Source of the DNA: Planctomonas sp. JC2975
Lineage (GTDB): Bacteria > Actinomycetota > Actinomycetes > Actinomycetales > Microbacteriaceae
Reading direction: 5' to 3'
Assembly (NCBI RefSeq): GCF_012985205.1
Contig: NZ_JABEKS010000002.1
Coordinates: forward strand, 124,001 to 188,000
DNA: 64,000 nucleotides
Position 1 is the first letter of the stretch. Each line of letters begins with the position of its first letter. Under the pieces are notes generated by a model. It saw only the letters and a list, made by a program, of their open reading frames with translations. It was not told the origin of the DNA and searched no databases. Both the position numbers and the translations under genes were made by a program. Positions 1-64,000 of the stretch are shown one piece after another.

Positions 1-1009
1 GATCGACGATCTCCTGGATGCGTCCCAGCGCGCCGAGCGCCGAGTTCACCGAGGTGAATGCGCCGAGCGCCTGGCCGAGCGGAAGGATCATCATGAAGAG
101 GAACAGGATGAACGCCACGAGGTTCGCCACGGTGATGGCGCCGCTGGCGACGCGGTATCCGCCGACGCCCAGCACCACCAGGAACGACACCTGCATGGCG
201 ATACCCGCAACGGGAACGACGAGAGCCGAGATCTTCGCGACCTTCACGCCCATGCGGTAGGCGGCAGTGGCATCGGTTTCGACGCCGTCGATCTCTCGTT
301 CCGTGGCACCAGAGGCGCGAATGGTGCGCACCGACGTGATCGCACGCTCGACGGATGCCGCCAGGTCGCCGACGCGCTGCTGCGCCTTGGTGCTGGCCAC
401 CCGGATGCGCCCGGAGAGCAGCACGACGACCACGATCGAGACCGCGATGACGAGCACGGTGAGTCCGAGGAGCACCGGATCGATGATGAGCATGGCGATC
501 AGTGCGCCGATGAACGTGAGCGCTCCGCCGACCGCTTCGACGAGACCCTGGGTGAGCACCGCGCGCAGCAGGGTCGTGTCGCTGCCGACGCGTGAGACCA
601 GGTCGCCGGTGCGCCGGGCGTCGAACTCGCTGATCGGCAGGTTCAGCATCCGCGCGACCAGCCGCTTGCGCGAGGAGAGCACGACGCTCTCACCCGTGCG
701 CTGCAGCAGGTAGTGCTGGTAGCCCGAGATGAGACCGGACACGATCACGAGCGCGACCAGCGCCCAGACGAGGCCGCCGAGCGTCTCGCCCTTCTGCACG
801 ATACCGATCACCTGGCTCACGAGCAGGGGCTGCGCCAGGCTTGCGGCGGCGCCGAGCACGCTCAGCACGATGACGACCGCCATCGTGCCCTTGTGCTCGA
901 AGATGTAGGGGAGCAGCTGTCCGAACGTGGCCCTCGGCCCGTCGTCCTTGGTGGGACGGCCGAACCGGCGGCGGGCGGGCGCGGATGAACTCGGGGCGGA
1001 TGCACTCAT
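1..1009 (-). CDS. ABC exporter, fused membrane/ATPase type (3' end outside window)
   Basis: The frame stays open from an ATG at 1009 to the left edge of the window, so only the first 336 residues are seen. They begin MSASAPSSSAPARRRFGRP, followed by a six-helix exporter membrane domain. Visible landmarks are TM1 around 'VVIVLSVLGAAASLAQPLL', a family-typical 'RTGDLVSRVGSDTTLLR' coupling segment, and later helices ending in 'GRIQEIVD'. The ATP-binding domain should lie beyond the left edge. The substrate cannot be told; lipid and drug exporters share this layout. It is divergent from the ROK regulator at 1182, with about 170 bp between the two starts. Confidence 0.85.
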   Translation of the reverse strand, partial: MSASAPSSSAPARRRFGRPTKDDGPRATFGQLLPYIFEHKGTMAVVIVLSVLGAAASLAQPLLVSQVIGIVQKGETLGGLVWALVALVIVSGLISGYQHYLLQRTGESVVLSSRKRLVARMLNLPISEFDARRTGDLVSRVGSDTTLLRAVLTQGLVEAVGGALTFIGALIAMLIIDPVLLGLTVLVIAVSIVVVVLLSGRIRVASTKAQQRVGDLAASVERAITSVRTIRASGATEREIDGVETDATAAYRMGVKVAKISALVVPVAGIAMQVSFLVVLGVGGYRVASGAITVANLVAFILFLFMMILPLGQALGAFTSVNSALGALGRIQEIVD

Positions 1010-1181
1010 GAGGACTCCATAACAAGGGGGCGCCGAAAGGGTATCAACGCTGGCTGGGCCGGACATCAGACGCGGGTACCGCTGTGTGGACGGATCGCGG
1101 CGGCGTCCGGCCGGGCCGACGCAGCGTCCGGTCCGGTCCGTGCTCGGGCAGGATGGACTAACGGCAGACGAAGGGTGCGCG

Positions 1182-2390
1182 GTGCTCAGCAGCGAACGGG
1201 ATGGGGTGCCCGCGGCGGATCGTGTGATCGGTACGGGGGCGCTCGGGGCCACTCTGCAGGCTCTCGTCGCCGAGGTGCAGAGGTCAGGTCCGCTCTCACG
1301 GGCTGAGCTCGGCGAGAGGCTGGGGCTCCCCACCGCCACGACAGCGCGCGTCGTCGCGCGGCTGATGCGAGAACGCGTGCTGGCGGAGGCAGGCATCCGT
1401 CGGAGCGGCAACGGGCGGCCGTCACGGTTGGTGGGGCTGAATCCGGCAGCCGGATCCGCGATCGCCGTCGACGTGGGCGCCAGCCTCGTGACGACCGCGT
1501 TCGTGGACGTCGCGGGTGGCATCCGTCAGCTCGACGTGCGCTCTGTCGATCCCGCTTCCTCGCCCGAGCTGCGTGTCGATGTCGTCGTCGACGCGATCGA
1601 CGAGGCGCTCGCGGTCGCACGCCGCGATGACGAGCGTTGCCTTGCGCTCGGTGTCTCCGTGCCCGCGGGAGGGTCGGCGTCGTTCCCCGACGCTCTGGCG
1701 GACCGTCTCGGTGCACGGTTCGAGCTGCCGCTGACCATCCAACGCGATGCCGACCTGCTGGCCATGGCCGAAGCACGCTGGGGCACGGGCAGCCGCGGCC
1801 GTGTCGTCGTCGCCCTGGCGTGGAGCTGGGGCGTCGGCGCGGGGGTCGTCGTCGACGGCGACGTGTACCGGGGGTCTGCGGGACGGGCGGGAGACATCGG
1901 CAGGCTCCTCGTGGGTTCTGTTCGCGACGAGGTGAAGGGGGCAGGGGCGCAGCGGGGATCAGGTGCTCCTGAGCCGCTCACCCTCGAGCAGCGGATCTCG
2001 GTGGCGGCCTTGTCGAGACGGCTTGCGCACATCGAGGGCCGCGGGTTCGATGAGCTCCACGTCGTCGATCTGCTCGCAGGAGCGGCGAACGACGTGGGAG
2101 ATTCGTCGGCCGGGGTACGTGACCTCCTGGAGTCGATGCTCGACGACGTCGCCGCGGCGATCGCGACTCTGACGCTCGTGCTCGATCCGGACGTCATCGT
2201 CTTCGCCGGGGTCGTCGGCAGACGGATCGATGCGTTCGCGCCGCGCCTGATGCCCAGGCTGGAACGGACTCTGCCCGCGGTTCCGCGACTGACGGCATCC
2301 GGTCTCGGGCAGACCGCGTGGCTGTCCGCGGCAGGGCTCACCGCCATCGAGTCGGCCGGGCCCCTGCTGGCGGTGCTGCACGGCGGTTGA
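1182..2390 (+). CDS. ROK-family transcriptional regulator
   Basis: A protein of about 402 residues with an N-terminal winged helix-turn-helix ('GPLSRAELGERLGLPTATTARVVARL') followed by a ROK sugar-kinase-like domain. That domain contains the DxG phosphate loop ('AIAVDVGASLVTTAF') and the 'GVGAGVVVDGDVYRG...GRAGDIG' segment. The zinc-binding CxCGxxGC motif of active ROK kinases is missing, so it is probably a sugar-responsive regulator, not an enzyme. I prefer the GTG at 1182 (GAAGGG upstream) to an in-frame GTG at 1086. Its target is unknown; the sugar transporter locus at 3.3-7.6 kb is a reasonable guess only. Confidence 0.85.
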   Translation: MLSSERDGVPAADRVIGTGALGATLQALVAEVQRSGPLSRAELGERLGLPTATTARVVARLMRERVLAEAGIRRSGNGRPSRLVGLNPAAGSAIAVDVGASLVTTAFVDVAGGIRQLDVRSVDPASSPELRVDVVVDAIDEALAVARRDDERCLALGVSVPAGGSASFPDALADRLGARFELPLTIQRDADLLAMAEARWGTGSRGRVVVALAWSWGVGAGVVVDGDVYRGSAGRAGDIGRLLVGSVRDEVKGAGAQRGSGAPEPLTLEQRISVAALSRRLAHIEGRGFDELHVVDLLAGAANDVGDSSAGVRDLLESMLDDVAAAIATLTLVLDPDVIVFAGVVGRRIDAFAPRLMPRLERTLPAVPRLTASGLGQTAWLSAAGLTAIESAGPLLAVLHGG

Positions 2391-2435
2391 GCCTGTTTTT
2401 CGGACGTCCCTGGCCGTGGCCACGATCTGGATGCC

Positions 2436-3323
2436 TTACAGGACTCGCGCGAAGTACTCTCGCGAGAACACCCGAAAGTAGAGGGGCCGCGGGATGGTTC
2501 CGAGCAGCGGCTGCACGTCCTGCATGACGGCCCTCTGCGTCGCGTGAGCATCGATCGCCGCGAGCTTGCGGCGGGCGGCGCGGGCGATGGACACGCACGT
2601 CGTCGGTGTGGGAGGGGTGGCGCCGGCCTCCGCCGACGCGCGTTGGAAGACGGGCGAGAACCGCCGCGCCAGCGACACCTGTCGGGTGGGGAGAGTCGCC
2701 TGGAAGAGCCGGAGTCCGTGTCCGGCGGCGCGAGCGCCGAGCACGGCACGTCGTGCTGCGGCCGCCGACGCCACGTGGTCCGGATGTCCATACAGGCCGA
2801 GGGCGTCATCCAGCGACACGACGAGCGTCGGACGCCACTCGCGGATGACGCCCTCGAGCTCCTGGACAAGCTCGTCCACGTGAGAGGCGAGGGTGCCGTC
2901 GACCCACGTGCCGATGGATACGGATCCCAGTCCGAGGGCTGCCGCCGACCGCCGCAGCTCTTCGTGTCTGATATCGGCGAGCCCGGCAGCACCGATCTGG
3001 TCGGCTCCCGTGCGCCCGCGCCACTGCGCCGAGCGACTCGCCTCACCACGAGTGAAGCAGTGCAGGGCCACGGATGCTCCCGAGGCCGCCGCGATGGCGA
3101 GGGTGCCGGCCATGACGATCTCATCGTCGGGGTGGGCCGTGACGACGAGCATCCGGTCGCCTTTGCCGGCCAGCGTGCGCAGTCTTCGTGGCGTGAGGTC
3201 GTTCACCGTGATCCAGCTCGCAGCGAACAACGCGCACGGCACGGCGATTGTCATCGCTGCAGCGAGTCCGACGCCGATGCGGATTCGCCGGCCCCTTGTC
3301 GACACCCCCGAGTCTCTGGACAC
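2436..3323 (-). CDS. PIG-L/LmbE-family deacetylase, membrane-anchored
   Basis: A 295-residue protein. One hydrophobic segment lies at about residues 14-40, so the enzyme domain is probably outside the cell. The metal-binding motif 'TAHPDDE' is at residues 62-68 and 'GHPDHV' follows later; both are hallmarks of PIG-L/LmbE deacetylases acting on N-acetylglucosamine-type substrates. Its start is 4 bp after the end of the 909-aa gene upstream, so the two are surely co-transcribed. The pairing suggests removal of acetyl groups from an amino-sugar glycan, which is an inference. It converges with the ROK gene across 45 bp. Confidence 0.85.
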   Translation of the reverse strand: MSRDSGVSTRGRRIRIGVGLAAAMTIAVPCALFAASWITVNDLTPRRLRTLAGKGDRMLVVTAHPDDEIVMAGTLAIAAASGASVALHCFTRGEASRSAQWRGRTGADQIGAAGLADIRHEELRRSAAALGLGSVSIGTWVDGTLASHVDELVQELEGVIREWRPTLVVSLDDALGLYGHPDHVASAAAARRAVLGARAAGHGLRLFQATLPTRQVSLARRFSPVFQRASAEAGATPPTPTTCVSIARAARRKLAAIDAHATQRAVMQDVQPLLGTIPRPLYFRVFSREYFARVL

Positions 3324-3327
3324 CTCG

Positions 3328-6057
3328 TCACCGTACCGTCACGCTGAGGGACGCACCGCCGAGCGAGAAGGTGATGTCCGCATCGCGCTCGGCGTGCGGG
3401 TCCGCGTCGTCCGGGCATGCAGGTGAGTCGAACCGGCGCGAAGGGGAGGCGACGTGTGCTCCGTCCACGGTGAAGCATCCGGCGTAGTCCGCCTCGATGT
3501 GGTTCCCGTTCGGGGCGGTCCAGCACAACCAGGGCTCACCGTGAGCGTCGATCCCGTACTCCGGATCCGTCAGGGAGCGGATGAAATCGGAGAGCGAGCC
3601 GCGCTCGTCGACGGATCCGATCGTCGCGACGTACCAGAGACCCGCGCGGCGAGGCATCCACTCCTCACCGGCCTCGTCTCCGCGCGCAATGCGCTGGAAT
3701 CCGCCGTCCGTGGCGACCACGACCAGGCCGTGTCCGAGGCGCCCGCCGATCCAATCACCTTCGACGATCACCTCGTCGAAGTGCGATGACGGGAACCAGA
3801 GGTGAGTACGACCCGTCGGATCAGCCACGGGAATGCGGTGCAGGGCGATCACGGATCCCTCGTGCCTCCGCGCTCTCGGCAGCACGCGGTGGCCCGACCA
3901 CGCGTTGGGTCGCACGTCACCCGATCGCGACGACGTCGCCGGATGCGTCGCGAACACCTGCGTCTCGGGTCCGAGCGTGACGCCCCAGACGTGCTCCTGC
4001 AGTCCTGGCAGCCCCACCCGGTAGTCCTCGACGCAGGCGATGGCGGCGTGCGGTGTATGGAATCCGGTGACGACGGAGCGGAACGGGCGGTCCAGAAGGT
4101 CGGTCTCGGGTCGAAGCCGTCCACTGTTCACGGTCGAGTACGACCAGTCACTCGATGACGCCCTGGCGATCTCGCGCACCACCTGAGGCACGTGATACGC
4201 CCGAGTGGTGGCCAGGGCGACAGCGGGCGCTGCCGCGGGATTGAGCGACCCCGTGCCCCAGCACAGCCACATCAGCGGGCCCGTCTCCTCGAGTCGGGCG
4301 GTTCGCAGCATCCGTGTGTACGAGCGGCCGTGGGCCGTGGCGTGGATGCCGCGCCACGATGCCGTCGCAAGCGAGCAGAGCAGCAGGTCGAGCAGTTTGC
4401 GCGCGGAGGCGGCCAACTCCTGGTCGCCCAATTCGGCCAGCGCGACGAGCGAGAAGCAGTTGATGGCGGCGTATGCATTGGACTCGAATTCGCTGAAGCC
4501 TCCGGCGAGCTTGGCGCTCAGCCACTCGGCGGCGAGCCGCGCCCCGTGTTCGGCGTGCCGTGCGCCGTCCCATCCTGTGCCCGTGAAGGTCTGGCCGGCG
4601 AAGCGGCGGCCTGCCAGATGCTCGGCGACGTGCCACACGAACTGATGGTTCTCGGTGAAGTAGCACTGCGCGTCGACTCCTGGCTGGTCGATCCAGTACT
4701 TGAACCCGAGCAACGCGTCGACAGCGGCCTGGCGGACACCCGGCTCCCAGCGCGAGTCCGGAACCCTGTGCAGTAGAAGGAGGATGCCCACCGCCTCGAA
4801 GTCGGAGCAGTCGCCTCGCTCGATGATCAAGCCGAGCGCATGCCTCAGATCGACGTGCCGGACGGTTCCGCCCGCGTCGGCGTGTGCCAGGGCCGAGGCG
4901 ATTCCCGGATCCAGCACGCGTGCGTAGTCCAGAAGGTCGGTGCGCCAGTCCTCCGGAGTTCCCGTCGCCACCCGTCGCGTCGGAACCTCGGATGCATTGA
5001 TCAGCGGAAAGGTGCGCGACAGTCCGTTCCGGGATCCGGTCTCGCTCAGTGTGATCAGAGCCTCGTACGGCAGGTGGTGGACCCCGGCGCGGATCGCGGG
5101 CAGCGCCACGACGGCGAGCCCCGACGCGTCGGGGGTCACGACCGCCTCGCGCACCTCCTCGACCGCAGCACCTCCTCCTGTGCCGGGCACCGAGATGCCG
5201 TGCACCCGTGCCGTGAGCGAGATGCCCGGCGTGCTGCGGAACGCGAGCTTCCCGGCAACGATCGTGGATCCTTCGAAGGCTATAGCGTCGAGCCGGGACT
5301 CCTCTGCAGCCGCCGTGTACTCGTCGGCGTCGGGCTGGTGGACCACGACCGCGACCGGCTGGCCCAGCACCCTCAGACCGACCACGTGTCGGCATTCGCG
5401 GAGGGCGAGTTGCCAGCTGGCGATTGTGACGGTCGTGATTCCGGCCTCGAGGCGTAGTCGGAGGCGATGCCGGCTGGGCTCCATGTAGGTGATGTCGTCG
5501 AACACGGCTGCGCAGTCGCCGTTCACCCACACCGCCACCGGACCCGTGCTGTGCACCTCGAGGTCGCGCCACTCTGCCTGGTCGACCTCCAGCTGAGTCA
5601 CCGCAACGGCGAGGCGATACTGCGGTGTTCTGGCGAAACCGCTCCAGTCGACGAGGCCATCGGTGCCGGTGTGCGTGCGAGACAGTTCGCCGTCGTGCCT
5701 GCCGGCGTGCGACGTCCAAGCGAAGGACGCTCCCGCCGCGGCGTGCGGCATCCGCTGGTCTTCCACGAGCGGATGCCGTCGGTACAGTGCCGACTTCACC
5801 GGCGCGGCATCCGGCCCGTTCGTCAGGCGCCAGCGCGCGAGACCGTCGGGCTGCGCATCCTTCTCCCACGGTGATCCGGTGGGGGAGACGACGGCGTCGA
5901 GATCGTCGCATGGCCACTCCCAGAGCGGACCGGTCAGCCAGTCGCGCACCATGCCGTCTGCCGAGAGGCGATGTACCGTTCTGCCTGTCGCTTGCCGCAC
6001 CGAGACCTCGGTGGGGTCCCCGGCGATCGTCGGAGCGGGGAGGAGGGGCGTGGACAT
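3328..6057 (-). CDS. Large uncharacterised protein, candidate carbohydrate-active enzyme
   Basis: The protein has 909 residues and I do not recognise a named family. Residues 1-370 are beta-rich, with a segment that resembles a galactose-binding fold ('VHSTGPVAVWVNGDCAAVF'). Residues about 375-640 are helical, with aromatic and polar clusters such as 'ENHQFVWHVAEHLAG' near residue 470, as in alpha/alpha-toroid lyases and hydrolases. The C-terminal part is again beta-rich ('HLWFPSSHFDEVIVEGDWIGGRLG'). No signal peptide is seen, so it probably acts in the cytoplasm. The deacetylase follows 4 bp downstream and a GPH sugar symporter is divergent, so a role in degrading an imported uronic-acid or amino-sugar oligosaccharide is likely but unproven. 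Confidence 0.8.
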   Translation of the reverse strand: MSTPLLPAPTIAGDPTEVSVRQATGRTVHRLSADGMVRDWLTGPLWEWPCDDLDAVVSPTGSPWEKDAQPDGLARWRLTNGPDAAPVKSALYRRHPLVEDQRMPHAAAGASFAWTSHAGRHDGELSRTHTGTDGLVDWSGFARTPQYRLAVAVTQLEVDQAEWRDLEVHSTGPVAVWVNGDCAAVFDDITYMEPSRHRLRLRLEAGITTVTIASWQLALRECRHVVGLRVLGQPVAVVVHQPDADEYTAAAEESRLDAIAFEGSTIVAGKLAFRSTPGISLTARVHGISVPGTGGGAAVEEVREAVVTPDASGLAVVALPAIRAGVHHLPYEALITLSETGSRNGLSRTFPLINASEVPTRRVATGTPEDWRTDLLDYARVLDPGIASALAHADAGGTVRHVDLRHALGLIIERGDCSDFEAVGILLLLHRVPDSRWEPGVRQAAVDALLGFKYWIDQPGVDAQCYFTENHQFVWHVAEHLAGRRFAGQTFTGTGWDGARHAEHGARLAAEWLSAKLAGGFSEFESNAYAAINCFSLVALAELGDQELAASARKLLDLLLCSLATASWRGIHATAHGRSYTRMLRTARLEETGPLMWLCWGTGSLNPAAAPAVALATTRAYHVPQVVREIARASSSDWSYSTVNSGRLRPETDLLDRPFRSVVTGFHTPHAAIACVEDYRVGLPGLQEHVWGVTLGPETQVFATHPATSSRSGDVRPNAWSGHRVLPRARRHEGSVIALHRIPVADPTGRTHLWFPSSHFDEVIVEGDWIGGRLGHGLVVVATDGGFQRIARGDEAGEEWMPRRAGLWYVATIGSVDERGSLSDFIRSLTDPEYGIDAHGEPWLCWTAPNGNHIEADYAGCFTVDGAHVASPSRRFDSPACPDDADPHAERDADITFSLGGASLSVTVR

Positions 6058-6108
6058 CGTGGTTCCTGTCTCGTTTCGGCCTGGCGCTGGTTTGCCTTCT
6101 CAGCTTCT

Positions 6109-6146
6109 CTCTGGCAGAGTCTGCTGAACTCCGCAGTTTTCGTCAA
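6109..6146 (-). promoter_or_regulatory. Candidate promoter and operator before the 909-aa gene
   Basis: On the minus strand TTGACG (6146-6141) is followed after 17 nt by CAGACT (6123-6118), a weak -35/-10 pair for the gene starting at 6057. A perfect inverted repeat CTCTG-G-CAGAG (6109-6119) overlaps the -10, where a repressor could block it. The control region is shared with the symporter start at 6206. Motif reading only. Confidence 0.35.
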
Positions 6147-6205
6147 ATTGAGAAAAAGTGGCGATGACGGCTCATCCCCACACCTACCCGAGCGAGGAAC
6201 CAGGA

Positions 6206-7585
6206 ATGGCAGACACCGACGTCACCGTCCCGTCCAGCGCACCAGACGCCTCTGCGTCCTCCGTGCAGGAGCCCTTCGTCGAGCCCGTTCGGCCGACGAA
6301 TCCTGCACGCTACGCACTGGGGATGTTCGCCGGCTCACTGATGAGCCCCATGGTGTCTACGTATGTCGCCTTCTTCTACGTGGACCGGCTCGGCATGTCG
6401 GCCATCGCCTTCGGTGTCGTGATGGCGATCTACGGAGTGCTCGACGCGATCGGCAATCCCATCTACGGATACCTTTCCGATCGCACTCGCACGAAGTGGG
6501 GTCGCCGGCGTCCGTGGATCCTGATCGGCGCGCCGCTGTGGGCGGTGGTCTTCATCGCCCTGTTCTGCGCGAGTGGCGCACTTCAGGGCGCGGCCCTCAT
6601 CGCGTACTTCGCCGCCTTCATCGTGCTCACCCAAAGCTTCGACTCCCTGGTCACCGCGAACTACGAGGCCCTTCTCCCTGAGATCTTCACGAGTGAGCGC
6701 AAGCGCTCCATCGCGAATTCTCTTCGACAGGGATTCCAGCTGGTCGCGATGGGAGTCTCCGTCGCGCTCGTCCCGCTCATCGCGTCCGCGATCGGATACG
6801 CCCTCACGGCCACGGCGCTCGGCGTGGTTGCTGCCATCGTGCTCGTGTTCGTGGCACTCGGGGCCCACGAGGATCCGCGTCACTACGGCGATGCCGCACC
6901 CAAGCCGTCCCTGGCATCCAGCCTCCGATCGCTCGCCCGAAATCGGAACTTCTGGATCATCGCCGTCGCGAACGCCTGCTACGCCTCGGTCATCACGTTG
7001 CTCATGGCCGGTGTCGCGTTCTTCGTGAAGTACGTGCTCGGCGACGTCAAGGGAGGCAGCGCCACGTACATCCTCGCGACCGTGCTCGTGATGTCGATGG
7101 TCTTCCTCATCGGATGGACCTATGCGGTGCGTCGCTTCGGCGCCCTCGCGGTCTGGCGGGTCGCGCTCGTCGTTCTGACCTTCTCTTTCGTGCCGATGTT
7201 CTTCGCCCACACCCTCGTCGCGGCGATCGCTTCCGGAGCGGGCATCGCTTTGGGCTACAGCGGTGTGATCGCGACGACGGACCTGCTGATCGCTCGACTG
7301 ATCGACGGCGACTCAGCACGCACCGGAGTGCGCCGCGAAGGCATCTTCACCAGCGCCTTCGCCTTCACGAAGCGCAGTTCTGTGGTCGTCAAGGCGCTGG
7401 CCTTCGTGGCGATGACCGGGCTCTTCGGCTACGTCAGCGGTGACGATCCCGGCCGGCACGCCGCGGATGCCGCGCGCTTCCTCATGATCGTGCTTCCCTG
7501 TGTGCTTTGCGCCGTCGCGGCCGTGTTCGCCTGGTTCGTCCGCTTCTCGCGCGAGGAACTGGTCGCCGCCGACACGGACGCCTGA
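6206..7585 (+). CDS. GPH-family sugar:cation symporter (MFS)
   Basis: The protein has about 459 residues and roughly 12 membrane helices. It carries the GPH (glycoside-pentoside-hexuronide) loop signature 'DAIGNPIYGYLSDRTRTK' followed by 'WGRRRPWIL', which separates this family from other MFS carriers. The ATG at 6206 is chosen because GAGG lies 8 nt upstream; ATGs at 6158 and 6164 lack a good site. It is divergent from the 909-aa gene and probably imports the glycoside or uronide oligosaccharide that the minus-strand genes process. The substrate is not readable from sequence. Confidence 0.88.
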   Translation: MADTDVTVPSSAPDASASSVQEPFVEPVRPTNPARYALGMFAGSLMSPMVSTYVAFFYVDRLGMSAIAFGVVMAIYGVLDAIGNPIYGYLSDRTRTKWGRRRPWILIGAPLWAVVFIALFCASGALQGAALIAYFAAFIVLTQSFDSLVTANYEALLPEIFTSERKRSIANSLRQGFQLVAMGVSVALVPLIASAIGYALTATALGVVAAIVLVFVALGAHEDPRHYGDAAPKPSLASSLRSLARNRNFWIIAVANACYASVITLLMAGVAFFVKYVLGDVKGGSATYILATVLVMSMVFLIGWTYAVRRFGALAVWRVALVVLTFSFVPMFFAHTLVAAIASGAGIALGYSGVIATTDLLIARLIDGDSARTGVRREGIFTSAFAFTKRSSVVVKALAFVAMTGLFGYVSGDDPGRHAADAARFLMIVLPCVLCAVAAVFAWFVRFSREELVAADTDA

Positions 7586-7658
7586 TCGGCTCCTCTGCGG
7601 GCACCGCCGCGGCAGGCCGAGCTCGTACCGAGAACAACCGCCGTTGTCGCCCGTGTGG

Positions 7659-7671
7659 GTTACGTTGTAAC
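7659..7671 (+). promoter_or_regulatory. GTTAC-N3-GTAAC operator candidate over the exporter promoter
   Basis: The inverted repeat GTTAC-GTT-GTAAC covers the -10 box TACGTT (7661-7666), which is only 7 nt before the GTG at 7674. The dyad resembles TetR-family operators, which commonly control drug exporters. No regulator gene is adjacent. Confidence 0.4.
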
Positions 7672-7673
7672 GC

Positions 7674-8600
7674 GTGCCATCACCGGTGATAGTCGCGTCA
7701 GACCTCGTCAAGCAGTACGGGGAGGTGTCCGCCGTCGGAGGCATCTCGTTCGAGGTCGCACCGGGCGAGTCGTTCGGGCTGCTCGGGCCCAATGGTGCCG
7801 GCAAGTCGACGACGATGCGCATGATCGGAGCCGTCTCCACCCGCACCAGCGGGCGCCTGGAGATCCTCGGGCTGGATCCCGACCGCAACGGGCCGGAGAT
7901 CCGTGCCCAGCTGGGTGTCGTCCCGCAGTCGGACAACCTCGACGAGGAACTGCGTGTGCGCGAGAACCTCATCGTGTACGGCCGTTACTTCGGGTATCCG
8001 ATGGCCAGGGTGCGCAGCAAGGCCGACGACCTGCTCGCGTTCGCCCAGCTGCAGGACAAGGCGAAGGCCAAGGTGACCGATCTCTCCGGCGGCATGAAGC
8101 GTCGGCTCACCATCGCGCGCGGCCTGATGAACGATCCGCGCATCCTGCTGCTCGACGAGCCGACGACGGGGCTGGATCCGCAGGCCAGGCACATCCTCTG
8201 GGACCGGCTGTTCCGCCTGAAGGAGGAGGGCACCACGCTCGTGCTGACCACTCACTACATGGACGAGGCAGAGCAGCTCTGCGACCGCCTCATCGTCGTG
8301 GACAAGGGCACGATCATGGCGGAGGGGACCCCGGCATCCCTCATCCGCGAGTACTCGACGCGTGAGGTCCTCGAACTGCGTTTCGGCGCCGATCGCAACG
8401 CCGAGATGGCCGAACGACTGAAGGATGCCGGCGATCGCGTCGAGCCGCTTCCCGATCGCGTCCTGGTCTACACGGGTGACGGCGAGGCCGAGCTCGCCCG
8501 CCTCACCGATGCCGGCATCCGGCCGCTCACCTCACTGGTGCGCCGCTCGAGCCTTGAAGACGTGTTCCTGCGGCTGACAGGAAGGTCGTTGATCGAATGA
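7674..8600 (+). CDS. ABC transporter ATP-binding protein, DrrA/NodI type
   Basis: A 308-residue nucleotide-binding subunit with Walker A 'GPNGAGKST', signature 'LSGGMKRRL', Walker B 'ILLLDEPTTGLD' and the H-loop in 'LTTHYMDEAEQ'. The roughly 80-residue tail after the ATPase core is typical of DrrA (antibiotic) and NodI (lipo-oligosaccharide) exporters. It is the first gene of a three-gene operon; its stop overlaps the next start by 4 nt (8597-8600). The GTG at 7674 has no Shine-Dalgarno but a -10 box 7 nt upstream, suggesting a leaderless message. Drug or lipid export is the likely role. Confidence 0.9.
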   Translation: MPSPVIVASDLVKQYGEVSAVGGISFEVAPGESFGLLGPNGAGKSTTMRMIGAVSTRTSGRLEILGLDPDRNGPEIRAQLGVVPQSDNLDEELRVRENLIVYGRYFGYPMARVRSKADDLLAFAQLQDKAKAKVTDLSGGMKRRLTIARGLMNDPRILLLDEPTTGLDPQARHILWDRLFRLKEEGTTLVLTTHYMDEAEQLCDRLIVVDKGTIMAEGTPASLIREYSTREVLELRFGADRNAEMAERLKDAGDRVEPLPDRVLVYTGDGEAELARLTDAGIRPLTSLVRRSSLEDVFLRLTGRSLIE

Positions 8601-9436
8601 CAACCTTGGACCACTCTTCGACGGATGCCGTCAGCCGCGTCGCCGTGAAGCCGCGCCGGTTCGGCGCGTGGTACGTCGCGGAGCACAGGCTGCGCGTGAT
8701 GCGCTCCTATGTCTCGACCGTGCTCGTCGGCGCCGTCGGCACCCCGCTGCTCTACCTCTTCGCCATGGGCGTCGGGCTCGGAGCCCTCGTGAGCGCCAAC
8801 CTCGGGCCGCACGCCGTCGACGGCGTCAGCTACCTCGAGTTCGTCGCTCCGGCGCTCCTGTGCACGGCGGCGGTGACGGTCGCATCCGAGGAGTTCACCT
8901 ACCCGATCATGCTCGGATTCAAGTGGAATCCGACGTTCCTCGGCATCAGCTCGTCGCCGATCACCCCCGGCCAGATCATCGACGGCATGGTGATCTCGGT
9001 GATCGTCCGGCTCGTCGCCACCAGCGTCATCTACTGGCTCTTCATGCTGGCGTTCGGCGCGACGCCTGCAGGCACTGCGGTCCTCTCCGTGCTCATCGCC
9101 AGTCTCGTCGGGCTCGCGTTCGGCACGCCCATCATGGCGTACGTCGCGACACTGCAGACGGATACCGGGCAGATCGCCATGCTGATGCGTTTCGTCCTGC
9201 TGCCGTTGACGCTGTTCTCCGGCACCTTCTTCCCTCTGACGGCGATGCCCATCTACCTGCAGTGGATCGGCTGGCTCTCACCGATCTGGCACGGCACCCA
9301 ACTCGCACGAGACGTCACGTACGGAGCGGTCGAGCCAGGATGGCTGGTCGCCGTGCACGTGCTGTACCTGCTCGCGCTGGTGGCGCCGAGCTGGCTGTTG
9401 TCCCGACGTACCGCAAGACGGAGGTTGTACTCGTGA
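8597..9436 (+). CDS. ABC-2 type permease, first of two
   Basis: A 279-residue membrane protein with about six helices and the ABC-2 pattern: a conserved 'YLEFVAPALLCTAAV' segment near residue 75 and 'LLPLTLFSGTFFPLTAMP' near residue 205. It overlaps both neighbours by 4 nt, so all three subunits are made at matched levels. With the next gene it should form a heterodimeric channel energised by the ATPase encoded at 7674. Confidence 0.88.
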   Translation: MTTLDHSSTDAVSRVAVKPRRFGAWYVAEHRLRVMRSYVSTVLVGAVGTPLLYLFAMGVGLGALVSANLGPHAVDGVSYLEFVAPALLCTAAVTVASEEFTYPIMLGFKWNPTFLGISSSPITPGQIIDGMVISVIVRLVATSVIYWLFMLAFGATPAGTAVLSVLIASLVGLAFGTPIMAYVATLQTDTGQIAMLMRFVLLPLTLFSGTFFPLTAMPIYLQWIGWLSPIWHGTQLARDVTYGAVEPGWLVAVHVLYLLALVAPSWLLSRRTARRRLYS

Positions 9437-10266
9437 CCGGCGTTGAGGTTCGGACGCGAGCACAGGCGCCCGTCGGACGGCGTCCCATCCGATCGCTCTA
9501 CGCGGGCAACGCGCGATCCGTCATGTACCGCGGGTGGCTGGCCACGAAGTCGACGAACTGGCTGGTCGTCGTCTCCGGCGTGTTCGAGCCGGTCTTCTAC
9601 CTGCTCTCGCTCGGGATCGGTCTCGGATCGTTCGTCGGCACCGTGACCGCAGCAGACGGACGCCCCATTTCCTATGCCGCCTTCATCGCTCCGGCGCTCC
9701 TCGCCACCGCCGCGATGAACGGCGCCATCTACGACTCCACCTGGAACGTGTTCTTCAAGATCCGTTTCGCGAAGCTGTACGAAGGCATGCTCGCCACATC
9801 GCTCGGCCCGCTCGATGTCGCGATCGGGGAGATCTCGCTCGCACTGCTCCGCGGGGCGGCGTACGCGGTGGCGTTCATGCTCGTGATGCAGGTCATCGGA
9901 CTGAATCTGTCGTGGTGGGCGATCCTCGCCCTGCCGGCCGTGCTGCTGGTCGCCCTCGCTTTCGCCAGCTTCGGCATGGGCATCACGAGCTACATGAAGT
10001 CCTTCCAGCAGATGGACATCATCAACTTCATCATGCTGCCCATGTTCCTGCTGTCGGCGACGTTCTATCCGCTGTCGGTGTATCCACCGGGCATCCAGGT
10101 CGTGATCCAGGCACTGCCGCTGTGGCAGAGCGTCGAGCTCGTGCGCTCGCTCACGACAGGAGCGGTGAGTGTGGGCATCCTGTGGCACGTGCTCTACCTG
10201 GCGGTGATGGCGATACTGGGCATGATCCTGACCACCAGGCGGCTGCGGGCACTGTTCCTCGATTAG
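9433..10266 (+). CDS. ABC-2 type permease, second of two
   Basis: About 277 residues. The frame is open upstream, but the GTG at 9433 that overlaps the preceding stop (GTGA) gives a protein parallel to the first permease. Shared landmarks are 'YAAFIAPALLATAAM' and 'MLPMFLLSATFYPLSVYP'. It has about six helices and an N-terminal cytoplasmic tail rich in Arg. Two dissimilar permeases plus one ATPase is the arrangement of lipo-oligosaccharide or drug exporters. It is the last gene of the operon. Confidence 0.87.
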   Translation: MTGVEVRTRAQAPVGRRPIRSLYAGNARSVMYRGWLATKSTNWLVVVSGVFEPVFYLLSLGIGLGSFVGTVTAADGRPISYAAFIAPALLATAAMNGAIYDSTWNVFFKIRFAKLYEGMLATSLGPLDVAIGEISLALLRGAAYAVAFMLVMQVIGLNLSWWAILALPAVLLVALAFASFGMGITSYMKSFQQMDIINFIMLPMFLLSATFYPLSVYPPGIQVVIQALPLWQSVELVRSLTTGAVSVGILWHVLYLAVMAILGMILTTRRLRALFLD

Positions 10267-10318
10267 CAACCCGGCACAGGAAAGCGACAGGGTGTCGCGA
10301 ATGCGTTCAGAACGCCGC

Positions 10319-10324
10319 TAGGCT
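10319..10324 (+). promoter_or_regulatory. -10 box TAGGCT, leaderless start
   Basis: TAGGCT is followed by 6 nt and the ATG at 10331, leaving no room for a ribosome binding site in the transcript. Confidence 0.6.
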
Positions 10325-10330
10325 GGCCAC

Positions 10331-10816
10331 ATGAACGTGGCGAGCGTGATCTTCGACATCCTGCACGTGGTGGCAGCGGTGTTCATCGTCGGGCCGATGG
10401 CCATCCTGCCCATGACAGCGATGAGGGCCATTCGAGCGGGGCACGCCGGTCAGGTGCGCAGCCTGGCGAGGTCGACCAACGTCTTCAGCCTGCTGTCGTT
10501 GCTCACCGTGATCCTCGGATTCGGGGCGATGGGGCTCTCGGATCCGAAGTACCACACGACCATCGCGTCGACGTGGATCTGGCTGTCCATCGTCTTCTAC
10601 GTCGTTGCGCTCGGCCTGACGCTCTTCGTCGTCGTTCCTGCCATGCGCCGCGCGGCCGACAACCTGGAGGGCGAAGAGATCGTCGAGGCGGAGGACCCGG
10701 CGGCCAAGGGCGCTTCGAGCGCCCAGACCGGCGGTTACGGCGCCATCGCGGGTACCAGCGGAATCGCCAGCCTGCTGCTCGTCGCCATCGTCGTTCTCAT
10801 GGTCTGGAAGCCCTAG
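10331..10816 (+). CDS. DUF2269-like integral membrane protein
   Basis: A 161-residue protein with four predicted helices: 'IFDILHVVAAVFIVGPMAI', 'FSLLSLLTVILGFGAMGL', 'WIWLSIVFYVVALGLTLFVV' and a C-terminal 'GIASLLLVAIVVLMVW'. Between helices 3 and 4 is an acidic linker (EGEEIVEAEDPAAKG). Small four-helix proteins of this kind are common in actinobacteria and have no known function. It stands alone, with a leaderless promoter before it and a strong terminator 15 bp after its stop. Confidence 0.75.
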   Translation: MNVASVIFDILHVVAAVFIVGPMAILPMTAMRAIRAGHAGQVRSLARSTNVFSLLSLLTVILGFGAMGLSDPKYHTTIASTWIWLSIVFYVVALGLTLFVVVPAMRRAADNLEGEEIVEAEDPAAKGASSAQTGGYGAIAGTSGIASLLLVAIVVLMVWKP

Positions 10817-10831
10817 CTCCGCTCGAGCTGA

Positions 10832-10864
10832 CGAAGGGGCGTCCGGTTGCCGGACGCCCCTTCG
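10832..10864 (+). terminator. Very strong hairpin terminator
   Basis: A perfect 15-bp stem (10832-10846 with 10850-10864) closes a 3-nt TTG loop. It lies 15 bp after the stop at 10816. There is no U-run, which is common for actinobacterial terminators. It could act on both strands, but ribH ends about 170 bp away. Confidence 0.85.
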
Positions 10865-10900
10865 TGGCGCAATGCCCTCTCATGGCGCAATGCCCTTTCG
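10865..10900 (+). repeat. Two tandem 18-bp repeats after the terminator
   Basis: TGGCGCAATGCCCT + NTCR occurs twice in direct succession (10865-10882, 10883-10900), starting at the last base of the hairpin. The rest of 10901-11037 shows no gene or clear signal. Confidence 0.6.
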
Positions 10901-11037
10901 TGGCTCTCCGCCCCCTCTGGGCTCCGCCCCGACCGTTTTCAGGAGCACGGGTCACCCGAGGCGATGTGCGAGCCCAAATGGCCGATTCGTCCTGAGAACG
11001 GTCGGTAGGTCGGGGATCCGCACGAGGCGGGCACCGA

Positions 11038-11511
11038 TCAGTCGCGCAGCTCGCGCAAAACGATCGCCGTGCGCAGTGCCGCGTGCGCAGCCTCGGCGCC
11101 CTTGTCCTCTTTCGAGCCTGGCAGGCCGGCCCTGTCGATGCCCTGTTGCTCGTCATCGAGGGTGAGCACGCCGAATCCGACCGGCTTGCCGGTGTCCAGT
11201 GCGACGCGCGTGAGGCCGTCGGTGGCGGCCGATGACACGTACTCGAAGTGCGGAGTCCCGCCGCGGATGATCACCCCGAGTGCCACGACCGCGTCGGCAC
11301 CGGCATCCAGCGCGGCCTTGCTCACAACGGGCAACTCGAAGCTTCCGGGCACCCGCACGAGCGACCACGTCGCCCCGGATGCCGTCAGCTCACGCTCGGC
11401 CCCCGCGATGAGCCCGTCGGTGATGGTGTCATGCCAGGTCCCGGCGACCACCATCACCCTCAGTCCGTCGGCGTTCAGAGTGTCGTGTTCGGGTGCGCCG
11501 GCTCCGCTCAT
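11038..11511 (-). CDS. ribH: 6,7-dimethyl-8-ribityllumazine synthase
   Basis: A 157-residue lumazine synthase, which condenses the pyrimidine intermediate with dihydroxybutanone phosphate, the penultimate step of riboflavin synthesis. Recognised from the early 'WHDTITDGLIAGA', the substrate-binding 'VPGSFELP', and 'ALGVIIRGGTPHFEYVSSA', which carries the catalytic His region. The length is normal for the family. It is the last gene of the operon and its ATG overlaps the ribBA stop by 4 nt (ATGA). Confidence 0.95.
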   Translation of the reverse strand: MSGAGAPEHDTLNADGLRVMVVAGTWHDTITDGLIAGAERELTASGATWSLVRVPGSFELPVVSKAALDAGADAVVALGVIIRGGTPHFEYVSSAATDGLTRVALDTGKPVGFGVLTLDDEQQGIDRAGLPGSKEDKGAEAAHAALRTAIVLRELRD

Positions 11512-12911
11512 CGGGTCGCGCCTTTCTGGTCGGGGGTGTGCAGGGAGGAATCGGGACGCGATGCACCGCGGTCTCCATGCGGCGCGGCGACGTGGTGCGC
11601 CAGCAGCTCGTCGTCGGAGGTCGCCGCTGCGTTCTGCTCGAACGCGTCGTCGAACTCCGGCAGTTCGGAGTCCGCGACGGGCAGCAGGTGCCCGAGCCGG
11701 TCACGCTTCGTGGCCAGGTACTGCTCGTTGAGCGCGCCGAGGCCGACGATGAGCGGAACGCGCTCCTCGACGGTGACGCCGTGCTCGGTGAGCTGGTTCA
11801 CCTTGTCCGGGTTGTTGGTGAGCAGGCGTACCGAGGTGATGCCGAGATCGGCGAGGATCGCGGATGCCGCACCGTAGTCGCGTGCGTCGATCGGCAGTCC
11901 GAGCGCGAGGTTCGCGTCGAGTGTGTCGAGTCCGTCTTCCTGCAGCCGGTACGCGCGCAGTTTGTTGATCAGGCCGATGCCCCGGCCCTCGTGGCCGCGC
12001 AGGTAGATCACGACCCCGCCGTCACGCTGGATCGTGTCGAGCGCGGCGTCCAGCTGGGGTCCGCACTCGCACTTCAGGGATCCGAACGCCTCGCCCGTCA
12101 GGCACTCCGAGTGCACGCGCACCAGGGATCCGGCCGCCGCGGGGTCTCCTGCGATGATCGCCACGTGGTCGGCTCCGGTCATGCGGTCGCGGTAGGCGCG
12201 CATCCGGAACGGACCGTGCGTGGTGGGCACCATGGTCTCCACCTCGAAGATCACGCGAGAGGATTCGGGGACCGGGACCACGGCATCCGGGTGTCCGTCG
12301 GCGTGGAACTCGTTCAGATAGTCGATCAGTGACTCGATGGTGATCACCGGAACGCCCTCGCGGTCGCCGAACTCGATCAGCTCCGGCAGCCGCATCATCT
12401 CGCCGTCGTCGGCGACGACCTCGCCGATCGCGCCCACCGGCTTCATGCCGGCGAGCTTCAGCAGGTCGACGGTGGCCTCGGTGTGTCCGTCGCGCTCGCG
12501 CACGCCGCCGTCGACGGCCCGCAGCGGCACGATGTGGCCTGGCCGGTGGAGACTCCTGGCGGTCGATGACGGGTCGGCGAGCACGCGCAGGGTGTGGGCG
12601 CGATCCGCGGCGCTGATGCCGGTGGAGAGCCGGTCGGCGGCATCGACGGTGATCGTGTAGTTGGTTCCGCGGTCGTCCTCGTTGTCCACCACCATGACCG
12701 GCAGCTCGAGCTTGTCGGCGAGCTCATTGGTCAGCGGCGCGCAGATGAAGCCCGACGAGTGACGCACCAGCCAGGCCACCCACTCCTGCGATGCCGACTC
12801 GGCGGCCAGCACGATGTCGCCCTCGTTCTCACGGCTCTCGTTGTCGGCCACGAGCACCGGGCGTCCGGCGCGCAGGGACTCGAGCGCCTCGGGGATGGTT
12901 GCCAGCGTCAT
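11508..12911 (-). CDS. ribBA: Bifunctional dihydroxybutanone-phosphate synthase / GTP cyclohydrolase II
   Basis: A 467-residue fusion. The N-terminal half (residues about 1-205) is DHBP synthase, with 'DNESRENEGDIV' and 'RPGHIVPLRA'. The C-terminal half is GTP cyclohydrolase II, with the zinc cysteines in 'SECLTGEAFGSLKCECGPQ' and the catalytic 'RGHEGRGIGLINK'. About 45 residues after the core are acidic and low in complexity. It supplies both branches of the pathway. Overlaps of 4 nt with ribE upstream and ribH downstream indicate translational coupling. Confidence 0.96.
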   Translation of the reverse strand: MTLATIPEALESLRAGRPVLVADNESRENEGDIVLAAESASQEWVAWLVRHSSGFICAPLTNELADKLELPVMVVDNEDDRGTNYTITVDAADRLSTGISAADRAHTLRVLADPSSTARSLHRPGHIVPLRAVDGGVRERDGHTEATVDLLKLAGMKPVGAIGEVVADDGEMMRLPELIEFGDREGVPVITIESLIDYLNEFHADGHPDAVVPVPESSRVIFEVETMVPTTHGPFRMRAYRDRMTGADHVAIIAGDPAAAGSLVRVHSECLTGEAFGSLKCECGPQLDAALDTIQRDGGVVIYLRGHEGRGIGLINKLRAYRLQEDGLDTLDANLALGLPIDARDYGAASAILADLGITSVRLLTNNPDKVNQLTEHGVTVEERVPLIVGLGALNEQYLATKRDRLGHLLPVADSELPEFDDAFEQNAAATSDDELLAHHVAAPHGDRGASRPDSSLHTPDQKGATR

Positions 12912-13624
12912 GCGTTGCTCCTCACATCGGAGTCGGTGTTCCTTGTGCCGGCCGGGCCGGCGGATGCCCCACTCGGGGCACGGAAATCGGAGTGACGCGG
13001 TTCATCGGATGACTCGCCGACGGCGAGCATCCGCTGCACGTGCCGCGCCAGGATGTCCGTCTCCACGTTGACCCGATCGCCCACCTCGCGCCGCCCCAGC
13101 GTCGTGGCGGTCAGGGTCTCCGGGATCAGCGACACTTCGAACCATTGCTGAACGGCGTGCGGATCGCTCACCGCTGAGACGGTCAGCGAGACACCGTCGA
13201 CCGCGATGGATCCCTTGCGCACGACGAGTGAGGCGATGTCGGGGGAGAGGCTGAAGCGCAGCACGCGCCAGGCTTCTCCGGGGGTTACGGCCAGCAGCGT
13301 GGAGATGCTGTCGACGTGGCCCTGCACGATGTGCCCGCCGAGCCGATCGCCGACGAGCGCCGCACGCTCGAGGTTCACCCGGGTGCCGATCCTGGCGTCG
13401 TCGAGCGTGCTCACGGCGAGCGTCTCCGCCATCACGTCGGCCGTGAACGTGCCAGGGCTCTGGTCGACGAGCGTCAGGCACACTCCGCTCACCGCGATCG
13501 AGTCGCCGTGATTCGCCCCCTCGAACGCGACGGATCCGCTCACGGTGAGGCGGGCGGCATCCGCCGTGCGTTCGACGGCGAGGATCTCGCCGACCTCTTC
13601 GATGATTCCAGTGAACATTGTCAT
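12908..13624 (-). CDS. ribE: Riboflavin synthase, alpha chain
   Basis: A 238-residue protein starting MTMFTGIIEEVG; the MFTGIIEE motif is the hallmark N-terminus. Two lumazine-binding halves repeat the 'GDSIAVSGVCLTL' and 'GSIAVDGVSLTV' patterns, as expected for this dismutase that makes riboflavin from two lumazines. The ATG at 13624 overlaps the ribD stop by 4 nt; the internal ATG at 13618 is an alternative. It is about 25 residues longer than average because of a Ser/Pro-rich tail. Confidence 0.95.
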   Translation of the reverse strand: MTMFTGIIEEVGEILAVERTADAARLTVSGSVAFEGANHGDSIAVSGVCLTLVDQSPGTFTADVMAETLAVSTLDDARIGTRVNLERAALVGDRLGGHIVQGHVDSISTLLAVTPGEAWRVLRFSLSPDIASLVVRKGSIAVDGVSLTVSAVSDPHAVQQWFEVSLIPETLTATTLGRREVGDRVNVETDILARHVQRMLAVGESSDEPRHSDFRAPSGASAGPAGTRNTDSDVRSNA

Positions 13625-14787
13625 GCTCCTCGGGGTGTGCTGAGCGGGGGTGCGGAACGTTTCGTGTCGCCGGGGCGAGCCGCGGTCGTGGAGTCTGAGC
13701 GGTCCGGCCCTGGCTCGGCTCCGGCCGCCTCGGCCGTGTCGGAGTCACCTGGCGCGAGGTCGAGCCGTCGCGCGGCCTCGTCGCGCGCGACGATCAGCAC
13801 GTCGTTGCCCAGCTGTGCGACGTGCGCCAGCCTGAGTGTGAGCTGGTCGGCGATGGTCCCAACGCCGATGTCGGTGAGCGCGACGCGCGGCCCTCCGAGC
13901 AGCGTCGGCGCCAGGAACACGTGGAACTCGTCGACGAGCCCGTCGCGCACGAACGCACTGGCCAGCGTCGGCCCTGCCTCGACGTAGGCGGTGCGGATGC
14001 CGCGCTCGCGCAACTCGACGAGCGCCGCGGCGAGGTCGTGCCCACCGAGGACGATGGGGGTTCTCGGATGCCGCAGCACAGCGGCATCGTTCGGCACCGG
14101 TCGGTCGCCGAGAACCACGGGGACCGGCTGTCGTGCCAGCAGCTCACCGGCGTCACCCCGCGCCGTCAGCGCCGGGTCGTCGGCGAGCACGGTGCCCGTG
14201 CCGACGATCACGGCGTCGGATGCCGCCCGCTGCTCGTGCACGTGCTGCCGAGCGGCGGCGCCGGTGATCCAACGGCTGGTGCCGTCGGCGGCGGCGGTGC
14301 GGCCGTCGAGGCTGCTCGCCCACTTGAGGGTCACGTGCGGCCGGCCAAGGCGCGCCGCGGTGAGCCAGTCCTCGATGAGACGGGTGGCGGCATCCGCCTC
14401 CACGCCGGAGATCACCTCGACGCCCGCGTTCAGCAGACGGCGGGCGCCGCCGTGCGAAGCGTGGCCAGGATCCTCGACCGCGTACACAACGCGGGAGATG
14501 TCGGCGGCGATCAGAGCCTCGCTGCACGGGCCGGTGCGGCCGGTGTGATTGCACGGCTCCAACGACACGACCGCCGTCGCGCCGGACGCCTGTTCCGGCT
14601 GGAGCTTCGAGAGTGCGTCGACCTCGGCGTGCGGTGTTCCCGCGCCCCGGTGCCATCCTTCGGCGAGCACCGAACCTTCGGGGGAGAGGATGACGCAGCC
14701 GACGCGCGGATTCACGCCCTCGGCGGGCCCGAGCGTGGCGAGCTCGAGCGCTCGGCGCATCGGCGCCTCGAACCCCGTCTCGATCAT
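13621..14787 (-). CDS. ribD: Bifunctional diaminohydroxyphosphoribosylaminopyrimidine deaminase / reductase
   Basis: About 388 residues. The N-terminal deaminase has the zinc motif 'PHAEVDAL' and 'SLEPCNHTGRTGPC'. The C-terminal reductase has 'VTLKWASSLDGRTAAADG' and 'EAGPTLASAFVRDGLVDE'. I place the start at the ATG at 14787 (MIETGFEAPMRRALELA) with GGAG about 7 nt upstream; the frame is open further but runs into the riboswitch leader. It is the first gene of ribD-ribE-ribBA-ribH. A roughly 70-residue low-complexity C-terminal tail extends beyond the reductase. Confidence 0.93.
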   Translation of the reverse strand: MIETGFEAPMRRALELATLGPAEGVNPRVGCVILSPEGSVLAEGWHRGAGTPHAEVDALSKLQPEQASGATAVVSLEPCNHTGRTGPCSEALIAADISRVVYAVEDPGHASHGGARRLLNAGVEVISGVEADAATRLIEDWLTAARLGRPHVTLKWASSLDGRTAAADGTSRWITGAAARQHVHEQRAASDAVIVGTGTVLADDPALTARGDAGELLARQPVPVVLGDRPVPNDAAVLRHPRTPIVLGGHDLAAALVELRERGIRTAYVEAGPTLASAFVRDGLVDEFHVFLAPTLLGGPRVALTDIGVGTIADQLTLRLAHVAQLGNDVLIVARDEAARRLDLAPGDSDTAEAAGAEPGPDRSDSTTAARPGDTKRSAPPLSTPRGA

Positions 14788-14890
14788 CCCGGTCTCCGTC
14801 TGTCCTGCTCGGTCCTTGACCGAGTCCCTGTCACTGCCGGTTCTGCGAACCGGTCCGGACGGACTCCGGGGAAGTCGGCCAACGCCGACG

Positions 14891-14914
14891 GCACGGATGC
14901 TGACACATCCGTGC
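14891..14914 (-). promoter_or_regulatory. Hairpin just after the FMN aptamer (possible expression platform)
   Basis: A perfect 9-bp stem, GCACGGATG/CATCCGTGC, with a 6-nt loop begins 2 nt after the aptamer ends. It is about 100 nt before the ribD start. Two further 7-bp hairpins follow in the leader: CCGGTTC/GAACCGG, and CTCGGTC/GACCGAG at 14808-14824, the latter some 20 nt before the ATG. Which of them switches is not readable. Confidence 0.45.
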
Positions 14915-14916
14915 GC

Positions 14917-15113
14917 GTGCTGCCTCCCATCCGGACTCTGCCGCACCAGAAGAACTGGATGCGTCATCACCGTCGGTGCCGGAATTCCACCGGCTCAACC
15001 TCGGCTTACGACCGGCCTTCGATGCGGATCCTCGCGGACTCGCCTTTCCAGCAGGCTCTCAACCTCGGCTCGCGGACTTTCACCGCCGGTTCGGACTCTC
15101 ACCGACCCCGGAG
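14917..15113 (-). promoter_or_regulatory. FMN riboswitch (RFN element) of the rib operon
   Basis: On the minus strand the aptamer starts near 15113 with GGGTCGGTGAGAGTCCG, then ACCGGCGGTGAAAGTCCGCG. Later come GGAATTCCGGCACCGACGGT and AGAGTCCGGATGGGAGGCAG, ending near 14917. These match the conserved RFN segments in order. It should bind FMN and shut off the rib genes. A -10-like TAGGGT at 15129-15124 would start the transcript right at the aptamer. Confidence 0.93.
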
Positions 15114-15221
15114 CACTACGTACACCCTACCCAACACGCCCGACGCCCCCGTATTCCCGCGTCACGACCGCCGCGGCGGTCCGATTCCCGTCGCCGACCG
15201 CCCACAACCCTGGTCCCGGAC

Positions 15222-15441
15222 GTGCCCGTTTCACCTCCCGAACGTGCCCGTTTCGCCCCCCGAGGGTGCCCGTTTCGCCCCCCGAGGGTGCCCGTTTCGC
15301 CCCCCGAGGGTGCCCGTATCTCCTCCCGAGGGTGCCCGTTTCGCCTCCTGAGGGTGCCCGTTTCATCTCCTGAGGATGCGAGTTCCGCCTCCCGAGAGTG
15401 GCCGTATCTACTCCCGAGAGTGCGCGACTCCGTCCCGGACG
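15222..15441. repeat. Ten tandem copies of a 22-bp repeat
   Basis: Ten head-to-tail 22-bp units start at 15222, 15244, 15266 and so on. Each begins GTGCCCGTTTC or a variant and ends CCCGAGG or a variant. Units 2-4 are nearly identical and the last three are degenerate. There are no spacers. The array ends 2 bp before the stop of the ligase gene. The same unit family recurs at 44351. 15114-15221 shows only the probable rib promoter. Confidence 0.9.
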
Positions 15442-15443
15442 CC

Positions 15444-16823
15444 CTACCTCGCCGGCACGAACGGGATGATCCGCCGGAACTTCCCACCCGCTTCGCGTTG
15501 CGGCGCCTCTGCCGCACGCTCGACGACGGCATCGGCCACACCGTGCTCGGCGAGGGCGCGCACGATCGCGTCATGCACGCTGGACCACACGGAACTCTCG
15601 AACTCGGATGGTCCACCCGTGCTCAAGCGCACCCGCAGCGTATGCGGATCCGTCTGCAGCAGCTGGTATTGCTGGACGCCCGGCAGGCGGTCGAGCAGCG
15701 TGCCGAAGAGCATCGGGGACAGCTCGACGCGGCGCCCGCAGTCGTCCGTGAACGACAGCATGTCCATGGCCCTGCCCTGCACGCGCACGGCTGGGAAGAT
15801 GCTGCCGCACGGGCAGGCATCCGGCCGCATGACGATGCTGTCGCCGAGGTCGTAGCGCAGCACAGGCTGCACGCGGTTGGCCAGGTTGGTGAGCAGCGCC
15901 GTGTGCGAGAGCGTGCCGGGCGCGACCGGCCGGTGGTTGGCATCCACCGCCTCTAGCACGGCCCAGTCGGAGTTGATGTGATACCAGCCCTCCGAGCAGC
16001 CGATGCCGAGGTAGCTGCACTCGGTCGCGGCGTATGCCGCGCGCACTGTTGCACCGAACGATGTCGTGAGGCGGTCGCGAACCTCCGGTGTGAGCGTCTC
16101 GCCCCCCGGGATGACGACCGCAGGATGGATGCGCAGCCGTCCCGCCTGCCGCTCGCCTGCCAGGATCGTGAGCATGCCGAGGAAACCGCTGAGCATCGCG
16201 GGATCGAACCCGTTCAGCTGGTCCACCAGCCGATCGAGGGGCTGCGCGATCGAGAAGACCTGCATCCGCTTGCCGAGCGCAGGGTGGTCGAGCTGGAAGC
16301 GGCGGGTCCCCGCCACGGTGAAGAAGTGGCCGCCGGGCGCGGTGACCACCGCGGTGCGTGCACCCTTGGCGAGCATCCGGATGACATCCCGAGCGCTGAG
16401 CAGTCCACTCGCCCGTGATCCGAGCGCGCTCTCCATCGCCAGAGCACGCTCGTCGAACACGAAGAGTCCACGGATCCCGCTCGTGCCCGACGTCGTCGCC
16501 ACGAGATACCTGTCCAGGAACGGATGCCCCACCAGCTCCGGATCCGCCGCGAACGCCTCGACCCGCTCCCGCGTCACGTCCCGATCGGTGACCCAGTCGT
16601 CGAAGTGCGCCATGAGCTCGCTCTTGCGCGTGACCGGCAGGACGGACGTGTCGTCGACGCGATCGGGGAGCCCACGGTACAAGTCGCGGTAGTAGGGCGA
16701 GCGCTCGCGCGCGAACGCGACGAGGTCCGCAACGCGATCGCGTTGCCGGCGGCGGATGCCCTCTTGCCCTTCGCGAACCGAACGTCGTGCGTCTCTGGCG
16801 AGGTCTCGTGTGGTCGCGGTCAT
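15444..16823 (-). CDS. AMP-forming ligase, phenylacetate-CoA ligase-like
   Basis: About 459 residues. It contains the ATP-binding loop 'TTSGTSG', the adenylate motif 'AAYAATECSYLGIGC' and 'LRYDLGDS', all features of the adenylate-forming superfamily, closest in layout to phenylacetate-CoA ligase (PaaK). A Cys pair, 'PDACPCGSIFPA', is also typical of that group. The acyl substrate is not readable. The ATG at 16823 overlaps the stop of the upstream TetR gene by 4 nt, so regulator and enzyme are co-translated. Confidence 0.82.
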   Translation of the reverse strand: MTATTRDLARDARRSVREGQEGIRRRQRDRVADLVAFARERSPYYRDLYRGLPDRVDDTSVLPVTRKSELMAHFDDWVTDRDVTRERVEAFAADPELVGHPFLDRYLVATTSGTSGIRGLFVFDERALAMESALGSRASGLLSARDVIRMLAKGARTAVVTAPGGHFFTVAGTRRFQLDHPALGKRMQVFSIAQPLDRLVDQLNGFDPAMLSGFLGMLTILAGERQAGRLRIHPAVVIPGGETLTPEVRDRLTTSFGATVRAAYAATECSYLGIGCSEGWYHINSDWAVLEAVDANHRPVAPGTLSHTALLTNLANRVQPVLRYDLGDSIVMRPDACPCGSIFPAVRVQGRAMDMLSFTDDCGRRVELSPMLFGTLLDRLPGVQQYQLLQTDPHTLRVRLSTGGPSEFESSVWSSVHDAIVRALAEHGVADAVVERAAEAPQREAGGKFRRIIPFVPAR

Positions 16824-17440
16824 ACGCTCACACCCCTCGCCGCGACCTCGAGCGCCCGCTCTGCGGCATCCCACAGACCGTCCTGGGCGAGGCCGAGTCG
16901 CGCACCGGTCAGGGTGACCTGCTGGATGGATCCGATCACTGAGCCCGTGATCGCGGCCGCCGTCACGGCATCGAGGTCGTCCGGGAAGGCATCCAGCAGC
17001 CGGTCGGCGATGCGCTGCTGGAGGTCCAGCAGCAGGTAAACGGTCTTCGTCCGAAGCGCCGGCGTCGTCAGTGAAAGACGTGCCATGGCCGAGGTCTCGA
17101 TCGCCTCGCGTCTCGGTGCGCTCGCACGCACGTGTCTCGCGTACTCCCGCACGGCGCGCACCAGCGCCTCGCCCGGAGTCTCGCCTGCGTCGCTGCGGCC
17201 GATGGCATCCAGCAGGACGTCGACGTCGAGGTCGAGCTCGTTGAAGAGCACCTCGTCTTTGCTCGGGAAGTAGTTGAAGAACGTCTTCGGGTCCACGTCG
17301 GCGGCTGCGGCGATCTGCGCGACCGTCGTCTTGTCGTAGCCCTGTTCGTCGAAGAGCCTGACCGCAGCGGCGACGATGTTCGCCCGGGTCTGCTGCTTCT
17401 TGCGTTCGCGTCGCGTGGCATCCACCCGAACAATATACAC
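16820..17440 (-). CDS. TetR-family transcriptional regulator
   Basis: A 206-residue protein with an N-terminal TetR DNA-binding domain: 'ANIVAAAVRLFDEQGYDKTTVAQIAAAADVDPKTFFNYFPSKDE'-like order with the typical 'TFFNYFPSKDEVL' end. The remainder is a helical ligand-binding domain. The start is a GTG at 17440, with another GTG at 17425 possible. It is the first gene of an operon with the AMP-forming ligase and probably senses that enzyme's substrate or product and represses both genes. Direct repeats lie immediately before it. Confidence 0.87.
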   Translation of the reverse strand: MYIVRVDATRRERKKQQTRANIVAAAVRLFDEQGYDKTTVAQIAAAADVDPKTFFNYFPSKDEVLFNELDLDVDVLLDAIGRSDAGETPGEALVRAVREYARHVRASAPRREAIETSAMARLSLTTPALRTKTVYLLLDLQQRIADRLLDAFPDDLDAVTAAAITGSVIGSIQQVTLTGARLGLAQDGLWDAAERALEVAARGVSV

Positions 17441-17444
17441 ACGA

Positions 17445-17470
17445 TGGAAAAATACAGTGAGTGGAAAAAT
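17445..17470. promoter_or_regulatory. Direct repeat TGGAAAAAT x2 before the TetR gene
   Basis: TGGAAAAAT occurs at 17445-17453 and 17462-17470, a 17-nt period, in an AT-rich patch that stands out against its surroundings. It lies directly upstream of the TetR start and is a candidate operator or part of the promoter. Confidence 0.35.
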
Positions 17471-17520
17471 CTGAGTTCGCCCACTCCCGCCTCAGCGCCG
17501 GACGTGGAAGGCGGCCGCGG

Positions 17521-18252
17521 TCAGGAGAGCAACGCCGGCAGCTGCGCCAGCGAGCCGATCCGCAGCACGCCGACCGCGTCCGCCGTCTCGGATGCCTCCG
17601 GCGTCACCTCGACCGCGTGCCGGTCGATCCACACACCGGTCAGCCCGGCTTGGGCCGCGCCGATCGCATCCGTCGCGAGACGGTCGCCGACGTACACGGC
17701 CTCGGCGGGCTGCACGCCCAGCCGTTCGCACGCGAGCAGGAAGATCCGCGGACACGGCTTGGTCACCCCGACGTCGCCGGAGGCGATCACCTCGGCGATC
17801 TCGTCGCCGAGGCCGACCGCGTCGATCTTGCGCAGCTGATAGTCGAGCTCACCGTTGGTGATGATGCCGAACCTCACGTCGGGCGAGTTCGCACGCAGCG
17901 CGTCGAGACACGGGCGCACGTCTTCGTGCAGGTGCCAGCTGTCCACGTAGTGCTCGAAGTACCGGTCGAACCAGGCCATCTCGTCTGCCGAGGCGAGGGA
18001 TGCTCCGTGCCGCGACGCGAAGTCCCTCGCGCGCGACTTGCGCTGTTCGTCGAAGTCGACTTCACCGGCCAGATACCGGTGGTAGTGCAGCTCCTCCAGC
18101 CCGCGCCAGGCCTCGACTTCGGCCGCGGCATCCGATGCGTCGTACGGATGCCCGAGCGAGCGCACGTGCGCCACGATCGCCACGGCGACCGCTTCGCGGT
18201 GTGCGAAGAGCGTGTCGTCGAGGTCGAAGAGCACGGCCCGGATCGTTGTCAT
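17521..18252 (-). CDS. HAD-superfamily hydrolase
   Basis: A 243-residue protein starting 'MTTIRAVLFDLDDTLF', where the first Asp of DLDDT is the phosphoaspartate nucleophile. It continues with a helical cap (residues about 15-105), motif II 'GIITNGELDYQ', the Lys motif and 'EAVYVGDRLATDAIGA' as the metal-binding motif. The cap and spacing suit a small-metabolite phosphatase; the substrate is unknown. CGGAG lies upstream of the ATG. No clear operon partner. Confidence 0.85.
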   Translation of the reverse strand: MTTIRAVLFDLDDTLFAHREAVAVAIVAHVRSLGHPYDASDAAAEVEAWRGLEELHYHRYLAGEVDFDEQRKSRARDFASRHGASLASADEMAWFDRYFEHYVDSWHLHEDVRPCLDALRANSPDVRFGIITNGELDYQLRKIDAVGLGDEIAEVIASGDVGVTKPCPRIFLLACERLGVQPAEAVYVGDRLATDAIGAAQAGLTGVWIDRHAVEVTPEASETADAVGVLRIGSLAQLPALLS

Positions 18253-18342
18253 GTGCGGGCTCCGATCAGCTCTGCGAAGGAGACTCCATCGCGATCGCGT
18301 GGCATGCCGTTCTCGCGGTGCGCGACATGCCGTGCAACCGTC

Positions 18343-19365
<1,023 letters not shown>

Positions 19366-19504
19366 CTACTGCTGAGGTATGTCTGTTGGGCGCTTCTGCG
19401 ACGAGGGTGCAGAACTGCTGTGTCGCACCGGTGTTCTCTCGCACCCGTGAGTCTTCCCGATTCTGGCGAATCGTGAGACCGGGCGGCAGAGAGACGCGAA
19501 GCGG

Positions 19505-20344
19505 TCAGATCGCGTAGTCGACGACGACGGGGGTGTGGTCGGACCATCGCTCCTCGTAGGAGGGCGCCTTGTCGACGTGGTACTCGACCATTCTGGACGC
19601 CAATGCCTGAGTCGCGAGCTGGTAGTCGATGCGCCATCCGGTGTCGTTGTCGAACGCCTGACCGCGCCAGGTCCACCAGGTGTACGGACCGTCCACCTCG
19701 CCGGCGCTCTTGCGACCGAGGTCGATCCAGCCGTAACCGGCACCGTCGTTGTAGTGCTCGTCGTCTTCTGCGCCCATGAAGTGGTCGAAGTACGCACGCT
19801 CCTCCGGCAGGAATCCGGCGCGCTTGACGTTGCCCTTCCAATTCTTGATGTCGAGCGTTCGGTGCCCGACGTTGAGGTCGCCCATCACCGCAGCGAGTTC
19901 GCTGTGCTGGGGCAGGGCCTTCATGCGGGCATCCATCGCGTCGAGGAACCGGTACTTGTACGTCTGCTTCTCGGTGCCGGCCTCGCCGGAGGGCACGTAG
20001 GCGCTGACGACGGTGACGATCGAGCCGTCGACCTCGTAGTCGGCCTCGAGCCAGCGTCCTGCGGTGTCGAAGTCCTCTTCGCCGAGCGCGACCCGGTGGA
20101 TGGATGCCTTGCCGCGGCTCGCCAGCGCCACGCCGGCGCGACCCTTCGCGGTCGCCGCGTCGTGCAGGATGTCCCATTCGTCGCCGAGGAGCCCCGTGAG
20201 GTCGTCCGTCGAGGCACGCACCTCCTGCAGCGCAAGGATGTCCACCCCGCGCCCGTCGAGCCACGCGCCCATGCCGCGGCGGAACGCGGCTCGAATGCCG
20301 TTGACGTTGACCGTGGCGATGCGCAGCGTGCGGCGTGGGGGCAT
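19505..20344 (-). CDS. xth: Exodeoxyribonuclease III / AP endonuclease
   Basis: A 279-residue member of the exonuclease-endonuclease-phosphatase family, for repair of abasic sites. Markers are 'TVNVNGIRAAFRRG', the metal-binding Glu in 'ILALQEVRA', the catalytic 'AYVPSGE' segment, 'AVMGDLNVGHRTLD' and the C-terminal 'SDHTPVVVDY'. The ATG at 20344 is 10 bp after the stop of the YihY gene. A -10-like TAAACT overlaps that stop codon 7 nt before the ATG, so it may have its own leaderless promoter. Confidence 0.92.
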   Translation of the reverse strand: MPPRRTLRIATVNVNGIRAAFRRGMGAWLDGRGVDILALQEVRASTDDLTGLLGDEWDILHDAATAKGRAGVALASRGKASIHRVALGEEDFDTAGRWLEADYEVDGSIVTVVSAYVPSGEAGTEKQTYKYRFLDAMDARMKALPQHSELAAVMGDLNVGHRTLDIKNWKGNVKRAGFLPEERAYFDHFMGAEDDEHYNDGAGYGWIDLGRKSAGEVDGPYTWWTWRGQAFDNDTGWRIDYQLATQALASRMVEYHVDKAPSYEERWSDHTPVVVDYAI

Positions 20345-20351
20345 GGGTCAG

Positions 20352-20357
20352 AGTTTA
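20352..20357 (-). promoter_or_regulatory. -10-like TAAACT overlapping the upstream stop codon
   Basis: TAAACT (20357-20352) contains the TAA stop of the YihY gene and lies 7 nt before the exonuclease III ATG. It fits the leaderless pattern seen at other genes here but may be coincidence. Confidence 0.4.
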
Positions 20358-21767
20358 GTCGGCGCCTCCGACACGACCGGCCGAGCGCTTGGCCGCCTTC
20401 GCCGACCGACCGCCGGTCTGCGCTGTCGTCGGCGACGGATCGGGGCCCGGCGTCGCCAGCCACCAGCTCTGCTTCTTCGGTGGTACCGGCCGGGGCTCGT
20501 TCTCGATCCTTTCGAGTTCGGTGTGAGCATCGCGAACCTGGCGGTTCGCGAACCACTTCGCGAGGCCGCGCACGCTTGCGGCGTGCCGTTCGGCATCCTC
20601 GACCGCGGTCTGCGCCACCAGCAGCCGCGCCCTGTACTCTGCGAGCGCCTTCTCGTACGAGATCTGTTCAGGAGTGCGCTTGCGCGGCTCGACACCGTGG
20701 TCGAACATGCTGACCGCGATCCACGCGGCGGCCAGCAGAATGACGCGGCAGATCCAGTTGAACAGCAGCAGCATGCCGACGAAGACCGCGAATGTCGCCA
20801 GCAACGGGTTCTTCGACGCGCCACCGATCAGGAGACCGCTCAATGCACTCAGCCCGACCAGGGCCGCACTGCCCAGCAGCGGACCGGCCACCAGGTAGCG
20901 CCACGGGATCACCACGCGGGAGAGCACTCGGTACATCGCCGTCAGCACGAGGTAGTTCAGCGCGATCGCGACGGCGAAACCGACAGTCCGGCCGAAGAAG
21001 TTCACCCAGAACGAGTTGCTCTCGATTCCGACATAGTCTAGGAAGTTGTTCATCGCCTCGGTGGTGATCACCGTGACGATCGCGGAGATGATGAGGACGA
21101 CACCGAAAGCGATCGCCAGCGCCAGATCGGTGATCTTCTGCAGGGCGTAGTTGCGCTCGTCTCTGGCGAGACTGAACATCGCACGAACGGCCTGTCGCGT
21201 GTAATAGAGCCAGGCGATCGCGGTCCAGATCAGTCCGATTGCCGCGATGATGCTGGTCCAGCCGAATGCTGTGCCGAGGCCCGTCAGAGTCTGCTGGCTG
21301 ATGACCCCGTTGTTGGTTGTCGCCGACGTGCTGATGAGGCCCGGGATCGCTTCGTCGATCAGCCCTACGAGCGCATTCATCACGTTGGGGTTGGAGGTCA
21401 GCCAGATGCCCGCGATCGAGAAACCGACCCAGATCGCCGCGAACACGGCGAACAAGGACTGGTACGACATGCCCGCCGTGCGCAGGTTGCCGTCGTTGTG
21501 CGAGAACTGGTTCCACACCCGGTAGGGCTTGAGGCCCGAGACCCACTTCCACCAGCCGTTCACGGTGGTGACCGGTTTTCGCAGTCGATCCCGCAGCGGG
21601 TCGGCCAGCACTTCCAGCCGATCCGTCAGCTCCTCGCGGTCGTGTTCCGCGTGGACCTTCAGCTTGTCGAGTTCGATGTCGCGCGCGGAAACGGATGCCT
21701 GTGCCTCGGTGTCCGCATCTGCGTGCCGGGGCACGGCACCCGTCTTTTTCGCGTTCCCCCGCGCCAC
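20355..21767 (-). CDS. YihY/BrkB-family membrane protein
   Basis: A 470-residue protein. An N-terminal charged stretch (residues 1-70) precedes a six-helix YihY/virulence-factor-BrkB domain with the typical 'NDGNLRTAGMSYQSLFAVFAAIW' opening. A long Arg/Ala-rich cytoplasmic tail follows (about residues 370-470, probably coiled coil at first). The family was once called RNase BN by mistake and its function is unknown; transport or envelope roles have been suggested. GTG start at 21767, with TAGGCT 6 nt upstream. Confidence 0.87.
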   Translation of the reverse strand: MARGNAKKTGAVPRHADADTEAQASVSARDIELDKLKVHAEHDREELTDRLEVLADPLRDRLRKPVTTVNGWWKWVSGLKPYRVWNQFSHNDGNLRTAGMSYQSLFAVFAAIWVGFSIAGIWLTSNPNVMNALVGLIDEAIPGLISTSATTNNGVISQQTLTGLGTAFGWTSIIAAIGLIWTAIAWLYYTRQAVRAMFSLARDERNYALQKITDLALAIAFGVVLIISAIVTVITTEAMNNFLDYVGIESNSFWVNFFGRTVGFAVAIALNYLVLTAMYRVLSRVVIPWRYLVAGPLLGSAALVGLSALSGLLIGGASKNPLLATFAVFVGMLLLFNWICRVILLAAAWIAVSMFDHGVEPRKRTPEQISYEKALAEYRARLLVAQTAVEDAERHAASVRGLAKWFANRQVRDAHTELERIENEPRPVPPKKQSWWLATPGPDPSPTTAQTGGRSAKAAKRSAGRVGGAD

Positions 21768-21773
21768 GCCTTC

Positions 21774-21779
21774 AGCCTA
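21774..21779 (-). promoter_or_regulatory. -10 box TAGGCT, leaderless start
   Basis: TAGGCT (21779-21774), then 6 nt, then the GTG of the YihY gene at 21767. Confidence 0.6.
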
Positions 21780-22004
21780 GGGGCGATCGGGGGCCTGAGC
21801 GGTGCAGCCGCGACAGGGCGATCGAGGGCGCCGGCGGCGAGCGAGCCCGCCTCCGCACGCCGTGCGAGCCCAGGCTGCAAAGCCGCGATGGCCGGCCCGA
21901 CCTGACGAGTTCTCGCGACCGGAGCTGCCGATCACACCAGTGGGTTCGGTGGCGCAAGAGGGCACCGACGGCATCCGGGATGCGAACGCATGCGCCAGTC
22001 GGCA

Positions 22005-22010
22005 TAAGGT
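22005..22010 (+). promoter_or_regulatory. -10 box TAAGGT before ptsI
   Basis: TAAGGT, then GGGAGC, then GTG at 22017. GGGAG could act as a ribosome site only if transcription started further upstream. Nothing else is seen in 21780-22004. Confidence 0.5.
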
Positions 22011-22016
22011 GGGAGC

Positions 22017-23666
22017 GTGTCGATCCAGATCTCGGGCATCGGCGTAGGTCGCGGTGTCGCCGTCGGCCCAGCGCTGCGCATGCCGGACCCGATCGGCGAG
22101 CCGCCGGACGCTGAGTCGCAGGCGGAGGCGTCCACCGAGTACCGTCGCGTCGACGAGGCGCTGAGCACCGTCACCGGTGAGCTCGTCGAGCTCGGACACA
22201 AGGCAGGCGGCGACGCGGAGGGAATCCTCGAGGCTCAGTCGCTCATGGCGCAGGACCCGGCCGTCGTCGACGACATCGCTCGGCGCATCGGCGATGGGAA
22301 GACGTCAGAGCGCGCCGTCTTCGAGGCGTACGAGGAATACGCGACAGTCCTGGAAGGACTGGGGGAGAACCCCGCTGCACGGGGCGTTGACGTGCGCGAC
22401 GTCGCGCGCCGGGTCATCGCACGGCTCCGCGGTGTCGCGTTGCCGACGGTGCCGGACTCCGATGCCCCTTTCGTGCTGGTTGCCAACGATCTGGCGCCCG
22501 CCGACACCGCCACTCTCGACCTCACGAAGGTGCTCGCTGTGGTCACCCGCGACGGCAGCACCTCCTCGCACACCGCCATCCTCGCCCGCAACAAGAACCT
22601 CGTCGCCGTCGTCGGTGCGAAGGGAAGCGACGCCATCGTCAACGGCCAGACGGTGATCGTCGACGCGGAGCAGGGGATCGTGGTGGTGGATCCCACAGCG
22701 GACGCCGTCGTGGCGGCCGCAGAACGCGGCGGTCGCGTGGTCGCCCCTCAGCCTCTGACGCCCGGCACTCTGGCCGACGGCACGCGCGTGCCCCTCCTCG
22801 CCAACGTCGGATCCCCGGAGGAGGCCGCCCCCGCAGTCGCGCTCGGGGCAGAGGGCGTCGGCCTCTTCCGCACCGAGTTCCTCTACCTGGATGCCCGTAG
22901 CGCGCCGCCCATCGATCTGCAGCGCTCTCGTTACCGCGACCTGATGTCCGCATTCTCCGGTCGCAAGGTGGTCGTGCGCGTGCTGGATGCCGGCGCAGAC
23001 AAGCAGCTCGCCTTCCTCGGCCACACGCACGAGGAGAATCCTGCACTGGGCCGACGCGGCATCCGTGCGCTGCGCGAACACGAAGGCGTGCTGCGCGATC
23101 AGCTCACCGCTCTCGCCGGGGCGCAGGAGGATACCGGAGCGGATCTCTGGGTGATGGCGCCGATGGTGGCAGACGTCGACGAGACCGAGTACTTCGTGTC
23201 GCTGGCGAGATCCCTTGGCCTGCGCACCGTCGGGATCACGGTCGAGGTGCCGTCCGCCGCCGTTCTGGCGGATCAGATCGCTCCGCTCTGCGACTTCGTC
23301 AGCATCGGCACGAACGACCTCACCCAGTACACGCTCGCGGCCGACCGCCAGTTGGGCTCGGTGGCTCAGTACCAGGACCCTTGGCATCCGTCCGTGCTCC
23401 GGCTCATCAAGCTGATCGGGGATGCCGCGGGCGCGTCCCGCACGCCGGTGGGTGTCTGCGGCGAGTCGGCATCCGATCCGCTCATGGCCGTCGTGCTCGT
23501 CGGGCTCGGCGCCGACGACCTCTCCATGTCACCCGGAGCACTGGCAGATGTGCGCGCCACGCTTGCACGCGTCACGCTCCAGCAGGCCAGGGAGCTGGCG
23601 GCCATGGCGCTCGTGCAGCGCAGCGCAGCGGATGCCCGCGCGGCCGTCGCGGACGCCATCGGCTGA
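22017..23666 (+). CDS. ptsI: Phosphoenolpyruvate-protein phosphotransferase (PTS enzyme I)
   Basis: A 549-residue EI, the cytoplasmic enzyme that moves phosphate from PEP to HPr. The phospho-accepting His is His185 in 'DGSTSSHTAILARN'. The PEP-binding barrel has 'GLFRTEFLYLDAR', 'SIGTNDLTQYTLAADR' and the catalytic Cys near residue 481 in 'GVCGESASDP'. No HPr gene is adjacent. The only other PTS genes here are the EIIA/EIIB pair at 43.6 kb, to which this EI could pass phosphate through an HPr encoded elsewhere. Confidence 0.95.
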   Translation: MSIQISGIGVGRGVAVGPALRMPDPIGEPPDAESQAEASTEYRRVDEALSTVTGELVELGHKAGGDAEGILEAQSLMAQDPAVVDDIARRIGDGKTSERAVFEAYEEYATVLEGLGENPAARGVDVRDVARRVIARLRGVALPTVPDSDAPFVLVANDLAPADTATLDLTKVLAVVTRDGSTSSHTAILARNKNLVAVVGAKGSDAIVNGQTVIVDAEQGIVVVDPTADAVVAAAERGGRVVAPQPLTPGTLADGTRVPLLANVGSPEEAAPAVALGAEGVGLFRTEFLYLDARSAPPIDLQRSRYRDLMSAFSGRKVVVRVLDAGADKQLAFLGHTHEENPALGRRGIRALREHEGVLRDQLTALAGAQEDTGADLWVMAPMVADVDETEYFVSLARSLGLRTVGITVEVPSAAVLADQIAPLCDFVSIGTNDLTQYTLAADRQLGSVAQYQDPWHPSVLRLIKLIGDAAGASRTPVGVCGESASDPLMAVVLVGLGADDLSMSPGALADVRATLARVTLQQARELAAMALVQRSAADARAAVADAIG

Positions 23667-23702
23667 GTGCTGAAGGGGACCGCACCGGAAGCGGCCCGGC
23701 CA

Positions 23703-23708
23703 TAGTCT
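23703..23708 (+). promoter_or_regulatory. -10 box TAGTCT, leaderless start
   Basis: TAGTCT, then 6 nt, then the ATG at 23715. Confidence 0.6.
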
Positions 23709-23714
23709 GATGGG

Positions 23715-25019
23715 ATGGACACTCGCCGGCTTCCCCTGGACCGAATCTCGAGTGATGCGCTGGCCGCATCCGGACTGCGCTACGGCCTGGTCGACGGATC
23801 CGATCGCGACGCGCTCGCCGCATGGGACGAGGCGGACTCCCGCGGCTTCCACGACCGACGGCCCGATCCGGAGGCGATCACCGAGCACTCGCAGCATGTC
23901 GCACACCGCAGGATCACGGGTGTCTGGGACGACGGCATCCCGGATCCGCACGTTCCGGTCGCCACGGTCGCGAGCTGGGTCGGCGCGTTGAGCACTCCGG
24001 GCGGCAGCGTGCCGTCCTGGGCGATCAGCTCGGTCACGGTGGCGCCGACGCACCGCCGTCGCGGCGTCGCACGGGCACTTCTGGAGGGCGAGTTGCGCAC
24101 GGCCGCGGCCGCAGGCATCCCGATGGCGTCGCTCACGGTTTCGGAGGCGACCATCTACGGGCGCTTCGGATTCGGTCCGGCAACTCTGAGCGCCGACCTG
24201 TCCGTGGAGACCAAGCGCGCCGGATGGGTGCCGGCGGCATCCGGCGACAACGGACGACTGGCGTTCGTGTCACCGCAGATCGCGTACGAGAGTTGCAGAG
24301 GACTGGTGGATCGCGCCGCCGCCGGCACGCCCGGCGACTTCGAGATCGACGACTATCACTGGGGCAGGCTCGTCGGGCACTTCGGCGATCGCGACAAGCG
24401 GTCGGCATCGATCCGCGTCGTCCGGTACGACGATGCGGCCGGTGAGCCGCAGGGCGTTGTCGCGTACCGGATGGTCGCCGACAAGACCGACTTCACCAAG
24501 CACACGGTCGAGATCGACTACATCCGCGCGGCGACGGACGATGCATACGCCGCGCTCTGGAAGTACCTGCTCGAGCTGGATCTCGTGACGAACGTGCGTT
24601 ACGACGTGGCGTCGGCCGACGAGCCTGTGCTCTGGATGATCCGGGATCAGCGCGCCGCCCGGGTCGCGACGAGCGACCACCACTGGTTGCGCATCCTCGA
24701 CGTGAAAGCGGCCCTCGAAGCCCGCACCTACGGTGCTCCTGGCGCATTGACACTCGGCATCGACGACCGACTCGGAACGGCGACAGGCGTGTACCGACTC
24801 GAGGTGGCCGCCGACGGCTCGGCCGAGGTGAGCACGACGGATGACGCGCCCGACCTCACGCTCGACGTCGCGTCGCTGTCCGCCCTTTACCTCGGTGCGT
24901 GGCGTGCATCGACGTTCGTGCACGCTGCGCGGCTCGTCGAGCGCACGGATGGAGCCGCGTCACGCCTCGACGCGATGTTCCGCAGTCCGGAGACCCCGCT
25001 GCTCAGCTTCTGGTACTGA
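23715..25019 (+). CDS. Eis-like GNAT N-acetyltransferase
   Basis: A 434-residue protein of the Eis type (enhanced intracellular survival). The first GNAT domain carries the acetyl-CoA loop 'VAPTHRRRGVARALLEGEL' and 'YGRFGFGPA'. A second, degenerate GNAT domain follows, then a sterol-carrier-like C-terminal domain. The chain ends 'LLSFWY': in Eis the C-terminal carboxylate is part of the active site, which a precise end fits. Known Eis enzymes acetylate aminoglycosides or lysine side chains; the substrate here is unknown. Leaderless promoter. Confidence 0.85.
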   Translation: MDTRRLPLDRISSDALAASGLRYGLVDGSDRDALAAWDEADSRGFHDRRPDPEAITEHSQHVAHRRITGVWDDGIPDPHVPVATVASWVGALSTPGGSVPSWAISSVTVAPTHRRRGVARALLEGELRTAAAAGIPMASLTVSEATIYGRFGFGPATLSADLSVETKRAGWVPAASGDNGRLAFVSPQIAYESCRGLVDRAAAGTPGDFEIDDYHWGRLVGHFGDRDKRSASIRVVRYDDAAGEPQGVVAYRMVADKTDFTKHTVEIDYIRAATDDAYAALWKYLLELDLVTNVRYDVASADEPVLWMIRDQRAARVATSDHHWLRILDVKAALEARTYGAPGALTLGIDDRLGTATGVYRLEVAADGSAEVSTTDDAPDLTLDVASLSALYLGAWRASTFVHAARLVERTDGAASRLDAMFRSPETPLLSFWY

Positions 25020-25116
25020 CGCCCGACAGCACGATGCGCCGGCGGGAACTCGTCGTTCCGGCCGGCGCATCGGAGGTGAGTCGCTTCAGCGCTCCCTCGC
25101 AAGCACAGCTCGCTCA

Positions 25117-25182
25117 GCGGAAAGCGCGAAGGGGGCCCACTGGGTCTCCTTCGCCTAGCGCTTTCCGCCTAGCGCTTTCCGC
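25117..25182. terminator. Composite hairpin between convergent genes, with a duplicated arm
   Basis: GCGGAAAGCGC (25117-25127) pairs perfectly with GCGCTTTCCGC at 25158-25168 or at 25172-25182. The two right arms come from a 14-bp tandem duplication (25153-25166, 25167-25180) that includes the sdhB stop codon. A nested GCGAAGG/CCTTCGC stem (25126-25132, 25148-25154) strengthens it. It could terminate both the Eis-like gene and sdhB. Confidence 0.6.
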
Positions 25183-25933
25183 GCATGATCGCCTGCTTCA
25201 CCTCGGCGATCGCCTGCGTGACCTGGATGCCGCGGGGGCAGGCATCCGTGCAGTTGAAGGTCGTGCGGCAGCGCCACACGCCTTCCTTGTCGTTGAGGAT
25301 GTCGAGGCGCACCTGCGACGCGTCATCGCGCGAGTCGAAGATGAACCGGTGGGCGTTGACGATGGCCGCGGGGCCGAAGTACTGGCCGTCGGTCCAGAAC
25401 ACCGGGCAGCTGGACGTGCACGCCGCGCACAGGATGCACTTGGTCGTGTCGTCGAAGCGCGCGCGGTCCGTGACGGACTGGATGCGCTCCTTGCCCTCCG
25501 GCGGCGTCGAGCTCGCCTGAAGGAACGGCTGCACCTCGCGGTAGGAGGCGAAGAACGGCTCCATGTCGACGATCAGGTCCTTCTCAAGCGGCAGGCCCTT
25601 GATGGCCTCCACGTAGATGGGCTTCTGCACATCGAGATCCTTGATCAGGGTCTTGCACGCCAGGCGGTTGCGCCCGTTGATGCGCATGGCATCGGATCCG
25701 CACACGCCGTGCGCGCACGAGCGGCGGAACGTCAGGGATCCGTCCTGTTCCCACTTGATCTTGTGCAGTGCGTCGAGGATGCGGTCCGTCGGGTACATCT
25801 CGACGTCGTAGTCCTGCCAGTGCGGCTCGGTGTCCACGTCCGGATCGAAACGCCGGATGATCAGCGTGACGATGAACGACTTGATCTCTGCGGGGGCCTC
25901 GGATGCCGGTGCGTCAGCGACGGCGGTGGACAT
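25169..25933 (-). CDS. sdhB: Succinate dehydrogenase iron-sulfur subunit
   Basis: A 254-residue subunit that carries electrons from FAD to the membrane. The [2Fe-2S] cysteines are in 'RRSCAHGVCGSDAMRINGRNRLAC'-type order (Cys, Cys, then Cys after 'RLA'). The 4Fe-4S and 3Fe-4S ligands are in 'CILCAACTSSCP' and 'TTFNCTDACP'. The ATG at 25933 shares one base with the sdhA stop (TGATG). It is the last gene of sdhCDAB; its final codons lie inside a duplicated hairpin arm. Confidence 0.96.
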   Translation of the reverse strand: MSTAVADAPASEAPAEIKSFIVTLIIRRFDPDVDTEPHWQDYDVEMYPTDRILDALHKIKWEQDGSLTFRRSCAHGVCGSDAMRINGRNRLACKTLIKDLDVQKPIYVEAIKGLPLEKDLIVDMEPFFASYREVQPFLQASSTPPEGKERIQSVTDRARFDDTTKCILCAACTSSCPVFWTDGQYFGPAAIVNAHRFIFDSRDDASQVRLDILNDKEGVWRCRTTFNCTDACPRGIQVTQAIAEVKQAIMRGKR

Positions 25934-27735
25934 CAGTACTTCCTCTCCATCGGCTGGTAGCGGGTGACCACGACGGGTTTCCAGTCGAGCTTGATGTGGT
26001 CTGCCGGATTCGACGAGTGCGGGTCGCCGGTGAGGTAGGCCATGGTGTGCTTCATGTAGTTCTCGTCGTCGCGCTTCGGGAAGTCGTCGCGCATGTGGCC
26101 GCCACGGCTCTCCTTGCGGTTGCGGGCGGAGAACACGACGACCTCGGCGAGGTCGAGCAGGAATCCGAGTTCCACGGCCTCGAGCAGATCGGTGTTGAAC
26201 CGCTTGCCCTTGTCCTGCACCTGCACGTTCTTGTAGCGCTCGCGCAGCTGGTGGATGGTCTCGGTGACCGCTGCGAGCGTTTCGTCGGTGCGGAACACCT
26301 GCGCGTTGCGGTCCATTTCGTCCTGCAGCTCCTTGCGGATGGCTGCGATCCGCTCGGTTCCGTCGGAGTTGCGAAGTCTCTCGAGGAGGTCGCGCACACC
26401 GGCTGCAGGGTTCTCGGGCAGCGGCACGAAGTCCGCCGTCTTCACGTACTCGACCGCGTTGCGTCCGCTGCGCTTGCCGAACACGTTGATGTCCAGCAGC
26501 GAGTTCGTGCCGAGGCGGTTGGAGCCGTGCACCGAAACGCACGCGCACTCGCCGGCCGCGTAGAGGCCGGGGACCACAGTGGTGTTGTCGCTGAGCACCT
26601 CGGCGTTGTTGTTCGTCGGGATGCCGCCCATGGCGTAGTGCGCTGTCGGCATGACCGGCACCGGCTCGACGACCGGGTCCACGCCCAGGTACGTGCGGGC
26701 GAACTCCGTGATGTCGGGCAGCTTGGTCTCCAGCACCTCGGCGCCGAGGTGCGTGCAGTCCAGCAGCACGTAGTCCTTGTTGGGACCGGCGCCGCGGCCG
26801 TCGAGCACCTCCTGCACCATGCTGCGGGCAACGATGTCGCGGGGCGCGAGGTCCTTGATGGTCGGCGCGTAGCGCTCCATGAACCGCTCGCCGGATCCGT
26901 TGCGCAGGATCGCGCCCTCGCCGCGAGCACCCTCGGTGAGCAGGATGCCGAGCCCGGCCAGTCCTGTCGGGTGGAACTGGAAGAACTCCATGTCTTCCAG
27001 CGGAAGTCGGCGGCGCCACACGATGCCGACGCCGTCACCGGTGAGGGTGTGGGCGTTGGAGGTGGTCTTGTAGATCTTGCCGAATCCGCCGGTCGCGAAG
27101 ATCACGGCCTTCGACTGGAAGACGTGCAATTCGCCGGTCGCGAGCTCGTACGCGACCACGCCGGCGGGACGACGCTGGCCGTCGACATCCGTCATCAGCA
27201 GGTCGAGCACGTAGTACTCGTTGAAGAAGTTGATGCCCAGCTTGACGCAGTTCTGGAACAGCGTCTGCAGGATCATGTGGCCGGTGCGGTCGGCCGCGTA
27301 GCAGGCTCGGCGCACGGCGGCCTTGCCGTGGTCGCGGGTGTGGCCGCCGAAGCGGCGCTGGTCGATCTTGCCGTCCGGCGTGCGGTTGAACGGCAGGCCC
27401 ATGTTCTCCAGGTCGATGACGGCGTCGATCGCCTCCTTCGCGAGGATCTCCGCCGCGTCCTGGTCGACCAGGTAGTCACCGCCCTTGACGGTGTCGTAGG
27501 TGTGCCACTCCCAGTTGTCTTCCTCCACGTTCGAGAGGGCGGCGGCCATGCCGCCCTGCGCTGCACCGGTGTGCGAGCGGGTGGGGTAGAGCTTGGAGAT
27601 GACGGCGGTCTTGGCGTGCGGCCCCGCCTCGATGGCGGCGCGCATGCCACCGCCCCCCGCGCCGACGATGACGATGTCGAACTGGTGGTAGTGCACGCCG
27701 TCGATCACGGCTCCGTCTGCGATCTGTTCAGTCAC
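25933..27735 (-). CDS. sdhA: Succinate dehydrogenase flavoprotein subunit
   Basis: A 600-residue flavoprotein that oxidises succinate to fumarate in the TCA cycle. The FAD-binding '[18 protein letters not shown]' is near the N-terminus, the covalent-flavin His lies in '[13 protein letters not shown]', and catalytic residues are in 'HPTGL' and '[17 protein letters not shown]'. GTG start at 27735. About 70 bp separate it from sdhD. The opposite strand is also open for over 600 codons, a GC-rich artefact. Confidence 0.97.
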
Positions 27736-27803
27736 GTGGATGTCCGTAGCTTTCGGTTCGTTTCAGTAGTGCTGACGCTCGGTGGTGCCCTCGCCGCAGC
27801 GGG

Positions 27804-28256
27804 TCACTTGGTGATGGTGGAGCAGAACTGCGGCAGCAGATGGGCCGGAGCGCCGCTCGGGCACGGGTCGAAGAAGGTGACCGTGTAGGTGCCCAGCAGG
27901 ATCAGCACGACAACCGCCGCAAGGATCAGCACCTTCAGCGTCACGTTCACCGTGCGGTTGTGCGCGTAGTCGTTGACGATCGTGCGCATGCCGTTTCCAC
28001 CGTGGATGAGAGCCAGCCACAGCATCAGGCCGTCCCAGACCCGCCAGAAGGGATCCGCCCACTTTCCGGCCACGAATCCGAAGTCCACGGCCTTGATGCC
28101 CTCGCCGAGAACGAGGTTCACGATGAGGTGGCCGAAGATCAGCACAACGAGGAGCACGCCGGAGGCGCGCATGTAGATCCAGCCCCACTTCTCCCAGTTC
28201 GTGCCCTTCGAACGGGCGGGACGGGTTGGCGTGCGGGGCGCCTCGATGGTGGTCAC
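27804..28256 (-). CDS. sdhD: Succinate dehydrogenase membrane anchor subunit
   Basis: A 150-residue protein with three helices: 'GVLLVVLIFGHLIVNLVLG', 'VWDGLMLWLALIHGGNGMR' and 'VLILAAVVVLILLGTYTVTF'. His residues in the first two helices are placed to bind heme or quinone. I place the start at the GTG at 28256, which overlaps the sdhC stop (GTGA); the frame is open upstream but would duplicate sdhC sequence. With SdhC it anchors SdhAB and passes electrons to menaquinone. Confidence 0.9.
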   Translation of the reverse strand: MTTIEAPRTPTRPARSKGTNWEKWGWIYMRASGVLLVVLIFGHLIVNLVLGEGIKAVDFGFVAGKWADPFWRVWDGLMLWLALIHGGNGMRTIVNDYAHNRTVNVTLKVLILAAVVVLILLGTYTVTFFDPCPSGAPAHLLPQFCSTITK

Positions 28257-28675
28257 GAGGCGGTCCCTTCGCTGAAGACGTTCATGAGGTGGATCGGGGC
28301 GAAGCCGAGCATCAGCACGACCCATACGACGATCACGGTCCAGAACATCAACTTCTGGTACTTGGCGCCCTTGCTCCAGAAGTCGATCAGGATGATGCGG
28401 ATGCCGTTCAGCGCGTGGAACGCGATGGCCGCGACGAGCGCCGTCTCACCCAGACCCATGATCGGGTTCTTGTAGGTGCCGATCACCGCGTTGTACGCCT
28501 CGGGGCTGATGCCCAGCACGACGGAGTCCAGGATGTGGACGAGCAGGAAGAAGAAGATGGCCACGCCGGTGATGCGATGCAGCACCCACGACCACATGCC
28601 TTCCCGACCCCGATACAGCGTTCCCCCGGGCCGATTCTTGGTCGGCTCGAGAGTGTCTGCCGTTTCTGCTGGCAC
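28253..28675 (-). CDS. sdhC: Succinate dehydrogenase cytochrome b556 subunit
   Basis: About 140 residues and three helices. The conserved 'SWVLHRITG' (His33) and 'AFHALNGIR' mark the SdhC cytochrome b family. The GTG at 28675 is preferred to a TTG at 28681 because GGGAGGG lies 7 nt before the GTG. It is the first gene of the operon, behind a long control region (28676-28830). Confidence 0.92.
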   Translation of the reverse strand: MPAETADTLEPTKNRPGGTLYRGREGMWSWVLHRITGVAIFFFLLVHILDSVVLGISPEAYNAVIGTYKNPIMGLGETALVAAIAFHALNGIRIILIDFWSKGAKYQKLMFWTVIVVWVVLMLGFAPIHLMNVFSEGTAS

Positions 28676-28749
28676 GGACAACCCTCCCTGGTGTGTACTC
28701 GCGGGCGCGCCGATGCAGCGTTGGAAGCATGCGGATTCGGCGCGTACCC

Positions 28750-28755
28750 AGTTTA
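28750..28755 (-). promoter_or_regulatory. Candidate -10 box of sdhCDAB
   Basis: TAAACT (28755-28750) lies about 75 nt before the sdhC GTG, leaving a leader that contains the good ribosome site. The -35 region is poor and is overlapped or flanked by the DtxR-like box at 28780, so an activator or repressor is likely involved. Confidence 0.4.
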
Positions 28756-28779
28756 CGTCCCGCTCCCGGCGGTCGCTGC

Positions 28780-28794
28780 TAAGGCCACCCTAAC
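28780..28794. promoter_or_regulatory. DtxR/IdeR-like iron box upstream of sdhC
   Basis: TAAGGCCACCCTAAC agrees at 11 of 15 positions with the first 15 bases of the DtxR/IdeR consensus (TTAGGTTAGCCTAAC). It sits just upstream of the -35 region of the candidate sdh promoter. SDH is iron-rich, and iron-dependent control of sdh is known in corynebacteria through RipA. The match is partial. Confidence 0.35.
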
Positions 28795-28796
28795 TG

Positions 28797-28810
28797 TCTC
28801 GACGTCGAGA
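28797..28810. promoter_or_regulatory. Perfect 14-bp palindrome upstream of sdhC
   Basis: TCTCGACGTCGAGA is fully self-complementary. It is 2 bp from the DtxR-like box and about 122 bp before the sdhC start. The form resembles operators of MarR-family dimers; no regulator is encoded nearby. Confidence 0.5.
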
Positions 28811-28839
28811 TATTTCCGCCGCTGCGCCCTCTCCTGTCG

Positions 28840-28898
28840 TTCAGGTCGCGATGGTCGCCCATTCTGGCGGCTGATAAGGGCCACCATCGCGACTTGAA
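28840..28898. repeat. Hairpin repeat, copy A
   Basis: Arms TTCAGGTCGCGATGGTCGCC(C) at 28840-28860 and the matching arm at 28878-28898 pair at 19 of 21 positions around a 17-nt loop containing GATAAG. The same element is found at 29982-30036 in the same orientation. Copy A lies 45 bp after the stop of the endonuclease gene. Confidence 0.85.
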
Positions 28899-28942
28899 CG
28901 GTCGGCTGCCCGGCTGGTCGGCCAGCCGATCGGAGGCGGAGG

Positions 28943-29974
28943 TCAGCGGGTGAGGGCCGCGCGCACGCGGCGCACGAGCTCGACGGGGTGAGCGAGCAGC
29001 GGGGCCGTGACCTCGATCACGACCCAGCCGGCAGCACGGAGCGCTGCGAGTCGTTCAACATCGCGTGCCCAGGATGCCCCGTGCAGCATCCCGAGATACT
29101 CCACGATCACATGCTGTTCGCGGTAGAGCATGTCGACACAGCCCGGGAAGGCTCCCTTCGAGTCGAAGAGGTCGACGTTCAACTCGGGTTCAGGCAGCCC
29201 GCCCTGCACGAGTAGATACCGCAGCGCCGACTCTCTCGGGGACCAAGAGTCTTCACGGATGTGCGCCAGCGCCTCACGCAGATTCGGAGCACCGATTCGC
29301 CTGCCCGCGTCGAGTGCCCGCCGTAGCTGGTCGATGCTCGCCAGCGGAGGTCGCCCCGCGCTCCGCCTCCCAACGCCGGCGCGCCATCGTCGGGCGAAGT
29401 AGTCGCCAAGAGCGATCAGATCCGACAGCGGCAACATTCCCAGGCTGGCCCATGTCGAGGCGGCCGACGAGACAGGCATCCCTTTCACTTGGCGAACAAC
29501 CGTCATCGATGGCTGCGCTCGGTGGTGGACGATTCCGCTGGTTCGCGGGATTGCACCACGGCCGAGAACGCTCACGTGCAGGTCGAGCTGATCGAGCTCT
29601 TCGACGACGCCGGCGTCGTCGAAGAGCAACGGAAGCGGGGCGCCGTACAACGCCGCAGCGGTTTCGTGACTGAAGAAGTGCGTGGGACGCAGGAGAGGGG
29701 CGTACTGCCGTGCCCGGGTGACACGGTGCATGCGTTGCCGCTCGAAAGGATCCGTCGGCTGGGCTGCAGCGGACTGCTGCCACGAAGCCAGACTCCGTGC
29801 GCCGTAGAACGGACGCGCCAGGTCCTCACTACGAATCCGCTTCCGTGAGACCCCGGCCGCCATGGCCTGTCCGGCGCTGAACTCCGTGCCGAGGTGCAGG
29901 GGCAGTGGGTCGTGGCTTCTCACCAGCCCACACTGGCCGCCGCTGTCCTCGTTTGCCGTATTTGTCCACAGCAT
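28943..29974 (-). CDS. DUF559/Vsr-like endonuclease-domain protein with AbiEi-like N-terminus
   Basis: About 343 residues. The N-terminal part ('GVSRKRIRSEDLARPFYGAR') resembles the AbiEi-antitoxin-type winged-helix domain. The middle has 'THFFSHETAAALYGAPLP'. The C-terminal domain fits a DUF559/Vsr nuclease: Glu in 'SPRESALRYLL', Asp in 'GCVDMLY', then 'HVIVEYLGMLHG'. Such proteins are widespread in actinobacteria with no proven role. The start is uncertain: ATG 29974, or GTG 29923; a further ATG at 30028 lies inside hairpin copy B. The gene is bracketed by the two hairpin copies. Confidence 0.75.
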   Translation of the reverse strand: MLWTNTANEDSGGQCGLVRSHDPLPLHLGTEFSAGQAMAAGVSRKRIRSEDLARPFYGARSLASWQQSAAAQPTDPFERQRMHRVTRARQYAPLLRPTHFFSHETAAALYGAPLPLLFDDAGVVEELDQLDLHVSVLGRGAIPRTSGIVHHRAQPSMTVVRQVKGMPVSSAASTWASLGMLPLSDLIALGDYFARRWRAGVGRRSAGRPPLASIDQLRRALDAGRRIGAPNLREALAHIREDSWSPRESALRYLLVQGGLPEPELNVDLFDSKGAFPGCVDMLYREQHVIVEYLGMLHGASWARDVERLAALRAAGWVVIEVTAPLLAHPVELVRRVRAALTR

Positions 29975-29981
29975 CCTTCTG

Positions 29982-30036
29982 TTCAGGTCGCGATGGTGGC
30001 CATCATCAGCACGTATAAGGGCCACCATCGCGACCT
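29982..30036. repeat. Hairpin repeat, copy B
   Basis: Arms at 29985-30001 and 30020-30036 (AGGTCGCGATGGTGGCC and its complement) are perfectly paired over 17 bp around an 18-nt loop with GTATAAG. It lies just upstream of the endonuclease gene and about 40 bp before the luciferase-like gene. It is closely related to copy A. Confidence 0.88.
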
Positions 30037-30073
30037 AGACCCGGTGGACAGGCTGCAGGATCGAGGTGCGACG

Positions 30074-30865
30074 ATGCATGCTCGAGGCATGACGCGTGCG
30101 GATGTCTCCATCGGTGTTGCAGGACTCCTCGGAGCGGATGCCGTCGGCCGGCTCGCTCCCGTGATCGAGCAGTGCGGCTTCCGATCCCTCTGGGTCAACG
30201 ACACTCCGGGAGGGGACTCGCTCGCCGCACTCGCGGCGGCAGCGGATGCCACCACCCGGCTCGGTCTCGCGACCGGCGTCATCCCGGTCGATCGGCGCCG
30301 CGGCTCCGAGATCGTGGATGCCGTGCAGCGGATGCAGTTGCCTGAGCACAGACTGGTGCTCGGCGTCGGATCCGGTGGCGCCCGCAAGGGCGCACTCGCA
30401 CTCGTCGGAGAGGCCGTCGACACTCTGCACGAGGAGACCTCGGCGCGGATCCTCACCGGTGCCCTCGGACCGAAGATGCGCGAGCTCGGCGCACGCGAGG
30501 CGGACGGCGTGCTGCTCAGCTGGCTCACGCCCGAGGTCGCGGCGGAGCAGGCGGAATCCGCGCACGCCGTGGCATCCGATGCGCACGTCGCCCTGTATGT
30601 GCGCACCGCCGTCGATCCGTCGGGCGTCGCCCGGCTCCGCGAGGAGGCCCGGCGCTACAGCGGGTATCCGGCCTACGCTGCGAACTTCGCGCGGCTGGGA
30701 GTCGAGGCGACCGACACCGTGCTCGAGCCGGAGACCTTCGTGGGTCGGATCGCGGAGTACCGCCGGGCGGTGGACGAGGTCGTGCTGCGCGTGATGACGT
30801 CGGGCGACACCGTCGAGGAGCACGAGCGGTTCATCCTGCGGGCGGCCGAACTGCTCGCCGACTGA
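30074..30865 (+). CDS. Luciferase-like (LLM class) flavin-dependent oxidoreductase
   Basis: About 263 residues, an LLM-family TIM barrel. Recognised from 'RLGLATGVIPVDRRRGSEI', 'LVLGVGSGGARKGAL' and 'ADGVLLSWLTPEVAAEQ', which match the cofactor-binding strands of F420- or FMN-dependent LLM enzymes. It is shorter than the usual 300-350 residues, lacking part of the insertion loops. I prefer the ATG at 30074 (GAGGTG 5 nt upstream); 30089 is possible. The substrate is unknown. It converges with corA. Confidence 0.82.
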   Translation: MHARGMTRADVSIGVAGLLGADAVGRLAPVIEQCGFRSLWVNDTPGGDSLAALAAAADATTRLGLATGVIPVDRRRGSEIVDAVQRMQLPEHRLVLGVGSGGARKGALALVGEAVDTLHEETSARILTGALGPKMRELGAREADGVLLSWLTPEVAAEQAESAHAVASDAHVALYVRTAVDPSGVARLREEARRYSGYPAYAANFARLGVEATDTVLEPETFVGRIAEYRRAVDEVVLRVMTSGDTVEEHERFILRAAELLAD

Positions 30866-30897
30866 GCCCCGCTCACCGCGGTCGGAGTCGTATGTCA

Positions 30898-30921
30898 GTG
30901 CCGGTGCCGGTGCCGGTGCCG
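30898..30921. repeat. Hexanucleotide microsatellite (GTGCCG)4
   Basis: Four perfect GTGCCG units lie between the convergent luciferase-like and corA genes. They are outside coding sequence. Confidence 0.85.
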
Positions 30922-30928
30922 GAGGGCG

Positions 30929-32059
30929 CTACAGCCAGTGCCGCTTCTTGAACACGAGATAGAGCGCCCCGCCGAGCAGCACCATGAGGCCGATCGCCAT
31001 CGGGTAGCCCCACACCCAGCTCAGCTCGGGCATGACGTGGAAGTTCATGCCGTAGATCCCGGCGATCAGGGTCGGTGTGAAGAGGATCGCCGCCCATGAC
31101 GAGATCTTCTTGACGTCCTCGCCCTGTCGGTAGGTCGTCTCGGCGAGACTCGTCATCCGGATGTTCTGCCGCTCGCTGACCAGCGTGGCGTTCACGGTGA
31201 GGATGTCGCGCAGCATCCGCTTGAAGTCGTCGACGCGCTCGTTCACCTGCGTGAGGTGGTCGGCGACGTCGCGCAGGTTGCGTTGCAACTCCTGGGTCAC
31301 GCCGTACTTCTCGCTGCCCAGCTCGAGTGACTCCATCACAGCCGTGAGCGGATGCGTCGCCCTCTGGAAGTCGATCACCTCGGTGGAGAGGTCGTAGATG
31401 CGACGCGAGACGTTCGCATCGCCGTCGAACACCTGGGTCTCGATCTCGTCGATGTCGTTGGCGAGACCGGCGACGACAGGGGCGTACCCGTCGACGATCG
31501 CATCGATGATGGCGTACAGGATGCTCTGGGTCCCCAGCGCGAGCAGCTCGCGATCGTGCTCCATCCGGGTGCGCACCTGCGAGAGGTCTGGCGACTCGCT
31601 GTGCCGGACCGTGATCACGAAGTTCGGACCGACGAACACGTGGACTTCGCCGAACGACACCTCTTCAGGCACGTCCAGGTAGTTGGCGGCACGGAGCACG
31701 ACGAACAGCACGTCGTCGTAACGCTCCAGTTTGGGTCGCTGATGCGCCGCGATCGCGTCCTCGATGGCGAGCTCGTGCAGGTCGAACTCCCTGGCGAGGG
31801 AGTGCAGCTCCGCCTCGCTCGGACGGTACAGCCCGATCCACGCGACACCGCCCTGTGTCTCGTGGAGGGCGCGATACGTCTCGGCGAGAGTGGTCGGGGA
31901 GGAGATGCGGCGTCCGTCGGCGTAGACGGCCGCATCCACGATCGTGCTGCGTGTCGGGCCGTCCGCCACCGGGACCGGAGCGGTTCCGGGAGCTGTGGCG
32001 ACCCCGCGTGATCGTTGCATGAACGGGATCGGAATGACGCGTCGTCTGCGTTCGGCCAT
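30929..32059 (-). CDS. corA: CorA-family magnesium/cobalt transporter
   Basis: About 376 residues. A long cytoplasmic alpha/beta and helical funnel precedes two C-terminal helices. The selectivity motif YGMNF is present in 'FTPTLIAGIYGMNFHVMPE', and the chain ends in a basic tail, 'LVFKKRHWL', as in CorA. GGAGG lies about 8 nt before the ATG at 32059, so the open frame to 32113 is not used. No magnesium riboswitch is recognisable in the short upstream region. Confidence 0.92.
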   Translation of the reverse strand: MAERRRRVIPIPFMQRSRGVATAPGTAPVPVADGPTRSTIVDAAVYADGRRISSPTTLAETYRALHETQGGVAWIGLYRPSEAELHSLAREFDLHELAIEDAIAAHQRPKLERYDDVLFVVLRAANYLDVPEEVSFGEVHVFVGPNFVITVRHSESPDLSQVRTRMEHDRELLALGTQSILYAIIDAIVDGYAPVVAGLANDIDEIETQVFDGDANVSRRIYDLSTEVIDFQRATHPLTAVMESLELGSEKYGVTQELQRNLRDVADHLTQVNERVDDFKRMLRDILTVNATLVSERQNIRMTSLAETTYRQGEDVKKISSWAAILFTPTLIAGIYGMNFHVMPELSWVWGYPMAIGLMVLLGGALYLVFKKRHWL

Positions 32060-32238
32060 GGGTTCGCCTCCGTTCGAGAGCGGGATTCCACGGGACGGAA
32101 GACGTCCCGACACACCTTAAGCCCCTGCAGCTGTGCGGATCCGACGCCGGGCCAGCGTCCGACCCCTTGGGATCGAGCGCCGTCAGCGCGGGAAGGCGTC
32201 GATCCGCCGCATGCATCCGACGGAAATCGCGGTCGATC

Positions 32239-33384
32239 TCAGAGTTCGAGCGCCCGCTGCAGCCGTAGTCCAGCGGCCGCGCGGTGCGCGATGGCGGTCT
32301 CGTAGTGCTCGAGCAACAGGTCGCAGAGATCCGTCCACGACGATCTCAGCACTGCTCGCCGCCCGGATTCGCCCATGCGCCAGCGCAGCGAGCCGTCGTC
32401 CACGAGGGTCTGAACGGCATCTCGCAGCTGTCGATCCGTGTCGACCAGGAATCCGTCGACGCCGTGCCTCACGAGATCCACGGGTCCTCCGGCGTTCGGC
32501 GCGATCACAGGGATGCCCGTTGCATGCGCCTCCTGCACCGTCTGCCCGAACGTCTCCTCGGTGCCGGTGTGCACGAACACGTCCATCGCGGCATAAGCAG
32601 CGCCCAGCTCTGAACCGCCACGGCGGCCCAGCCACGAGACCGGCATCCTTCGCAGCGCGCGCCGCGCCGTCACCTCGCCTGGGCCGTCGCCGACGATGGC
32701 GATGCGGATGCCGTCCATTCCGCGCAGCGCGGACAGCCGCTCCACCTGCTTCTCCGGTGCGATCCGGCCGACGTACCCGACGACGACCTCGCCGTCGGGG
32801 GAGAGCTTCTCGCGCAGCGCGACGGTGTCCGCGCGGGATCGGTTGTTGGGGTGGTACCTCACCAGATCCACGCCTCGGCCCCAGCGCCGCACGCGAACGA
32901 TCCCCGCCGTGGCGAGATCGTGCGCGGATGCCGTCGATGGTGCGAGCGTGAGGTCTGCGCCGTTGTGCACCCACCTCACATAGCGCCAGGCCAGGTTCGT
33001 CGTGAGGCCCAGCCTGTTGCGCTTGGCGTACCCGGCGACATCCGTCTGATAGATCGCCACCGTTGCCACTCCCAGCCGCCCGGCGGCCGCGATGGCCTGC
33101 GCCCCGAGCAGGAAGGGGGATGCCGCGTGGAGCACGTCGGGCGCGAAATCGGCCAGCACGTGCTGCACCTGCGCGCTCGGCATGCCGAGCGGGAACTGGC
33201 GGTAAGCGATGGACGGCACGGCGTGCACCCGGAAGCCGGCGTACTCGGAGGGGGCGTCTGGGCCGGGGCAGATCACCGTCGCCTCGTGGCCTCGTGCCTT
33301 CAGCTCGTCGAGCACTCGGCAGACGCTCGTTGTCACGCCGTTGACAGTCGGCAGGAAACTCTCGCTCACGATGGCGACCCGCAT
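32239..33384 (-). CDS. GT4-family glycosyltransferase, MgtA/PimB-like mannosyltransferase
   Basis: About 381 residues, a GT-B enzyme. The N-terminal 'MRVAIVSESFLPTVNGVTTSV' and the C-terminal donor-binding 'GYVGRIAPEKQVERL', 'GTEETFGQTVQEAHATGIPVIAP' (with the family Glu residues) closely resemble actinobacterial GDP-mannose-dependent alpha-mannosyltransferases that build lipomannan-type glycolipids. It is divergent from the gene for GDP-mannose synthesis, about 115 bp away, which supports that donor. Acceptor not readable. Confidence 0.85.
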   Translation of the reverse strand: MRVAIVSESFLPTVNGVTTSVCRVLDELKARGHEATVICPGPDAPSEYAGFRVHAVPSIAYRQFPLGMPSAQVQHVLADFAPDVLHAASPFLLGAQAIAAAGRLGVATVAIYQTDVAGYAKRNRLGLTTNLAWRYVRWVHNGADLTLAPSTASAHDLATAGIVRVRRWGRGVDLVRYHPNNRSRADTVALREKLSPDGEVVVGYVGRIAPEKQVERLSALRGMDGIRIAIVGDGPGEVTARRALRRMPVSWLGRRGGSELGAAYAAMDVFVHTGTEETFGQTVQEAHATGIPVIAPNAGGPVDLVRHGVDGFLVDTDRQLRDAVQTLVDDGSLRWRMGESGRRAVLRSSWTDLCDLLLEHYETAIAHRAAAGLRLQRALEL

Positions 33385-33486
33385 GCTCCACACGGTAGGA
33401 ATCCGCCGTGGCTGCCGAGTGAACCCTGCCTGAACCTGGCCGGTCGTCCTTCGGAAGGATCGGCGGATGCGACGCCCGACTCGACC

Positions 33487-33492
33487 TATCCT
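33487..33492 (+). promoter_or_regulatory. -10 box TATCCT, leaderless start
   Basis: TATCCT, then GAGGGC, then the ATG at 33499. Confidence 0.6.
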
Positions 33493-33498
33493 GAGGGC

Positions 33499-34617
33499 AT
33501 GAGCGCTTTGCCACTCGACGACTTCTACTGCGTCATCCCCGCCGGCGGGGTCGGATCACGGCTCTGGCCGCTGTCCCGGGCGGATGCGCCGAAGTTCCTG
33601 CACGATCTCACCGGATCGGGATCGACCTTGCTGCGCGCGACGTGGGATCGACTGGCCCCACTGGCCGGCGCGCAGCGCGTGATGGTGGTCACAGGACGGG
33701 CGCATCGCGCTGCAGTCGAGGCGCAGATCCCGGCGCTCGCCGACCACAATGTCGTTCTGGAAAGCGAGCCGCGCGACTCAACGGCCGCCATCGGCCTCGC
33801 TGCGGCGATCCTCGAGCGTCGGGAGCCCGGCGTGATCATCGGATCCTTCGCTGCGGACCACGTGATCGGCAACGAGCCCCTGTTCCGGGCGGCTGTCATC
33901 GAGGCGGTCACCGCCGCGCGCGCCGGCTACATCACCACGATCGGCATCACGCCGACCGAGCCCGCCATCGGGTTCGGCTACATCCACGTGGGCGACCCGC
34001 TGGGAATCGATGGCGCGAAGTCGGCGCGCAAGGTGCTCTCCTTCGTGGAGAAGCCGAACCTGAAGACCGCGACGAAGTATCTGGCGAGCGGCGACTACCT
34101 GTGGAACGCGAGCATGTTCATCGCCAAGGCGTCTGTGCTGCTCGAAGAGATCGGGAAGTCGGAGCCCGAGCTGCTGGCCGGCCTCCTGGAGCTCGCGGAG
34201 GCGTGGGACGACCCGGCCACCCGCGGTCCCGTCGTCGATCGGATCTGGCCCGGCATCAAGAAGGTCGCCATCGACTACTCCGTCGCTGAGCCGGCCGCGG
34301 CGGCCGACAAGCTCGCGGTCATCCCCGGCCACTTCAGCTGGGACGACATCGGCGATTTCGCCTCCCTCGCCAAGCTCAACAGCGGGGGACGGGCGACCGA
34401 TCTCGCCATCTTGGGCGAGCACGCCCGCGTGCTGTCGGATGCCTCGAGCGGCATCGTAGTCAGTCAGACCGGCCGCGTGATCAGCCTGATCGGCATCAAG
34501 AACGTCGTCGTGGTCGACACCCCGGATGCCCTGCTCGTCACGACGAGCGAGAACGCGCAACGGGTGAAGTCCGTCGTGGAAGCACTCAGGCTGACGGGTT
34601 CGACCGAGGTCCTCTGA
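33499..34617 (+). CDS. manC: Mannose-1-phosphate guanylyltransferase
   Basis: About 372 residues. The nucleotide-binding signature 'CVIPAGGVGSRLWPLSR' and 'ADAPKFL' are at the N-terminus; 'SFAADHVIG', 'GFGYIHVGD', 'KVLSFVEKPN' and 'LWNASMFIAK' follow in the family order. It makes GDP-mannose from mannose-1-phosphate and GTP, the donor for the divergent mannosyltransferase. The open frame extends far upstream but only the ATG at 33499 gives the family N-terminus. Confidence 0.92.
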   Translation: MSALPLDDFYCVIPAGGVGSRLWPLSRADAPKFLHDLTGSGSTLLRATWDRLAPLAGAQRVMVVTGRAHRAAVEAQIPALADHNVVLESEPRDSTAAIGLAAAILERREPGVIIGSFAADHVIGNEPLFRAAVIEAVTAARAGYITTIGITPTEPAIGFGYIHVGDPLGIDGAKSARKVLSFVEKPNLKTATKYLASGDYLWNASMFIAKASVLLEEIGKSEPELLAGLLELAEAWDDPATRGPVVDRIWPGIKKVAIDYSVAEPAAAADKLAVIPGHFSWDDIGDFASLAKLNSGGRATDLAILGEHARVLSDASSGIVVSQTGRVISLIGIKNVVVVDTPDALLVTTSENAQRVKSVVEALRLTGSTEVL

Positions 34618-34656
34618 CCGCTGCGCATCTGCTGATTGCAGGCGGATCGCTCTGCA

Positions 34657-34692
34657 CTTTTGAGCAGCCCTCTATCCCAGAATGCTCAAAAG
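34657..34692. promoter_or_regulatory. 10-bp inverted repeat before the nucleoside operon
   Basis: CTTTTGAGCA (34657-34666) and TGCTCAAAAG (34683-34692) are perfect complements 16 nt apart. It may end manC transcription or bind a regulator of the operon at 34818. Confidence 0.5.
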
Positions 34693-34703
34693 AAACAAGA
34701 TGA

Positions 34704-34763
34704 TAACGGCGACGTTAAGAAGTCCATACCGCAATCAGAGGCATTCGTAACGTTGGGTAACGT
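34704..34763. promoter_or_regulatory. Clustered TAACG/CGTTA motifs before the nucleoside operon
   Basis: TAACG-GCGA-CGTTA (34704-34717) is an inverted repeat; GTAACGTT (34747-34754) and GGTAACGT (34756-34763) follow. The related motifs in one AT-richer promoter region suggest multiple sites for one regulator. Confidence 0.4.
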
Positions 34764-34817
34764 CGCACCACGACGACTCGCGCGTTCGCGCAGATCTTCT
34801 TCACCACGGAGGACAAC

Positions 34818-35909
34818 GTGACATTCAAAGTTCGCAAGGTTGCGCTCGCGGGACTCGCCGCAGCGAGTGCGCTCGCCCTGCTCGCCGGCTGCGGCCAGGC
34901 TCCGTCCGACAACGGATCGACCACCAAAGCAGCGTCGAAGTTCCTGCCATGCATGGTCTCCGACAACGGCGGATTCAACGACCACTCGTTCAACCAGCTC
35001 GGTTATGAAGGCCTCGTCGCCAGCGCCAAGAAGCTCGGTACCACGTACAAGACCGCCGAGTCGAAGACCGCGAGCGACTACGCGCCGAACATCAACAGCA
35101 TGGTCGATCAGAACTGCAACCTGATCATCACGGTCGGCTTCAACCTGTCTGACGCCACCAAGAAGGCCGCGAGCGCGAACTCGAGCACGAACTTCGCGAT
35201 CATCGACGATAACGAGTTCACTGCGCCGAATGTGAAATCGATCATCTTCGACACCGCGCAGGCTGCATTCCTCGGCGGCTACGCAGCTGCCAGCTTCTCC
35301 AAGACCGGCGTCGTCGGCACGTTCGGAGGCATGCAGATTCCGACCGTGACCATCTTCATGGATGGTTTCGTCGACGGCGTGAAGTACTTCAACCAACAGA
35401 AGGGCAAGAACGTCCAGGTCGTCGGCTGGGATGTCGACAGCCAGAAGGGCTCCTTCACCGGCGGGTTCGACGCCAACGACACCGCCAAGCAGGTGGCGCA
35501 GGGCATCATCGACCAGAACGCCGACGTCATCATGCCCGTCGGCGGCCCGATCTACCAGTCGGCGGCGCAGGCGATCGACGAGGCGAACAGCTCCGGCAAG
35601 AGCATCTCGATGATCGGCGTGGACGCGGATGTCTACAACACCGACAAGACCGTGCGGCCGATCCTTCTCACCTCGGTCATGAAGGGCATCAAGCCGTCGA
35701 CCTCTGCGGTCATCGAGCAGTCCGCCGCTGGCAAGTTCTCCAACTCTCCGTACGTCGGAACGCTGAAGAACGACGGTGTCGGCCTCGCCCCGTTCCACGA
35801 CTTCTCGTCGAAGGTCGACTCCAACCTGAAGTCCGAGCTCGACACGATCAAGTCGGGCATCATCGACGGATCCATCAAGGTCACGTCACCGGCATCGCCG
35901 AAGTCCTGA
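34818..35909 (+). CDS. BMP-family nucleoside-binding lipoprotein of an ABC importer
   Basis: A 363-residue lipoprotein. The signal peptide ends in the lipobox LLAGC with the lipidated Cys at residue 25. The mature part has the BMP/PnrA pattern: 'VSDNGGFNDHSFNQLGYEGL', 'VGFNLSDATKKAA' and 'MIGVDADVY'. Homologues bind purine and pyrimidine nucleosides outside the membrane. GGAGG lies 5 nt before the GTG, a strong start suited to high expression. First gene of the import and salvage region; a hairpin follows it. Confidence 0.92.
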   Translation: MTFKVRKVALAGLAAASALALLAGCGQAPSDNGSTTKAASKFLPCMVSDNGGFNDHSFNQLGYEGLVASAKKLGTTYKTAESKTASDYAPNINSMVDQNCNLIITVGFNLSDATKKAASANSSTNFAIIDDNEFTAPNVKSIIFDTAQAAFLGGYAAASFSKTGVVGTFGGMQIPTVTIFMDGFVDGVKYFNQQKGKNVQVVGWDVDSQKGSFTGGFDANDTAKQVAQGIIDQNADVIMPVGGPIYQSAAQAIDEANSSGKSISMIGVDADVYNTDKTVRPILLTSVMKGIKPSTSAVIEQSAAGKFSNSPYVGTLKNDGVGLAPFHDFSSKVDSNLKSELDTIKSGIIDGSIKVTSPASPKS

Positions 35910-35930
35910 TCCAGATCGTTCGCTGATCGG

Positions 35931-35968
35931 GTCGGGAGGTCGTCTCCTCACGGAGATGGCCTCCCGAC
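35931..35968 (+). terminator. Hairpin between binding protein and ABC ATPase
   Basis: GTCGGGAGG (35931-35939) pairs with CCTCCCGAC (35960-35968); an inner TCTCC/GGAGA stem extends it, followed by TT. It probably acts as a partial terminator, so the binding protein is made in excess over the transporter. Confidence 0.7.
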
Positions 35969-36074
35969 TTTGCGTGCGGTCGCCCATGAGAGACCCCACT
36001 GCTCCACTCCCGGACGGGCCGTAGCCCTCTCCGAGTCCGCCCGAATCGTCCGCGATGCAGCAGACGGCGAAAGG

Positions 36075-36080
36075 TAGATT
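36075..36080 (+). promoter_or_regulatory. -10 box TAGATT before the ABC ATPase
   Basis: TAGATT, then 7 nt, then the ATG at 36088. Suggests a second, leaderless start of transcription after the hairpin at 35931. Confidence 0.5.
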
Positions 36081-36087
36081 GACCCCT

Positions 36088-37653
36088 ATGAAGCTCGAAC
36101 TTCGCGGCATCACCAAGCGATTCGGCTCCCTCACCGCGAATGATCGCATCTCGCTCATCGTCGAGCAGGGAGAGATCCACTGCATCCTCGGTGAGAACGG
36201 TGCCGGCAAGTCCACCCTGATGAACGTGCTCTACGGGCTGCTCGAGGCGGACGAGGGCGAGATTCTGCTCGATGACGTCGTTCAGCACTTCTCCGGACCC
36301 GGCGACGCAATGAAGTCGGGCATCGGAATGGTGCACCAGCACTTCATGCTGATCCCGGTGTTCACGGTGGCGGAGAACGTCATGCTCGGTAATGAAGACA
36401 CCGGATTCGCCGGATTCCTCAACCACGGCGAAGCACGAAAGCGTGTGCGCGAGATCTCGGCACGGTTCGGATTCGACGTCGATCCCGATGCGCTCATCGA
36501 GAATCTGCCAGTCGGTGTGCAGCAGCGGGTGGAGATCATCAAGGCGCTGTCTCGCGACGCCAAGGTGCTCGTCTTCGACGAGCCGACAGCCGTGCTCACG
36601 CCGCAGGAAACCGACGAGCTCATGGCGATCATGAAACAGCTGCGCGATGCCGGTACAGCGATCGTGTTCATCACGCACAAGCTGCGCGAGGTGCGCGAGG
36701 TGGCCGACCGTATCACGGTGATGCGGCTCGGCAAGGTGGTTGGTGAGGCATCCCCGACCGCGAGCAATGCCGAGCTGGCTTCCCTCATGGTGGGTCGCTC
36801 CGTCGAGCTCACCGTGCAGAAAGAACCTGCGACGCCCGGTGAGCCGGCGCTGCAGGTACGCGGGCTCACAGTGATCGACCACATCGGGCAGCTCATCGTC
36901 AACGACGTCGACTTCGACGTCAGAGCCGGCGAGATCCTCGCGATCGCGGGCGTTCAAGGGAACGGCCAGACCGAATTGACCGAGGCGCTCCTCGGTCTGC
37001 AGGACCACGTCGAGGGTGAGATCGTGCTCGATGGCAAGAAGCTGAGCGGCCTCGGGGTCCGCAAGGTTCTGGATGCCGGAGTCGGCTTCATCCCCGAGGA
37101 CCGCAATGAAGACGGTCTGGTCGGAGGATTCTCGATCGCGGAGAATCTCATGCTCGATCGCTCGGACACGGCTCCGTTCGTCAGAGGTGGCAGTCTGCAG
37201 CTGAACTACCGCGCGACGTTCGCCGCCGAGAAGGTCCGCGAATTCGACGTGCGCACGCAGAGCATCGACAGTCAGGTGGGCACACTCTCCGGCGGCAACC
37301 AGCAGAAGGTGGTGCTCGCGCGCGAGCTGAGCCGCGACCTTCGTCTTCTGGTGGCGGCGCAGCCGACCCGCGGTCTCGATGTCGGATCGATCGAGTTCGT
37401 GCACAAGCGCATCGTCGCGGCCCGCGACTCGGGCATCCCGGTGGTCGTCGTCTCGACGGAGCTCGATGAGGTGGACGCCCTCGCCGACCGCATCGCGGTG
37501 ATGTACCGCGGAGGCATCGTGGGTATCGTCCCCGCCGGAACGGACCGCGAGACCCTCGGCATCATGATGGCTGGCGAGAATCCGGATGCGCCTCACGAGC
37601 CCCCGCCCGCCGACCACGAAGCCGGAGCCGACTCGAGAGGAGAGGCCGCGTGA
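36088..37653 (+). CDS. Nucleoside ABC importer ATP-binding protein (tandem ATPase)
   Basis: About 521 residues with two ATPase halves, as in sugar and nucleoside importers (MglA/NupA type). The first half has Walker A 'GENGAGKST', Q-loop 'GMVHQHFMLI' and Walker B 'VLVFDEPTAVL'. Its signature is the unusual 'LPVGVQQRVEI' normal for this group. The second half has a degenerate Walker A ('GVQGNGQTE') and signature 'LSGGNQQKVVLARELS'. The stop overlaps the next start by 4 nt. Confidence 0.92.
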   Translation: MKLELRGITKRFGSLTANDRISLIVEQGEIHCILGENGAGKSTLMNVLYGLLEADEGEILLDDVVQHFSGPGDAMKSGIGMVHQHFMLIPVFTVAENVMLGNEDTGFAGFLNHGEARKRVREISARFGFDVDPDALIENLPVGVQQRVEIIKALSRDAKVLVFDEPTAVLTPQETDELMAIMKQLRDAGTAIVFITHKLREVREVADRITVMRLGKVVGEASPTASNAELASLMVGRSVELTVQKEPATPGEPALQVRGLTVIDHIGQLIVNDVDFDVRAGEILAIAGVQGNGQTELTEALLGLQDHVEGEIVLDGKKLSGLGVRKVLDAGVGFIPEDRNEDGLVGGFSIAENLMLDRSDTAPFVRGGSLQLNYRATFAAEKVREFDVRTQSIDSQVGTLSGGNQQKVVLARELSRDLRLLVAAQPTRGLDVGSIEFVHKRIVAARDSGIPVVVVSTELDEVDALADRIAVMYRGGIVGIVPAGTDRETLGIMMAGENPDAPHEPPPADHEAGADSRGEAA

Positions 37654-39044
37654 GCGACCAAGCGGCCGGCGGGAAGGCCCCTGAAGATGTGACTGACTCA
37701 CCCGCTACTCCGGCCGCGGCCGATGCTTCGTTCGATATCGCGGGCGAAGCGGATGTTGCCGGCGAAGCGGATGTCGCGCTCGAGACGGGCACGCAGGTCG
37801 CCCCCGACGAGCCGGAACCGAACCGCTGGAACGAGGCACTGCGGCAGATCGCCGGCGGAAGTGTCGTCATCTCGATCCTCGCCGTGGTGCTCGCGCTCGT
37901 CGTCGGCGCGATCCTCATCGCTGTGACGGATCCGAGCGTGCAGAAGGCCGCCGGGTACTTCTTCGCCCGTCCCGGTGACACGTTCCAGGCGATCTGGAAC
38001 GTGGTCTCCGGCGCATACAGTTCTCTGTTCCAGGGCGCGATCTACAACTTCGGCCGCCCGACCTTCCTCACTGGCATTCGTCCCTTCATGGACACCTTGA
38101 CGTACGCGACGCCGCTGATCGTGGCCGGTCTCGGTGTTGGTCTCGGCTTCCGCACCGGCATCTTCAACATCGGCGGTCAGGGCCAGATGCTGATCGCCGC
38201 GGCATTCTGCGGCTGGATCGGCTGGTCGTTCGACCTGCCACCGGTGCTGCACCTGGTCGTCGCGATCGTTGCAGGGTTCGTCGGCGGAGCGCTCTGGGCC
38301 GGCATCGCCGGCGTGCTCAAGGCGAGGACCGGCGCGCACGAGGTGATCGTCACCATCATGCTCAACTGGATCGCCTTCTACCTCATCTCCTACCTGCTGC
38401 GTACGCCGGGGGCGCTGCAGCAGCACGGCACGAACAACCCGAAGTCGCCGGCGATCCTCCCGAACGCGATCCTCCCACCGCTGTTCGGACCGCAGTACCA
38501 GCTGCACTGGGGATTCGTGATCGCCGTCGTCGCGACGATCGCCGTGTGGTGGCTGCTGGAGCGATCGAGCCTCGGCTTCAAGTTCCGGGCGGTCGGTGAG
38601 AACCCGCACGCCGCGCGGGTCGCCGGCATCAGCGTGAATTCCGCCATCGTGTGGTCCATGGTCATCGGTGGTGGGCTCGTGGGCCTCGCCGCCGTCGATC
38701 AGGTGCTCGGGACGACGACCGGCGGGTTCGGCTCGTCGATCGACGCTGGCATCGGATTCGACGCCATCACCGTGGCGCTGCTCGGCCGCTCGCGTCCGCT
38801 CGGCATCTTCGTCGCCGGCGTGCTGTTCGGTGCGTTCAAAGCCGGCGGATTCCTCATGCAGGCGGCCAACAGCATCCCGATCGACATCGTGCTCGTTGTG
38901 CAGTCGCTCATCGTCCTGTTCATCGCAGCGCCGCCGCTGGTGCGAGCGATCTTCCGTCTGCCGACCCCCGGCAAGCGTCCGCCCTCGAAGAAGTCGCCGG
39001 CCACGCCGGCATCCGTGGCCCCGAAGGAGGTGGCAGCCAAGTGA
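37650..39044 (+). CDS. Nucleoside ABC importer permease 1
   Basis: A 464-residue BPD_transp_2-type permease with about nine helices after an unusual acidic N-terminal tail of about 60 residues, which includes a short repeat, 'AGEADVAGEADVALE'. 'TYATPLIVAGLGVGLGFRTGIFNIGGQGQM' begins the conserved core (cf. family motif FNIGGQGQ), and 'GENPHAARVAGI' is the ATPase-contact loop. The GTG start and the stop both overlap their neighbours by 4 nt. Confidence 0.9.
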   Translation: MSDQAAGGKAPEDVTDSPATPAAADASFDIAGEADVAGEADVALETGTQVAPDEPEPNRWNEALRQIAGGSVVISILAVVLALVVGAILIAVTDPSVQKAAGYFFARPGDTFQAIWNVVSGAYSSLFQGAIYNFGRPTFLTGIRPFMDTLTYATPLIVAGLGVGLGFRTGIFNIGGQGQMLIAAAFCGWIGWSFDLPPVLHLVVAIVAGFVGGALWAGIAGVLKARTGAHEVIVTIMLNWIAFYLISYLLRTPGALQQHGTNNPKSPAILPNAILPPLFGPQYQLHWGFVIAVVATIAVWWLLERSSLGFKFRAVGENPHAARVAGISVNSAIVWSMVIGGGLVGLAAVDQVLGTTTGGFGSSIDAGIGFDAITVALLGRSRPLGIFVAGVLFGAFKAGGFLMQAANSIPIDIVLVVQSLIVLFIAAPPLVRAIFRLPTPGKRPPSKKSPATPASVAPKEVAAK

Positions 39045-40336
39045 CGACCACCATCGACCACACGATTCCGGATGCCTCGCCGATCGTCCTCGAGAAGACC
39101 GTCGTTCGCAGCTATAAGACGCCGATCATCCTCACGGTCGTCGCCGCGCTGTCGATTGTCCTCTTTGTGATTTTCCGCCGTGGCGGAGACACCACGTTCA
39201 CATTCGCTGGCGGACGCATCGCGCCCAGCCTTCCGCAACTGGTCGTACCCACCACCGCGACGTGCGTGGTCCTGACGATCGTGCTCGTGGTCATGGCTGG
39301 TCTCAGCTGGTGGCTGACGGCGCGCTTCGCGAGGGTTCCACTCTGGTACTCCTCGGTCTTCTCTTTCCTCTTCGTCGTCACGTTTCTCACCTGGGCTGCC
39401 GGCGCGAACTCGCGGCCTCTGCCGATCACCAGCCTGCTGCTCGGAACGGTGAGCCTCAGCGTGCCGTACATCTTCGGCGCACTGGGCGGTGTGATCTCCG
39501 AGCGCAGCGGCGTGGTCAACATCGCGATCGAGGGTCAGCTGCTGGCCGGTGCCTTCCTCGCCGCCGTCGTCGCGAGCATGACGGGATCGGTGTGGCTGGG
39601 ACTGCTGGCGGCACTGATCGCCGGTGTGCTTGTCTCGTTCGTGCTGGCGGCATTCGCCATCAAGTACTACGTCGACCAGGTGATCGTCGGCGTTGTGATC
39701 AATGTGCTGGTACTCGGGCTGACCAACTTCCTGTACAGCCAGGTGCTGTCCAAGGATGCGAGCTTCCTCAACGAGCCGCCATTGCTGCCCGCGGTGCCCA
39801 TCCCCGGGCTCAGCGCCATCCCTGTCATCGGGCCCGTTCTCTTCGACCAGTCGATCATCGTGTATCTGATGTACATCGCTGTGGCCGCTGTCTACATCGG
39901 GCTGTTCCACACGAGATGGGGACTGCGTCTGCGATCGGTGGGCGAGCATCCGCAGGCGGCGGACACGGTAGGCATCAACGTGACGGGAACCCGCTTCTGG
40001 AACGTCTCGCTGGCGGGCGCCATCGTCGGCCTCGGCGGCGCGTACTTCACGCTCGGATCGGTCGGATCGTTCACCGAGGACATGACGGGCGGTCAGGGCT
40101 ATATCGCCCTCGCCGCGGTCATCTTCGGCCGGTGGGATCCGATCAGGGCCACACTTGCCGCCCTTCTCTTCGGCTTCGCCAGCAACCTGCAGTACACGCT
40201 CGCGGCGGTCGGATCCCCTGTGCCCAGCGAGTTCCTGCTGATGCTGCCGTATGTCGTGACGATCCTGGCCGTCGCCGGCTTCGTGGGATACGTACGCGGG
40301 CCCGCGGCATCTGGAAAGCCCTACATCAAGTCGTGA
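39041..40336 (+). CDS. Nucleoside ABC importer permease 2
   Basis: About 431 residues. The GTG at 39041 overlaps the permease 1 stop (GTGA); the longer open frame is spurious. Core motifs are 'ERSGVVNIAIEGQLLAGAF', 'GVVINVLVLGLTNFL', 'GEHPQAADTVGINV' and 'FGRWDPIRATLAALLFGF', as in BmpA-NupABC-type importers. It completes the importer. 113 bp, containing the mini-ORF ladder, separate it from cytidine deaminase. Confidence 0.9.
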   Translation: MTTTIDHTIPDASPIVLEKTVVRSYKTPIILTVVAALSIVLFVIFRRGGDTTFTFAGGRIAPSLPQLVVPTTATCVVLTIVLVVMAGLSWWLTARFARVPLWYSSVFSFLFVVTFLTWAAGANSRPLPITSLLLGTVSLSVPYIFGALGGVISERSGVVNIAIEGQLLAGAFLAAVVASMTGSVWLGLLAALIAGVLVSFVLAAFAIKYYVDQVIVGVVINVLVLGLTNFLYSQVLSKDASFLNEPPLLPAVPIPGLSAIPVIGPVLFDQSIIVYLMYIAVAAVYIGLFHTRWGLRLRSVGEHPQAADTVGINVTGTRFWNVSLAGAIVGLGGAYFTLGSVGSFTEDMTGGQGYIALAAVIFGRWDPIRATLAALLFGFASNLQYTLAAVGSPVPSEFLLMLPYVVTILAVAGFVGYVRGPAASGKPYIKS

Positions 40337-40376
40337 TCCGTGTGCAGTGAAACGGGTGGCGGCCGGACGACGAACC

Positions 40377-40453
40377 ATGACCACAACACGTACCGAGTGA
40401 CTGCAGCCGAGTGACCGGCACCGAGTGACCGAAACCGAGTGACGACAAGATGA
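40377..40453 (+). other. Ladder of five overlapping mini-ORFs leading into cdd (14-bp tandem repeat x4)
   Basis: Four 14-bp repeats (40393-40448, each starting CCGAGTGA) lie before the cdd start. They create a chain of tiny frames, each stop overlapping the next start as GTGA: ATG 40377 (MTTTRTE), GTG 40397 (VTAAE), GTG 40411 (VTGTE), GTG 40425 (VTETE) and GTG 40439 (VTTR). The stop of the last overlaps the cdd ATG at 40450 as ATGA. No ordinary ribosome site is seen before cdd. The arrangement is directly visible; its use in coupling translation is inference. Confidence 0.6.
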
Positions 40454-40875
40454 GCGACGATACGGCGACCTTCTCCGGCGATGTCGACTGGGGTGCGCTT
40501 CGCACCCAGGCCGAGGAAGCGATGAGGCGGGCGTACGTCCCGTACTCGCACTACCCGGTCGGTGCGGCTGCACTCGCAACGGATGGCCGCATCGTCTCGG
40601 GCTGCAACGTGGAGAACGCGAGCTACGGCCTCACCCTCTGCGCCGAGTGCTCGCTCGTCTCCGACCTGCACATGTCGGGCGGCGGCCAACTCGTCGCGTT
40701 CGTTTGCGTGAACGGCGATGGCGACGTCATCATGCCGTGCGGGCGATGCCGTCAACTGCTCTACGAGCACTCAGTCTCGGGGATGCTGCTCGAGACCGTG
40801 TCCGGCATCCGCACGATCGACGAGGTCATCCCTGATGCCTTCGGTCCCAGAGACCTGGAGGCCTTCAGTGGCTGA
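40450..40875 (+). CDS. cdd: Cytidine deaminase
   Basis: A 141-residue homotetrameric-type enzyme converting cytidine or deoxycytidine to the uridine form. The zinc and catalytic motif 'NVENASYGLTLCAECS' (Cys-Ala-Glu) and the second zinc pair in 'MPCGRCRQLL' are intact. Its start is reached through the mini-ORF ladder and its last codons overlap a small ORF (GTG 40868). It acts between import and uridine/thymidine phosphorolysis. Confidence 0.94.
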   Translation: MSDDTATFSGDVDWGALRTQAEEAMRRAYVPYSHYPVGAAALATDGRIVSGCNVENASYGLTLCAECSLVSDLHMSGGGQLVAFVCVNGDGDVIMPCGRCRQLLYEHSVSGMLLETVSGIRTIDEVIPDAFGPRDLEAFSG

Positions 40876-40987
40876 ATGGTTCGACGCAGCGCGCTGGAGC
40901 TGGGAGCAGAGGGCCGGTGGGCCTCTGCCGCGACGCCAGCGCCTCGGCGGCTATGCCGACGAGGAAGGAAGCCGGACTGATGGCTGA
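40868..40987 (+). CDS. Small ORF bridging cdd and thymidine phosphorylase (39 aa)
   Basis: A GTG at 40868 overlaps the cdd stop by 8 nt (GTGGCTGA), and its own stop overlaps the start of the next gene by the same 8 nt (ATGGCTGA). The peptide begins VAEWFDAARW, like the next protein's MAERFDAVDV; about 19 of 22 bases match. It looks like a duplicated gene junction that keeps stop/start coupling. No family is recognised, and it may not matter as a protein. Confidence 0.35.
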   Translation: MAEWFDAARWSWEQRAGGPLPRRQRLGGYADEEGSRTDG

Positions 40988-42263
40988 ACGATTCGACGCA
41001 GTCGACGTCATTCGCGCGAAGCGCGACCACGGGGAGCTGTCCACGCCGGAGATCGACTGGCTGGTCGATGCCTACACGCGCGGATACGTCGCCGACGAGC
41101 AGATGTCCGCGTGGGCGATGGCGGTGCTCCTGAACGGCATGTCACGGCGCGAGATCCGGGACCTGACGCTCGCGATGATCGCCAGCGGCGAGCGGATGAG
41201 CTTCGCCTCCCTCGGCAAGCCGACGGTCGACAAGCACTCGACGGGTGGCGTCGGCGACAAGATCACGCTGCCGCTCGTGCCGCTCGTCGCGTCCTTCGGG
41301 GTCGCCGTGCCGCAGCTGTCAGGGCGCGGCCTCGGTCACACCGGCGGCACGCTCGACAAGCTGGAGAGCATCTCCGGCTGGCGCGCATCCCTGACTGCAG
41401 ACGAGCTCTTCGCGCAGCTTCGCGATGTCGGTGGCGCGATCTGCGCCGCCGGGCCAGGCCTGGCACCCGCGGACAAGAAGCTCTACGCGCTGCGCGACAT
41501 CACCGGAACGGTCGAGGCCATTCCGCTCATCGCGTCGTCCATCATGAGCAAGAAGATCGCGGAGGGGACGAGCGCGCTCGTGCTCGACGTGAAGTTCGGT
41601 TCTGGCGCCTTCATGCGCGATCTCGACAAGGCGCGCGAGCTCGCGCGCACCATGGTGGATCTCGGGCAGGATGCCGGGGTCGCCACCTCCGCGCTGCTCA
41701 CCGACATGAATGCACCACTCGGCCGTGCGATCGGCAACGCGAACGAGGTGCGGGAGTCCGTCGAGGTGCTCGCCGGCGGGGGACCTGCGGACATCGTGGA
41801 ACTCACGGTGGCGCTCGCTCGCGAGATGCTGCGCCTTGTCGGGCAACCGGATGCGGACGTCGAGGAGGCGCTGCGCTCCGGCCGTGCCATGGACAGCTGG
41901 CGCTCGCTGATCCGCGCGCAGGACGGCGATCCTGATGCCCCGCTCCCGCACCCGCGCGAGACCCACACGGTGACGGCACCGCGTTCCGGCGTGGTGTCCC
42001 GACAGGATGCCCTGGCGTTCGGCGTCGCCGCATGGCGGCTCGGGGCCGGAAGGGCGCGGCAGCAGGATCCGGTGCTGCACGCGGCCGGGATCGACCTGCA
42101 CGCCAAGGTGGGCGAGTCCGTCGCTGAGGGCGATCCGCTCTTCACCTTGTCGACGGATGACCCGGTGCGGTTCGAGCGTGCCCTCGATTCCCTCGTCGGC
42201 GCCTGGGACATCGCAGATGCAGCTCCGCCGCGGGCCGGCCTCGTCGTCGAGCGCATCGGCTGA
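40980..42263 (+). CDS. deoA: Thymidine/pyrimidine-nucleoside phosphorylase
   Basis: About 427 residues. The family signature 'KHSTGGVGDKITLPLVPLVASFG' is present, with 'SGRGLGHTGGTLDKLESI' and 'DVKFGSGAFM'. It splits thymidine or (deoxy)uridine into base and pentose-1-phosphate. The ATG at 40980 has AGGAAGG upstream; the frame is open further but the family N-terminus begins here. Downstream of cdd in the salvage order. Confidence 0.94.
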   Translation: MAERFDAVDVIRAKRDHGELSTPEIDWLVDAYTRGYVADEQMSAWAMAVLLNGMSRREIRDLTLAMIASGERMSFASLGKPTVDKHSTGGVGDKITLPLVPLVASFGVAVPQLSGRGLGHTGGTLDKLESISGWRASLTADELFAQLRDVGGAICAAGPGLAPADKKLYALRDITGTVEAIPLIASSIMSKKIAEGTSALVLDVKFGSGAFMRDLDKARELARTMVDLGQDAGVATSALLTDMNAPLGRAIGNANEVRESVEVLAGGGPADIVELTVALAREMLRLVGQPDADVEEALRSGRAMDSWRSLIRAQDGDPDAPLPHPRETHTVTAPRSGVVSRQDALAFGVAAWRLGAGRARQQDPVLHAAGIDLHAKVGESVAEGDPLFTLSTDDPVRFERALDSLVGAWDIADAAPPRAGLVVERIG

Positions 42264-42336
42264 CCGTCGCCGTCAACGAGCGACCGATCGCCAAGATTCG
42301 CTAAGAGGGGCAGCGGCGCGCGGCACTCGCCGCAGA

Positions 42337-42342
42337 TAACCT
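42337..42342 (+). promoter_or_regulatory. -10 box TAACCT, leaderless start
   Basis: TAACCT, then 6 nt, then the ATG of adenosine deaminase at 42349. Confidence 0.6.
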
Positions 42343-42348
42343 TGAGCA

Positions 42349-43491
42349 ATGAGCGCAGAGTCGTCTGGCCCCACGGAGCCTCCCAGTACCACCGCCCACC
42401 TCGTCGACGGAGTCGACGTCCGCGTCCTTCCCAAGGTGTCGCTGCACGACCACCTGGACGGCGGACTCCGACCGCAGACCATCATCGAGCTCGCCGACGA
42501 CATCGGCCTCGACCTGCCTGAGACGAATGCCGACGCGCTCGGCGACTGGTTCTCCACGCAGGCGAACTCCGGATCCCTCGTCGAGTACCTCAAGACGTTC
42601 GATGTGACCACCGCCGTCATGCAGACCAGGGACGGCCTGGCGCGCATCGCACGGGAGTTCGTGCTCGACCTCGCCGCGGACGGCGTCGTGTACGGCGAGA
42701 TCCGCTGGGCGCCCGAGCAGCACCTCGGCAGAGGACTCTCACTCGACCAGGCCGTCGATGCGGTGCAGAGCGGCTTGGAGCAGGGAGTGGCGGATGTGCG
42801 CGCGAACGGCGCGAGCATCCGCGTCGGCCAGCTCGTCACGGCCATGCGCCATGCGGACCGGGCACTGGAGATCGCGGAGCTCGCGGTACGGCACAGGGAT
42901 GCCGGCGTCGTCGGGTTCGACATCGCCGGCGCAGAGGCCGGCTTCCCGCCGAGCAACCACCGCGTCGCGTTCGACTACCTCGCGGAGCAGTACCTCCCGA
43001 CCACGGTGCATGCCGGCGAGGCGGACGGTCTGGCGAGCATCCAGGGCGCGCTGCTCGACGGACGCGCGTTGCGGCTCGGTCACGGCGTGCGGCTTGCCGA
43101 GGACATCACCATCGAGCGCCAGGACGACGAGAACATCTACGTGTCGCTCGGCCGCCTCTCGCAGTGGGTGAAGGATCGTGAGATCACGCTCGAGCTGAGT
43201 CCGTCTTCCAACCTGCAGACCGGGGCGATCGCGGCATGGGGCGACGAGCTCGTCGACCATCCGTTCGACCTGCTCTATCAGCTCGGATTCCGGGTGACGG
43301 TGAACACCGACAACCGGCTCATGAGCAGCACGACGCTGACGCGTGAACTCGGGCTGCTGTCCGAGGCGTTCGGATACGACCTCGATGACCTCGAGACCTT
43401 CCAGCTGAACGCCGCCAGGTCGACGTTCCTCCCTCTGGAGGATCGCGAAGACCTGGCAGAGGCGATCTCGGCCGGTTTCGACGCGGTCTGA
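42349..43491 (+). CDS. add: Adenosine deaminase
   Basis: A 380-residue enzyme that makes inosine from adenosine. The metal site 'KVSLHDHLDGGLRP', 'TTVHAGEADG', 'RLGHGVRL' and 'TLELSPSSNLQTGA' appear in canonical order, with the late 'VTVNTDNRLMSSTTL' holding the metal-binding Asp. It has its own leaderless promoter, so it need not depend on the upstream operon. Confidence 0.95.
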   Translation: MSAESSGPTEPPSTTAHLVDGVDVRVLPKVSLHDHLDGGLRPQTIIELADDIGLDLPETNADALGDWFSTQANSGSLVEYLKTFDVTTAVMQTRDGLARIAREFVLDLAADGVVYGEIRWAPEQHLGRGLSLDQAVDAVQSGLEQGVADVRANGASIRVGQLVTAMRHADRALEIAELAVRHRDAGVVGFDIAGAEAGFPPSNHRVAFDYLAEQYLPTTVHAGEADGLASIQGALLDGRALRLGHGVRLAEDITIERQDDENIYVSLGRLSQWVKDREITLELSPSSNLQTGAIAAWGDELVDHPFDLLYQLGFRVTVNTDNRLMSSTTLTRELGLLSEAFGYDLDDLETFQLNAARSTFLPLEDREDLAEAISAGFDAV

Positions 43492-43511
43492 GGACGCTCG
43501 TACGACGCATC

Positions 43512-43530
43512 AGTGTCCATGGAGGACACT
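43512..43530. terminator. Hairpin between add and the PTS pair
   Basis: AGTGTCC (43512-43518) and GGACACT (43524-43530) form a 7-bp stem with a 5-nt loop, then TTT on the plus strand. It probably ends add transcription; an operator role for the next promoter (43559) is possible. Confidence 0.55.
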
Positions 43531-43558
43531 TTCAGCGAGCCTTGATGAACCGGCGCGA

Positions 43559-43564
43559 TACGCT
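43559..43564 (+). promoter_or_regulatory. -10 box TACGCT, leaderless start
   Basis: TACGCT, then 7 nt, then the ATG of EIIA at 43572. This supports 43572 over the in-frame ATG at 43542. Confidence 0.55.
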
Positions 43565-43571
43565 TGTGATC

Positions 43572-44048
43572 ATGTCGCTTCCGCCGCTGCCCGACTCTGC
43601 CATCGACCTCGGTGTGCACGCGGCGGACTGGCGCGCCGCGGTCCGGTTCGCCGGGTCGGCACTGCGTCGTTCGGGTGCGACTCGTGACAGCTACACCGAG
43701 CGGATGATCCAGGTCATCGACGAGTTCGGCGCGTACATCGTGATCGCCCCCGGACTGGCACTCGCTCACGCTCGCCCCGGTCCCGACGTCCTCGCCGATG
43801 GTCTCTCGGTCGTGACGCTCGCGACTCCGGTGTCCTTCGGGCATCCGCACAACGACCCCGTTCGTGTGGTCGTCGGGCTCGCCGTCGCGACGCCGGATGC
43901 GCACGTCAACTCGGTCGCGGAACTCGCGAACATCTTCAACGACCCAGAGTCGATCCCCGCGCTCGCCGATGCGACGAGCCCGGATGACGTCTGGCGCGTC
44001 ATCGGGGCACCGAATGTGCACGACGACGCGTCGGTGAGCGCTCGATGA
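43572..44048 (+). CDS. PTS EIIA protein (mannitol/fructose/ascorbate type 2)
   Basis: About 158 residues, a single EIIA type-2 domain. The phospho-accepting His is His66 in 'IAPGLALAHARPG', the normal site. Opening 'VHAADWRAAVRFAGSAL' and closing segments match ascorbate/galactitol-type EIIA. The stop overlaps the EIIB start by 4 nt. No EIIC permease lies on either side; the neighbours are nucleoside enzymes, so a regulatory role is possible. Confidence 0.88.
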   Translation: MSLPPLPDSAIDLGVHAADWRAAVRFAGSALRRSGATRDSYTERMIQVIDEFGAYIVIAPGLALAHARPGPDVLADGLSVVTLATPVSFGHPHNDPVRVVVGLAVATPDAHVNSVAELANIFNDPESIPALADATSPDDVWRVIGAPNVHDDASVSAR

Positions 44049-44317
44049 AGATCGTCGCCATCTGCGGGGCAGGCGTCGGCACGTCCGGCATCCTCAAGGT
44101 GAACGCGGAGCGTGTACTCGACCGACTCGGCATCTCGGCCGACGTCAGCGCGACGGATGTCGCCAGCGTCGCGACGACGGGATCTGATGCCCAGGTCATC
44201 CTGACCTCGCCCGAGCTCGTTCCGCGGATCCCGCCGACGAACGCCGACATCGTCGTCATCGACAACTACTTCGACCTCTCGGAGCTGGAGCGCAAGCTCG
44301 AGGACGCCCTCGGCTGA
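44045..44317 (+). CDS. PTS EIIB protein (ascorbate/galactitol type)
   Basis: A 90-residue EIIB with the active-site Cys7 in 'MKIVAICGAGVGTSG', the typical P-loop-like motif. It is co-translated with EIIA by an ATGA overlap. It should accept phosphate from His66 of EIIA and normally pass it to a sugar on EIIC, which is not encoded in this window. Downstream are 22-bp repeats and a convergent mutase gene. Confidence 0.88.
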   Translation: MKIVAICGAGVGTSGILKVNAERVLDRLGISADVSATDVASVATTGSDAQVILTSPELVPRIPPTNADIVVIDNYFDLSELERKLEDALG

Positions 44318-44350
44318 TCCCCTCGAGCCCGCAGCCCTCTGTCGCCGATG

Positions 44351-44482
44351 GTGCCCGTTCCTCCACCCGAGCGTGCCCGTTCCTCCACTCGAAAGTGCGC
44401 GTTTCTCCCAGCGAGGGTGCGCGTTCCCCCGCGCGAGAGTGCCTGTTTCTCCGCGCAAGCGTGCGTTTTCCCGAGTGCGCGT
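44351..44482. repeat. Second array of the 22-bp repeat, five copies plus a degenerate sixth
   Basis: Units at 44351, 44373, 44395, 44417, 44439 and 44461 begin GTGCCCGTTCC, GTGCGCGTTTC or close variants and end CCCGAGC-like, with the 22-bp period of the array at 15222. The copies are more diverged. The array lies between the convergent EIIB and mutase genes, about 45 bp after the mutase stop. Confidence 0.8.
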
Positions 44483-44526
44483 CCTCAGACGCGAAAAGGC
44501 GCCATCGTGGACGGCCGGTTCAGCGA

Positions 44527-46275
44527 CTACAGGGCGTCGGTGAGCGCGCGCATCGCGTCGGCGAGCGTCTGCACTCTGGTCTGTGCTGCGGCACGGCGGG
44601 ATGGGACATCCGCTCCGTCGTCGTCGAACGCATCGATGTAGATCTTCAGCTTCGGCTCAGTGCCGCTCGGACGCACCATGATGCGGGATCCGTCGTCGAG
44701 CACGATCCTGAGCACATCGCTCGGCGGCAGGTCAGCCGACCCCGGCCGCAGGTCGTCGATCCGCATCACCCCGATGCCGCCGACCTCCGCGGGAGGGCCC
44801 GCCCGCAGCGCGGCCATGATGCGGCCGATGCGGTCGAGATCCGTGACCCGTAGGGAGATCTGGTCGGAGGCGTACGCGCCGAACCGTGCGGTGAGCTCGT
44901 CCAGCCGATCGCCGATCGAGCGCCCGTCCGCGTGCAGCTCCGTCGCCAACGTCAGGGCGACGGTCGCGGCGGAGATGCCGTCCTTGTCCCGCACGGTCTG
45001 CGGGTTGACGAGGTATCCCAGCGCCTCCTCGTACCCGTAAACCAGTCCGGGCACGCGGCTCACCCACTTGAAGCCGGTGAGGGTCTCCGCGAAGCGCAGA
45101 CCGTACGCACCCGCGATCGCGCGCAAGGCGGGGGATGAGACGATGGATGCCGCGAGCACCCCGTCGCCGCCCCCCGCCTGGACGTGTTCCGCCGCGACCC
45201 ATCCGAGCAGGGTCCCCACCTCGTTGCCGCTGAGCCTGCGGTAGCCGTCAGCCGTCGAAGGATCGGGGATGCCGATGGCCAGCCGGTCCGCATCCGGATC
45301 GTTCGCGATGACGAGGTCCGCGTGCTCGGCACGTGCGAGCGCGAAGGCGAGGTCGAGCGCGCCGGGCTCCTCCGGGTTCGGGAACGCGACGGTCGGGAAG
45401 TCGGGATCCGGTTCGGCCTGTTCCGGCACGGTGACCGGGGTCGGAAGGCCGGCGGTGGCGAACACCGCTCGAGCGGTCTGCCAGCCGACACCGTGCATGG
45501 CCGTATAGACGACGGTGAGGCCTGAGCGAACCGCGACGGAGGTGTCATCGCCACTCGCCGCGACGGTGCCGCGATTCACTGCGGGCCCCGCCACGGAGGC
45601 CGTCTCGGCGATGTACGCGTCGACGAGCGAGTCGTCCGCGATCTCGAACTCGTCGGAGCGAGGGAGGTCGGAGACGCGACCCCGCGCTATCCGGTCGATC
45701 TGAGCGGCGATGTCGGCATCGGCGGGCGGCACGATCTGGGAGCCCTCATCGGTGCCGCCGAGATAGACCTTGTATCCGTTGTCGCGTGCCGGATTGTGGC
45801 TTGCGGTGACCATCACGCCCGCCGACGCGTCGAGATGCCGAACAGCGAACGCCAGCACGGGAGTCGGCAGAAGCCGCGGAAGCAGGATCGCGCGCACGCC
45901 CGCGCCGGCCATCAGCTCGGCCGTGTCGCGCGCGAAGACCTGCGAGTTCTTGCGTCCGTCGTAACCGATGACGACCGACGGCGTGTCGCCGTCAACGGCG
46001 GAGGCCTGCTCGTTGAGATAGGCGGCGAGGCCTGCGGCGGCTTGGGCCACGAGCATCCGGTTCATGCGGTTCGGGCCGGCGGCGAGCTCGCCGCGCAGCC
46101 CTGCGGTGCCGAAGGAGAGTCGGGTGTCGAATCGTGAGTGGAGTTCGTCCAGCGCCCTCTGCGACCCGGCGACCGCCTCGTCGACGATGGCCTGCAGTTC
46201 GGCCCGGGTCTCGGCATCCGGATCATCGGCGATCCAGGCGCGTGCGCTGTCGAGGACGTCCACGTTCTCGCTCAC
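44527..46275 (-). CDS. Phosphohexo/phosphopentomutase (alpha-phosphoglucomutase superfamily)
   Basis: A 582-residue mutase of the PGM2-like class. The phospho-Ser is in 'TASHNPARDNGYKVY', the metal loop is 'DPDADRLAIG' and the sugar/phosphate-binding end is 'RPSGTEPKLKIY'. Overlap by 4 nt with purine nucleoside phosphorylase, and the nearby thymidine phosphorylase, suggest that it converts ribose/deoxyribose-1-phosphate to the 5-phosphate (phosphopentomutase role), though glucose-1-phosphate activity cannot be excluded. Confidence 0.87.
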   Translation of the reverse strand: MSENVDVLDSARAWIADDPDAETRAELQAIVDEAVAGSQRALDELHSRFDTRLSFGTAGLRGELAAGPNRMNRMLVAQAAAGLAAYLNEQASAVDGDTPSVVIGYDGRKNSQVFARDTAELMAGAGVRAILLPRLLPTPVLAFAVRHLDASAGVMVTASHNPARDNGYKVYLGGTDEGSQIVPPADADIAAQIDRIARGRVSDLPRSDEFEIADDSLVDAYIAETASVAGPAVNRGTVAASGDDTSVAVRSGLTVVYTAMHGVGWQTARAVFATAGLPTPVTVPEQAEPDPDFPTVAFPNPEEPGALDLAFALARAEHADLVIANDPDADRLAIGIPDPSTADGYRRLSGNEVGTLLGWVAAEHVQAGGGDGVLAASIVSSPALRAIAGAYGLRFAETLTGFKWVSRVPGLVYGYEEALGYLVNPQTVRDKDGISAATVALTLATELHADGRSIGDRLDELTARFGAYASDQISLRVTDLDRIGRIMAALRAGPPAEVGGIGVMRIDDLRPGSADLPPSDVLRIVLDDGSRIMVRPSGTEPKLKIYIDAFDDDGADVPSRRAAAQTRVQTLADAMRALTDAL

Positions 46276-47108
46276 AGCTCAGCCACGATACGGGCGAGAA
46301 GATCGCTGATGACGGCCTCGGCCGCGACGCCGGCGGCGATCACCTCCTGGTGGTCAAGGGGCGTCGGCGAGATGCCTGCTGCCGGGTTGGTGATGAGCGA
46401 CATGCCCAGCACCTCCATGCCGGAGTGGCGTGCTGCGACGGCCTCCATGGCCGTCGACATGCCGACGATGTCGCCGCCCATGCGTCCGGCCATCCGCACC
46501 TCGGCCGGGGTCTCGTAGTTCGGACCGTGGAACTGCACGTACACGCCCTCGTCGAGGCTCGGATCCACCGTGTGCGCGATGTCCCTGAGACGCTGCGCAT
46601 ACAAGTCGGTGAGGTCGACGAAGGTCGCGCCCTCCAGCGGAGACACAGCCGTCAGATTGATGTGGTCGGAGATGAGCACGGGTGTGCCCGGCGCCCACTC
46701 CGGCTTGAGACCGCCGGCGCCGTTGGTGAGGATCATGATCTTCGCGCCGGTGGCGGCGGCCGTCCGCACGCTGTGCACGACCCGACGCGCGCCGAAGCCC
46801 TCGTAATAGTGGGTGCGCGCTCCGATGACCAGCGCGCGCTTGCCGGAGGGCAGGAGCACGGAGCGGATAGTCCCGACGTGTCCGACAACGCTGGGACGGC
46901 TGAATCCGTAGATGTCGGTGGCGGGGATGGATGCCGTGGTCTCGCCGATCAGATCCGCAGCCCTGCCCCATCCGCTGCCCAGCGTCAGAGCGATGTCGTG
47001 CTGCTCGACTCCGGTGCGTTCGGCGATCTGTTCCGCCGCGATCCGCGCGATCTCGAACGGATCGGCCGAGCGGTCGTCGAAGGGATTCACTGCGTCGTCG
47101 GATGCCAT
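46272..47108 (-). CDS. punA: Purine nucleoside phosphorylase (trimeric class)
   Basis: About 278 residues. Markers are 'IALTLGSGWGRAADLIG' (phosphate loop), 'RTHYYEG', 'ILTNGAGGLKPEW', and 'VYVQFHGPNYETPAEVRM' with the purine-site residues; 'GMSTAMEAVAARH' completes the ribose site. The ATG at 47108 (MASDDAVNPF) is the family N-terminus; the longer open frame is spurious. It releases purine base and ribose-1-phosphate for the mutase that follows with a 4-nt overlap. About 225 bp without a gene separate it from the divergent flavoprotein. Confidence 0.93.
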   Translation of the reverse strand: MASDDAVNPFDDRSADPFEIARIAAEQIAERTGVEQHDIALTLGSGWGRAADLIGETTASIPATDIYGFSRPSVVGHVGTIRSVLLPSGKRALVIGARTHYYEGFGARRVVHSVRTAAATGAKIMILTNGAGGLKPEWAPGTPVLISDHINLTAVSPLEGATFVDLTDLYAQRLRDIAHTVDPSLDEGVYVQFHGPNYETPAEVRMAGRMGGDIVGMSTAMEAVAARHSGMEVLGMSLITNPAAGISPTPLDHQEVIAAGVAAEAVISDLLARIVAEL

Positions 47109-47322
47109 TGCAACAGCATATTCGCGCCTCTCGCGCTTGCTCATCCGTGGTTTCGCCGGTGCTCGTTCGCGCAGCCGCGCAGTCAGGCGTCGGCCTCGGC
47201 TGAAGGGCGAAGGGATCCATCGCCTTGGGACGCGGCCCGCACTGGCGGTCATCGAGACACGCGACGAAGCGAGGCGCTCACCGTCGGAGGCCGTGGCATC
47301 CGCGGCGGTCGGCAACGTTTGA

Positions 47323-47328
47323 GACAAT
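47323..47328 (+). promoter_or_regulatory. -10-like GACAAT, probable leaderless start
   Basis: GACAAT, then 6 nt, then the ATG at 47335. Same geometry as the TANNNT boxes but a weaker hexamer. Confidence 0.4.
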
Positions 47329-47334
47329 GGACGC

Positions 47335-48768
47335 ATGGCCTTCGAGTTCGAGCGTAAGCAGAGGATCGCTGTACTCGGAGGAGGTCCCGGCGGGTATGAG
47401 GCGGCGCTCGCCGGCGCCCAGCTCGGCGCCGAGGTGACGCTCGTCGAGCGGGGCGGGGTCGGCGGCTCAGCGGTGATGACGGATGTCGTCCCCTCCAAGA
47501 CGCTGATCGCGACCGCGGATGCCACGCGATCCATCGGCGAGGCCGCAGATCTCGGTGTGCAGTTCTTCGGACGCACCGAGAGCGGCAAGCCCATCCGCCC
47601 CGAGGTCGCCGTCAACCTCTCCGCCGTCAACAAGCGCCTCCTCGGGCTCGCCCGCCAGCAGTCCGAGGACATGCGCAGCGAGCTTGTGCACGCAGGTGTG
47701 CGGATCGTCACAGGCGAGGGTCGGCTTGACGGACCGAACGCGCTGATCGTCTCCACTGCGAAGGACAAGGGCACGGACTTCGACCGCGTCGAGGCGGACA
47801 CGATGGTCATCTCCGTCGGCGCGAGCCCACGGCTGCTGCCGTCGGCGATGCCGGACGGCGAGCGGATCCTCACGTGGACCCAGCTCTACGGCCTCAATTC
47901 CGTGCCTGAACACCTGATCGTTGTCGGATCCGGCGTCACAGGCGCCGAGTTCGCCAGCGCATACACGTACCTCGGTGCGAAGGTGACGCTCGTCTCCAGT
48001 CGTGACCAGGTCCTGCCAGGCGAGGATGCGGATGCGGCAGCCGTGCTCGAGAAGGTCTTCAAGCGCAATGGCATGACCGTTCTGTCGAAGTCGCGCGCCG
48101 AGTCCGTGCAGCGCACGAAGACCGGCGTCATCGCAACGCTGAGCGATGGGCGGACCGTCGAGGGATCCCACTGCCTGATGGCCGTCGGATCCATCCCCAA
48201 CACGGCCGACATCGGGCTGGAGGGCGCAGGCGTGCAGCTCACCCCGAGCGGCCACGTTCGCGTGAACCGCGTCGCCCGCACGTCGATGCCGAGCATCTAC
48301 GCGGCGGGGGACTGCTCGAACGTGCTGCCGCTGGCATCCGTCGCGTCCATGCAGGGGCGCACGGCCATCTTCCACGCGCTGGGCGACTCGGTGACGCCGA
48401 TCGAGCTGCGGAACGTGGCATCCAACATCTTCACGTCGCCCGAGATCGCGACGGTCGGGTGGAACCAGCGCGAGATCGAAGAGGGCATCGCGCAGGGCGA
48501 CATCTACAAGCTGGCGCTCAAGTCGAATCCGCGCGCCAAGATGCAGGGCATCCGTGACGGATTCGTCAAGCTCTTCGCCCGCACCGGCAGCGGCACCGTC
48601 ATCGGCGGCGTCATCGTGGCGCCGCGCGCCAGCGAACTGATCCTGCCGGTCGCACTCGCCGTTGAGCACCGGCTCACCGTGGACGAGGTGGCCCGCGCGT
48701 TCTCCGTGTACCCGTCGCTCTCGAGCTCGATCACGGACGCGGCCCGCGCGATGCACATAGTGCTGTAG
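47335..48768 (+). CDS. NAD(P)H-quinone dehydrogenase, LpdA type (no redox cysteines)
   Basis: A 477-residue flavoprotein of the dihydrolipoamide dehydrogenase fold. FAD-binding 'IAVLGGGPGGYEAALAGAQLG' and NAD-binding 'LIVVGSGVTGAEFAS' are clear, and 'IYAAGDCSN' is the second FAD contact. Where lipoamide dehydrogenases have CxxxxC, this protein reads 'GGVGGSAVMTDVVPSKT'. The redox disulfide is therefore absent, as in mycobacterial LpdA (Rv3303c), which reduces quinones. It is divergent from punA and convergent with the carboxylase gene. Confidence 0.88.
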   Translation: MAFEFERKQRIAVLGGGPGGYEAALAGAQLGAEVTLVERGGVGGSAVMTDVVPSKTLIATADATRSIGEAADLGVQFFGRTESGKPIRPEVAVNLSAVNKRLLGLARQQSEDMRSELVHAGVRIVTGEGRLDGPNALIVSTAKDKGTDFDRVEADTMVISVGASPRLLPSAMPDGERILTWTQLYGLNSVPEHLIVVGSGVTGAEFASAYTYLGAKVTLVSSRDQVLPGEDADAAAVLEKVFKRNGMTVLSKSRAESVQRTKTGVIATLSDGRTVEGSHCLMAVGSIPNTADIGLEGAGVQLTPSGHVRVNRVARTSMPSIYAAGDCSNVLPLASVASMQGRTAIFHALGDSVTPIELRNVASNIFTSPEIATVGWNQREIEEGIAQGDIYKLALKSNPRAKMQGIRDGFVKLFARTGSGTVIGGVIVAPRASELILPVALAVEHRLTVDEVARAFSVYPSLSSSITDAARAMHIVL

Positions 48769-48840
48769 GACGCGCGGTGCCCCACAGCACCTGATCGGCA
48801 GCCTGCGACGTGCTGACGCGCGCCGCGCCGCTCTGTTCGA

Positions 48841-50604
48841 CTAGACGATGTTGAGCAGCAGGTGACCGCTGGAGACCGTCGTCCCGACGGAGGCGTTGAG
48901 GTTGCTGATCGTGCCGTCCTTGTGCGCGGTGAGCGGTTGCTCCATCTTCATCGCCTCGAGCACGACCACCAGGTCGCCCTTCACCACCTGGTCGCCCTCG
49001 CCGACGGCGAGCTTCACGACGGTGGCCTGCATCGGCGCGGTGACGGAGTCGCCGGTCGCCGTGCTGACCGAGTGCGACGCCGACTTGCGCTTCGGTGCGT
49101 GTCCCATGGCGGCGGTCGAGCCTCCCGCGATGAGCAGGCGGGTCGGCAGGCTCACCTCGACGCGCTTGCCGCCGACCTCGACGATCACGCTGTGCCGTGC
49201 TTCGGCTTCGGGCTGATCGGTGCCCTCGCCGGACCACGGCTCCAGCTCGTTCACGAACTCGGTCTCGATCCAGCGCGTGTACACGCTGAACGGATGCCCG
49301 TCCTTCGGTGCGAAGGCCGCGTCGCGGACGATGGCACGGTGGAACGGAAGAACCGTGGGGAGTCCGGCGACCTCGAACTCGTCGAGGGCGCGGCGCGAGC
49401 GCTCCAGGGCTTCCTCGCGGCTCGATCCGGTGACGACGAGCTTGGCCAGCAGCGAGTCGAACGCTCCGGAGATCACGTCGCCCGACTGCACACCTGAGTC
49501 GACACGCACGCCAGGACCCGAAGCCGGCTTGAACACATGCACCGGGCCAGGCGCGGGCAGGAAGTTGCGGCCGGGATCCTCGCCGTTGATGCGGAACTCG
49601 AACGAGTGGCCGCGCGGCTGGGGATCCTCGTAGTCGAGCACGCCGCCCTCGGCGAGGCGGAACTGCTCCCGCACCAGGTCGATGCCGGTGACCTCTTCGG
49701 AGACCGGATGCTCCACCTGCAGTCGCGTGTTCACCTCGAGGAACGAGACGGTGCCGTCCTGACCGATCAGGAACTCGCACGTGCCGGCGCCGAGGTATCC
49801 GACCTCCTTGAGGATGGCCTTCGACGAGCTGTAGAGCTGGTCGCGCTGCTCGTCTGTGAGGAACGGCGCAGGTGCCTCCTCGACGAGCTTCTGGTGGCGG
49901 CGCTGGAGGGAGCAGTCGCGGGTGGAGACGACGACGACGTTGCCGTGGGCATCGGCAAGGCACTGCGTCTCGACGTGGCGCGGCTTGTCGAGGTACTTCT
50001 CGACGAAGCACTCGCCGCGGCCGAAGGCGGCGATCGCCTCGCGGGTGGCGGACTCGAACAGCTCGGCGACCTCGTCGCGTTCGCGCGCGACCTTGAGGCC
50101 GCGACCGCCACCGCCGTATGCGGCCTTGATGGCGACGGGAAGTCCGTGCACGTCGACGAATTCGAGGACCTCGTCGGCGTTCGCGACGGGATTCAGCGTG
50201 CCGGGAGCCAGCGGCGCACCGACCTTCTCCGCCACGTGGCGGGCCGACACCTTGTCGCCGAGACGCTCGATGGCGTCGGAGCCGGGACCGATCCACACCA
50301 GACCGGCGTCGATCACGGCGCGTGCGAAGTCGGCGTTCTCCGCCAGGAATCCGTAGCCGGGGTGAACTGCGTCGGCACCGGAGCGACGGCACACCGACAG
50401 GAGCTTCTCGATGGAGAGGTAGGTGTCGCCACTGGTCGCACCATCGAGGGCGAAGGCCTCGTCGGCGAGACGAGTGTGCACCGCGTCGCGGTCCTGATCC
50501 GCGTACACGGCGACGGACGCGATACCGCTGTCGCGCGCCGCTCGGATGACTCGCACGGCGATCTCGCCGCGGTTGGCAATCAGGACCTTGGAGATATGGG
50601 GCAC
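48841..50604 (-). CDS. accA3: Acyl-CoA carboxylase alpha subunit (biotin carboxylase + biotin carrier)
   Basis: About 587 residues. Biotin carboxylase occupies residues about 1-450 ('[20 protein letters not shown]', ATP-grasp '[11 protein letters not shown]', '[18 protein letters not shown]'). A linker leads to the biotinyl domain with the modified Lys in '[11 protein letters not shown]'. It supplies carboxybiotin to beta subunits such as that encoded at 58322. I prefer the GTG at 50604 ([14 protein letters not shown]), with TAGGCT 8 nt upstream, to the TTG at 50613. The symbol follows mycobacterial usage. Confidence 0.93.
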
Positions 50605-50612
50605 AGTCTTCA

Positions 50613-50618
50613 AGCCTA
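50613..50618 (-). promoter_or_regulatory. -10 box TAGGCT of the carboxylase alpha gene
   Basis: TAGGCT (50618-50613) is 8 nt before the preferred GTG at 50604. Confidence 0.45.
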
Positions 50619-50750
50619 TTGACGCTTGTATGCCTGGTTTTGAATGGTGCGCACAAAACTGACCTTGAGCGCTTTCGGATGCCTACAACGACTGTGCCGA
50701 CCCCGCGTGCTGTTCTGCTCGCTCTTGCTGCTCGTGGCCGTCGGCATCCT

Positions 50751-51398
50751 TCAGCTCCAGAGATCGGTCCACTCGTAGCCGAGCCGTCTGACCAGGCCGC
50801 GCAGCGTCGACAGCGAGAGGCCGACGACCGTGCTCGGATCTCCGTCGACCCGGGTGATGAACGGGCCGCCGAGGCTGTCGATCGTGAAGGCTCCCGCCAC
50901 CTCGAGCGGCTCGCCCGTCGCCACATAGGCGTCGATCTCCGCGTCATCGACGTCGTCGGCGAACGTGACCGACGCGGTCGCAACCGCGCCTGCCGCTCGC
51001 GTGGCTCTGCCGCCCGTGTGGTCGATCAGCCAGTGCCCCGAGTGCAGCACGCCTGTGCGTCCACGCTGAGCATGCCAACGCTCGCGTGCGACGGATGGCT
51101 GGTGCGGTTTCCCGTAGATCACCCCGTCGATCTCGAACGCCGAGTCTCCACCGAGAATCAGACCGTCGATGGCGGCGCCGTCCACCTCAGCGCCCACGAC
51201 GGCCTCCGCTTTGGCCCTGGCGAGGAGCTGGACCATGTCGGATGCTCCTAGCGGTACCCCCCGCACGTCTTCCGCTCGCGCCACGGTCGCCGGTTCATCG
51301 ACGCCGGGGGAGATCGTCAGCGGCTCCACTCCCGCCGAACGAAGCAGTGCGAGGCGGGCGGGCGACGTGGAAGCGAGGTAGAGGCGCACCCGTCCCAT
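50751..51398 (-). CDS. maf: Maf-family nucleotide pyrophosphatase
   Basis: A 215-residue protein with the opening 'LYLASTSPARLALLRSAGV', the catalytic Asp/Lys region 'LILGGDSAFEIDGVIYGKP', and 'YVATGEPLEVAGAFTIDSLGGPFI', all typical of Maf/YhdE dTTP/UTP pyrophosphatases. It hydrolyses non-canonical or excess nucleoside triphosphates. The gene follows the LCP gene on the same strand after a 37-bp gap; the 146 bp between it and the carboxylase gene show nothing. Confidence 0.92.
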   Translation of the reverse strand: MGRVRLYLASTSPARLALLRSAGVEPLTISPGVDEPATVARAEDVRGVPLGASDMVQLLARAKAEAVVGAEVDGAAIDGLILGGDSAFEIDGVIYGKPHQPSVARERWHAQRGRTGVLHSGHWLIDHTGGRATRAAGAVATASVTFADDVDDAEIDAYVATGEPLEVAGAFTIDSLGGPFITRVDGDPSTVVGLSLSTLRGLVRRLGYEWTDLWS

Positions 51399-51435
51399 TG
51401 TGCCCGTCCCGGCACTCTTCGTCCCGGCTCCGACC

Positions 51436-53001
51436 TCAGTTCACACAGGGGATCGACGACGACGACATGACTCCGCCCGTGCCGAACGTGTTCGAGGGCG
51501 CCGATCCGGAGCCGGACGACCCGGATCCGGATGAGCCGCTTCCCGAAGACCCCGACGAACCCGTGCCCGACGAGCCGGAGCCCGAACCCGACCCCGTCGA
51601 TGCTGAAGGATGCGCGGTCGCGGTGGACGATGCATCCGATGCCGCGATCAGCTGCGCGGTGGTGGCACGCACCTGGTCGAGATCGACGAGGTTGACGTCC
51701 TGGCCGTCCTCGTAGCCGAAGGATGAGATCGGCAGCGTCTCGAAGCTCACTCCGCCTCCGCCGAACCGCTTGGCATCGGAGGCGAGGCTGAGCAGATCGA
51801 GGTTCGAGTCGACGGCGATGTCGTTCTTGACCGTTCCGAGCATCTTCTCCATCACGGTGAAGTCGTCGAAGAGATTCTGGTGCTGGAGCTTGTTGGCGAG
51901 CGAGATGATGAACGCCTGCTGGCGCCGCTCCCGGTCGAGGTCGGTGAGGTTGACGTCGGAGGTCGTCGTGTCACGTCGTTGGCGGACGAAGGCCACGGCT
52001 TGCGCGGCGTTGATCTCCTGGAGCCCTTTGGTGAAGTCCGCGCCGGAGTAGCTGTCGGCCGTGGCAGCGTTCAGGCACACCTGGATCGGCTGCACCGCCT
52101 CGGCAAGCTGGTAGAACGCGCCCATCGTCACCTCGACGAAGTGGTTGATCTTCACGTTCAGGAACTGCGAGACCGTGTTCACCTCCTCGACGCGAGCCGC
52201 CGAGCGGGCCTGCTGATAGGCATCAGCGTGCGAGAGGTTCGGCTGGGTGTTCACGAGGTGCGTGAGCGTGGCGTCGAGCTGATAGCCGTAGGCCTGCTTG
52301 ATCTTGCCCATGGAGACGCCGTCGGGCGATCCTGGCAGGCTCACCCAGTCGTCGCGTGGAATGGAGATGCCGACCGGATGGCCGCCGCCGGCAGGGATGT
52401 GCAGCAGCATGAGCACGTTGGAGTTGTATCCGCCGTCATCCGATGTTCCGGCGTGCAGGGCGTTGTAGACATCGGCCGGCAGCGGGTTGCCGTTCTCATC
52501 GAGCCGGCTGTCGAGGCCCATCACCAGGATGTTGGTCTCTGCCGTGTTCTGCGCGGGTCCAAGGCTCGTGCGGTGGATACCGGACGACAACTGCTGGTAC
52601 TGCGTGAAGACGATGATGCCCGCGCCGACCACCACCAGGACCACGGCCGCTGCGATGCCCGCGATGATGCGTCGACGCCGGAACTTCCGCTTGCGAGCAG
52701 TCGCGGGATCTGGCGGAGCGGCCGGAGGCGTCGCCGACGCGCGTCCGCGCTTCGGCTCGCGATACGGCTCCAGGAGCTCGTACGGGTCTGAGGGACGTGC
52801 AGCCGGTGACGGCGAGCGTGAGGACGACCGTCCGGCGGGCTGTCCCGAATCGGATGGCGTCCCACTCCGTCGCTGAGCCGACGGTTCAGCCGAAGGAGCA
52901 GGTCTCGATCCGTCGTTTCCCGTGTTCTGCCGCTCCCTGGCCCGGTTGATCCGGGCGATCTTCTTGGGATCGAGCGGTTTGCCGTTCTTGTAATAGGTCA
53001 C
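51436..53001 (-). CDS. LytR-CpsA-Psr (LCP) family cell-wall ligase
   Basis: About 521 residues. A cytoplasmic Ser/Arg/Pro-rich stretch (1-105) precedes one transmembrane helix ('IIAGIAAAVVLVVVGAGIIV'). The extracellular LCP domain has 'ILVMGLDSR', 'GISIPRDDWV', 'AFVRQRRDTTTSDVNLTDLDR' with the conserved Arg/Asp, and the chain ends in a low-complexity Gly/Ser tail before a Cys near the end. LCP proteins join glycopolymers to peptidoglycan. Start: GTG 53001 with GAGGGG upstream. Confidence 0.92.
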   Translation of the reverse strand: MTYYKNGKPLDPKKIARINRARERQNTGNDGSRPAPSAEPSAQRRSGTPSDSGQPAGRSSSRSPSPAARPSDPYELLEPYREPKRGRASATPPAAPPDPATARKRKFRRRRIIAGIAAAVVLVVVGAGIIVFTQYQQLSSGIHRTSLGPAQNTAETNILVMGLDSRLDENGNPLPADVYNALHAGTSDDGGYNSNVLMLLHIPAGGGHPVGISIPRDDWVSLPGSPDGVSMGKIKQAYGYQLDATLTHLVNTQPNLSHADAYQQARSAARVEEVNTVSQFLNVKINHFVEVTMGAFYQLAEAVQPIQVCLNAATADSYSGADFTKGLQEINAAQAVAFVRQRRDTTTSDVNLTDLDRERRQQAFIISLANKLQHQNLFDDFTVMEKMLGTVKNDIAVDSNLDLLSLASDAKRFGGGGVSFETLPISSFGYEDGQDVNLVDLDQVRATTAQLIAASDASSTATAHPSASTGSGSGSGSSGTGSSGSSGSGSSGSGSSGSGSAPSNTFGTGGVMSSSSIPCVN

Positions 53002-53197
53002 GCGGTCCCCTCGCACCGTTCACGCACATCGCAGAAGTAGAAGGTACGAAGGGCGCCTGAGCGCGTGGTGGGCGACCGGTTGGTAACCGGTGAAGGGACT
53101 CGCAGGAGCGCCCGGGGCAGACGGATGCCTCGCGCGGCATATGCGGGCCGGCAGCGCTCCCCGGCAACTCCCGACCCGGGTATGGGAGCATCGAAGG

Positions 53198-54547
53198 ATG
53201 CCTCGCCCCGCTCGCCGCCGCCCCGCATCCAGCGCCTCCGTCGATCGTTCGGGGGCCCGCACACGCCAGAGTCGTCCGCGGAACGCTGCCCCCGCGGTGG
53301 TTGCGGACCCGGTCGACCTCGAACTGGAGGTCACAGGTGTCGCGCACGGCGGAGTGTTCGTCGCACGGCACGAGGGCAGGGTCGTCTTCGTCAGCGACAC
53401 GCTGCCGGGGGAGCGTGTCGTGGCGCGAGTGTCCGACACGCGGCACGACCGGTTCTGGCGCGCGGAGACGGTACGGGTGCTCGAGCCGTCCGAACACCGG
53501 CGCGAGCATGTGTGGTCGGCGGCATCCGTCGAGCGGGACCCGGCTGATCGCGCGGGAGGGGCCGAGTTCGGCCACATCGAGCTGCCGTTCCAGCGCGAGC
53601 TCAAGCACCGCGTCATCGCGGACGCGTTCAGCCGCATGGCAGGCGTCGAGGACGCGCCGATCGTGGAGCCGGCGCCCGGCGACGAGGAGCGGGACGGCAT
53701 CCGCTGGCGCAGCCGCGCGAAGCTTCAGATCGACGATGCTGGCAACCTCGGTCCGTATGCCGCCCGATCCCATCGCGTGGTGCCCGTCGCGGATCTGCCG
53801 CTGGCCATCGACGCCGTCGAGCGCGCCGTTCCGCTCGGTGAGACGCAGTCCCGGCCGGGGTCGATCGACGTGACGGTCACCAGCGAGGGCTTCGTCTCGG
53901 TGATCAGACGGGATGCCACCGGCTCGACGCATCAGCCGCCGCGGATCATCCACGAGCGCGTCGGTGACCGCCGGTTCGCGCTGGCCGCGACCGGATTCTG
54001 GCAGGTGCACCGCAAGGCCCCAGAGGTGTTGACCGCAGCAGTGCAGGATGCCGTGGACGACTCGCTCTTCGACCCGCGGGCGTACAACCTCGACCTGTAC
54101 GGAGGCGTCGGCCTGCTGGCAGCGGCCATCGGAGACCGCTTCGGACCCACGACCAGGATCACGAGCGTCGAATCGGACGAGCACACCACCGATCACGCCG
54201 CCGCCAACCTCGCCGACTGGCTCGGTGCGCAGACCGTGACGGCGCGCGTTGAGGACTATCTGCGGGAGCTGAGCACGCGGTCGACGGCCGGTGAGCGGGC
54301 TCGCCTGGCCGCGGCCACGGTCGTGCTCGACCCGCCTCGGAGCGGGGCCGGCCGCGAGGTGATCGAGAAGCTGACCGAGCTCCGCCCGGGCCAGCTCGTG
54401 TATGTCGCGTGCGATCCCGTGGCGTTCGCCCGCGACCTCAAGTGGCTGCGCGAGCGGGGCTACATCCTGCGCCGGTCCCACGCCTTCGACCTCTTCCCGC
54501 ACACTCACCACGTGGAAGTCGTGGCCTCGCTCACGCGAGCTGACTGA
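53198..54547 (+). CDS. TrmA/RlmD-type 23S rRNA or tRNA (uracil-5)-methyltransferase
   Basis: About 449 residues: an N-terminal TRAM domain ('LELEVTGVAHGGVFVARHEGR'), then a SAM-dependent methyltransferase with 'YNLDLYGGVGLLAAAIGDRF', 'VVLDPPRSGAG' and the catalytic Cys in 'YVACDPVAF'. The iron-sulfur Cys cluster of E. coli RlmD is missing. Either rRNA or tRNA could be the target. The ATG at 53198 opens a basic tail (MPRPARRRPAS). It is divergent from the LCP gene over 196 bp. Confidence 0.87.
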   Translation: MPRPARRRPASSASVDRSGARTRQSRPRNAAPAVVADPVDLELEVTGVAHGGVFVARHEGRVVFVSDTLPGERVVARVSDTRHDRFWRAETVRVLEPSEHRREHVWSAASVERDPADRAGGAEFGHIELPFQRELKHRVIADAFSRMAGVEDAPIVEPAPGDEERDGIRWRSRAKLQIDDAGNLGPYAARSHRVVPVADLPLAIDAVERAVPLGETQSRPGSIDVTVTSEGFVSVIRRDATGSTHQPPRIIHERVGDRRFALAATGFWQVHRKAPEVLTAAVQDAVDDSLFDPRAYNLDLYGGVGLLAAAIGDRFGPTTRITSVESDEHTTDHAAANLADWLGAQTVTARVEDYLRELSTRSTAGERARLAAATVVLDPPRSGAGREVIEKLTELRPGQLVYVACDPVAFARDLKWLRERGYILRRSHAFDLFPHTHHVEVVASLTRAD

Positions 54548-54575
54548 CCCCGAAGGACCTGCTCCAACGACGGCC

Positions 54576-54600
54576 GTACGCCCGCCGGGGACGGGCGTAC
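54576..54600. promoter_or_regulatory. 9-bp inverted repeat before the response regulator promoter
   Basis: GTACGCCCG (54576-54584) and CGGGCGTAC (54592-54600) are perfect complements 7 nt apart. The dyad ends 3 bp before the -10 box TAAGCT and overlaps where the -35 would lie. It could end the methyltransferase transcript, bind the response regulator, or both. Confidence 0.6.
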
Positions 54601-54603
54601 CAA

Positions 54604-54609
54604 TAAGCT
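54604..54609 (+). promoter_or_regulatory. -10 box TAAGCT, leaderless start
   Basis: TAAGCT, then 6 nt, then the ATG at 54616. Confidence 0.6.
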
Positions 54610-54615
54610 GAGTCC

Positions 54616-55293
54616 ATGGTGCGGGTGGGGATCGTCGACGATCACGAGTCTGTGCGCCTCGGACTGCGGACCGCATGTCACGACGCGGGCTACGAGGTCG
54701 TCGCCACGGGTGCCACGGTGAACGCGGTGCTCGAGGAGCTCCCCGACACCGGATGCGACGTCGTCGTTCTGGACCTCTCGCTCGGAGACGGATCCAGCAT
54801 CACCGAGAACGTGAAGCGCGTGCAGGCCACGGGTGCAGGGGTGCTCGTGCACAGCATCGCCGATCAGGTCGCCAATGTTCGAGAGGCGCTCGCGGCGGGT
54901 GCAGCAGGGGTGATCCCGAAGTCCGCGCCGACCACGACGCTCATCGCCGCCATCAAGTCGGTGGCCGCAGGCGAGGTGCTGAACAACCTCGAATGGGCGA
55001 GCGCCATCGATGCGGACAGCGAATTCGCCAAGGCGCAGCTCGGACGCCGCGAGCGGGATGTCCTGCACCTCTATGCATCCGGTCTGCCCCTGAAGGCCGT
55101 TGCCGAACAACTCGGTGTCGCCCACTCCACGGCCCGCGAATACCTCGACCGCGTCCGCACGAAGTACGTCGAGGTGGGACGTCCTGCGCCGACGAAGGTG
55201 GACCTGCTGCGGCGCGCAGTGGAGGACGGCATCCTGCCGGGCCTCGCACCGGACGGCCCGGGATTCCCTGGCGTTTCGGATGGCAAGCGCTGA
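54616..55293 (+). CDS. NarL/FixJ-type response regulator
   Basis: A 225-residue regulator. The receiver has the acidic pair in 'VGIVDDHESVRLGL', phospho-accepting Asp in 'VVVLDLSLGDG' and the conserved Lys in 'GVIPKSAPT'. A LuxR-type HTH follows ('LGRRERDVLHLYASGLPLKAVAEQLGVAHSTAREYL'-order) with the usual recognition helix. The kinase gene starts inside its last codons (14-nt overlap), so it is coupled to its partner. Confidence 0.9.
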   Translation: MVRVGIVDDHESVRLGLRTACHDAGYEVVATGATVNAVLEELPDTGCDVVVLDLSLGDGSSITENVKRVQATGAGVLVHSIADQVANVREALAAGAAGVIPKSAPTTTLIAAIKSVAAGEVLNNLEWASAIDADSEFAKAQLGRRERDVLHLYASGLPLKAVAEQLGVAHSTAREYLDRVRTKYVEVGRPAPTKVDLLRRAVEDGILPGLAPDGPGFPGVSDGKR

Positions 55294-56515
55294 TCCGTCG
55301 GCCCCGGCCCTTCCGTCGGCGGCGACGGCGAGCCCGCTGACCAGAGCCCGGGTCGAGCGGCTCGCCGCGCGCGCCGTCGCCGGCTTCAGCTGGGTGTTCG
55401 GGATACAGGTCATTCCCGCGATCATCACCCAGTCGAGACACGTCGATCCCGTCTATACGACCTTGGTCGCCGGCGTGCTCTTCGCGTCGCTCGCCTGGCT
55501 TGGCGTCGCCTCGATCGCCGGACGCACCGTGCGAACATCCGCCCTCATCTTCTGCCTCGCATACGTGGTCGCACTCGCCTTCTGGGAATGCGGCATCACC
55601 GATCCCGACTACTTCACCGGAACACGCCCGTGGTTGTGGAACCTGCTCACCGTGGCGACCGCCTGCGCCGCCGTGGCCATGTCGTTCGTGTGGGCGGCGA
55701 TCTACACGCTTCTCGTGCCGGTTCTCTACGGCTTCGTGCTCGCCTTCACGGCCGGCCCGGATGCTATGCGGATCGCCGTGCTCGACTCCCTTTACGCCGT
55801 CATCTTCGCCACGCTGCTGCTGGCGATCATGACGATGCTGCGGCAGGCCGCCAGCAGGGTGGACGGGAGCCAGACGGCGGCGCTCGAGCGCTACGAGGTG
55901 GCGGTCCGGGCGCACGCCCTGGCCGCGGAGCGGGTCGAAGTGGATGCCATCGTGCACGACAGTGTGCTCACCACGCTGTTGTCGGCGGCCCATGCCCGCA
56001 CGCCGGAGGCGATGGCGATCGCCTCCTCCATGGCTGAGGACGCCCTCGGCCACCTCGACACCTCCGCGCCGCTCGCGCGTCCCGGCCGCGCGCTCGACGC
56101 CATCCCGATCAGCAGGCTGCGGGACCGGATCATCTCGGCCGCCCGGTCGTTCACCGTGCCGTTCTCGATCGTTCCGCGCATCCGCACCGATGCCCTCATC
56201 CCCGTCAGCGTTGCAGAGGCGCTGTACTCGGCGACAGTCCAGGCCATGGTGAACAGCGCCCAGCACGCGGGCGGGGTGCTGGTGCGACGCACCCTCCAAG
56301 TCGAGCCGACCGACGTCGGCGGTGTCCTCGTCGTCGTCACCGACGACGGCACCGGATTCGACATCGGACTGATACCTCCCGAGCGGCTCGGTCTCGAGGT
56401 CTCGATCCGTGAGCGGGTCGCTCTCGCCGGGGGCGAGGCATCAATCGACTCCACGCCGGGCAAGGGCACCACGGTGCGGTTGCGGTGGTGGCCGTCCGAG
56501 GAGGACGCCGGATGA
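55280..56515 (+). CDS. Membrane sensor histidine kinase (partner of the response regulator)
   Basis: About 411 residues. Five or six helices occupy residues about 20-200; a short linker leads to a HisKA_3-like segment with a candidate His in 'VDAIVHDSVLTTLL', and the chain ends with an HATPase_c domain ('LVVVTDDGTGFDIG', 'LEVSIRERVALAGGEASIDSTPGKGTTVRL'). Its start overlaps the regulator and its stop overlaps the next start (ATGA). The signal is unknown. Confidence 0.85.
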   Translation: MASADPSAPALPSAATASPLTRARVERLAARAVAGFSWVFGIQVIPAIITQSRHVDPVYTTLVAGVLFASLAWLGVASIAGRTVRTSALIFCLAYVVALAFWECGITDPDYFTGTRPWLWNLLTVATACAAVAMSFVWAAIYTLLVPVLYGFVLAFTAGPDAMRIAVLDSLYAVIFATLLLAIMTMLRQAASRVDGSQTAALERYEVAVRAHALAAERVEVDAIVHDSVLTTLLSAAHARTPEAMAIASSMAEDALGHLDTSAPLARPGRALDAIPISRLRDRIISAARSFTVPFSIVPRIRTDALIPVSVAEALYSATVQAMVNSAQHAGGVLVRRTLQVEPTDVGGVLVVVTDDGTGFDIGLIPPERLGLEVSIRERVALAGGEASIDSTPGKGTTVRLRWWPSEEDAG

Positions 56516-57597
56516 TCACCGTCTCCCGCGGCGTCCTCGTCGTCCTTGCTGCAGTGTTCTCGCTGTACCACGTCGTGCTCGCGATCACGTCGATGGGCGT
56601 GTACCACCATCCCGCGCCGGTCATCGTGGCCATCGCGCTCTACATCGCCGCCACGGCGCTCTCGCTCGCCGACACGCGCCGCGTCGCGCTCGCGGTATGG
56701 ATCGCCGCATTCGACCTTGCGGTGTCTCTGGCCGTGCCCGTGCTCGTGGCGAGCCAGCTCGATCAATCGCGGGAGAACGGATATGCAACGTGGTACGTGG
56801 CGGCGATCGGCACCCTGATGACCATCGTCATCGTGCGTCGCCGGAGCGTGTTCGCCTGGCTCGGCATCGCGTTTCTCGTTGCACACACCCTCGCGTTCGC
56901 CGGCGTGGTGGCTCTGGGCAGCTACGGGGTGATCGGAAGCGTCGTGTGGGTGGCAGCCGCGGCCGTCGTGACGCGCGCGCTCGGCTCGATGGCGCGGGAT
57001 GCGTCGCGGTTCTCCCGTGCGGAACGCCAGGTCGTCGAGTGGCATGCGGAGCAGGAGGCGCACGTGATCGAGCGGCAGCGCCGCCTCGATGAGACCTACC
57101 GCCGAGCTGCTCCGCTCCTGATCCGCATCGCGGAGAGTGGTGGGATGCTCACCGACGAGGAACGAGCGGAATGCCTCCTGCTCGAAGCGGGCATGCGGGA
57201 CGAGATCCGTGGGCGCGCGCTGCTCGACGACAGCGTGCGCGAGCGGATCCTCGCCGCGCGGCGGCGCGGGGCGGCGGTAGTGCTGCTGGACGACGGCGGA
57301 CTCGACGGACTGGATGAGGCGGATCTCGGACGCATCCACGCCCGACTCGCCGCAGCGCTCGAGCACTCAGATGCGGACAAGTTCATCGTGCGCACCGTGG
57401 AGAGCGGATCCGCGGTCGCCGTGACCGTCGTCGGCCTTCGTTCTGGAGCGCACCTGCCGACCGATGCCGATGGATCCGTCGGACCCCGGGACGCCGTCGA
57501 CGCTGCCGCCGCCGAATCCGAGGGAGCCGACGACGAGGTGGAACTGTGGCTGGAGATCCCACGGCAGCCATCGATACCGGCGGCCAATGCACTGTGA
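56512..57597 (+). CDS. Membrane protein resembling a sensor kinase without the ATPase domain
   Basis: A 361-residue protein. Five helices in residues about 5-165 are followed by a coiled-coil stretch ('RAERQVVEWHAEQEAHVIERQ') and a soluble domain with 'ERAECLLLEAGMRDEIRGRALLDD'. This layout matches the N-terminal and dimerisation parts of NarL-system kinases, but no N-box or G-box of an ATPase is seen. It is translationally coupled to the kinase (ATGA) and probably modulates it. The tail is acidic. Confidence 0.75.
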   Translation: MITVSRGVLVVLAAVFSLYHVVLAITSMGVYHHPAPVIVAIALYIAATALSLADTRRVALAVWIAAFDLAVSLAVPVLVASQLDQSRENGYATWYVAAIGTLMTIVIVRRRSVFAWLGIAFLVAHTLAFAGVVALGSYGVIGSVVWVAAAAVVTRALGSMARDASRFSRAERQVVEWHAEQEAHVIERQRRLDETYRRAAPLLIRIAESGGMLTDEERAECLLLEAGMRDEIRGRALLDDSVRERILAARRRGAAVVLLDDGGLDGLDEADLGRIHARLAAALEHSDADKFIVRTVESGSAVAVTVVGLRSGAHLPTDADGSVGPRDAVDAAAAESEGADDEVELWLEIPRQPSIPAANAL

Positions 57598-57764
57598 GGG
57601 TTCGCTTCTGGACCGACTCCCAGCGAGGTCGCGTCTCGATGACCGATCTTGCTGATCACCGGGGCATCCCACCGTTTCTGCCATGGAAACCGGTATGCGG
57701 GGGAGCTGGCAGCGATTGCGATCGGTTCGCACCGCGTGGTGGCGTTGTGGTGCCGCAAATGCAT

Positions 57765-57798
57765 CGGAGGGCGCCGGTCTAATGACCGACGCCCTCCG
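57765..57798. terminator. Strong hairpin terminator 1
   Basis: CGGAGGGCG/CGCCCTCCG (outer 9 bp) and CGGTC/GACCG (inner 5 bp), separated by one mismatch, close a TAAT loop. It lies 170 bp after the stop of the kinase-like gene. 57598-57764 shows no gene. Confidence 0.85.
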
Positions 57799-57805
57799 GA
57801 AGCCC

Positions 57806-57842
57806 CGAGTCGGGGCGACAACCCGAATATCGCCCCGACTCG
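57806..57842. terminator. Strong hairpin terminator 2
   Basis: A perfect 13-bp stem CGAGTCGGGGCGA/TCGCCCCGACTCG surrounds an 11-nt loop. It follows the first hairpin by 7 bp, so transcripts from both sides meet a double barrier between the convergent operons. Confidence 0.85.
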
Positions 57843-58059
57843 CCCCCAAAACACTCGCCCGCTTACCCTAGTCGGCGAATGAATGGCGGTGAATCTCAGA
57901 TGAGAGACACCTAGCAACATCAATAATGATGGGGTTCGCGCAAGAGGGAAAGTCGTCATTTTGGGGGACAATCGGGGGACAGTTTTCCCGCGTAATCCAG
58001 GGTGTTTTGTCCTCCGAGCCTCAAAACGGGGTACAAATCGGGGTTCAAGCCGCCTGGCG
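57843..58059. other. AT-richer intergenic stretch without a recognisable gene
   Basis: This part has a visibly lower GC content than its surroundings and short repeats (TTGGGGGACAATC then GGGGGACAG; GGGGTACAAATC then GGGGTTCAAG). GGGGTTCAAGC looks like a tRNA T-arm, but its stem does not pair and no acceptor or anticodon arm is present. It may be a relic of an integration or an inactive gene; nothing firm can be said. Confidence 0.3.
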
Positions 58060-58296
58060 TCAGCGCCACGCCCGCCAGGCGCCGTCACCCCGCACCAGAG
58101 GCGCGCGCAGGTTCCGCTGGTCGCGCTGCCAGGCCGTGCTCGCGGCATCCGCTTCCGGTGACTCGCGCGCGGACTGTTCACGCAACGCCGCCGTGAGCAC
58201 CGCAGTTGCAGCGGCGATCTCCGTCTCAGACAGTCCGCCGGTGCGGAACACGATCTGCGAGGCGTCCACCTCGGTATGCATGCTGTGCCTCGCCAT
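58060..58296 (-). CDS. accE: Acyl-CoA carboxylase epsilon subunit
   Basis: A 78-residue protein with the small AccE pattern: an N-terminal 'IVFRTGGLSETEIAAATAVLTAAL' helix region and a basic, Trp-containing C-terminus ('WQRDQRNLRAPLVRGDGAWRAWR'). It lies directly after the beta subunit gene, 25 bp away, as in mycobacteria and Streptomyces, where epsilon links alpha and beta subunits and raises activity. GAGAGG lies before the ATG at 58296. Confidence 0.85.
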   Translation of the reverse strand: MARHSMHTEVDASQIVFRTGGLSETEIAAATAVLTAALREQSARESPEADAASTAWQRDQRNLRAPLVRGDGAWRAWR

Positions 58297-58321
58297 GGCT
58301 GTTCCTCTCAGTCCTTGGTGG

Positions 58322-59956
58322 TCACAGCGGGATGTTGCCGTGCTTCTTCGGCGGCTGCGTCGCCCGCTTGGAGCGCAGGGCGCGCAACGCCTTGATGACG
58401 GAAACACGTGTCGCAGCCGGCTCGATGACTCCGTCGAGCTCCCCGCGCTCCGCAGCAAGGAACGGGGATGCGACGTTGTACGTGTACTCGTTCGCCAGCT
58501 TCGTACGTACGGCGGCGACATCTTCGCCCGCCTCCTCCGCACGCCTGATCTCGCCGCGGTACAGGATGTTCACCGCCCCCTGGCCGCCCATGACCGCGAT
58601 CTCGGCCGTCGGCCAGGCGAGGTTGATGTCGGCGCCGAGTTGCTTCGATCCCATCACGATGTACGCACCGCCGTACGCCTTCCGCGTGATGACCGTGACG
58701 AGCGGAACGGTGGCCTCCGCGTACGCGTACAGCAGCTTCGCCCCGCGTCGGATGACGCCCGTCCACTCCTGGTCGGTGCCGGGCAGATAGCCGGGCACGT
58801 CGACGAGTGTGAGGATCGGGATCGAGAACGAATCGCAGAAGCGCACGAACCGCGCCGCCTTCTCACCCGCATCGATGTTCAGCGTTCCGGCCATCGCGTT
58901 CGGCTGGTTCGCGATGATGCCGACCGACCGGCCCTCGACGCGAGCGAATCCGATCACGATGTTCGGCGCGAACAGCGGCTGCACCTCGAGGAAGTCGCTG
59001 TCGTCGACGATGTGCTCGATGATCGTCGTCACGTCGTACGGCTGGTTCGGGGAGTCGGGGATGATCTCGTTGAGCCGGCGGTCGGCATCCGTGATCTCCA
59101 GCTCCGCCTCCGCATCGTAGACGGGCGCATCGGTCATGTTGTTGTCGGGCAGGAAGCTGAGCAGCGCGCGGGCGTAGTCGAGGGCATCCTGCTCATCCGA
59201 TGCCAGATAGTGGCTCACACCGGAGATCTTGTTGTGCGTGAGCGCGCCACCGAGCTCTTCGAAGCCGACGTCTTCGCCGGTGACGGTCTTGATGACATCC
59301 GGACCGGTGACGAACATGTGGCTCGACTTGTCGACCATGATCACGAAGTCGGTGAGCGCGGGGGAGTACACGGCGCCGCCGGCGGCCGGACCCATCACGA
59401 TGGAGATCTGCGGGATGACACCGGATGCCTGGGTATTGCGCCGGAAGATCTCGCCGTACTTGCCGAGGGCGACCACACCCTCCTGGATGCGCGCCCCACC
59501 GGAGTCCAGGATGCCGATCATCGGCACACCCGTCTTCAGCGCGTGGTCCATGACCTTGATGATCTTCTCGCCCGCGACCTCGCCGAGCGAGCCGCCGAAG
59601 ATGGTGAAGTCCTGGCTGAACACGGCAACATTGCGGCCATGGATGGTGCCGAGCCCGGTGACCACGGCGTCGCCGTACGGACGCTTGTTCTCCATGCCGA
59701 ACGCGTGAGTGCGGTGGCGGACGAACTCGTCGAGCTCGACGAACGACCCAGGATCGAGCAGCAACTCGATGCGCTCGCGCGCCGTCAGCTTGCCCTTGGC
59801 GTGCTGCTTCTCGATGGCGGCCAGCCCGCTGGCGGTAACCGCCTCGTGGTACCGGACCTTGAGATCGGCAATCTTGCCGGCGGTGGACGTGTCGGGCGCG
59901 GCGTCGTTCAGGGCCTCGGCGGCACCGTCGGCGTCGGGGGTGGAGATGTCGGTCAC
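58322..59956 (-). CDS. accD: Acyl-CoA (acetyl/propionyl-CoA) carboxylase beta subunit
   Basis: About 544 residues, a carboxyltransferase of the PccB/AccD5 type. '[23 protein letters not shown]' and '[16 protein letters not shown]' form the first acyl-CoA/biotin pocket; '[13 protein letters not shown]', '[13 protein letters not shown]' and '[17 protein letters not shown]' form the second. The residue at the pocket that favours acetyl- or propionyl-CoA cannot be assigned by eye. The GTG at 59956 has TACAGT 6 nt upstream. It works with the alpha subunit at 48841 and epsilon at 58060. Confidence 0.93.
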
Positions 59957-59962
59957 CTGTTC

Positions 59963-59968
59963 ACTGTA
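59963..59968 (-). promoter_or_regulatory. -10 box TACAGT, leaderless start
   Basis: TACAGT (59968-59963), then 6 nt, then the GTG of accD at 59956. This decides against the upstream starts in the same frame. Confidence 0.6.
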
Positions 59969-60184
59969 CTTGGTGGGGGTTGGGGGGATCGGTTGGGGGA
60001 ATCCCACAGAGATCGCTGCAGATTCAGGTGCAATGCCATGAGCGGTGGGCAGCCCCAGCCGACCGATCTCGGAGTTCGCACGGTGACCGTTTCAGCGCCT
60101 ACGCTTACGCTTGCGTGGGGCCGGCCGCCGTGACCTGCGATGCGTCTGCTCCAGTCGCAGCCCTATTTACACGGAGAACTAACC

Positions 60185-60736
60185 TTGAGCGATCGCGATC
60201 CGGATGCTGCGAGTGCCTCCTCCGGAGGTAACATCTCGCCTGGCGCCACGTCTGCAGATGCCAACGCGGCATCGGGTGGATCGGTCCCAGCGCGCGGCAC
60301 GTCGAGTCTGCGGCGAGTTCGCCAGCGGATCATCGACTCGCGGCTTCTCCTTCAGAATCGTGCCATCGTCCGATACCTGGTCGTCGGTGGCTTGAGCTTT
60401 GTGATCGACTTCGGGCTGCTCGCGTTGTTCGAGGAGGTCTTCCATTGGCAGACCTGGATCGCCACAGCGGTGGCCTTCCTCCTTAGCGTGATCTTCAACT
60501 ACATCGCCCAGCGGACGTATTCGTTCGATTCGAATACGCCGCATGGCAAGACACTGGTGCGGTATGTCATCCTGCTGGCCTTCAACACTGTTGCGACCTC
60601 CGTGATCGTGTCGCTCGGCGCCAAGACGCCGTTGACATGGGCCGGAGCGAAGATCGTAGCCACCGGCATGACGACGTTGTGGAACTATTTCGTGTTCAAA
60701 TACTGGATCTTCGCCTCAAGACGGCTGCGTAGCTGA
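60185..60736 (+). CDS. GtrA-family membrane protein (glycan-lipid flippase type)
   Basis: About 183 residues. After a Ser/Ala-rich cytoplasmic N-terminus, four helices carry the GtrA pattern: 'RYLVVGGLSFVIDFGLLALF', 'AFLLSVIFNYIAQRTYSFD', 'VRYVILLAFNTVATSVIV' and 'TTLWNYFVFKYWIF'. GtrA proteins move polyprenyl-linked sugars across the membrane for glycan decoration. I prefer a TTG start at 60185 (GGAG about 8 nt upstream) over an ATG at 60140. It converges with the GH25 gene. Confidence 0.88.
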   Translation: MSDRDPDAASASSGGNISPGATSADANAASGGSVPARGTSSLRRVRQRIIDSRLLLQNRAIVRYLVVGGLSFVIDFGLLALFEEVFHWQTWIATAVAFLLSVIFNYIAQRTYSFDSNTPHGKTLVRYVILLAFNTVATSVIVSLGAKTPLTWAGAKIVATGMTTLWNYFVFKYWIFASRRLRS

Positions 60737-60770
60737 CAATCAACTTGGGCGGGCGAATCCTCGCCGTCTC

Positions 60771-63488
60771 CTATCCAAATATGTTCCAGCCGAAGTCGAC
60801 GTCTTTTCCGAAGTTGAGTCCGGACGGTCGTGCTGTGCTGCCGGCGGTGCCGGTGCCGGAGTAGTAGTAGAGGTTTCCGCTGGGGGTGATTCCGAGGATG
60901 TCGGGTTTCCCGTCTCCGTTGAGGTCGCCTGATGCCACGACCTGGGTGAACATGTTCCAGCCGAAGTCGACGTTTTGTCCGGGGTTGAGTCCGGACGGTC
61001 GTGCTGTGCTGCCGGCGGTGCCAGTGCCGGAGTAGAAGTAGAGGTTTCCGCTGGGGGTGATTCCGAGGATGTCGGGTTTCCCGTCTCCGTTGAGGTCGCC
61101 TGCACCGATCACCTGGGTGAACATGTTCCATCCCCAGTCGACGTTGATGCTGGGTGCCAGGCCGGAGATGTCGTATCCGCTGCCGGTCTTGCCGGTTGTC
61201 CCGGTTCCGGCGTAGAAGTACAGCTGCCCGGTGGGTGTAATGCCCAGCAGGTCGGGTTTGCCGTCTCCGTTGAGGTCTCCGGGTGCGACTATCTGGCTGA
61301 ACATGTTCCATCCGCTCAGGCCGATTTTCTGACCGGGGCCGAATGGTGCGGTTGTCTTCCCGTTCCCCGGGTAGAACCACAGAGTCCCATCCGGCTTCGT
61401 CGCCAGAAGATCCGGACGACCATCACCATTCAAATCCCCCGTCGCCACAATGTGGTTGAAGACGTTCCATCCGAAGTCGACATCGACGGGTGGCTTCAGG
61501 CCAAGGGCTGCTGCGTTTCCCGAGGAGGCGGTTGATCCTGTCCCGGCGTATAGATCGAGATGCCCTTCCGGCGTGACTCCGATGAGATCGGGCTTCCCGT
61601 CTCCATTCACGTCACCTGGTGCAAGGGTGGTGGTGAATGCGTTCCATCCTGTCGTGTCGAGCACGGTGCCAGGATGAAGCCCCGAAGAGATGGCGGGCTG
61701 CCCGGCCGTCCCAGTTCCGAGATACGAATACAAATCGCCTGACGGGGTAATTCCGAGAACATCGGGAATGTGATCTCCCGAGATGTCACCCGCCCCGATC
61801 ACATATGTGAATATGTTCCAGCCGAAGTCGACGTCTTTTCCGAAGTTGAGTCCGGACGGTCGTGCTGTGCTGCCGGCGGTGCCGGTGCCGGAGTAGTAGT
61901 AGAGGTTTCCGCTGGGGGTGATTCCGAGGATGTCGGGTTTCCCGTCTCCGTTGAGGTCGCCTGATGCCACGACCTGGGTGAACATGTTCCAGCCGAAGTC
62001 GACGTTTTGTCCGGGGTTGAGTCCGGACGGTCGTGCTGTGCTGCCGGCGGTGCCAGTGCCGGAGTAGAAGTAGAGGTTTCCGCTGGGGGTGATTCCGAGG
62101 ATGTCGGGTTTCCCGTCTCCGTTGAGGTCGCCTGCACCGATCACCTGGGTGAACATGTTCCATCCCCAGTCGACGTTGATGCTGGGTGCCAGGCCGGAGA
62201 TGTCGTATCCGCTGCCGGTCTTGCCGGTTGTCCCGGTTCCGGCGTAGAAGTACAGCTGCCCGGTGGGTGTAATGCCCAGCAGGTCGGGTTTGCCGTCTCC
62301 GTTGAGGTCTCCGGGTGCGACTATCTGGCTGAACATGTTCCATCCGCTCAGGCCGATTTTCTGACCGGGGCCGAATGGTGCGGTTGTCTTCCCGTTCCCC
62401 GGGTAGAACCACAGAGTCCCATCCGGCTTCGTCGCCAGAAGATCCGGACGACCATCACCATTCAAATCCCCCGTCGCCACGACCGGAGACGGTCGCCATG
62501 CGCTTTGAGTCGTCGCCGTGACTTGGAGCTGGGAGATGTTCCCGTTGAACTCGTCTTGATCGCCGGGAAACACCCCGGAGTCCGCGTACTGCCAGAAGGT
62601 GAACGATGGCCATCCACGCGGGAGTGTCCCAGGGCCGCCCGCAACATTGCTCGGCCAGCTCGCGATGAACAACGGATTGGCCGAGAATCCTGTCGAGTCG
62701 CCCGTGCAGGTTCTCCACCAGTCCGTCGTGGAGTAGATAGCGGGGAGGCGCCCGGTTCGTGAGAGGACTGTACTCGAGAAGCTCGAGATCCACGCAACCA
62801 TGTCGGCCTGGCTCAAGCCGTAACACTCGGAACCGTAGGGGTTGTACTCGATGTCGAGCAGCGGTGGGAGAGTGTGGCCGTCCGGTGTCCACCCGCCGCC
62901 GTTGGAGACGAAATAGTTCGCTTGCGCCGCGCCGGACGAGGTATCGGGGGTCGCGAAGTGATATGCGCCGTGGAAGAGGCCCGCTGACAGGGAGTCGCCG
63001 TACTGCTCACTGAACTGACTGCTCACATAGTCAGTGGACTCCGTCGCCTTGACGTAAGCGAAACGTGCGCCGTTCGCGTATGCGGCGCTCCAGTCGGACG
63101 GGGTGAGCTTCTGCCATGCGCTGACGTCCATGCCCAGCACGCCCGAGGGCTGACCGGAAGCCAATGCCATGGCCGGCACGATCTTGTTCGAATCTGAGGA
63201 ACCGTCGATTCGGGCGGCGATCGTAGATCCCATCGAGTGATTGTGAGCGGCGTTCATGAGCGCGAGGCTCGGATCAGTCCCTTGGACCACCCGGGCCGAC
63301 GCGGTGTGGTCTACTGAGTCCCTGGAGTCGGCTTCGGACGAAGATCGTGTCGAAGCGATGTGCGCCTCGACCATCCGAGAATCTGAGGAATGAGTTGCGA
63401 GTGTCGACCCTGGGAGCAGAATGCCTACGGTGCTGAGCAAGACTGGAACGATGATCCCGAATATGCGGTCGATGCCACGCTTGGTCAC
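60771..63488 (-). CDS. Secreted GH25 lysozyme with ten FG-GAP/VCBS-like repeats
   Basis: About 905 residues. A signal-type helix ('GIIVPVLLSTVGILLPGS') precedes a Ser-rich stretch and a GH25 muramidase domain ('GVLGMDVSAWQ', 'FAYVKATESTDY', 'LPPLLDIEYNPYG' with the catalytic Asp/Glu, 'SFTFWQYADSG'). The C-terminal half has ten repeats of about 57 residues with 'GDLNGDGKPDLLGITP'-like loops. A 1032-bp (344-codon) periodic duplication makes the last four repeats identical to earlier ones. The gene stops in mid-unit (GWNIFG). GTG 63488 with GGGGGG upstream is preferred to the GTG at 63515. Confidence 0.88.
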   Translation of the reverse strand: MTKRGIDRIFGIIVPVLLSTVGILLPGSTLATHSSDSRMVEAHIASTRSSSEADSRDSVDHTASARVVQGTDPSLALMNAAHNHSMGSTIAARIDGSSDSNKIVPAMALASGQPSGVLGMDVSAWQKLTPSDWSAAYANGARFAYVKATESTDYVSSQFSEQYGDSLSAGLFHGAYHFATPDTSSGAAQANYFVSNGGGWTPDGHTLPPLLDIEYNPYGSECYGLSQADMVAWISSFSSTVLSRTGRLPAIYSTTDWWRTCTGDSTGFSANPLFIASWPSNVAGGPGTLPRGWPSFTFWQYADSGVFPGDQDEFNGNISQLQVTATTQSAWRPSPVVATGDLNGDGRPDLLATKPDGTLWFYPGNGKTTAPFGPGQKIGLSGWNMFSQIVAPGDLNGDGKPDLLGITPTGQLYFYAGTGTTGKTGSGYDISGLAPSINVDWGWNMFTQVIGAGDLNGDGKPDILGITPSGNLYFYSGTGTAGSTARPSGLNPGQNVDFGWNMFTQVVASGDLNGDGKPDILGITPSGNLYYYSGTGTAGSTARPSGLNFGKDVDFGWNIFTYVIGAGDISGDHIPDVLGITPSGDLYSYLGTGTAGQPAISSGLHPGTVLDTTGWNAFTTTLAPGDVNGDGKPDLIGVTPEGHLDLYAGTGSTASSGNAAALGLKPPVDVDFGWNVFNHIVATGDLNGDGRPDLLATKPDGTLWFYPGNGKTTAPFGPGQKIGLSGWNMFSQIVAPGDLNGDGKPDLLGITPTGQLYFYAGTGTTGKTGSGYDISGLAPSINVDWGWNMFTQVIGAGDLNGDGKPDILGITPSGNLYFYSGTGTAGSTARPSGLNPGQNVDFGWNMFTQVVASGDLNGDGKPDILGITPSGNLYYYSGTGTAGSTARPSGLNFGKDVDFGWNIFG
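60778..61448. repeat. 671-bp direct repeat, copy 1 (inside the GH25 gene)
   Basis: Appears identical base for base to 61810-62480. It holds the last four FG-GAP-like units and the gene's end. Confidence 0.88.
61810..62480. repeat. 671-bp direct repeat, copy 2 (inside the GH25 gene)
   Basis: Offset 1032 bp from copy 1, an exact multiple of 3, so the reading frame is kept. 361 bp of unique repeat-type sequence lie between the copies. Confidence 0.88.
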
Positions 63489-63542
63489 AACATCCCCCCG
63501 ATTGTTGTCGAACACTCACCAGGCTACGAGAGGGTCGCGGTA

Positions 63543-64000
63543 ATGACGTTGCGACGCGGCAACCATGCGGAAGAAGCAGACCCCGAAGGTCTTCCGAGGT
63601 CGCGCGGCATCGCGACACGGCTCATACTGCTTGCGACGGCCGGATCCACGAACAGCGAGCTTGCCGAACGGCTCCGCAGAGAGCCCGCGGTCGCCTGGCC
63701 GGAATTCGCGGTTCTCGCCACCCTGAATCAAACGGCCGGGCGCGGTCGACTTGGGAGAGAGTGGAAGGCACCTCCGGGGACCATGCTTGCCGTCTCGGTG
63801 GTGCTGCGGCCCGCGCGCCATCTGACCGTCGTGACATCCCGCACGCTGGGCTGGCTGCCGCTGTTGGCTGGCGTGGCCATGACGGAGGCGCTTCGCTCGC
63901 TCGACGTCCGGGCGACTCTGAAGTGGCCGAATGACGTCATGATCGGAGGTAAGAAGGTGTGCGGCGTCCTTTGCGAGTACGACGGTCAGCAGGAGAACGT
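63543..64000 (+). CDS. birA: Biotin--[acetyl-CoA-carboxylase] ligase (3' end outside window)
   Basis: The first 152 residues are seen. Biotin-protein ligase motifs appear in order: 'LATAGSTNSELAERL', 'LNQTAGRGRLGREWKAP' (the biotinyl-AMP loop, GRGRLG variant of GRGRRG), and 'LKWPNDVMIGGKKVCGVL'. There is no N-terminal repressor domain, so it is a single-function enzyme. It would biotinylate the carboxylase alpha subunit encoded at 48841. GAGAGGG lies about 10 nt before the ATG at 63543. It is divergent from the GH25 gene, only 55 bp apart. Confidence 0.92.
   Translation, partial: MTLRRGNHAEEADPEGLPRSRGIATRLILLATAGSTNSELAERLRREPAVAWPEFAVLATLNQTAGRGRLGREWKAPPGTMLAVSVVLRPARHLTVVTSRTLGWLPLLAGVAMTEALRSLDVRATLKWPNDVMIGGKKVCGVLCEYDGQQEN

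Follow-up and report, generated by a model that had tools for sequence, protein, structure and literature searches.

A 14 bp tandem repeat between a permease gene and cdd in Planctomonas sp. JC2975 forms a stop-start ladder that may preserve translational coupling

The cdd locus

The window examined here is a 64,000 nt stretch of the Planctomonas sp. JC2975 genome in which gene calling found the order ATPase - permease 1 - permease 2 - cdd - deoA - adenosine deaminase (Table 1). All three enzymes passed their NCBIfam cut-offs. The best NCBIfam models for the transporter parts were those of a putative B6 ABC transporter and permease and, as these matched far below their cut-offs, the permease is named here just as an ABC permease. 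The operon probably takes up and salvages nucleosides, with the uptake part suggested by the gene context. Permease 2 and cdd are co-directional, and GTGA overlaps are also found elsewhere in the operon, at the ATPase/permease 1 and permease 1/permease 2 junctions.

Table 1. Features of the permease 2-cdd-deoA region (window coordinates)
Feature	Position	Strand	Details
ABC transporter permease (permease 2)	39041..40336	+	upstream neighbour of the spacer; stop TGA at 40334-40336 is the TGA of a GTGA
Mini-ORF 1	40333..40350	+	GTG ATC CGT GTG CAG TGA; 4 bp overlap of start with permease stop
Mini-ORF 2	40347..40400	+	GTG AAA CGG ... ATG(40377) ACC ACA ACA CGT ACC GAG TGA; 17 sense codons
14 bp tandem array	40392..40443	+	core CCGAGTGA the same at all four GTGA sites
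Mini-ORF 3	40397..40414	+	GTG ACT GCA GCC GAG TGA
Mini-ORF 4	40411..40428	+	GTG ACC GGC ACC GAG TGA
Mini-ORF 5	40425..40442	+	GTG ACC GAA ACC GAG TGA
Weak Shine-Dalgarno-like element	40437..40442	+	GAGTGA, in front of cdd
Mini-ORF 6	40439..40453	+	GTG ACG ACA AGA TGA; stop overlaps cdd ATG as ATGA
cdd, cytidine deaminase	40450..40875	+	NCBIfam NF004064, above cut-off; ATG at 40450
39-codon mini-ORF	40868..40987	+	bridges cdd stop and deoA start, 8 bp overlaps at both ends
deoA, thymidine/pyrimidine-nucleoside phosphorylase	40980..42263	+	NCBIfam NF004490, above cut-off

The 113 nt spacer between the permease 2 stop and the cdd ATG is an unbroken chain of six mini-ORFs joined by seven 4 bp stop/start overlaps, six of them GTGA and one ATGA. 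A script that tracked overlapping stops and starts alone passed from the permease stop to the cdd start in seven links, and the overlap expected of a termination-reinitiation coupled pair is present at every step. A first-pass annotation had described five coupled mini-ORFs running from an ATG at 40377 to cdd. When the sequence was re-read from 40377 to the cdd ATG, the sequences and coordinates of these five were right, as were the GTGA overlaps between successive frames and the overlap of the last stop with the cdd start. The chain does not begin at 40377, however. The GTG at 40347 is in frame with this ATG, mini-ORF 2 includes the frame that the ATG opens, and the chain extends upstream via GTG 40347 and GTG 40333 to the permease stop.

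The GTGA sites at 40397, 40411, 40425 and 40439, each preceded by CCGA, belong to a tandem array that TRF detected with a period of 14 and a direct-repeat search with start-to-start spacings of 14 and 14. As the unit holds a GTGA and its length is 2 mod 3, successive frames meet in 4 bp overlaps, each TGA with the GTG that follows it. The ladder would have arisen by tandem expansion of a 14 bp unit within the permease-cdd junction.

The same junction in relatives

The array is absent from all four genus genomes examined, G001 to G004, where the permease-cdd spacers are repeat-free and 53, 46, 58 and 65 nt long, respectively (a 100-base stretch identifies the sequence carried by G003 as that of MAG locus L007). 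The copy in the window is lineage-specific, with no conservation across these four relatives. Three of the four have one mini-ORF ending on the ATGA of cdd, and none has a chain that reaches back to the permease stop. In a scan of the wider collection, the upstream gene overlapped cdd at 34 of 80 loci, was 0-9 nt away at 14, 10-40 nt away at 20 and further away at 12, when spacing was counted by the rough rule of taking the first in-frame start past the upstream stop. As tight spacing of cdd and the gene upstream is common, the long spacer is probably derived.

Nineteen permease-cdd spacers exceeded 30 nt, namely that of the window, those of three genus relatives and 15 others. Complete walks were found in five of them, including the window, against 3.3 expected, which is no clear excess, and in at least two of the five (L004 and L035) the script used an upstream stop that was not that of the permease; the spacing counts at the 80 loci rest on this rough rule as well. 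Within the Planctomonas genome, the paired array unit with 0 mismatches was found nowhere else. With up to two mismatches allowed, unit pairs occurred at 18 sites including three in the array, compared with 21 for a reversed-pattern control.

A different repeat was seen at this junction in Microbacterium arabinogalactanolyticum (L051), where three tandem 18 bp units around CCGTACATCGAGCAC lie just upstream of cdd. The 18 bp unit resembles the end of the permease gene.

Chance, slippage and the ribosome site of cdd

Dinucleotide shuffles of the whole spacer produced at least five linked mini-ORFs in 112 of 20000 cases, and 19.3% contained a complete walk, whatever its length, from the permease to cdd. 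When the array was kept and its flanks were shuffled and trimmed by 0-2 nt, the corresponding figures were 28.9% for at least five linked mini-ORFs and 30.4% for a complete walk. The array is not due to chance, and the ladder follows from it almost automatically: the chain is not improbable once the array is given, because 14 is 2 mod 3. The question therefore becomes whether there is any reason for a GTGA-bearing repeat with a period of 2 mod 3 at this place.

One possibility is neutral slippage. A lineage-specific expansion would have occurred beside the cdd ribosome site, the ladder would come about incidentally, as a unit length of 14 is 2 mod 3, and cdd would start from its own weak Shine-Dalgarno element, GAGTGA, with the mini-ORFs unused. 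The absence of the array from the four relatives fits this account, as does the probability of about 0.3 for a walk once the array is given; the last array unit aligns with AGGTGA of G002, and there are further tandem arrays elsewhere in the window. The ribosome site also fits. The region with GAGTGA scored -6.0 kcal/mol against the 16S tail, near the median of -5.55 for the window's 52 called genes, although a score of -6.0 was reached by 31.5% of 400 random windows and is thus weak evidence in itself. The first-pass annotation had stated that no normal ribosome site precedes cdd, which in view of these values was too strong; what stands is that the site is weaker than those at the cdd starts of the four genus relatives (G001 -6.8, G002 -9.8, G003 -7.8 and G004 -6.6 kcal/mol). 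We regard neutral slippage as quite possible, if on balance doubtful; it leaves unexplained the bias in array period and in exact gene starts seen among co-directional arrays of other genomes, described below.

The repeated CCGAGTGAC units might instead be sites for a regulator, either protein or RNA, or part of a leader-peptide attenuator acting on cdd. An 8-mer core that is invariant in four copies would suit such a leader. However, a promoter-like site was not predicted anywhere in 40150-41050, nor was a terminator-like one in the spacer, both terminator-like matches falling within cdd, and the spacer shows neither the terminator nor the alternative hairpins that an attenuator has behind its regulatory peptide. 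There was no Rfam match at gathering score, the RNA fold of the spacer was no better than that of shuffles (z=+1.24), and exact pairs of the unit are confined to the array. A regulatory leader is, on this evidence, highly improbable.

RTGA arrays in related bacteria

Use of such ladders by ribosomes predicts periods of 2 mod 3 for arrays at co-directional junctions, this being the only phase in which the frame of every RTG terminates at the next TGA. With a period of 1 mod 3, a frame opened by one RTG terminates two units later, and even copy numbers break the coupling. We searched genomes of the window's family for four tandem GTGA sites, at period 14 in 398 genomes and at periods 11, 13, 15, 16 and 17 in 199, and genomes of its order for four RTGA sites at periods 13, 14 and 16 in 198. 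In the family, arrays were present in 10 (period 11), 11 (period 13), 51 (period 15), 15 (period 16) and 13 (period 17) of the 199 genomes, and in 49 of the 398 at period 14. In the order, 19, 52 and 27 of the 198 genomes had arrays of period 13, 14 and 16, respectively. These genome counts per period show no phase pattern by themselves, and only period 14 stands out.

The flanks of the arrays were then fetched and genes were called with a simple codon-score caller that recovers the operon of the window, so that gene starts are predicted ones. From arrays with at least four RTGA, 227 were kept after 25 of short period, 47 duplicates and five with a unit similarity below 0.5 had been dropped, and the final set after collapsing homologous loci was 215. 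Of these, 123 have ladder periods (11, 14 or 17) and 92 are off-phase (13 or 16), period-15 matches being left out of both classes. The set omits some period-13 places of one genome, and places visibly of period 7 or 8 were partly omitted from the fetch, a short-period kind that was dropped anyway. A tight co-directional pair is one in which both genes lie within 100 nt.

Tight co-directional pairs flank 36 of the 123 ladder-period arrays and 7 of the 92 off-phase arrays (p=6.1e-5; this and the other p values are given uncorrected, and arrays that share a genome are not fully independent). Without the window itself the contrast gave p=1e-4, and an earlier version that lacked five period-16 places, with 4/87 off-phase tight pairs (p=4e-6), is superseded by the 7/92 given here. 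Tight pairs in sense and antisense were in the ratio 36:4 for ladder periods and 7:7 for off-phase ones (p=0.0036). Array ends also coincided with gene ends: the last RTG was the start of the next gene in 33/123 ladder-period and 3/92 off-phase arrays (p=1.7e-6), and the first TGA was the stop of the previous gene in 49/123 and 13/92 (p=3.5e-5). Periods 11 and 17 without 14 behaved alike, with 8/25 tight co-directional pairs against 7/92 (p=0.0035) and exact starts in 5/25 (p=0.011). Complete walks were present in 19 of the 36 tight ladder-period pairs and in one of the seven off-phase pairs. In an earlier set of 222 arrays, in which homologous loci had not yet been collapsed, the contrast persisted when the distance cut-off was varied between 20 nt (p=0.009) and 400 nt (p=6e-4), and the last RTG opened a gene-like frame, judged by frame length and codon-position GC alone, in 41/130 against 9/92 (p=1.4e-4). 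Comparable repeats in related bacteria thus seem to keep the one spacing that makes a ladder work.

Enrichment was also found at convergent pairs, where the first TGA was a gene stop in 21/37 ladder-period and 8/28 off-phase arrays (p=0.043). This counts against coupling, as coupling has no target at a convergent pair, and part of the bias at gene ends may be of other origin. At many loci, among them L117, L118, L126, L130, L131 and L133, period-14 RTGA arrays begin exactly at the stop of a gene although the next gene is convergent. Among array-free spacers 6-60 nt in length that both start and finish with RTGA, the ladder phase was not clearly favoured (8/6/2 over the three phases). An excess of walks in ordinary spacers (22 against 12.8 expected, in 285 pairs) is not relied on here, as homologous loci were included and the phases split 8/6/2. 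An optimal Shine-Dalgarno spacing was rejected as the cause of period 14, there being no difference in duplex energy between the array classes, and greater unit divergence as a mark of long-term retention was not significant.

The set of 222 arrays contained 27 complete ladders, of which 12 were inspected by translation and five were sent to Pfam. These five link genes for MoaC and MoCF_biosynth (L157); PALP and GHMP kinase, by eye threonine synthase and homoserine kinase (L275); the SelB C-terminus (SelB wing) and AnmK (L298); a chalcone-synthase-like protein (chalcone-synthase C-terminus) and ICMT (L127); and an 82-residue frame with no Pfam match, antitoxin-like by eye, and a PIN protein (L123). 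By eye, the array units differ in sequence among the 12 inspected ladders, which are therefore not apparently one dispersed element. Elsewhere, one genome has period-16 GTGATCAAGCACTCCC-like arrays at several places (L317 and L366-L370) that look like a dispersed repeat family.

Proposed mechanism

We favour the view that the ladder is a coupling-preserving tandem repeat. A ribosome finishing the permease would re-start, read four to seventeen codons, stop and re-start again until it reached the cdd ATG. There would be no real gap to cross, and a 113 nt spacer, which should weaken or break coupling, would become seven -4 steps. The geometry would matter and the mini-ORF peptides would not. The ladder would in this way have kept cdd coupled to the permease despite the growth of the spacer to 113 nt and, if ribosomes are lost at each step, cdd output would fall with copy number.

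The walk by termination-reinitiation that the first-pass annotation had suggested is plausible, and the phase bias seen in comparable arrays supports it indirectly. We favour it because nothing but translation obviously reads phase, and we put the chance that the spacer is a stop-start ladder on which termination-reinitiation works to a useful degree at about even. What is shown is the geometry, the lack of the array in four relatives and the phase bias of similar arrays at gene junctions; we infer that the ladder is walked by ribosomes in vivo, with cdd output set by the walk and the copy in the window kept by selection. On the other side, seven lossy steps could leave little flux, and a 113 nt spacer might not need a ladder, as some E. 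coli constructs couple over long spacings (PMC12548453).

Coupling could also work through RNA unfolding, one of the two standing models (PMC12548453). Translation of the mini-ORFs would then merely keep the cdd start open for new ribosomes, and no single ribosome would be handed down the chain. The spacer is not strongly structured, however, and unfolding alone needs neither exact overlaps nor a period of 2 mod 3, so we consider it very improbable as the explanation here.

Relation to known systems

Every rung of the ladder is a -4 stop/start overlap of co-directional frames, as in known ATGA and GTGA coupling. Among unidirectional pairs, the -4 overlap is reported to be much the most frequent spacing, and reinitiation in native pairs to favour such short overlaps and to be almost lost at 20-38 nt (PMC10666635). 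Coupling has been demonstrated in 13 of 14 pairs (PMC6728339). The best range is given as -4 to +3 nt, with some E. coli studies reporting coupling at +25 and even at +50 to +350 nt (PMC12548453). The ladder differs in that several rungs four or five codons long, together with a seventeen-codon one, form a chain over a spacer that most reports would regard as too long for coupling.

Mycobacterial interspersed repetitive units (MIRUs) are repeats at gene starts with an ORF coupled at -4 nt, thought to limit the effect of the insertion (PMC12548453). Mini-ORF 6 and the cdd ATGA have this geometry. MIRU units, however, are 40-100 bp long and scattered over the genome (PMC2734929), whereas the ladder unit is 14 bp, was not found in dispersed copies in this genome, and looks different from the units at other loci. 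Coupled short upstream ORFs (nfORFs) are alike in that a short ORF with an irrelevant peptide brings ribosomes to the next gene, but these are single ORFs with a strong internal ribosome-binding site (PMC13255528, PMC12548453), and the ladder is a series of overlapping ORFs with a weak Shine-Dalgarno element, fed from the upstream gene. The tandem repeat upstream of Mtb-fpg1 is variable, lies between neighbouring genes and has a length that correlates with expression, measured at the mRNA level; the account of it that we cite describes no stop-start ladder (PMC2734929).

A limited literature search, partly among the matches listed, returned no description of GTGA ladders. The first-pass statement that no described element of this form is known agrees with that search for the exact form, but close precedents exist in MIRUs and in short ORFs that are singly coupled. 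Coupling at -4 overlaps and MIRUs are already known, and the novelty lies in the shortness of the unit, in the chain and in a phase rule that spans differing sequences. If the proposal is true, tandem repeats in non-coding DNA between genes are constrained by reading phase, and the ladders would be evidence from nature that bacterial ribosomes reinitiate serially over many very short frames. They would offer a direct measure of reinitiation efficiency per step and a simple expression dial, and would explain why inserted DNA is tolerated at some operon junctions. Hand-over by the same ribosome could then be distinguished from unfolding, using the natural series of step numbers.

The cdd-deoA junction and other repeats in the window

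A second bridge lies downstream of cdd. There is an 8 bp overlap between the cdd stop and GTGGCTGA at 40868, and the start of deoA is formed by ATGGCTGA at 40980. These two sites are identical at 19 of 22 bases and were found as a 21 nt direct repeat (90%) with a spacing of 112. The start at 40868 is part of an incomplete copy of the region around the deoA start, which lies 112 bp from it, and this partial duplication of the cdd/deoA overlap keeps phase. An 8 bp overlap needs a spacing of 1 mod 3, which 112 fits, although this is a single case that chance alone would give one time in three. A single 8 bp cdd/deoA overlap, ATGCCTGA, is present in G003 and G004, and G001 and G002 have longer cdd-deoA spacers without ATGCCTGA.

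A wider and more speculative proposal, which we think rather unlikely to hold in full, is that short GTGA ladders are a recurrent, sequence-independent class of intergenic tandem repeat in GC-rich Actinomycetota. Such repeats would arise through expansion at coupled junctions and be kept only if their period is in phase (2 mod 3 for 4 bp overlaps, 1 mod 3 for 8 bp overlaps as in the 112 bp duplication), acting as step-counters that set the protein ratio of neighbouring genes by copy number.

TRF also found 22 bp tandem arrays at 15222-15423 and 44351-44473 of the window, with similar units starting GTGCCCGTT, which are perhaps one repeat family of this genome. A further stretch, at 60781-62346, consists of approximately nine imperfect 171 bp tandem repeats.
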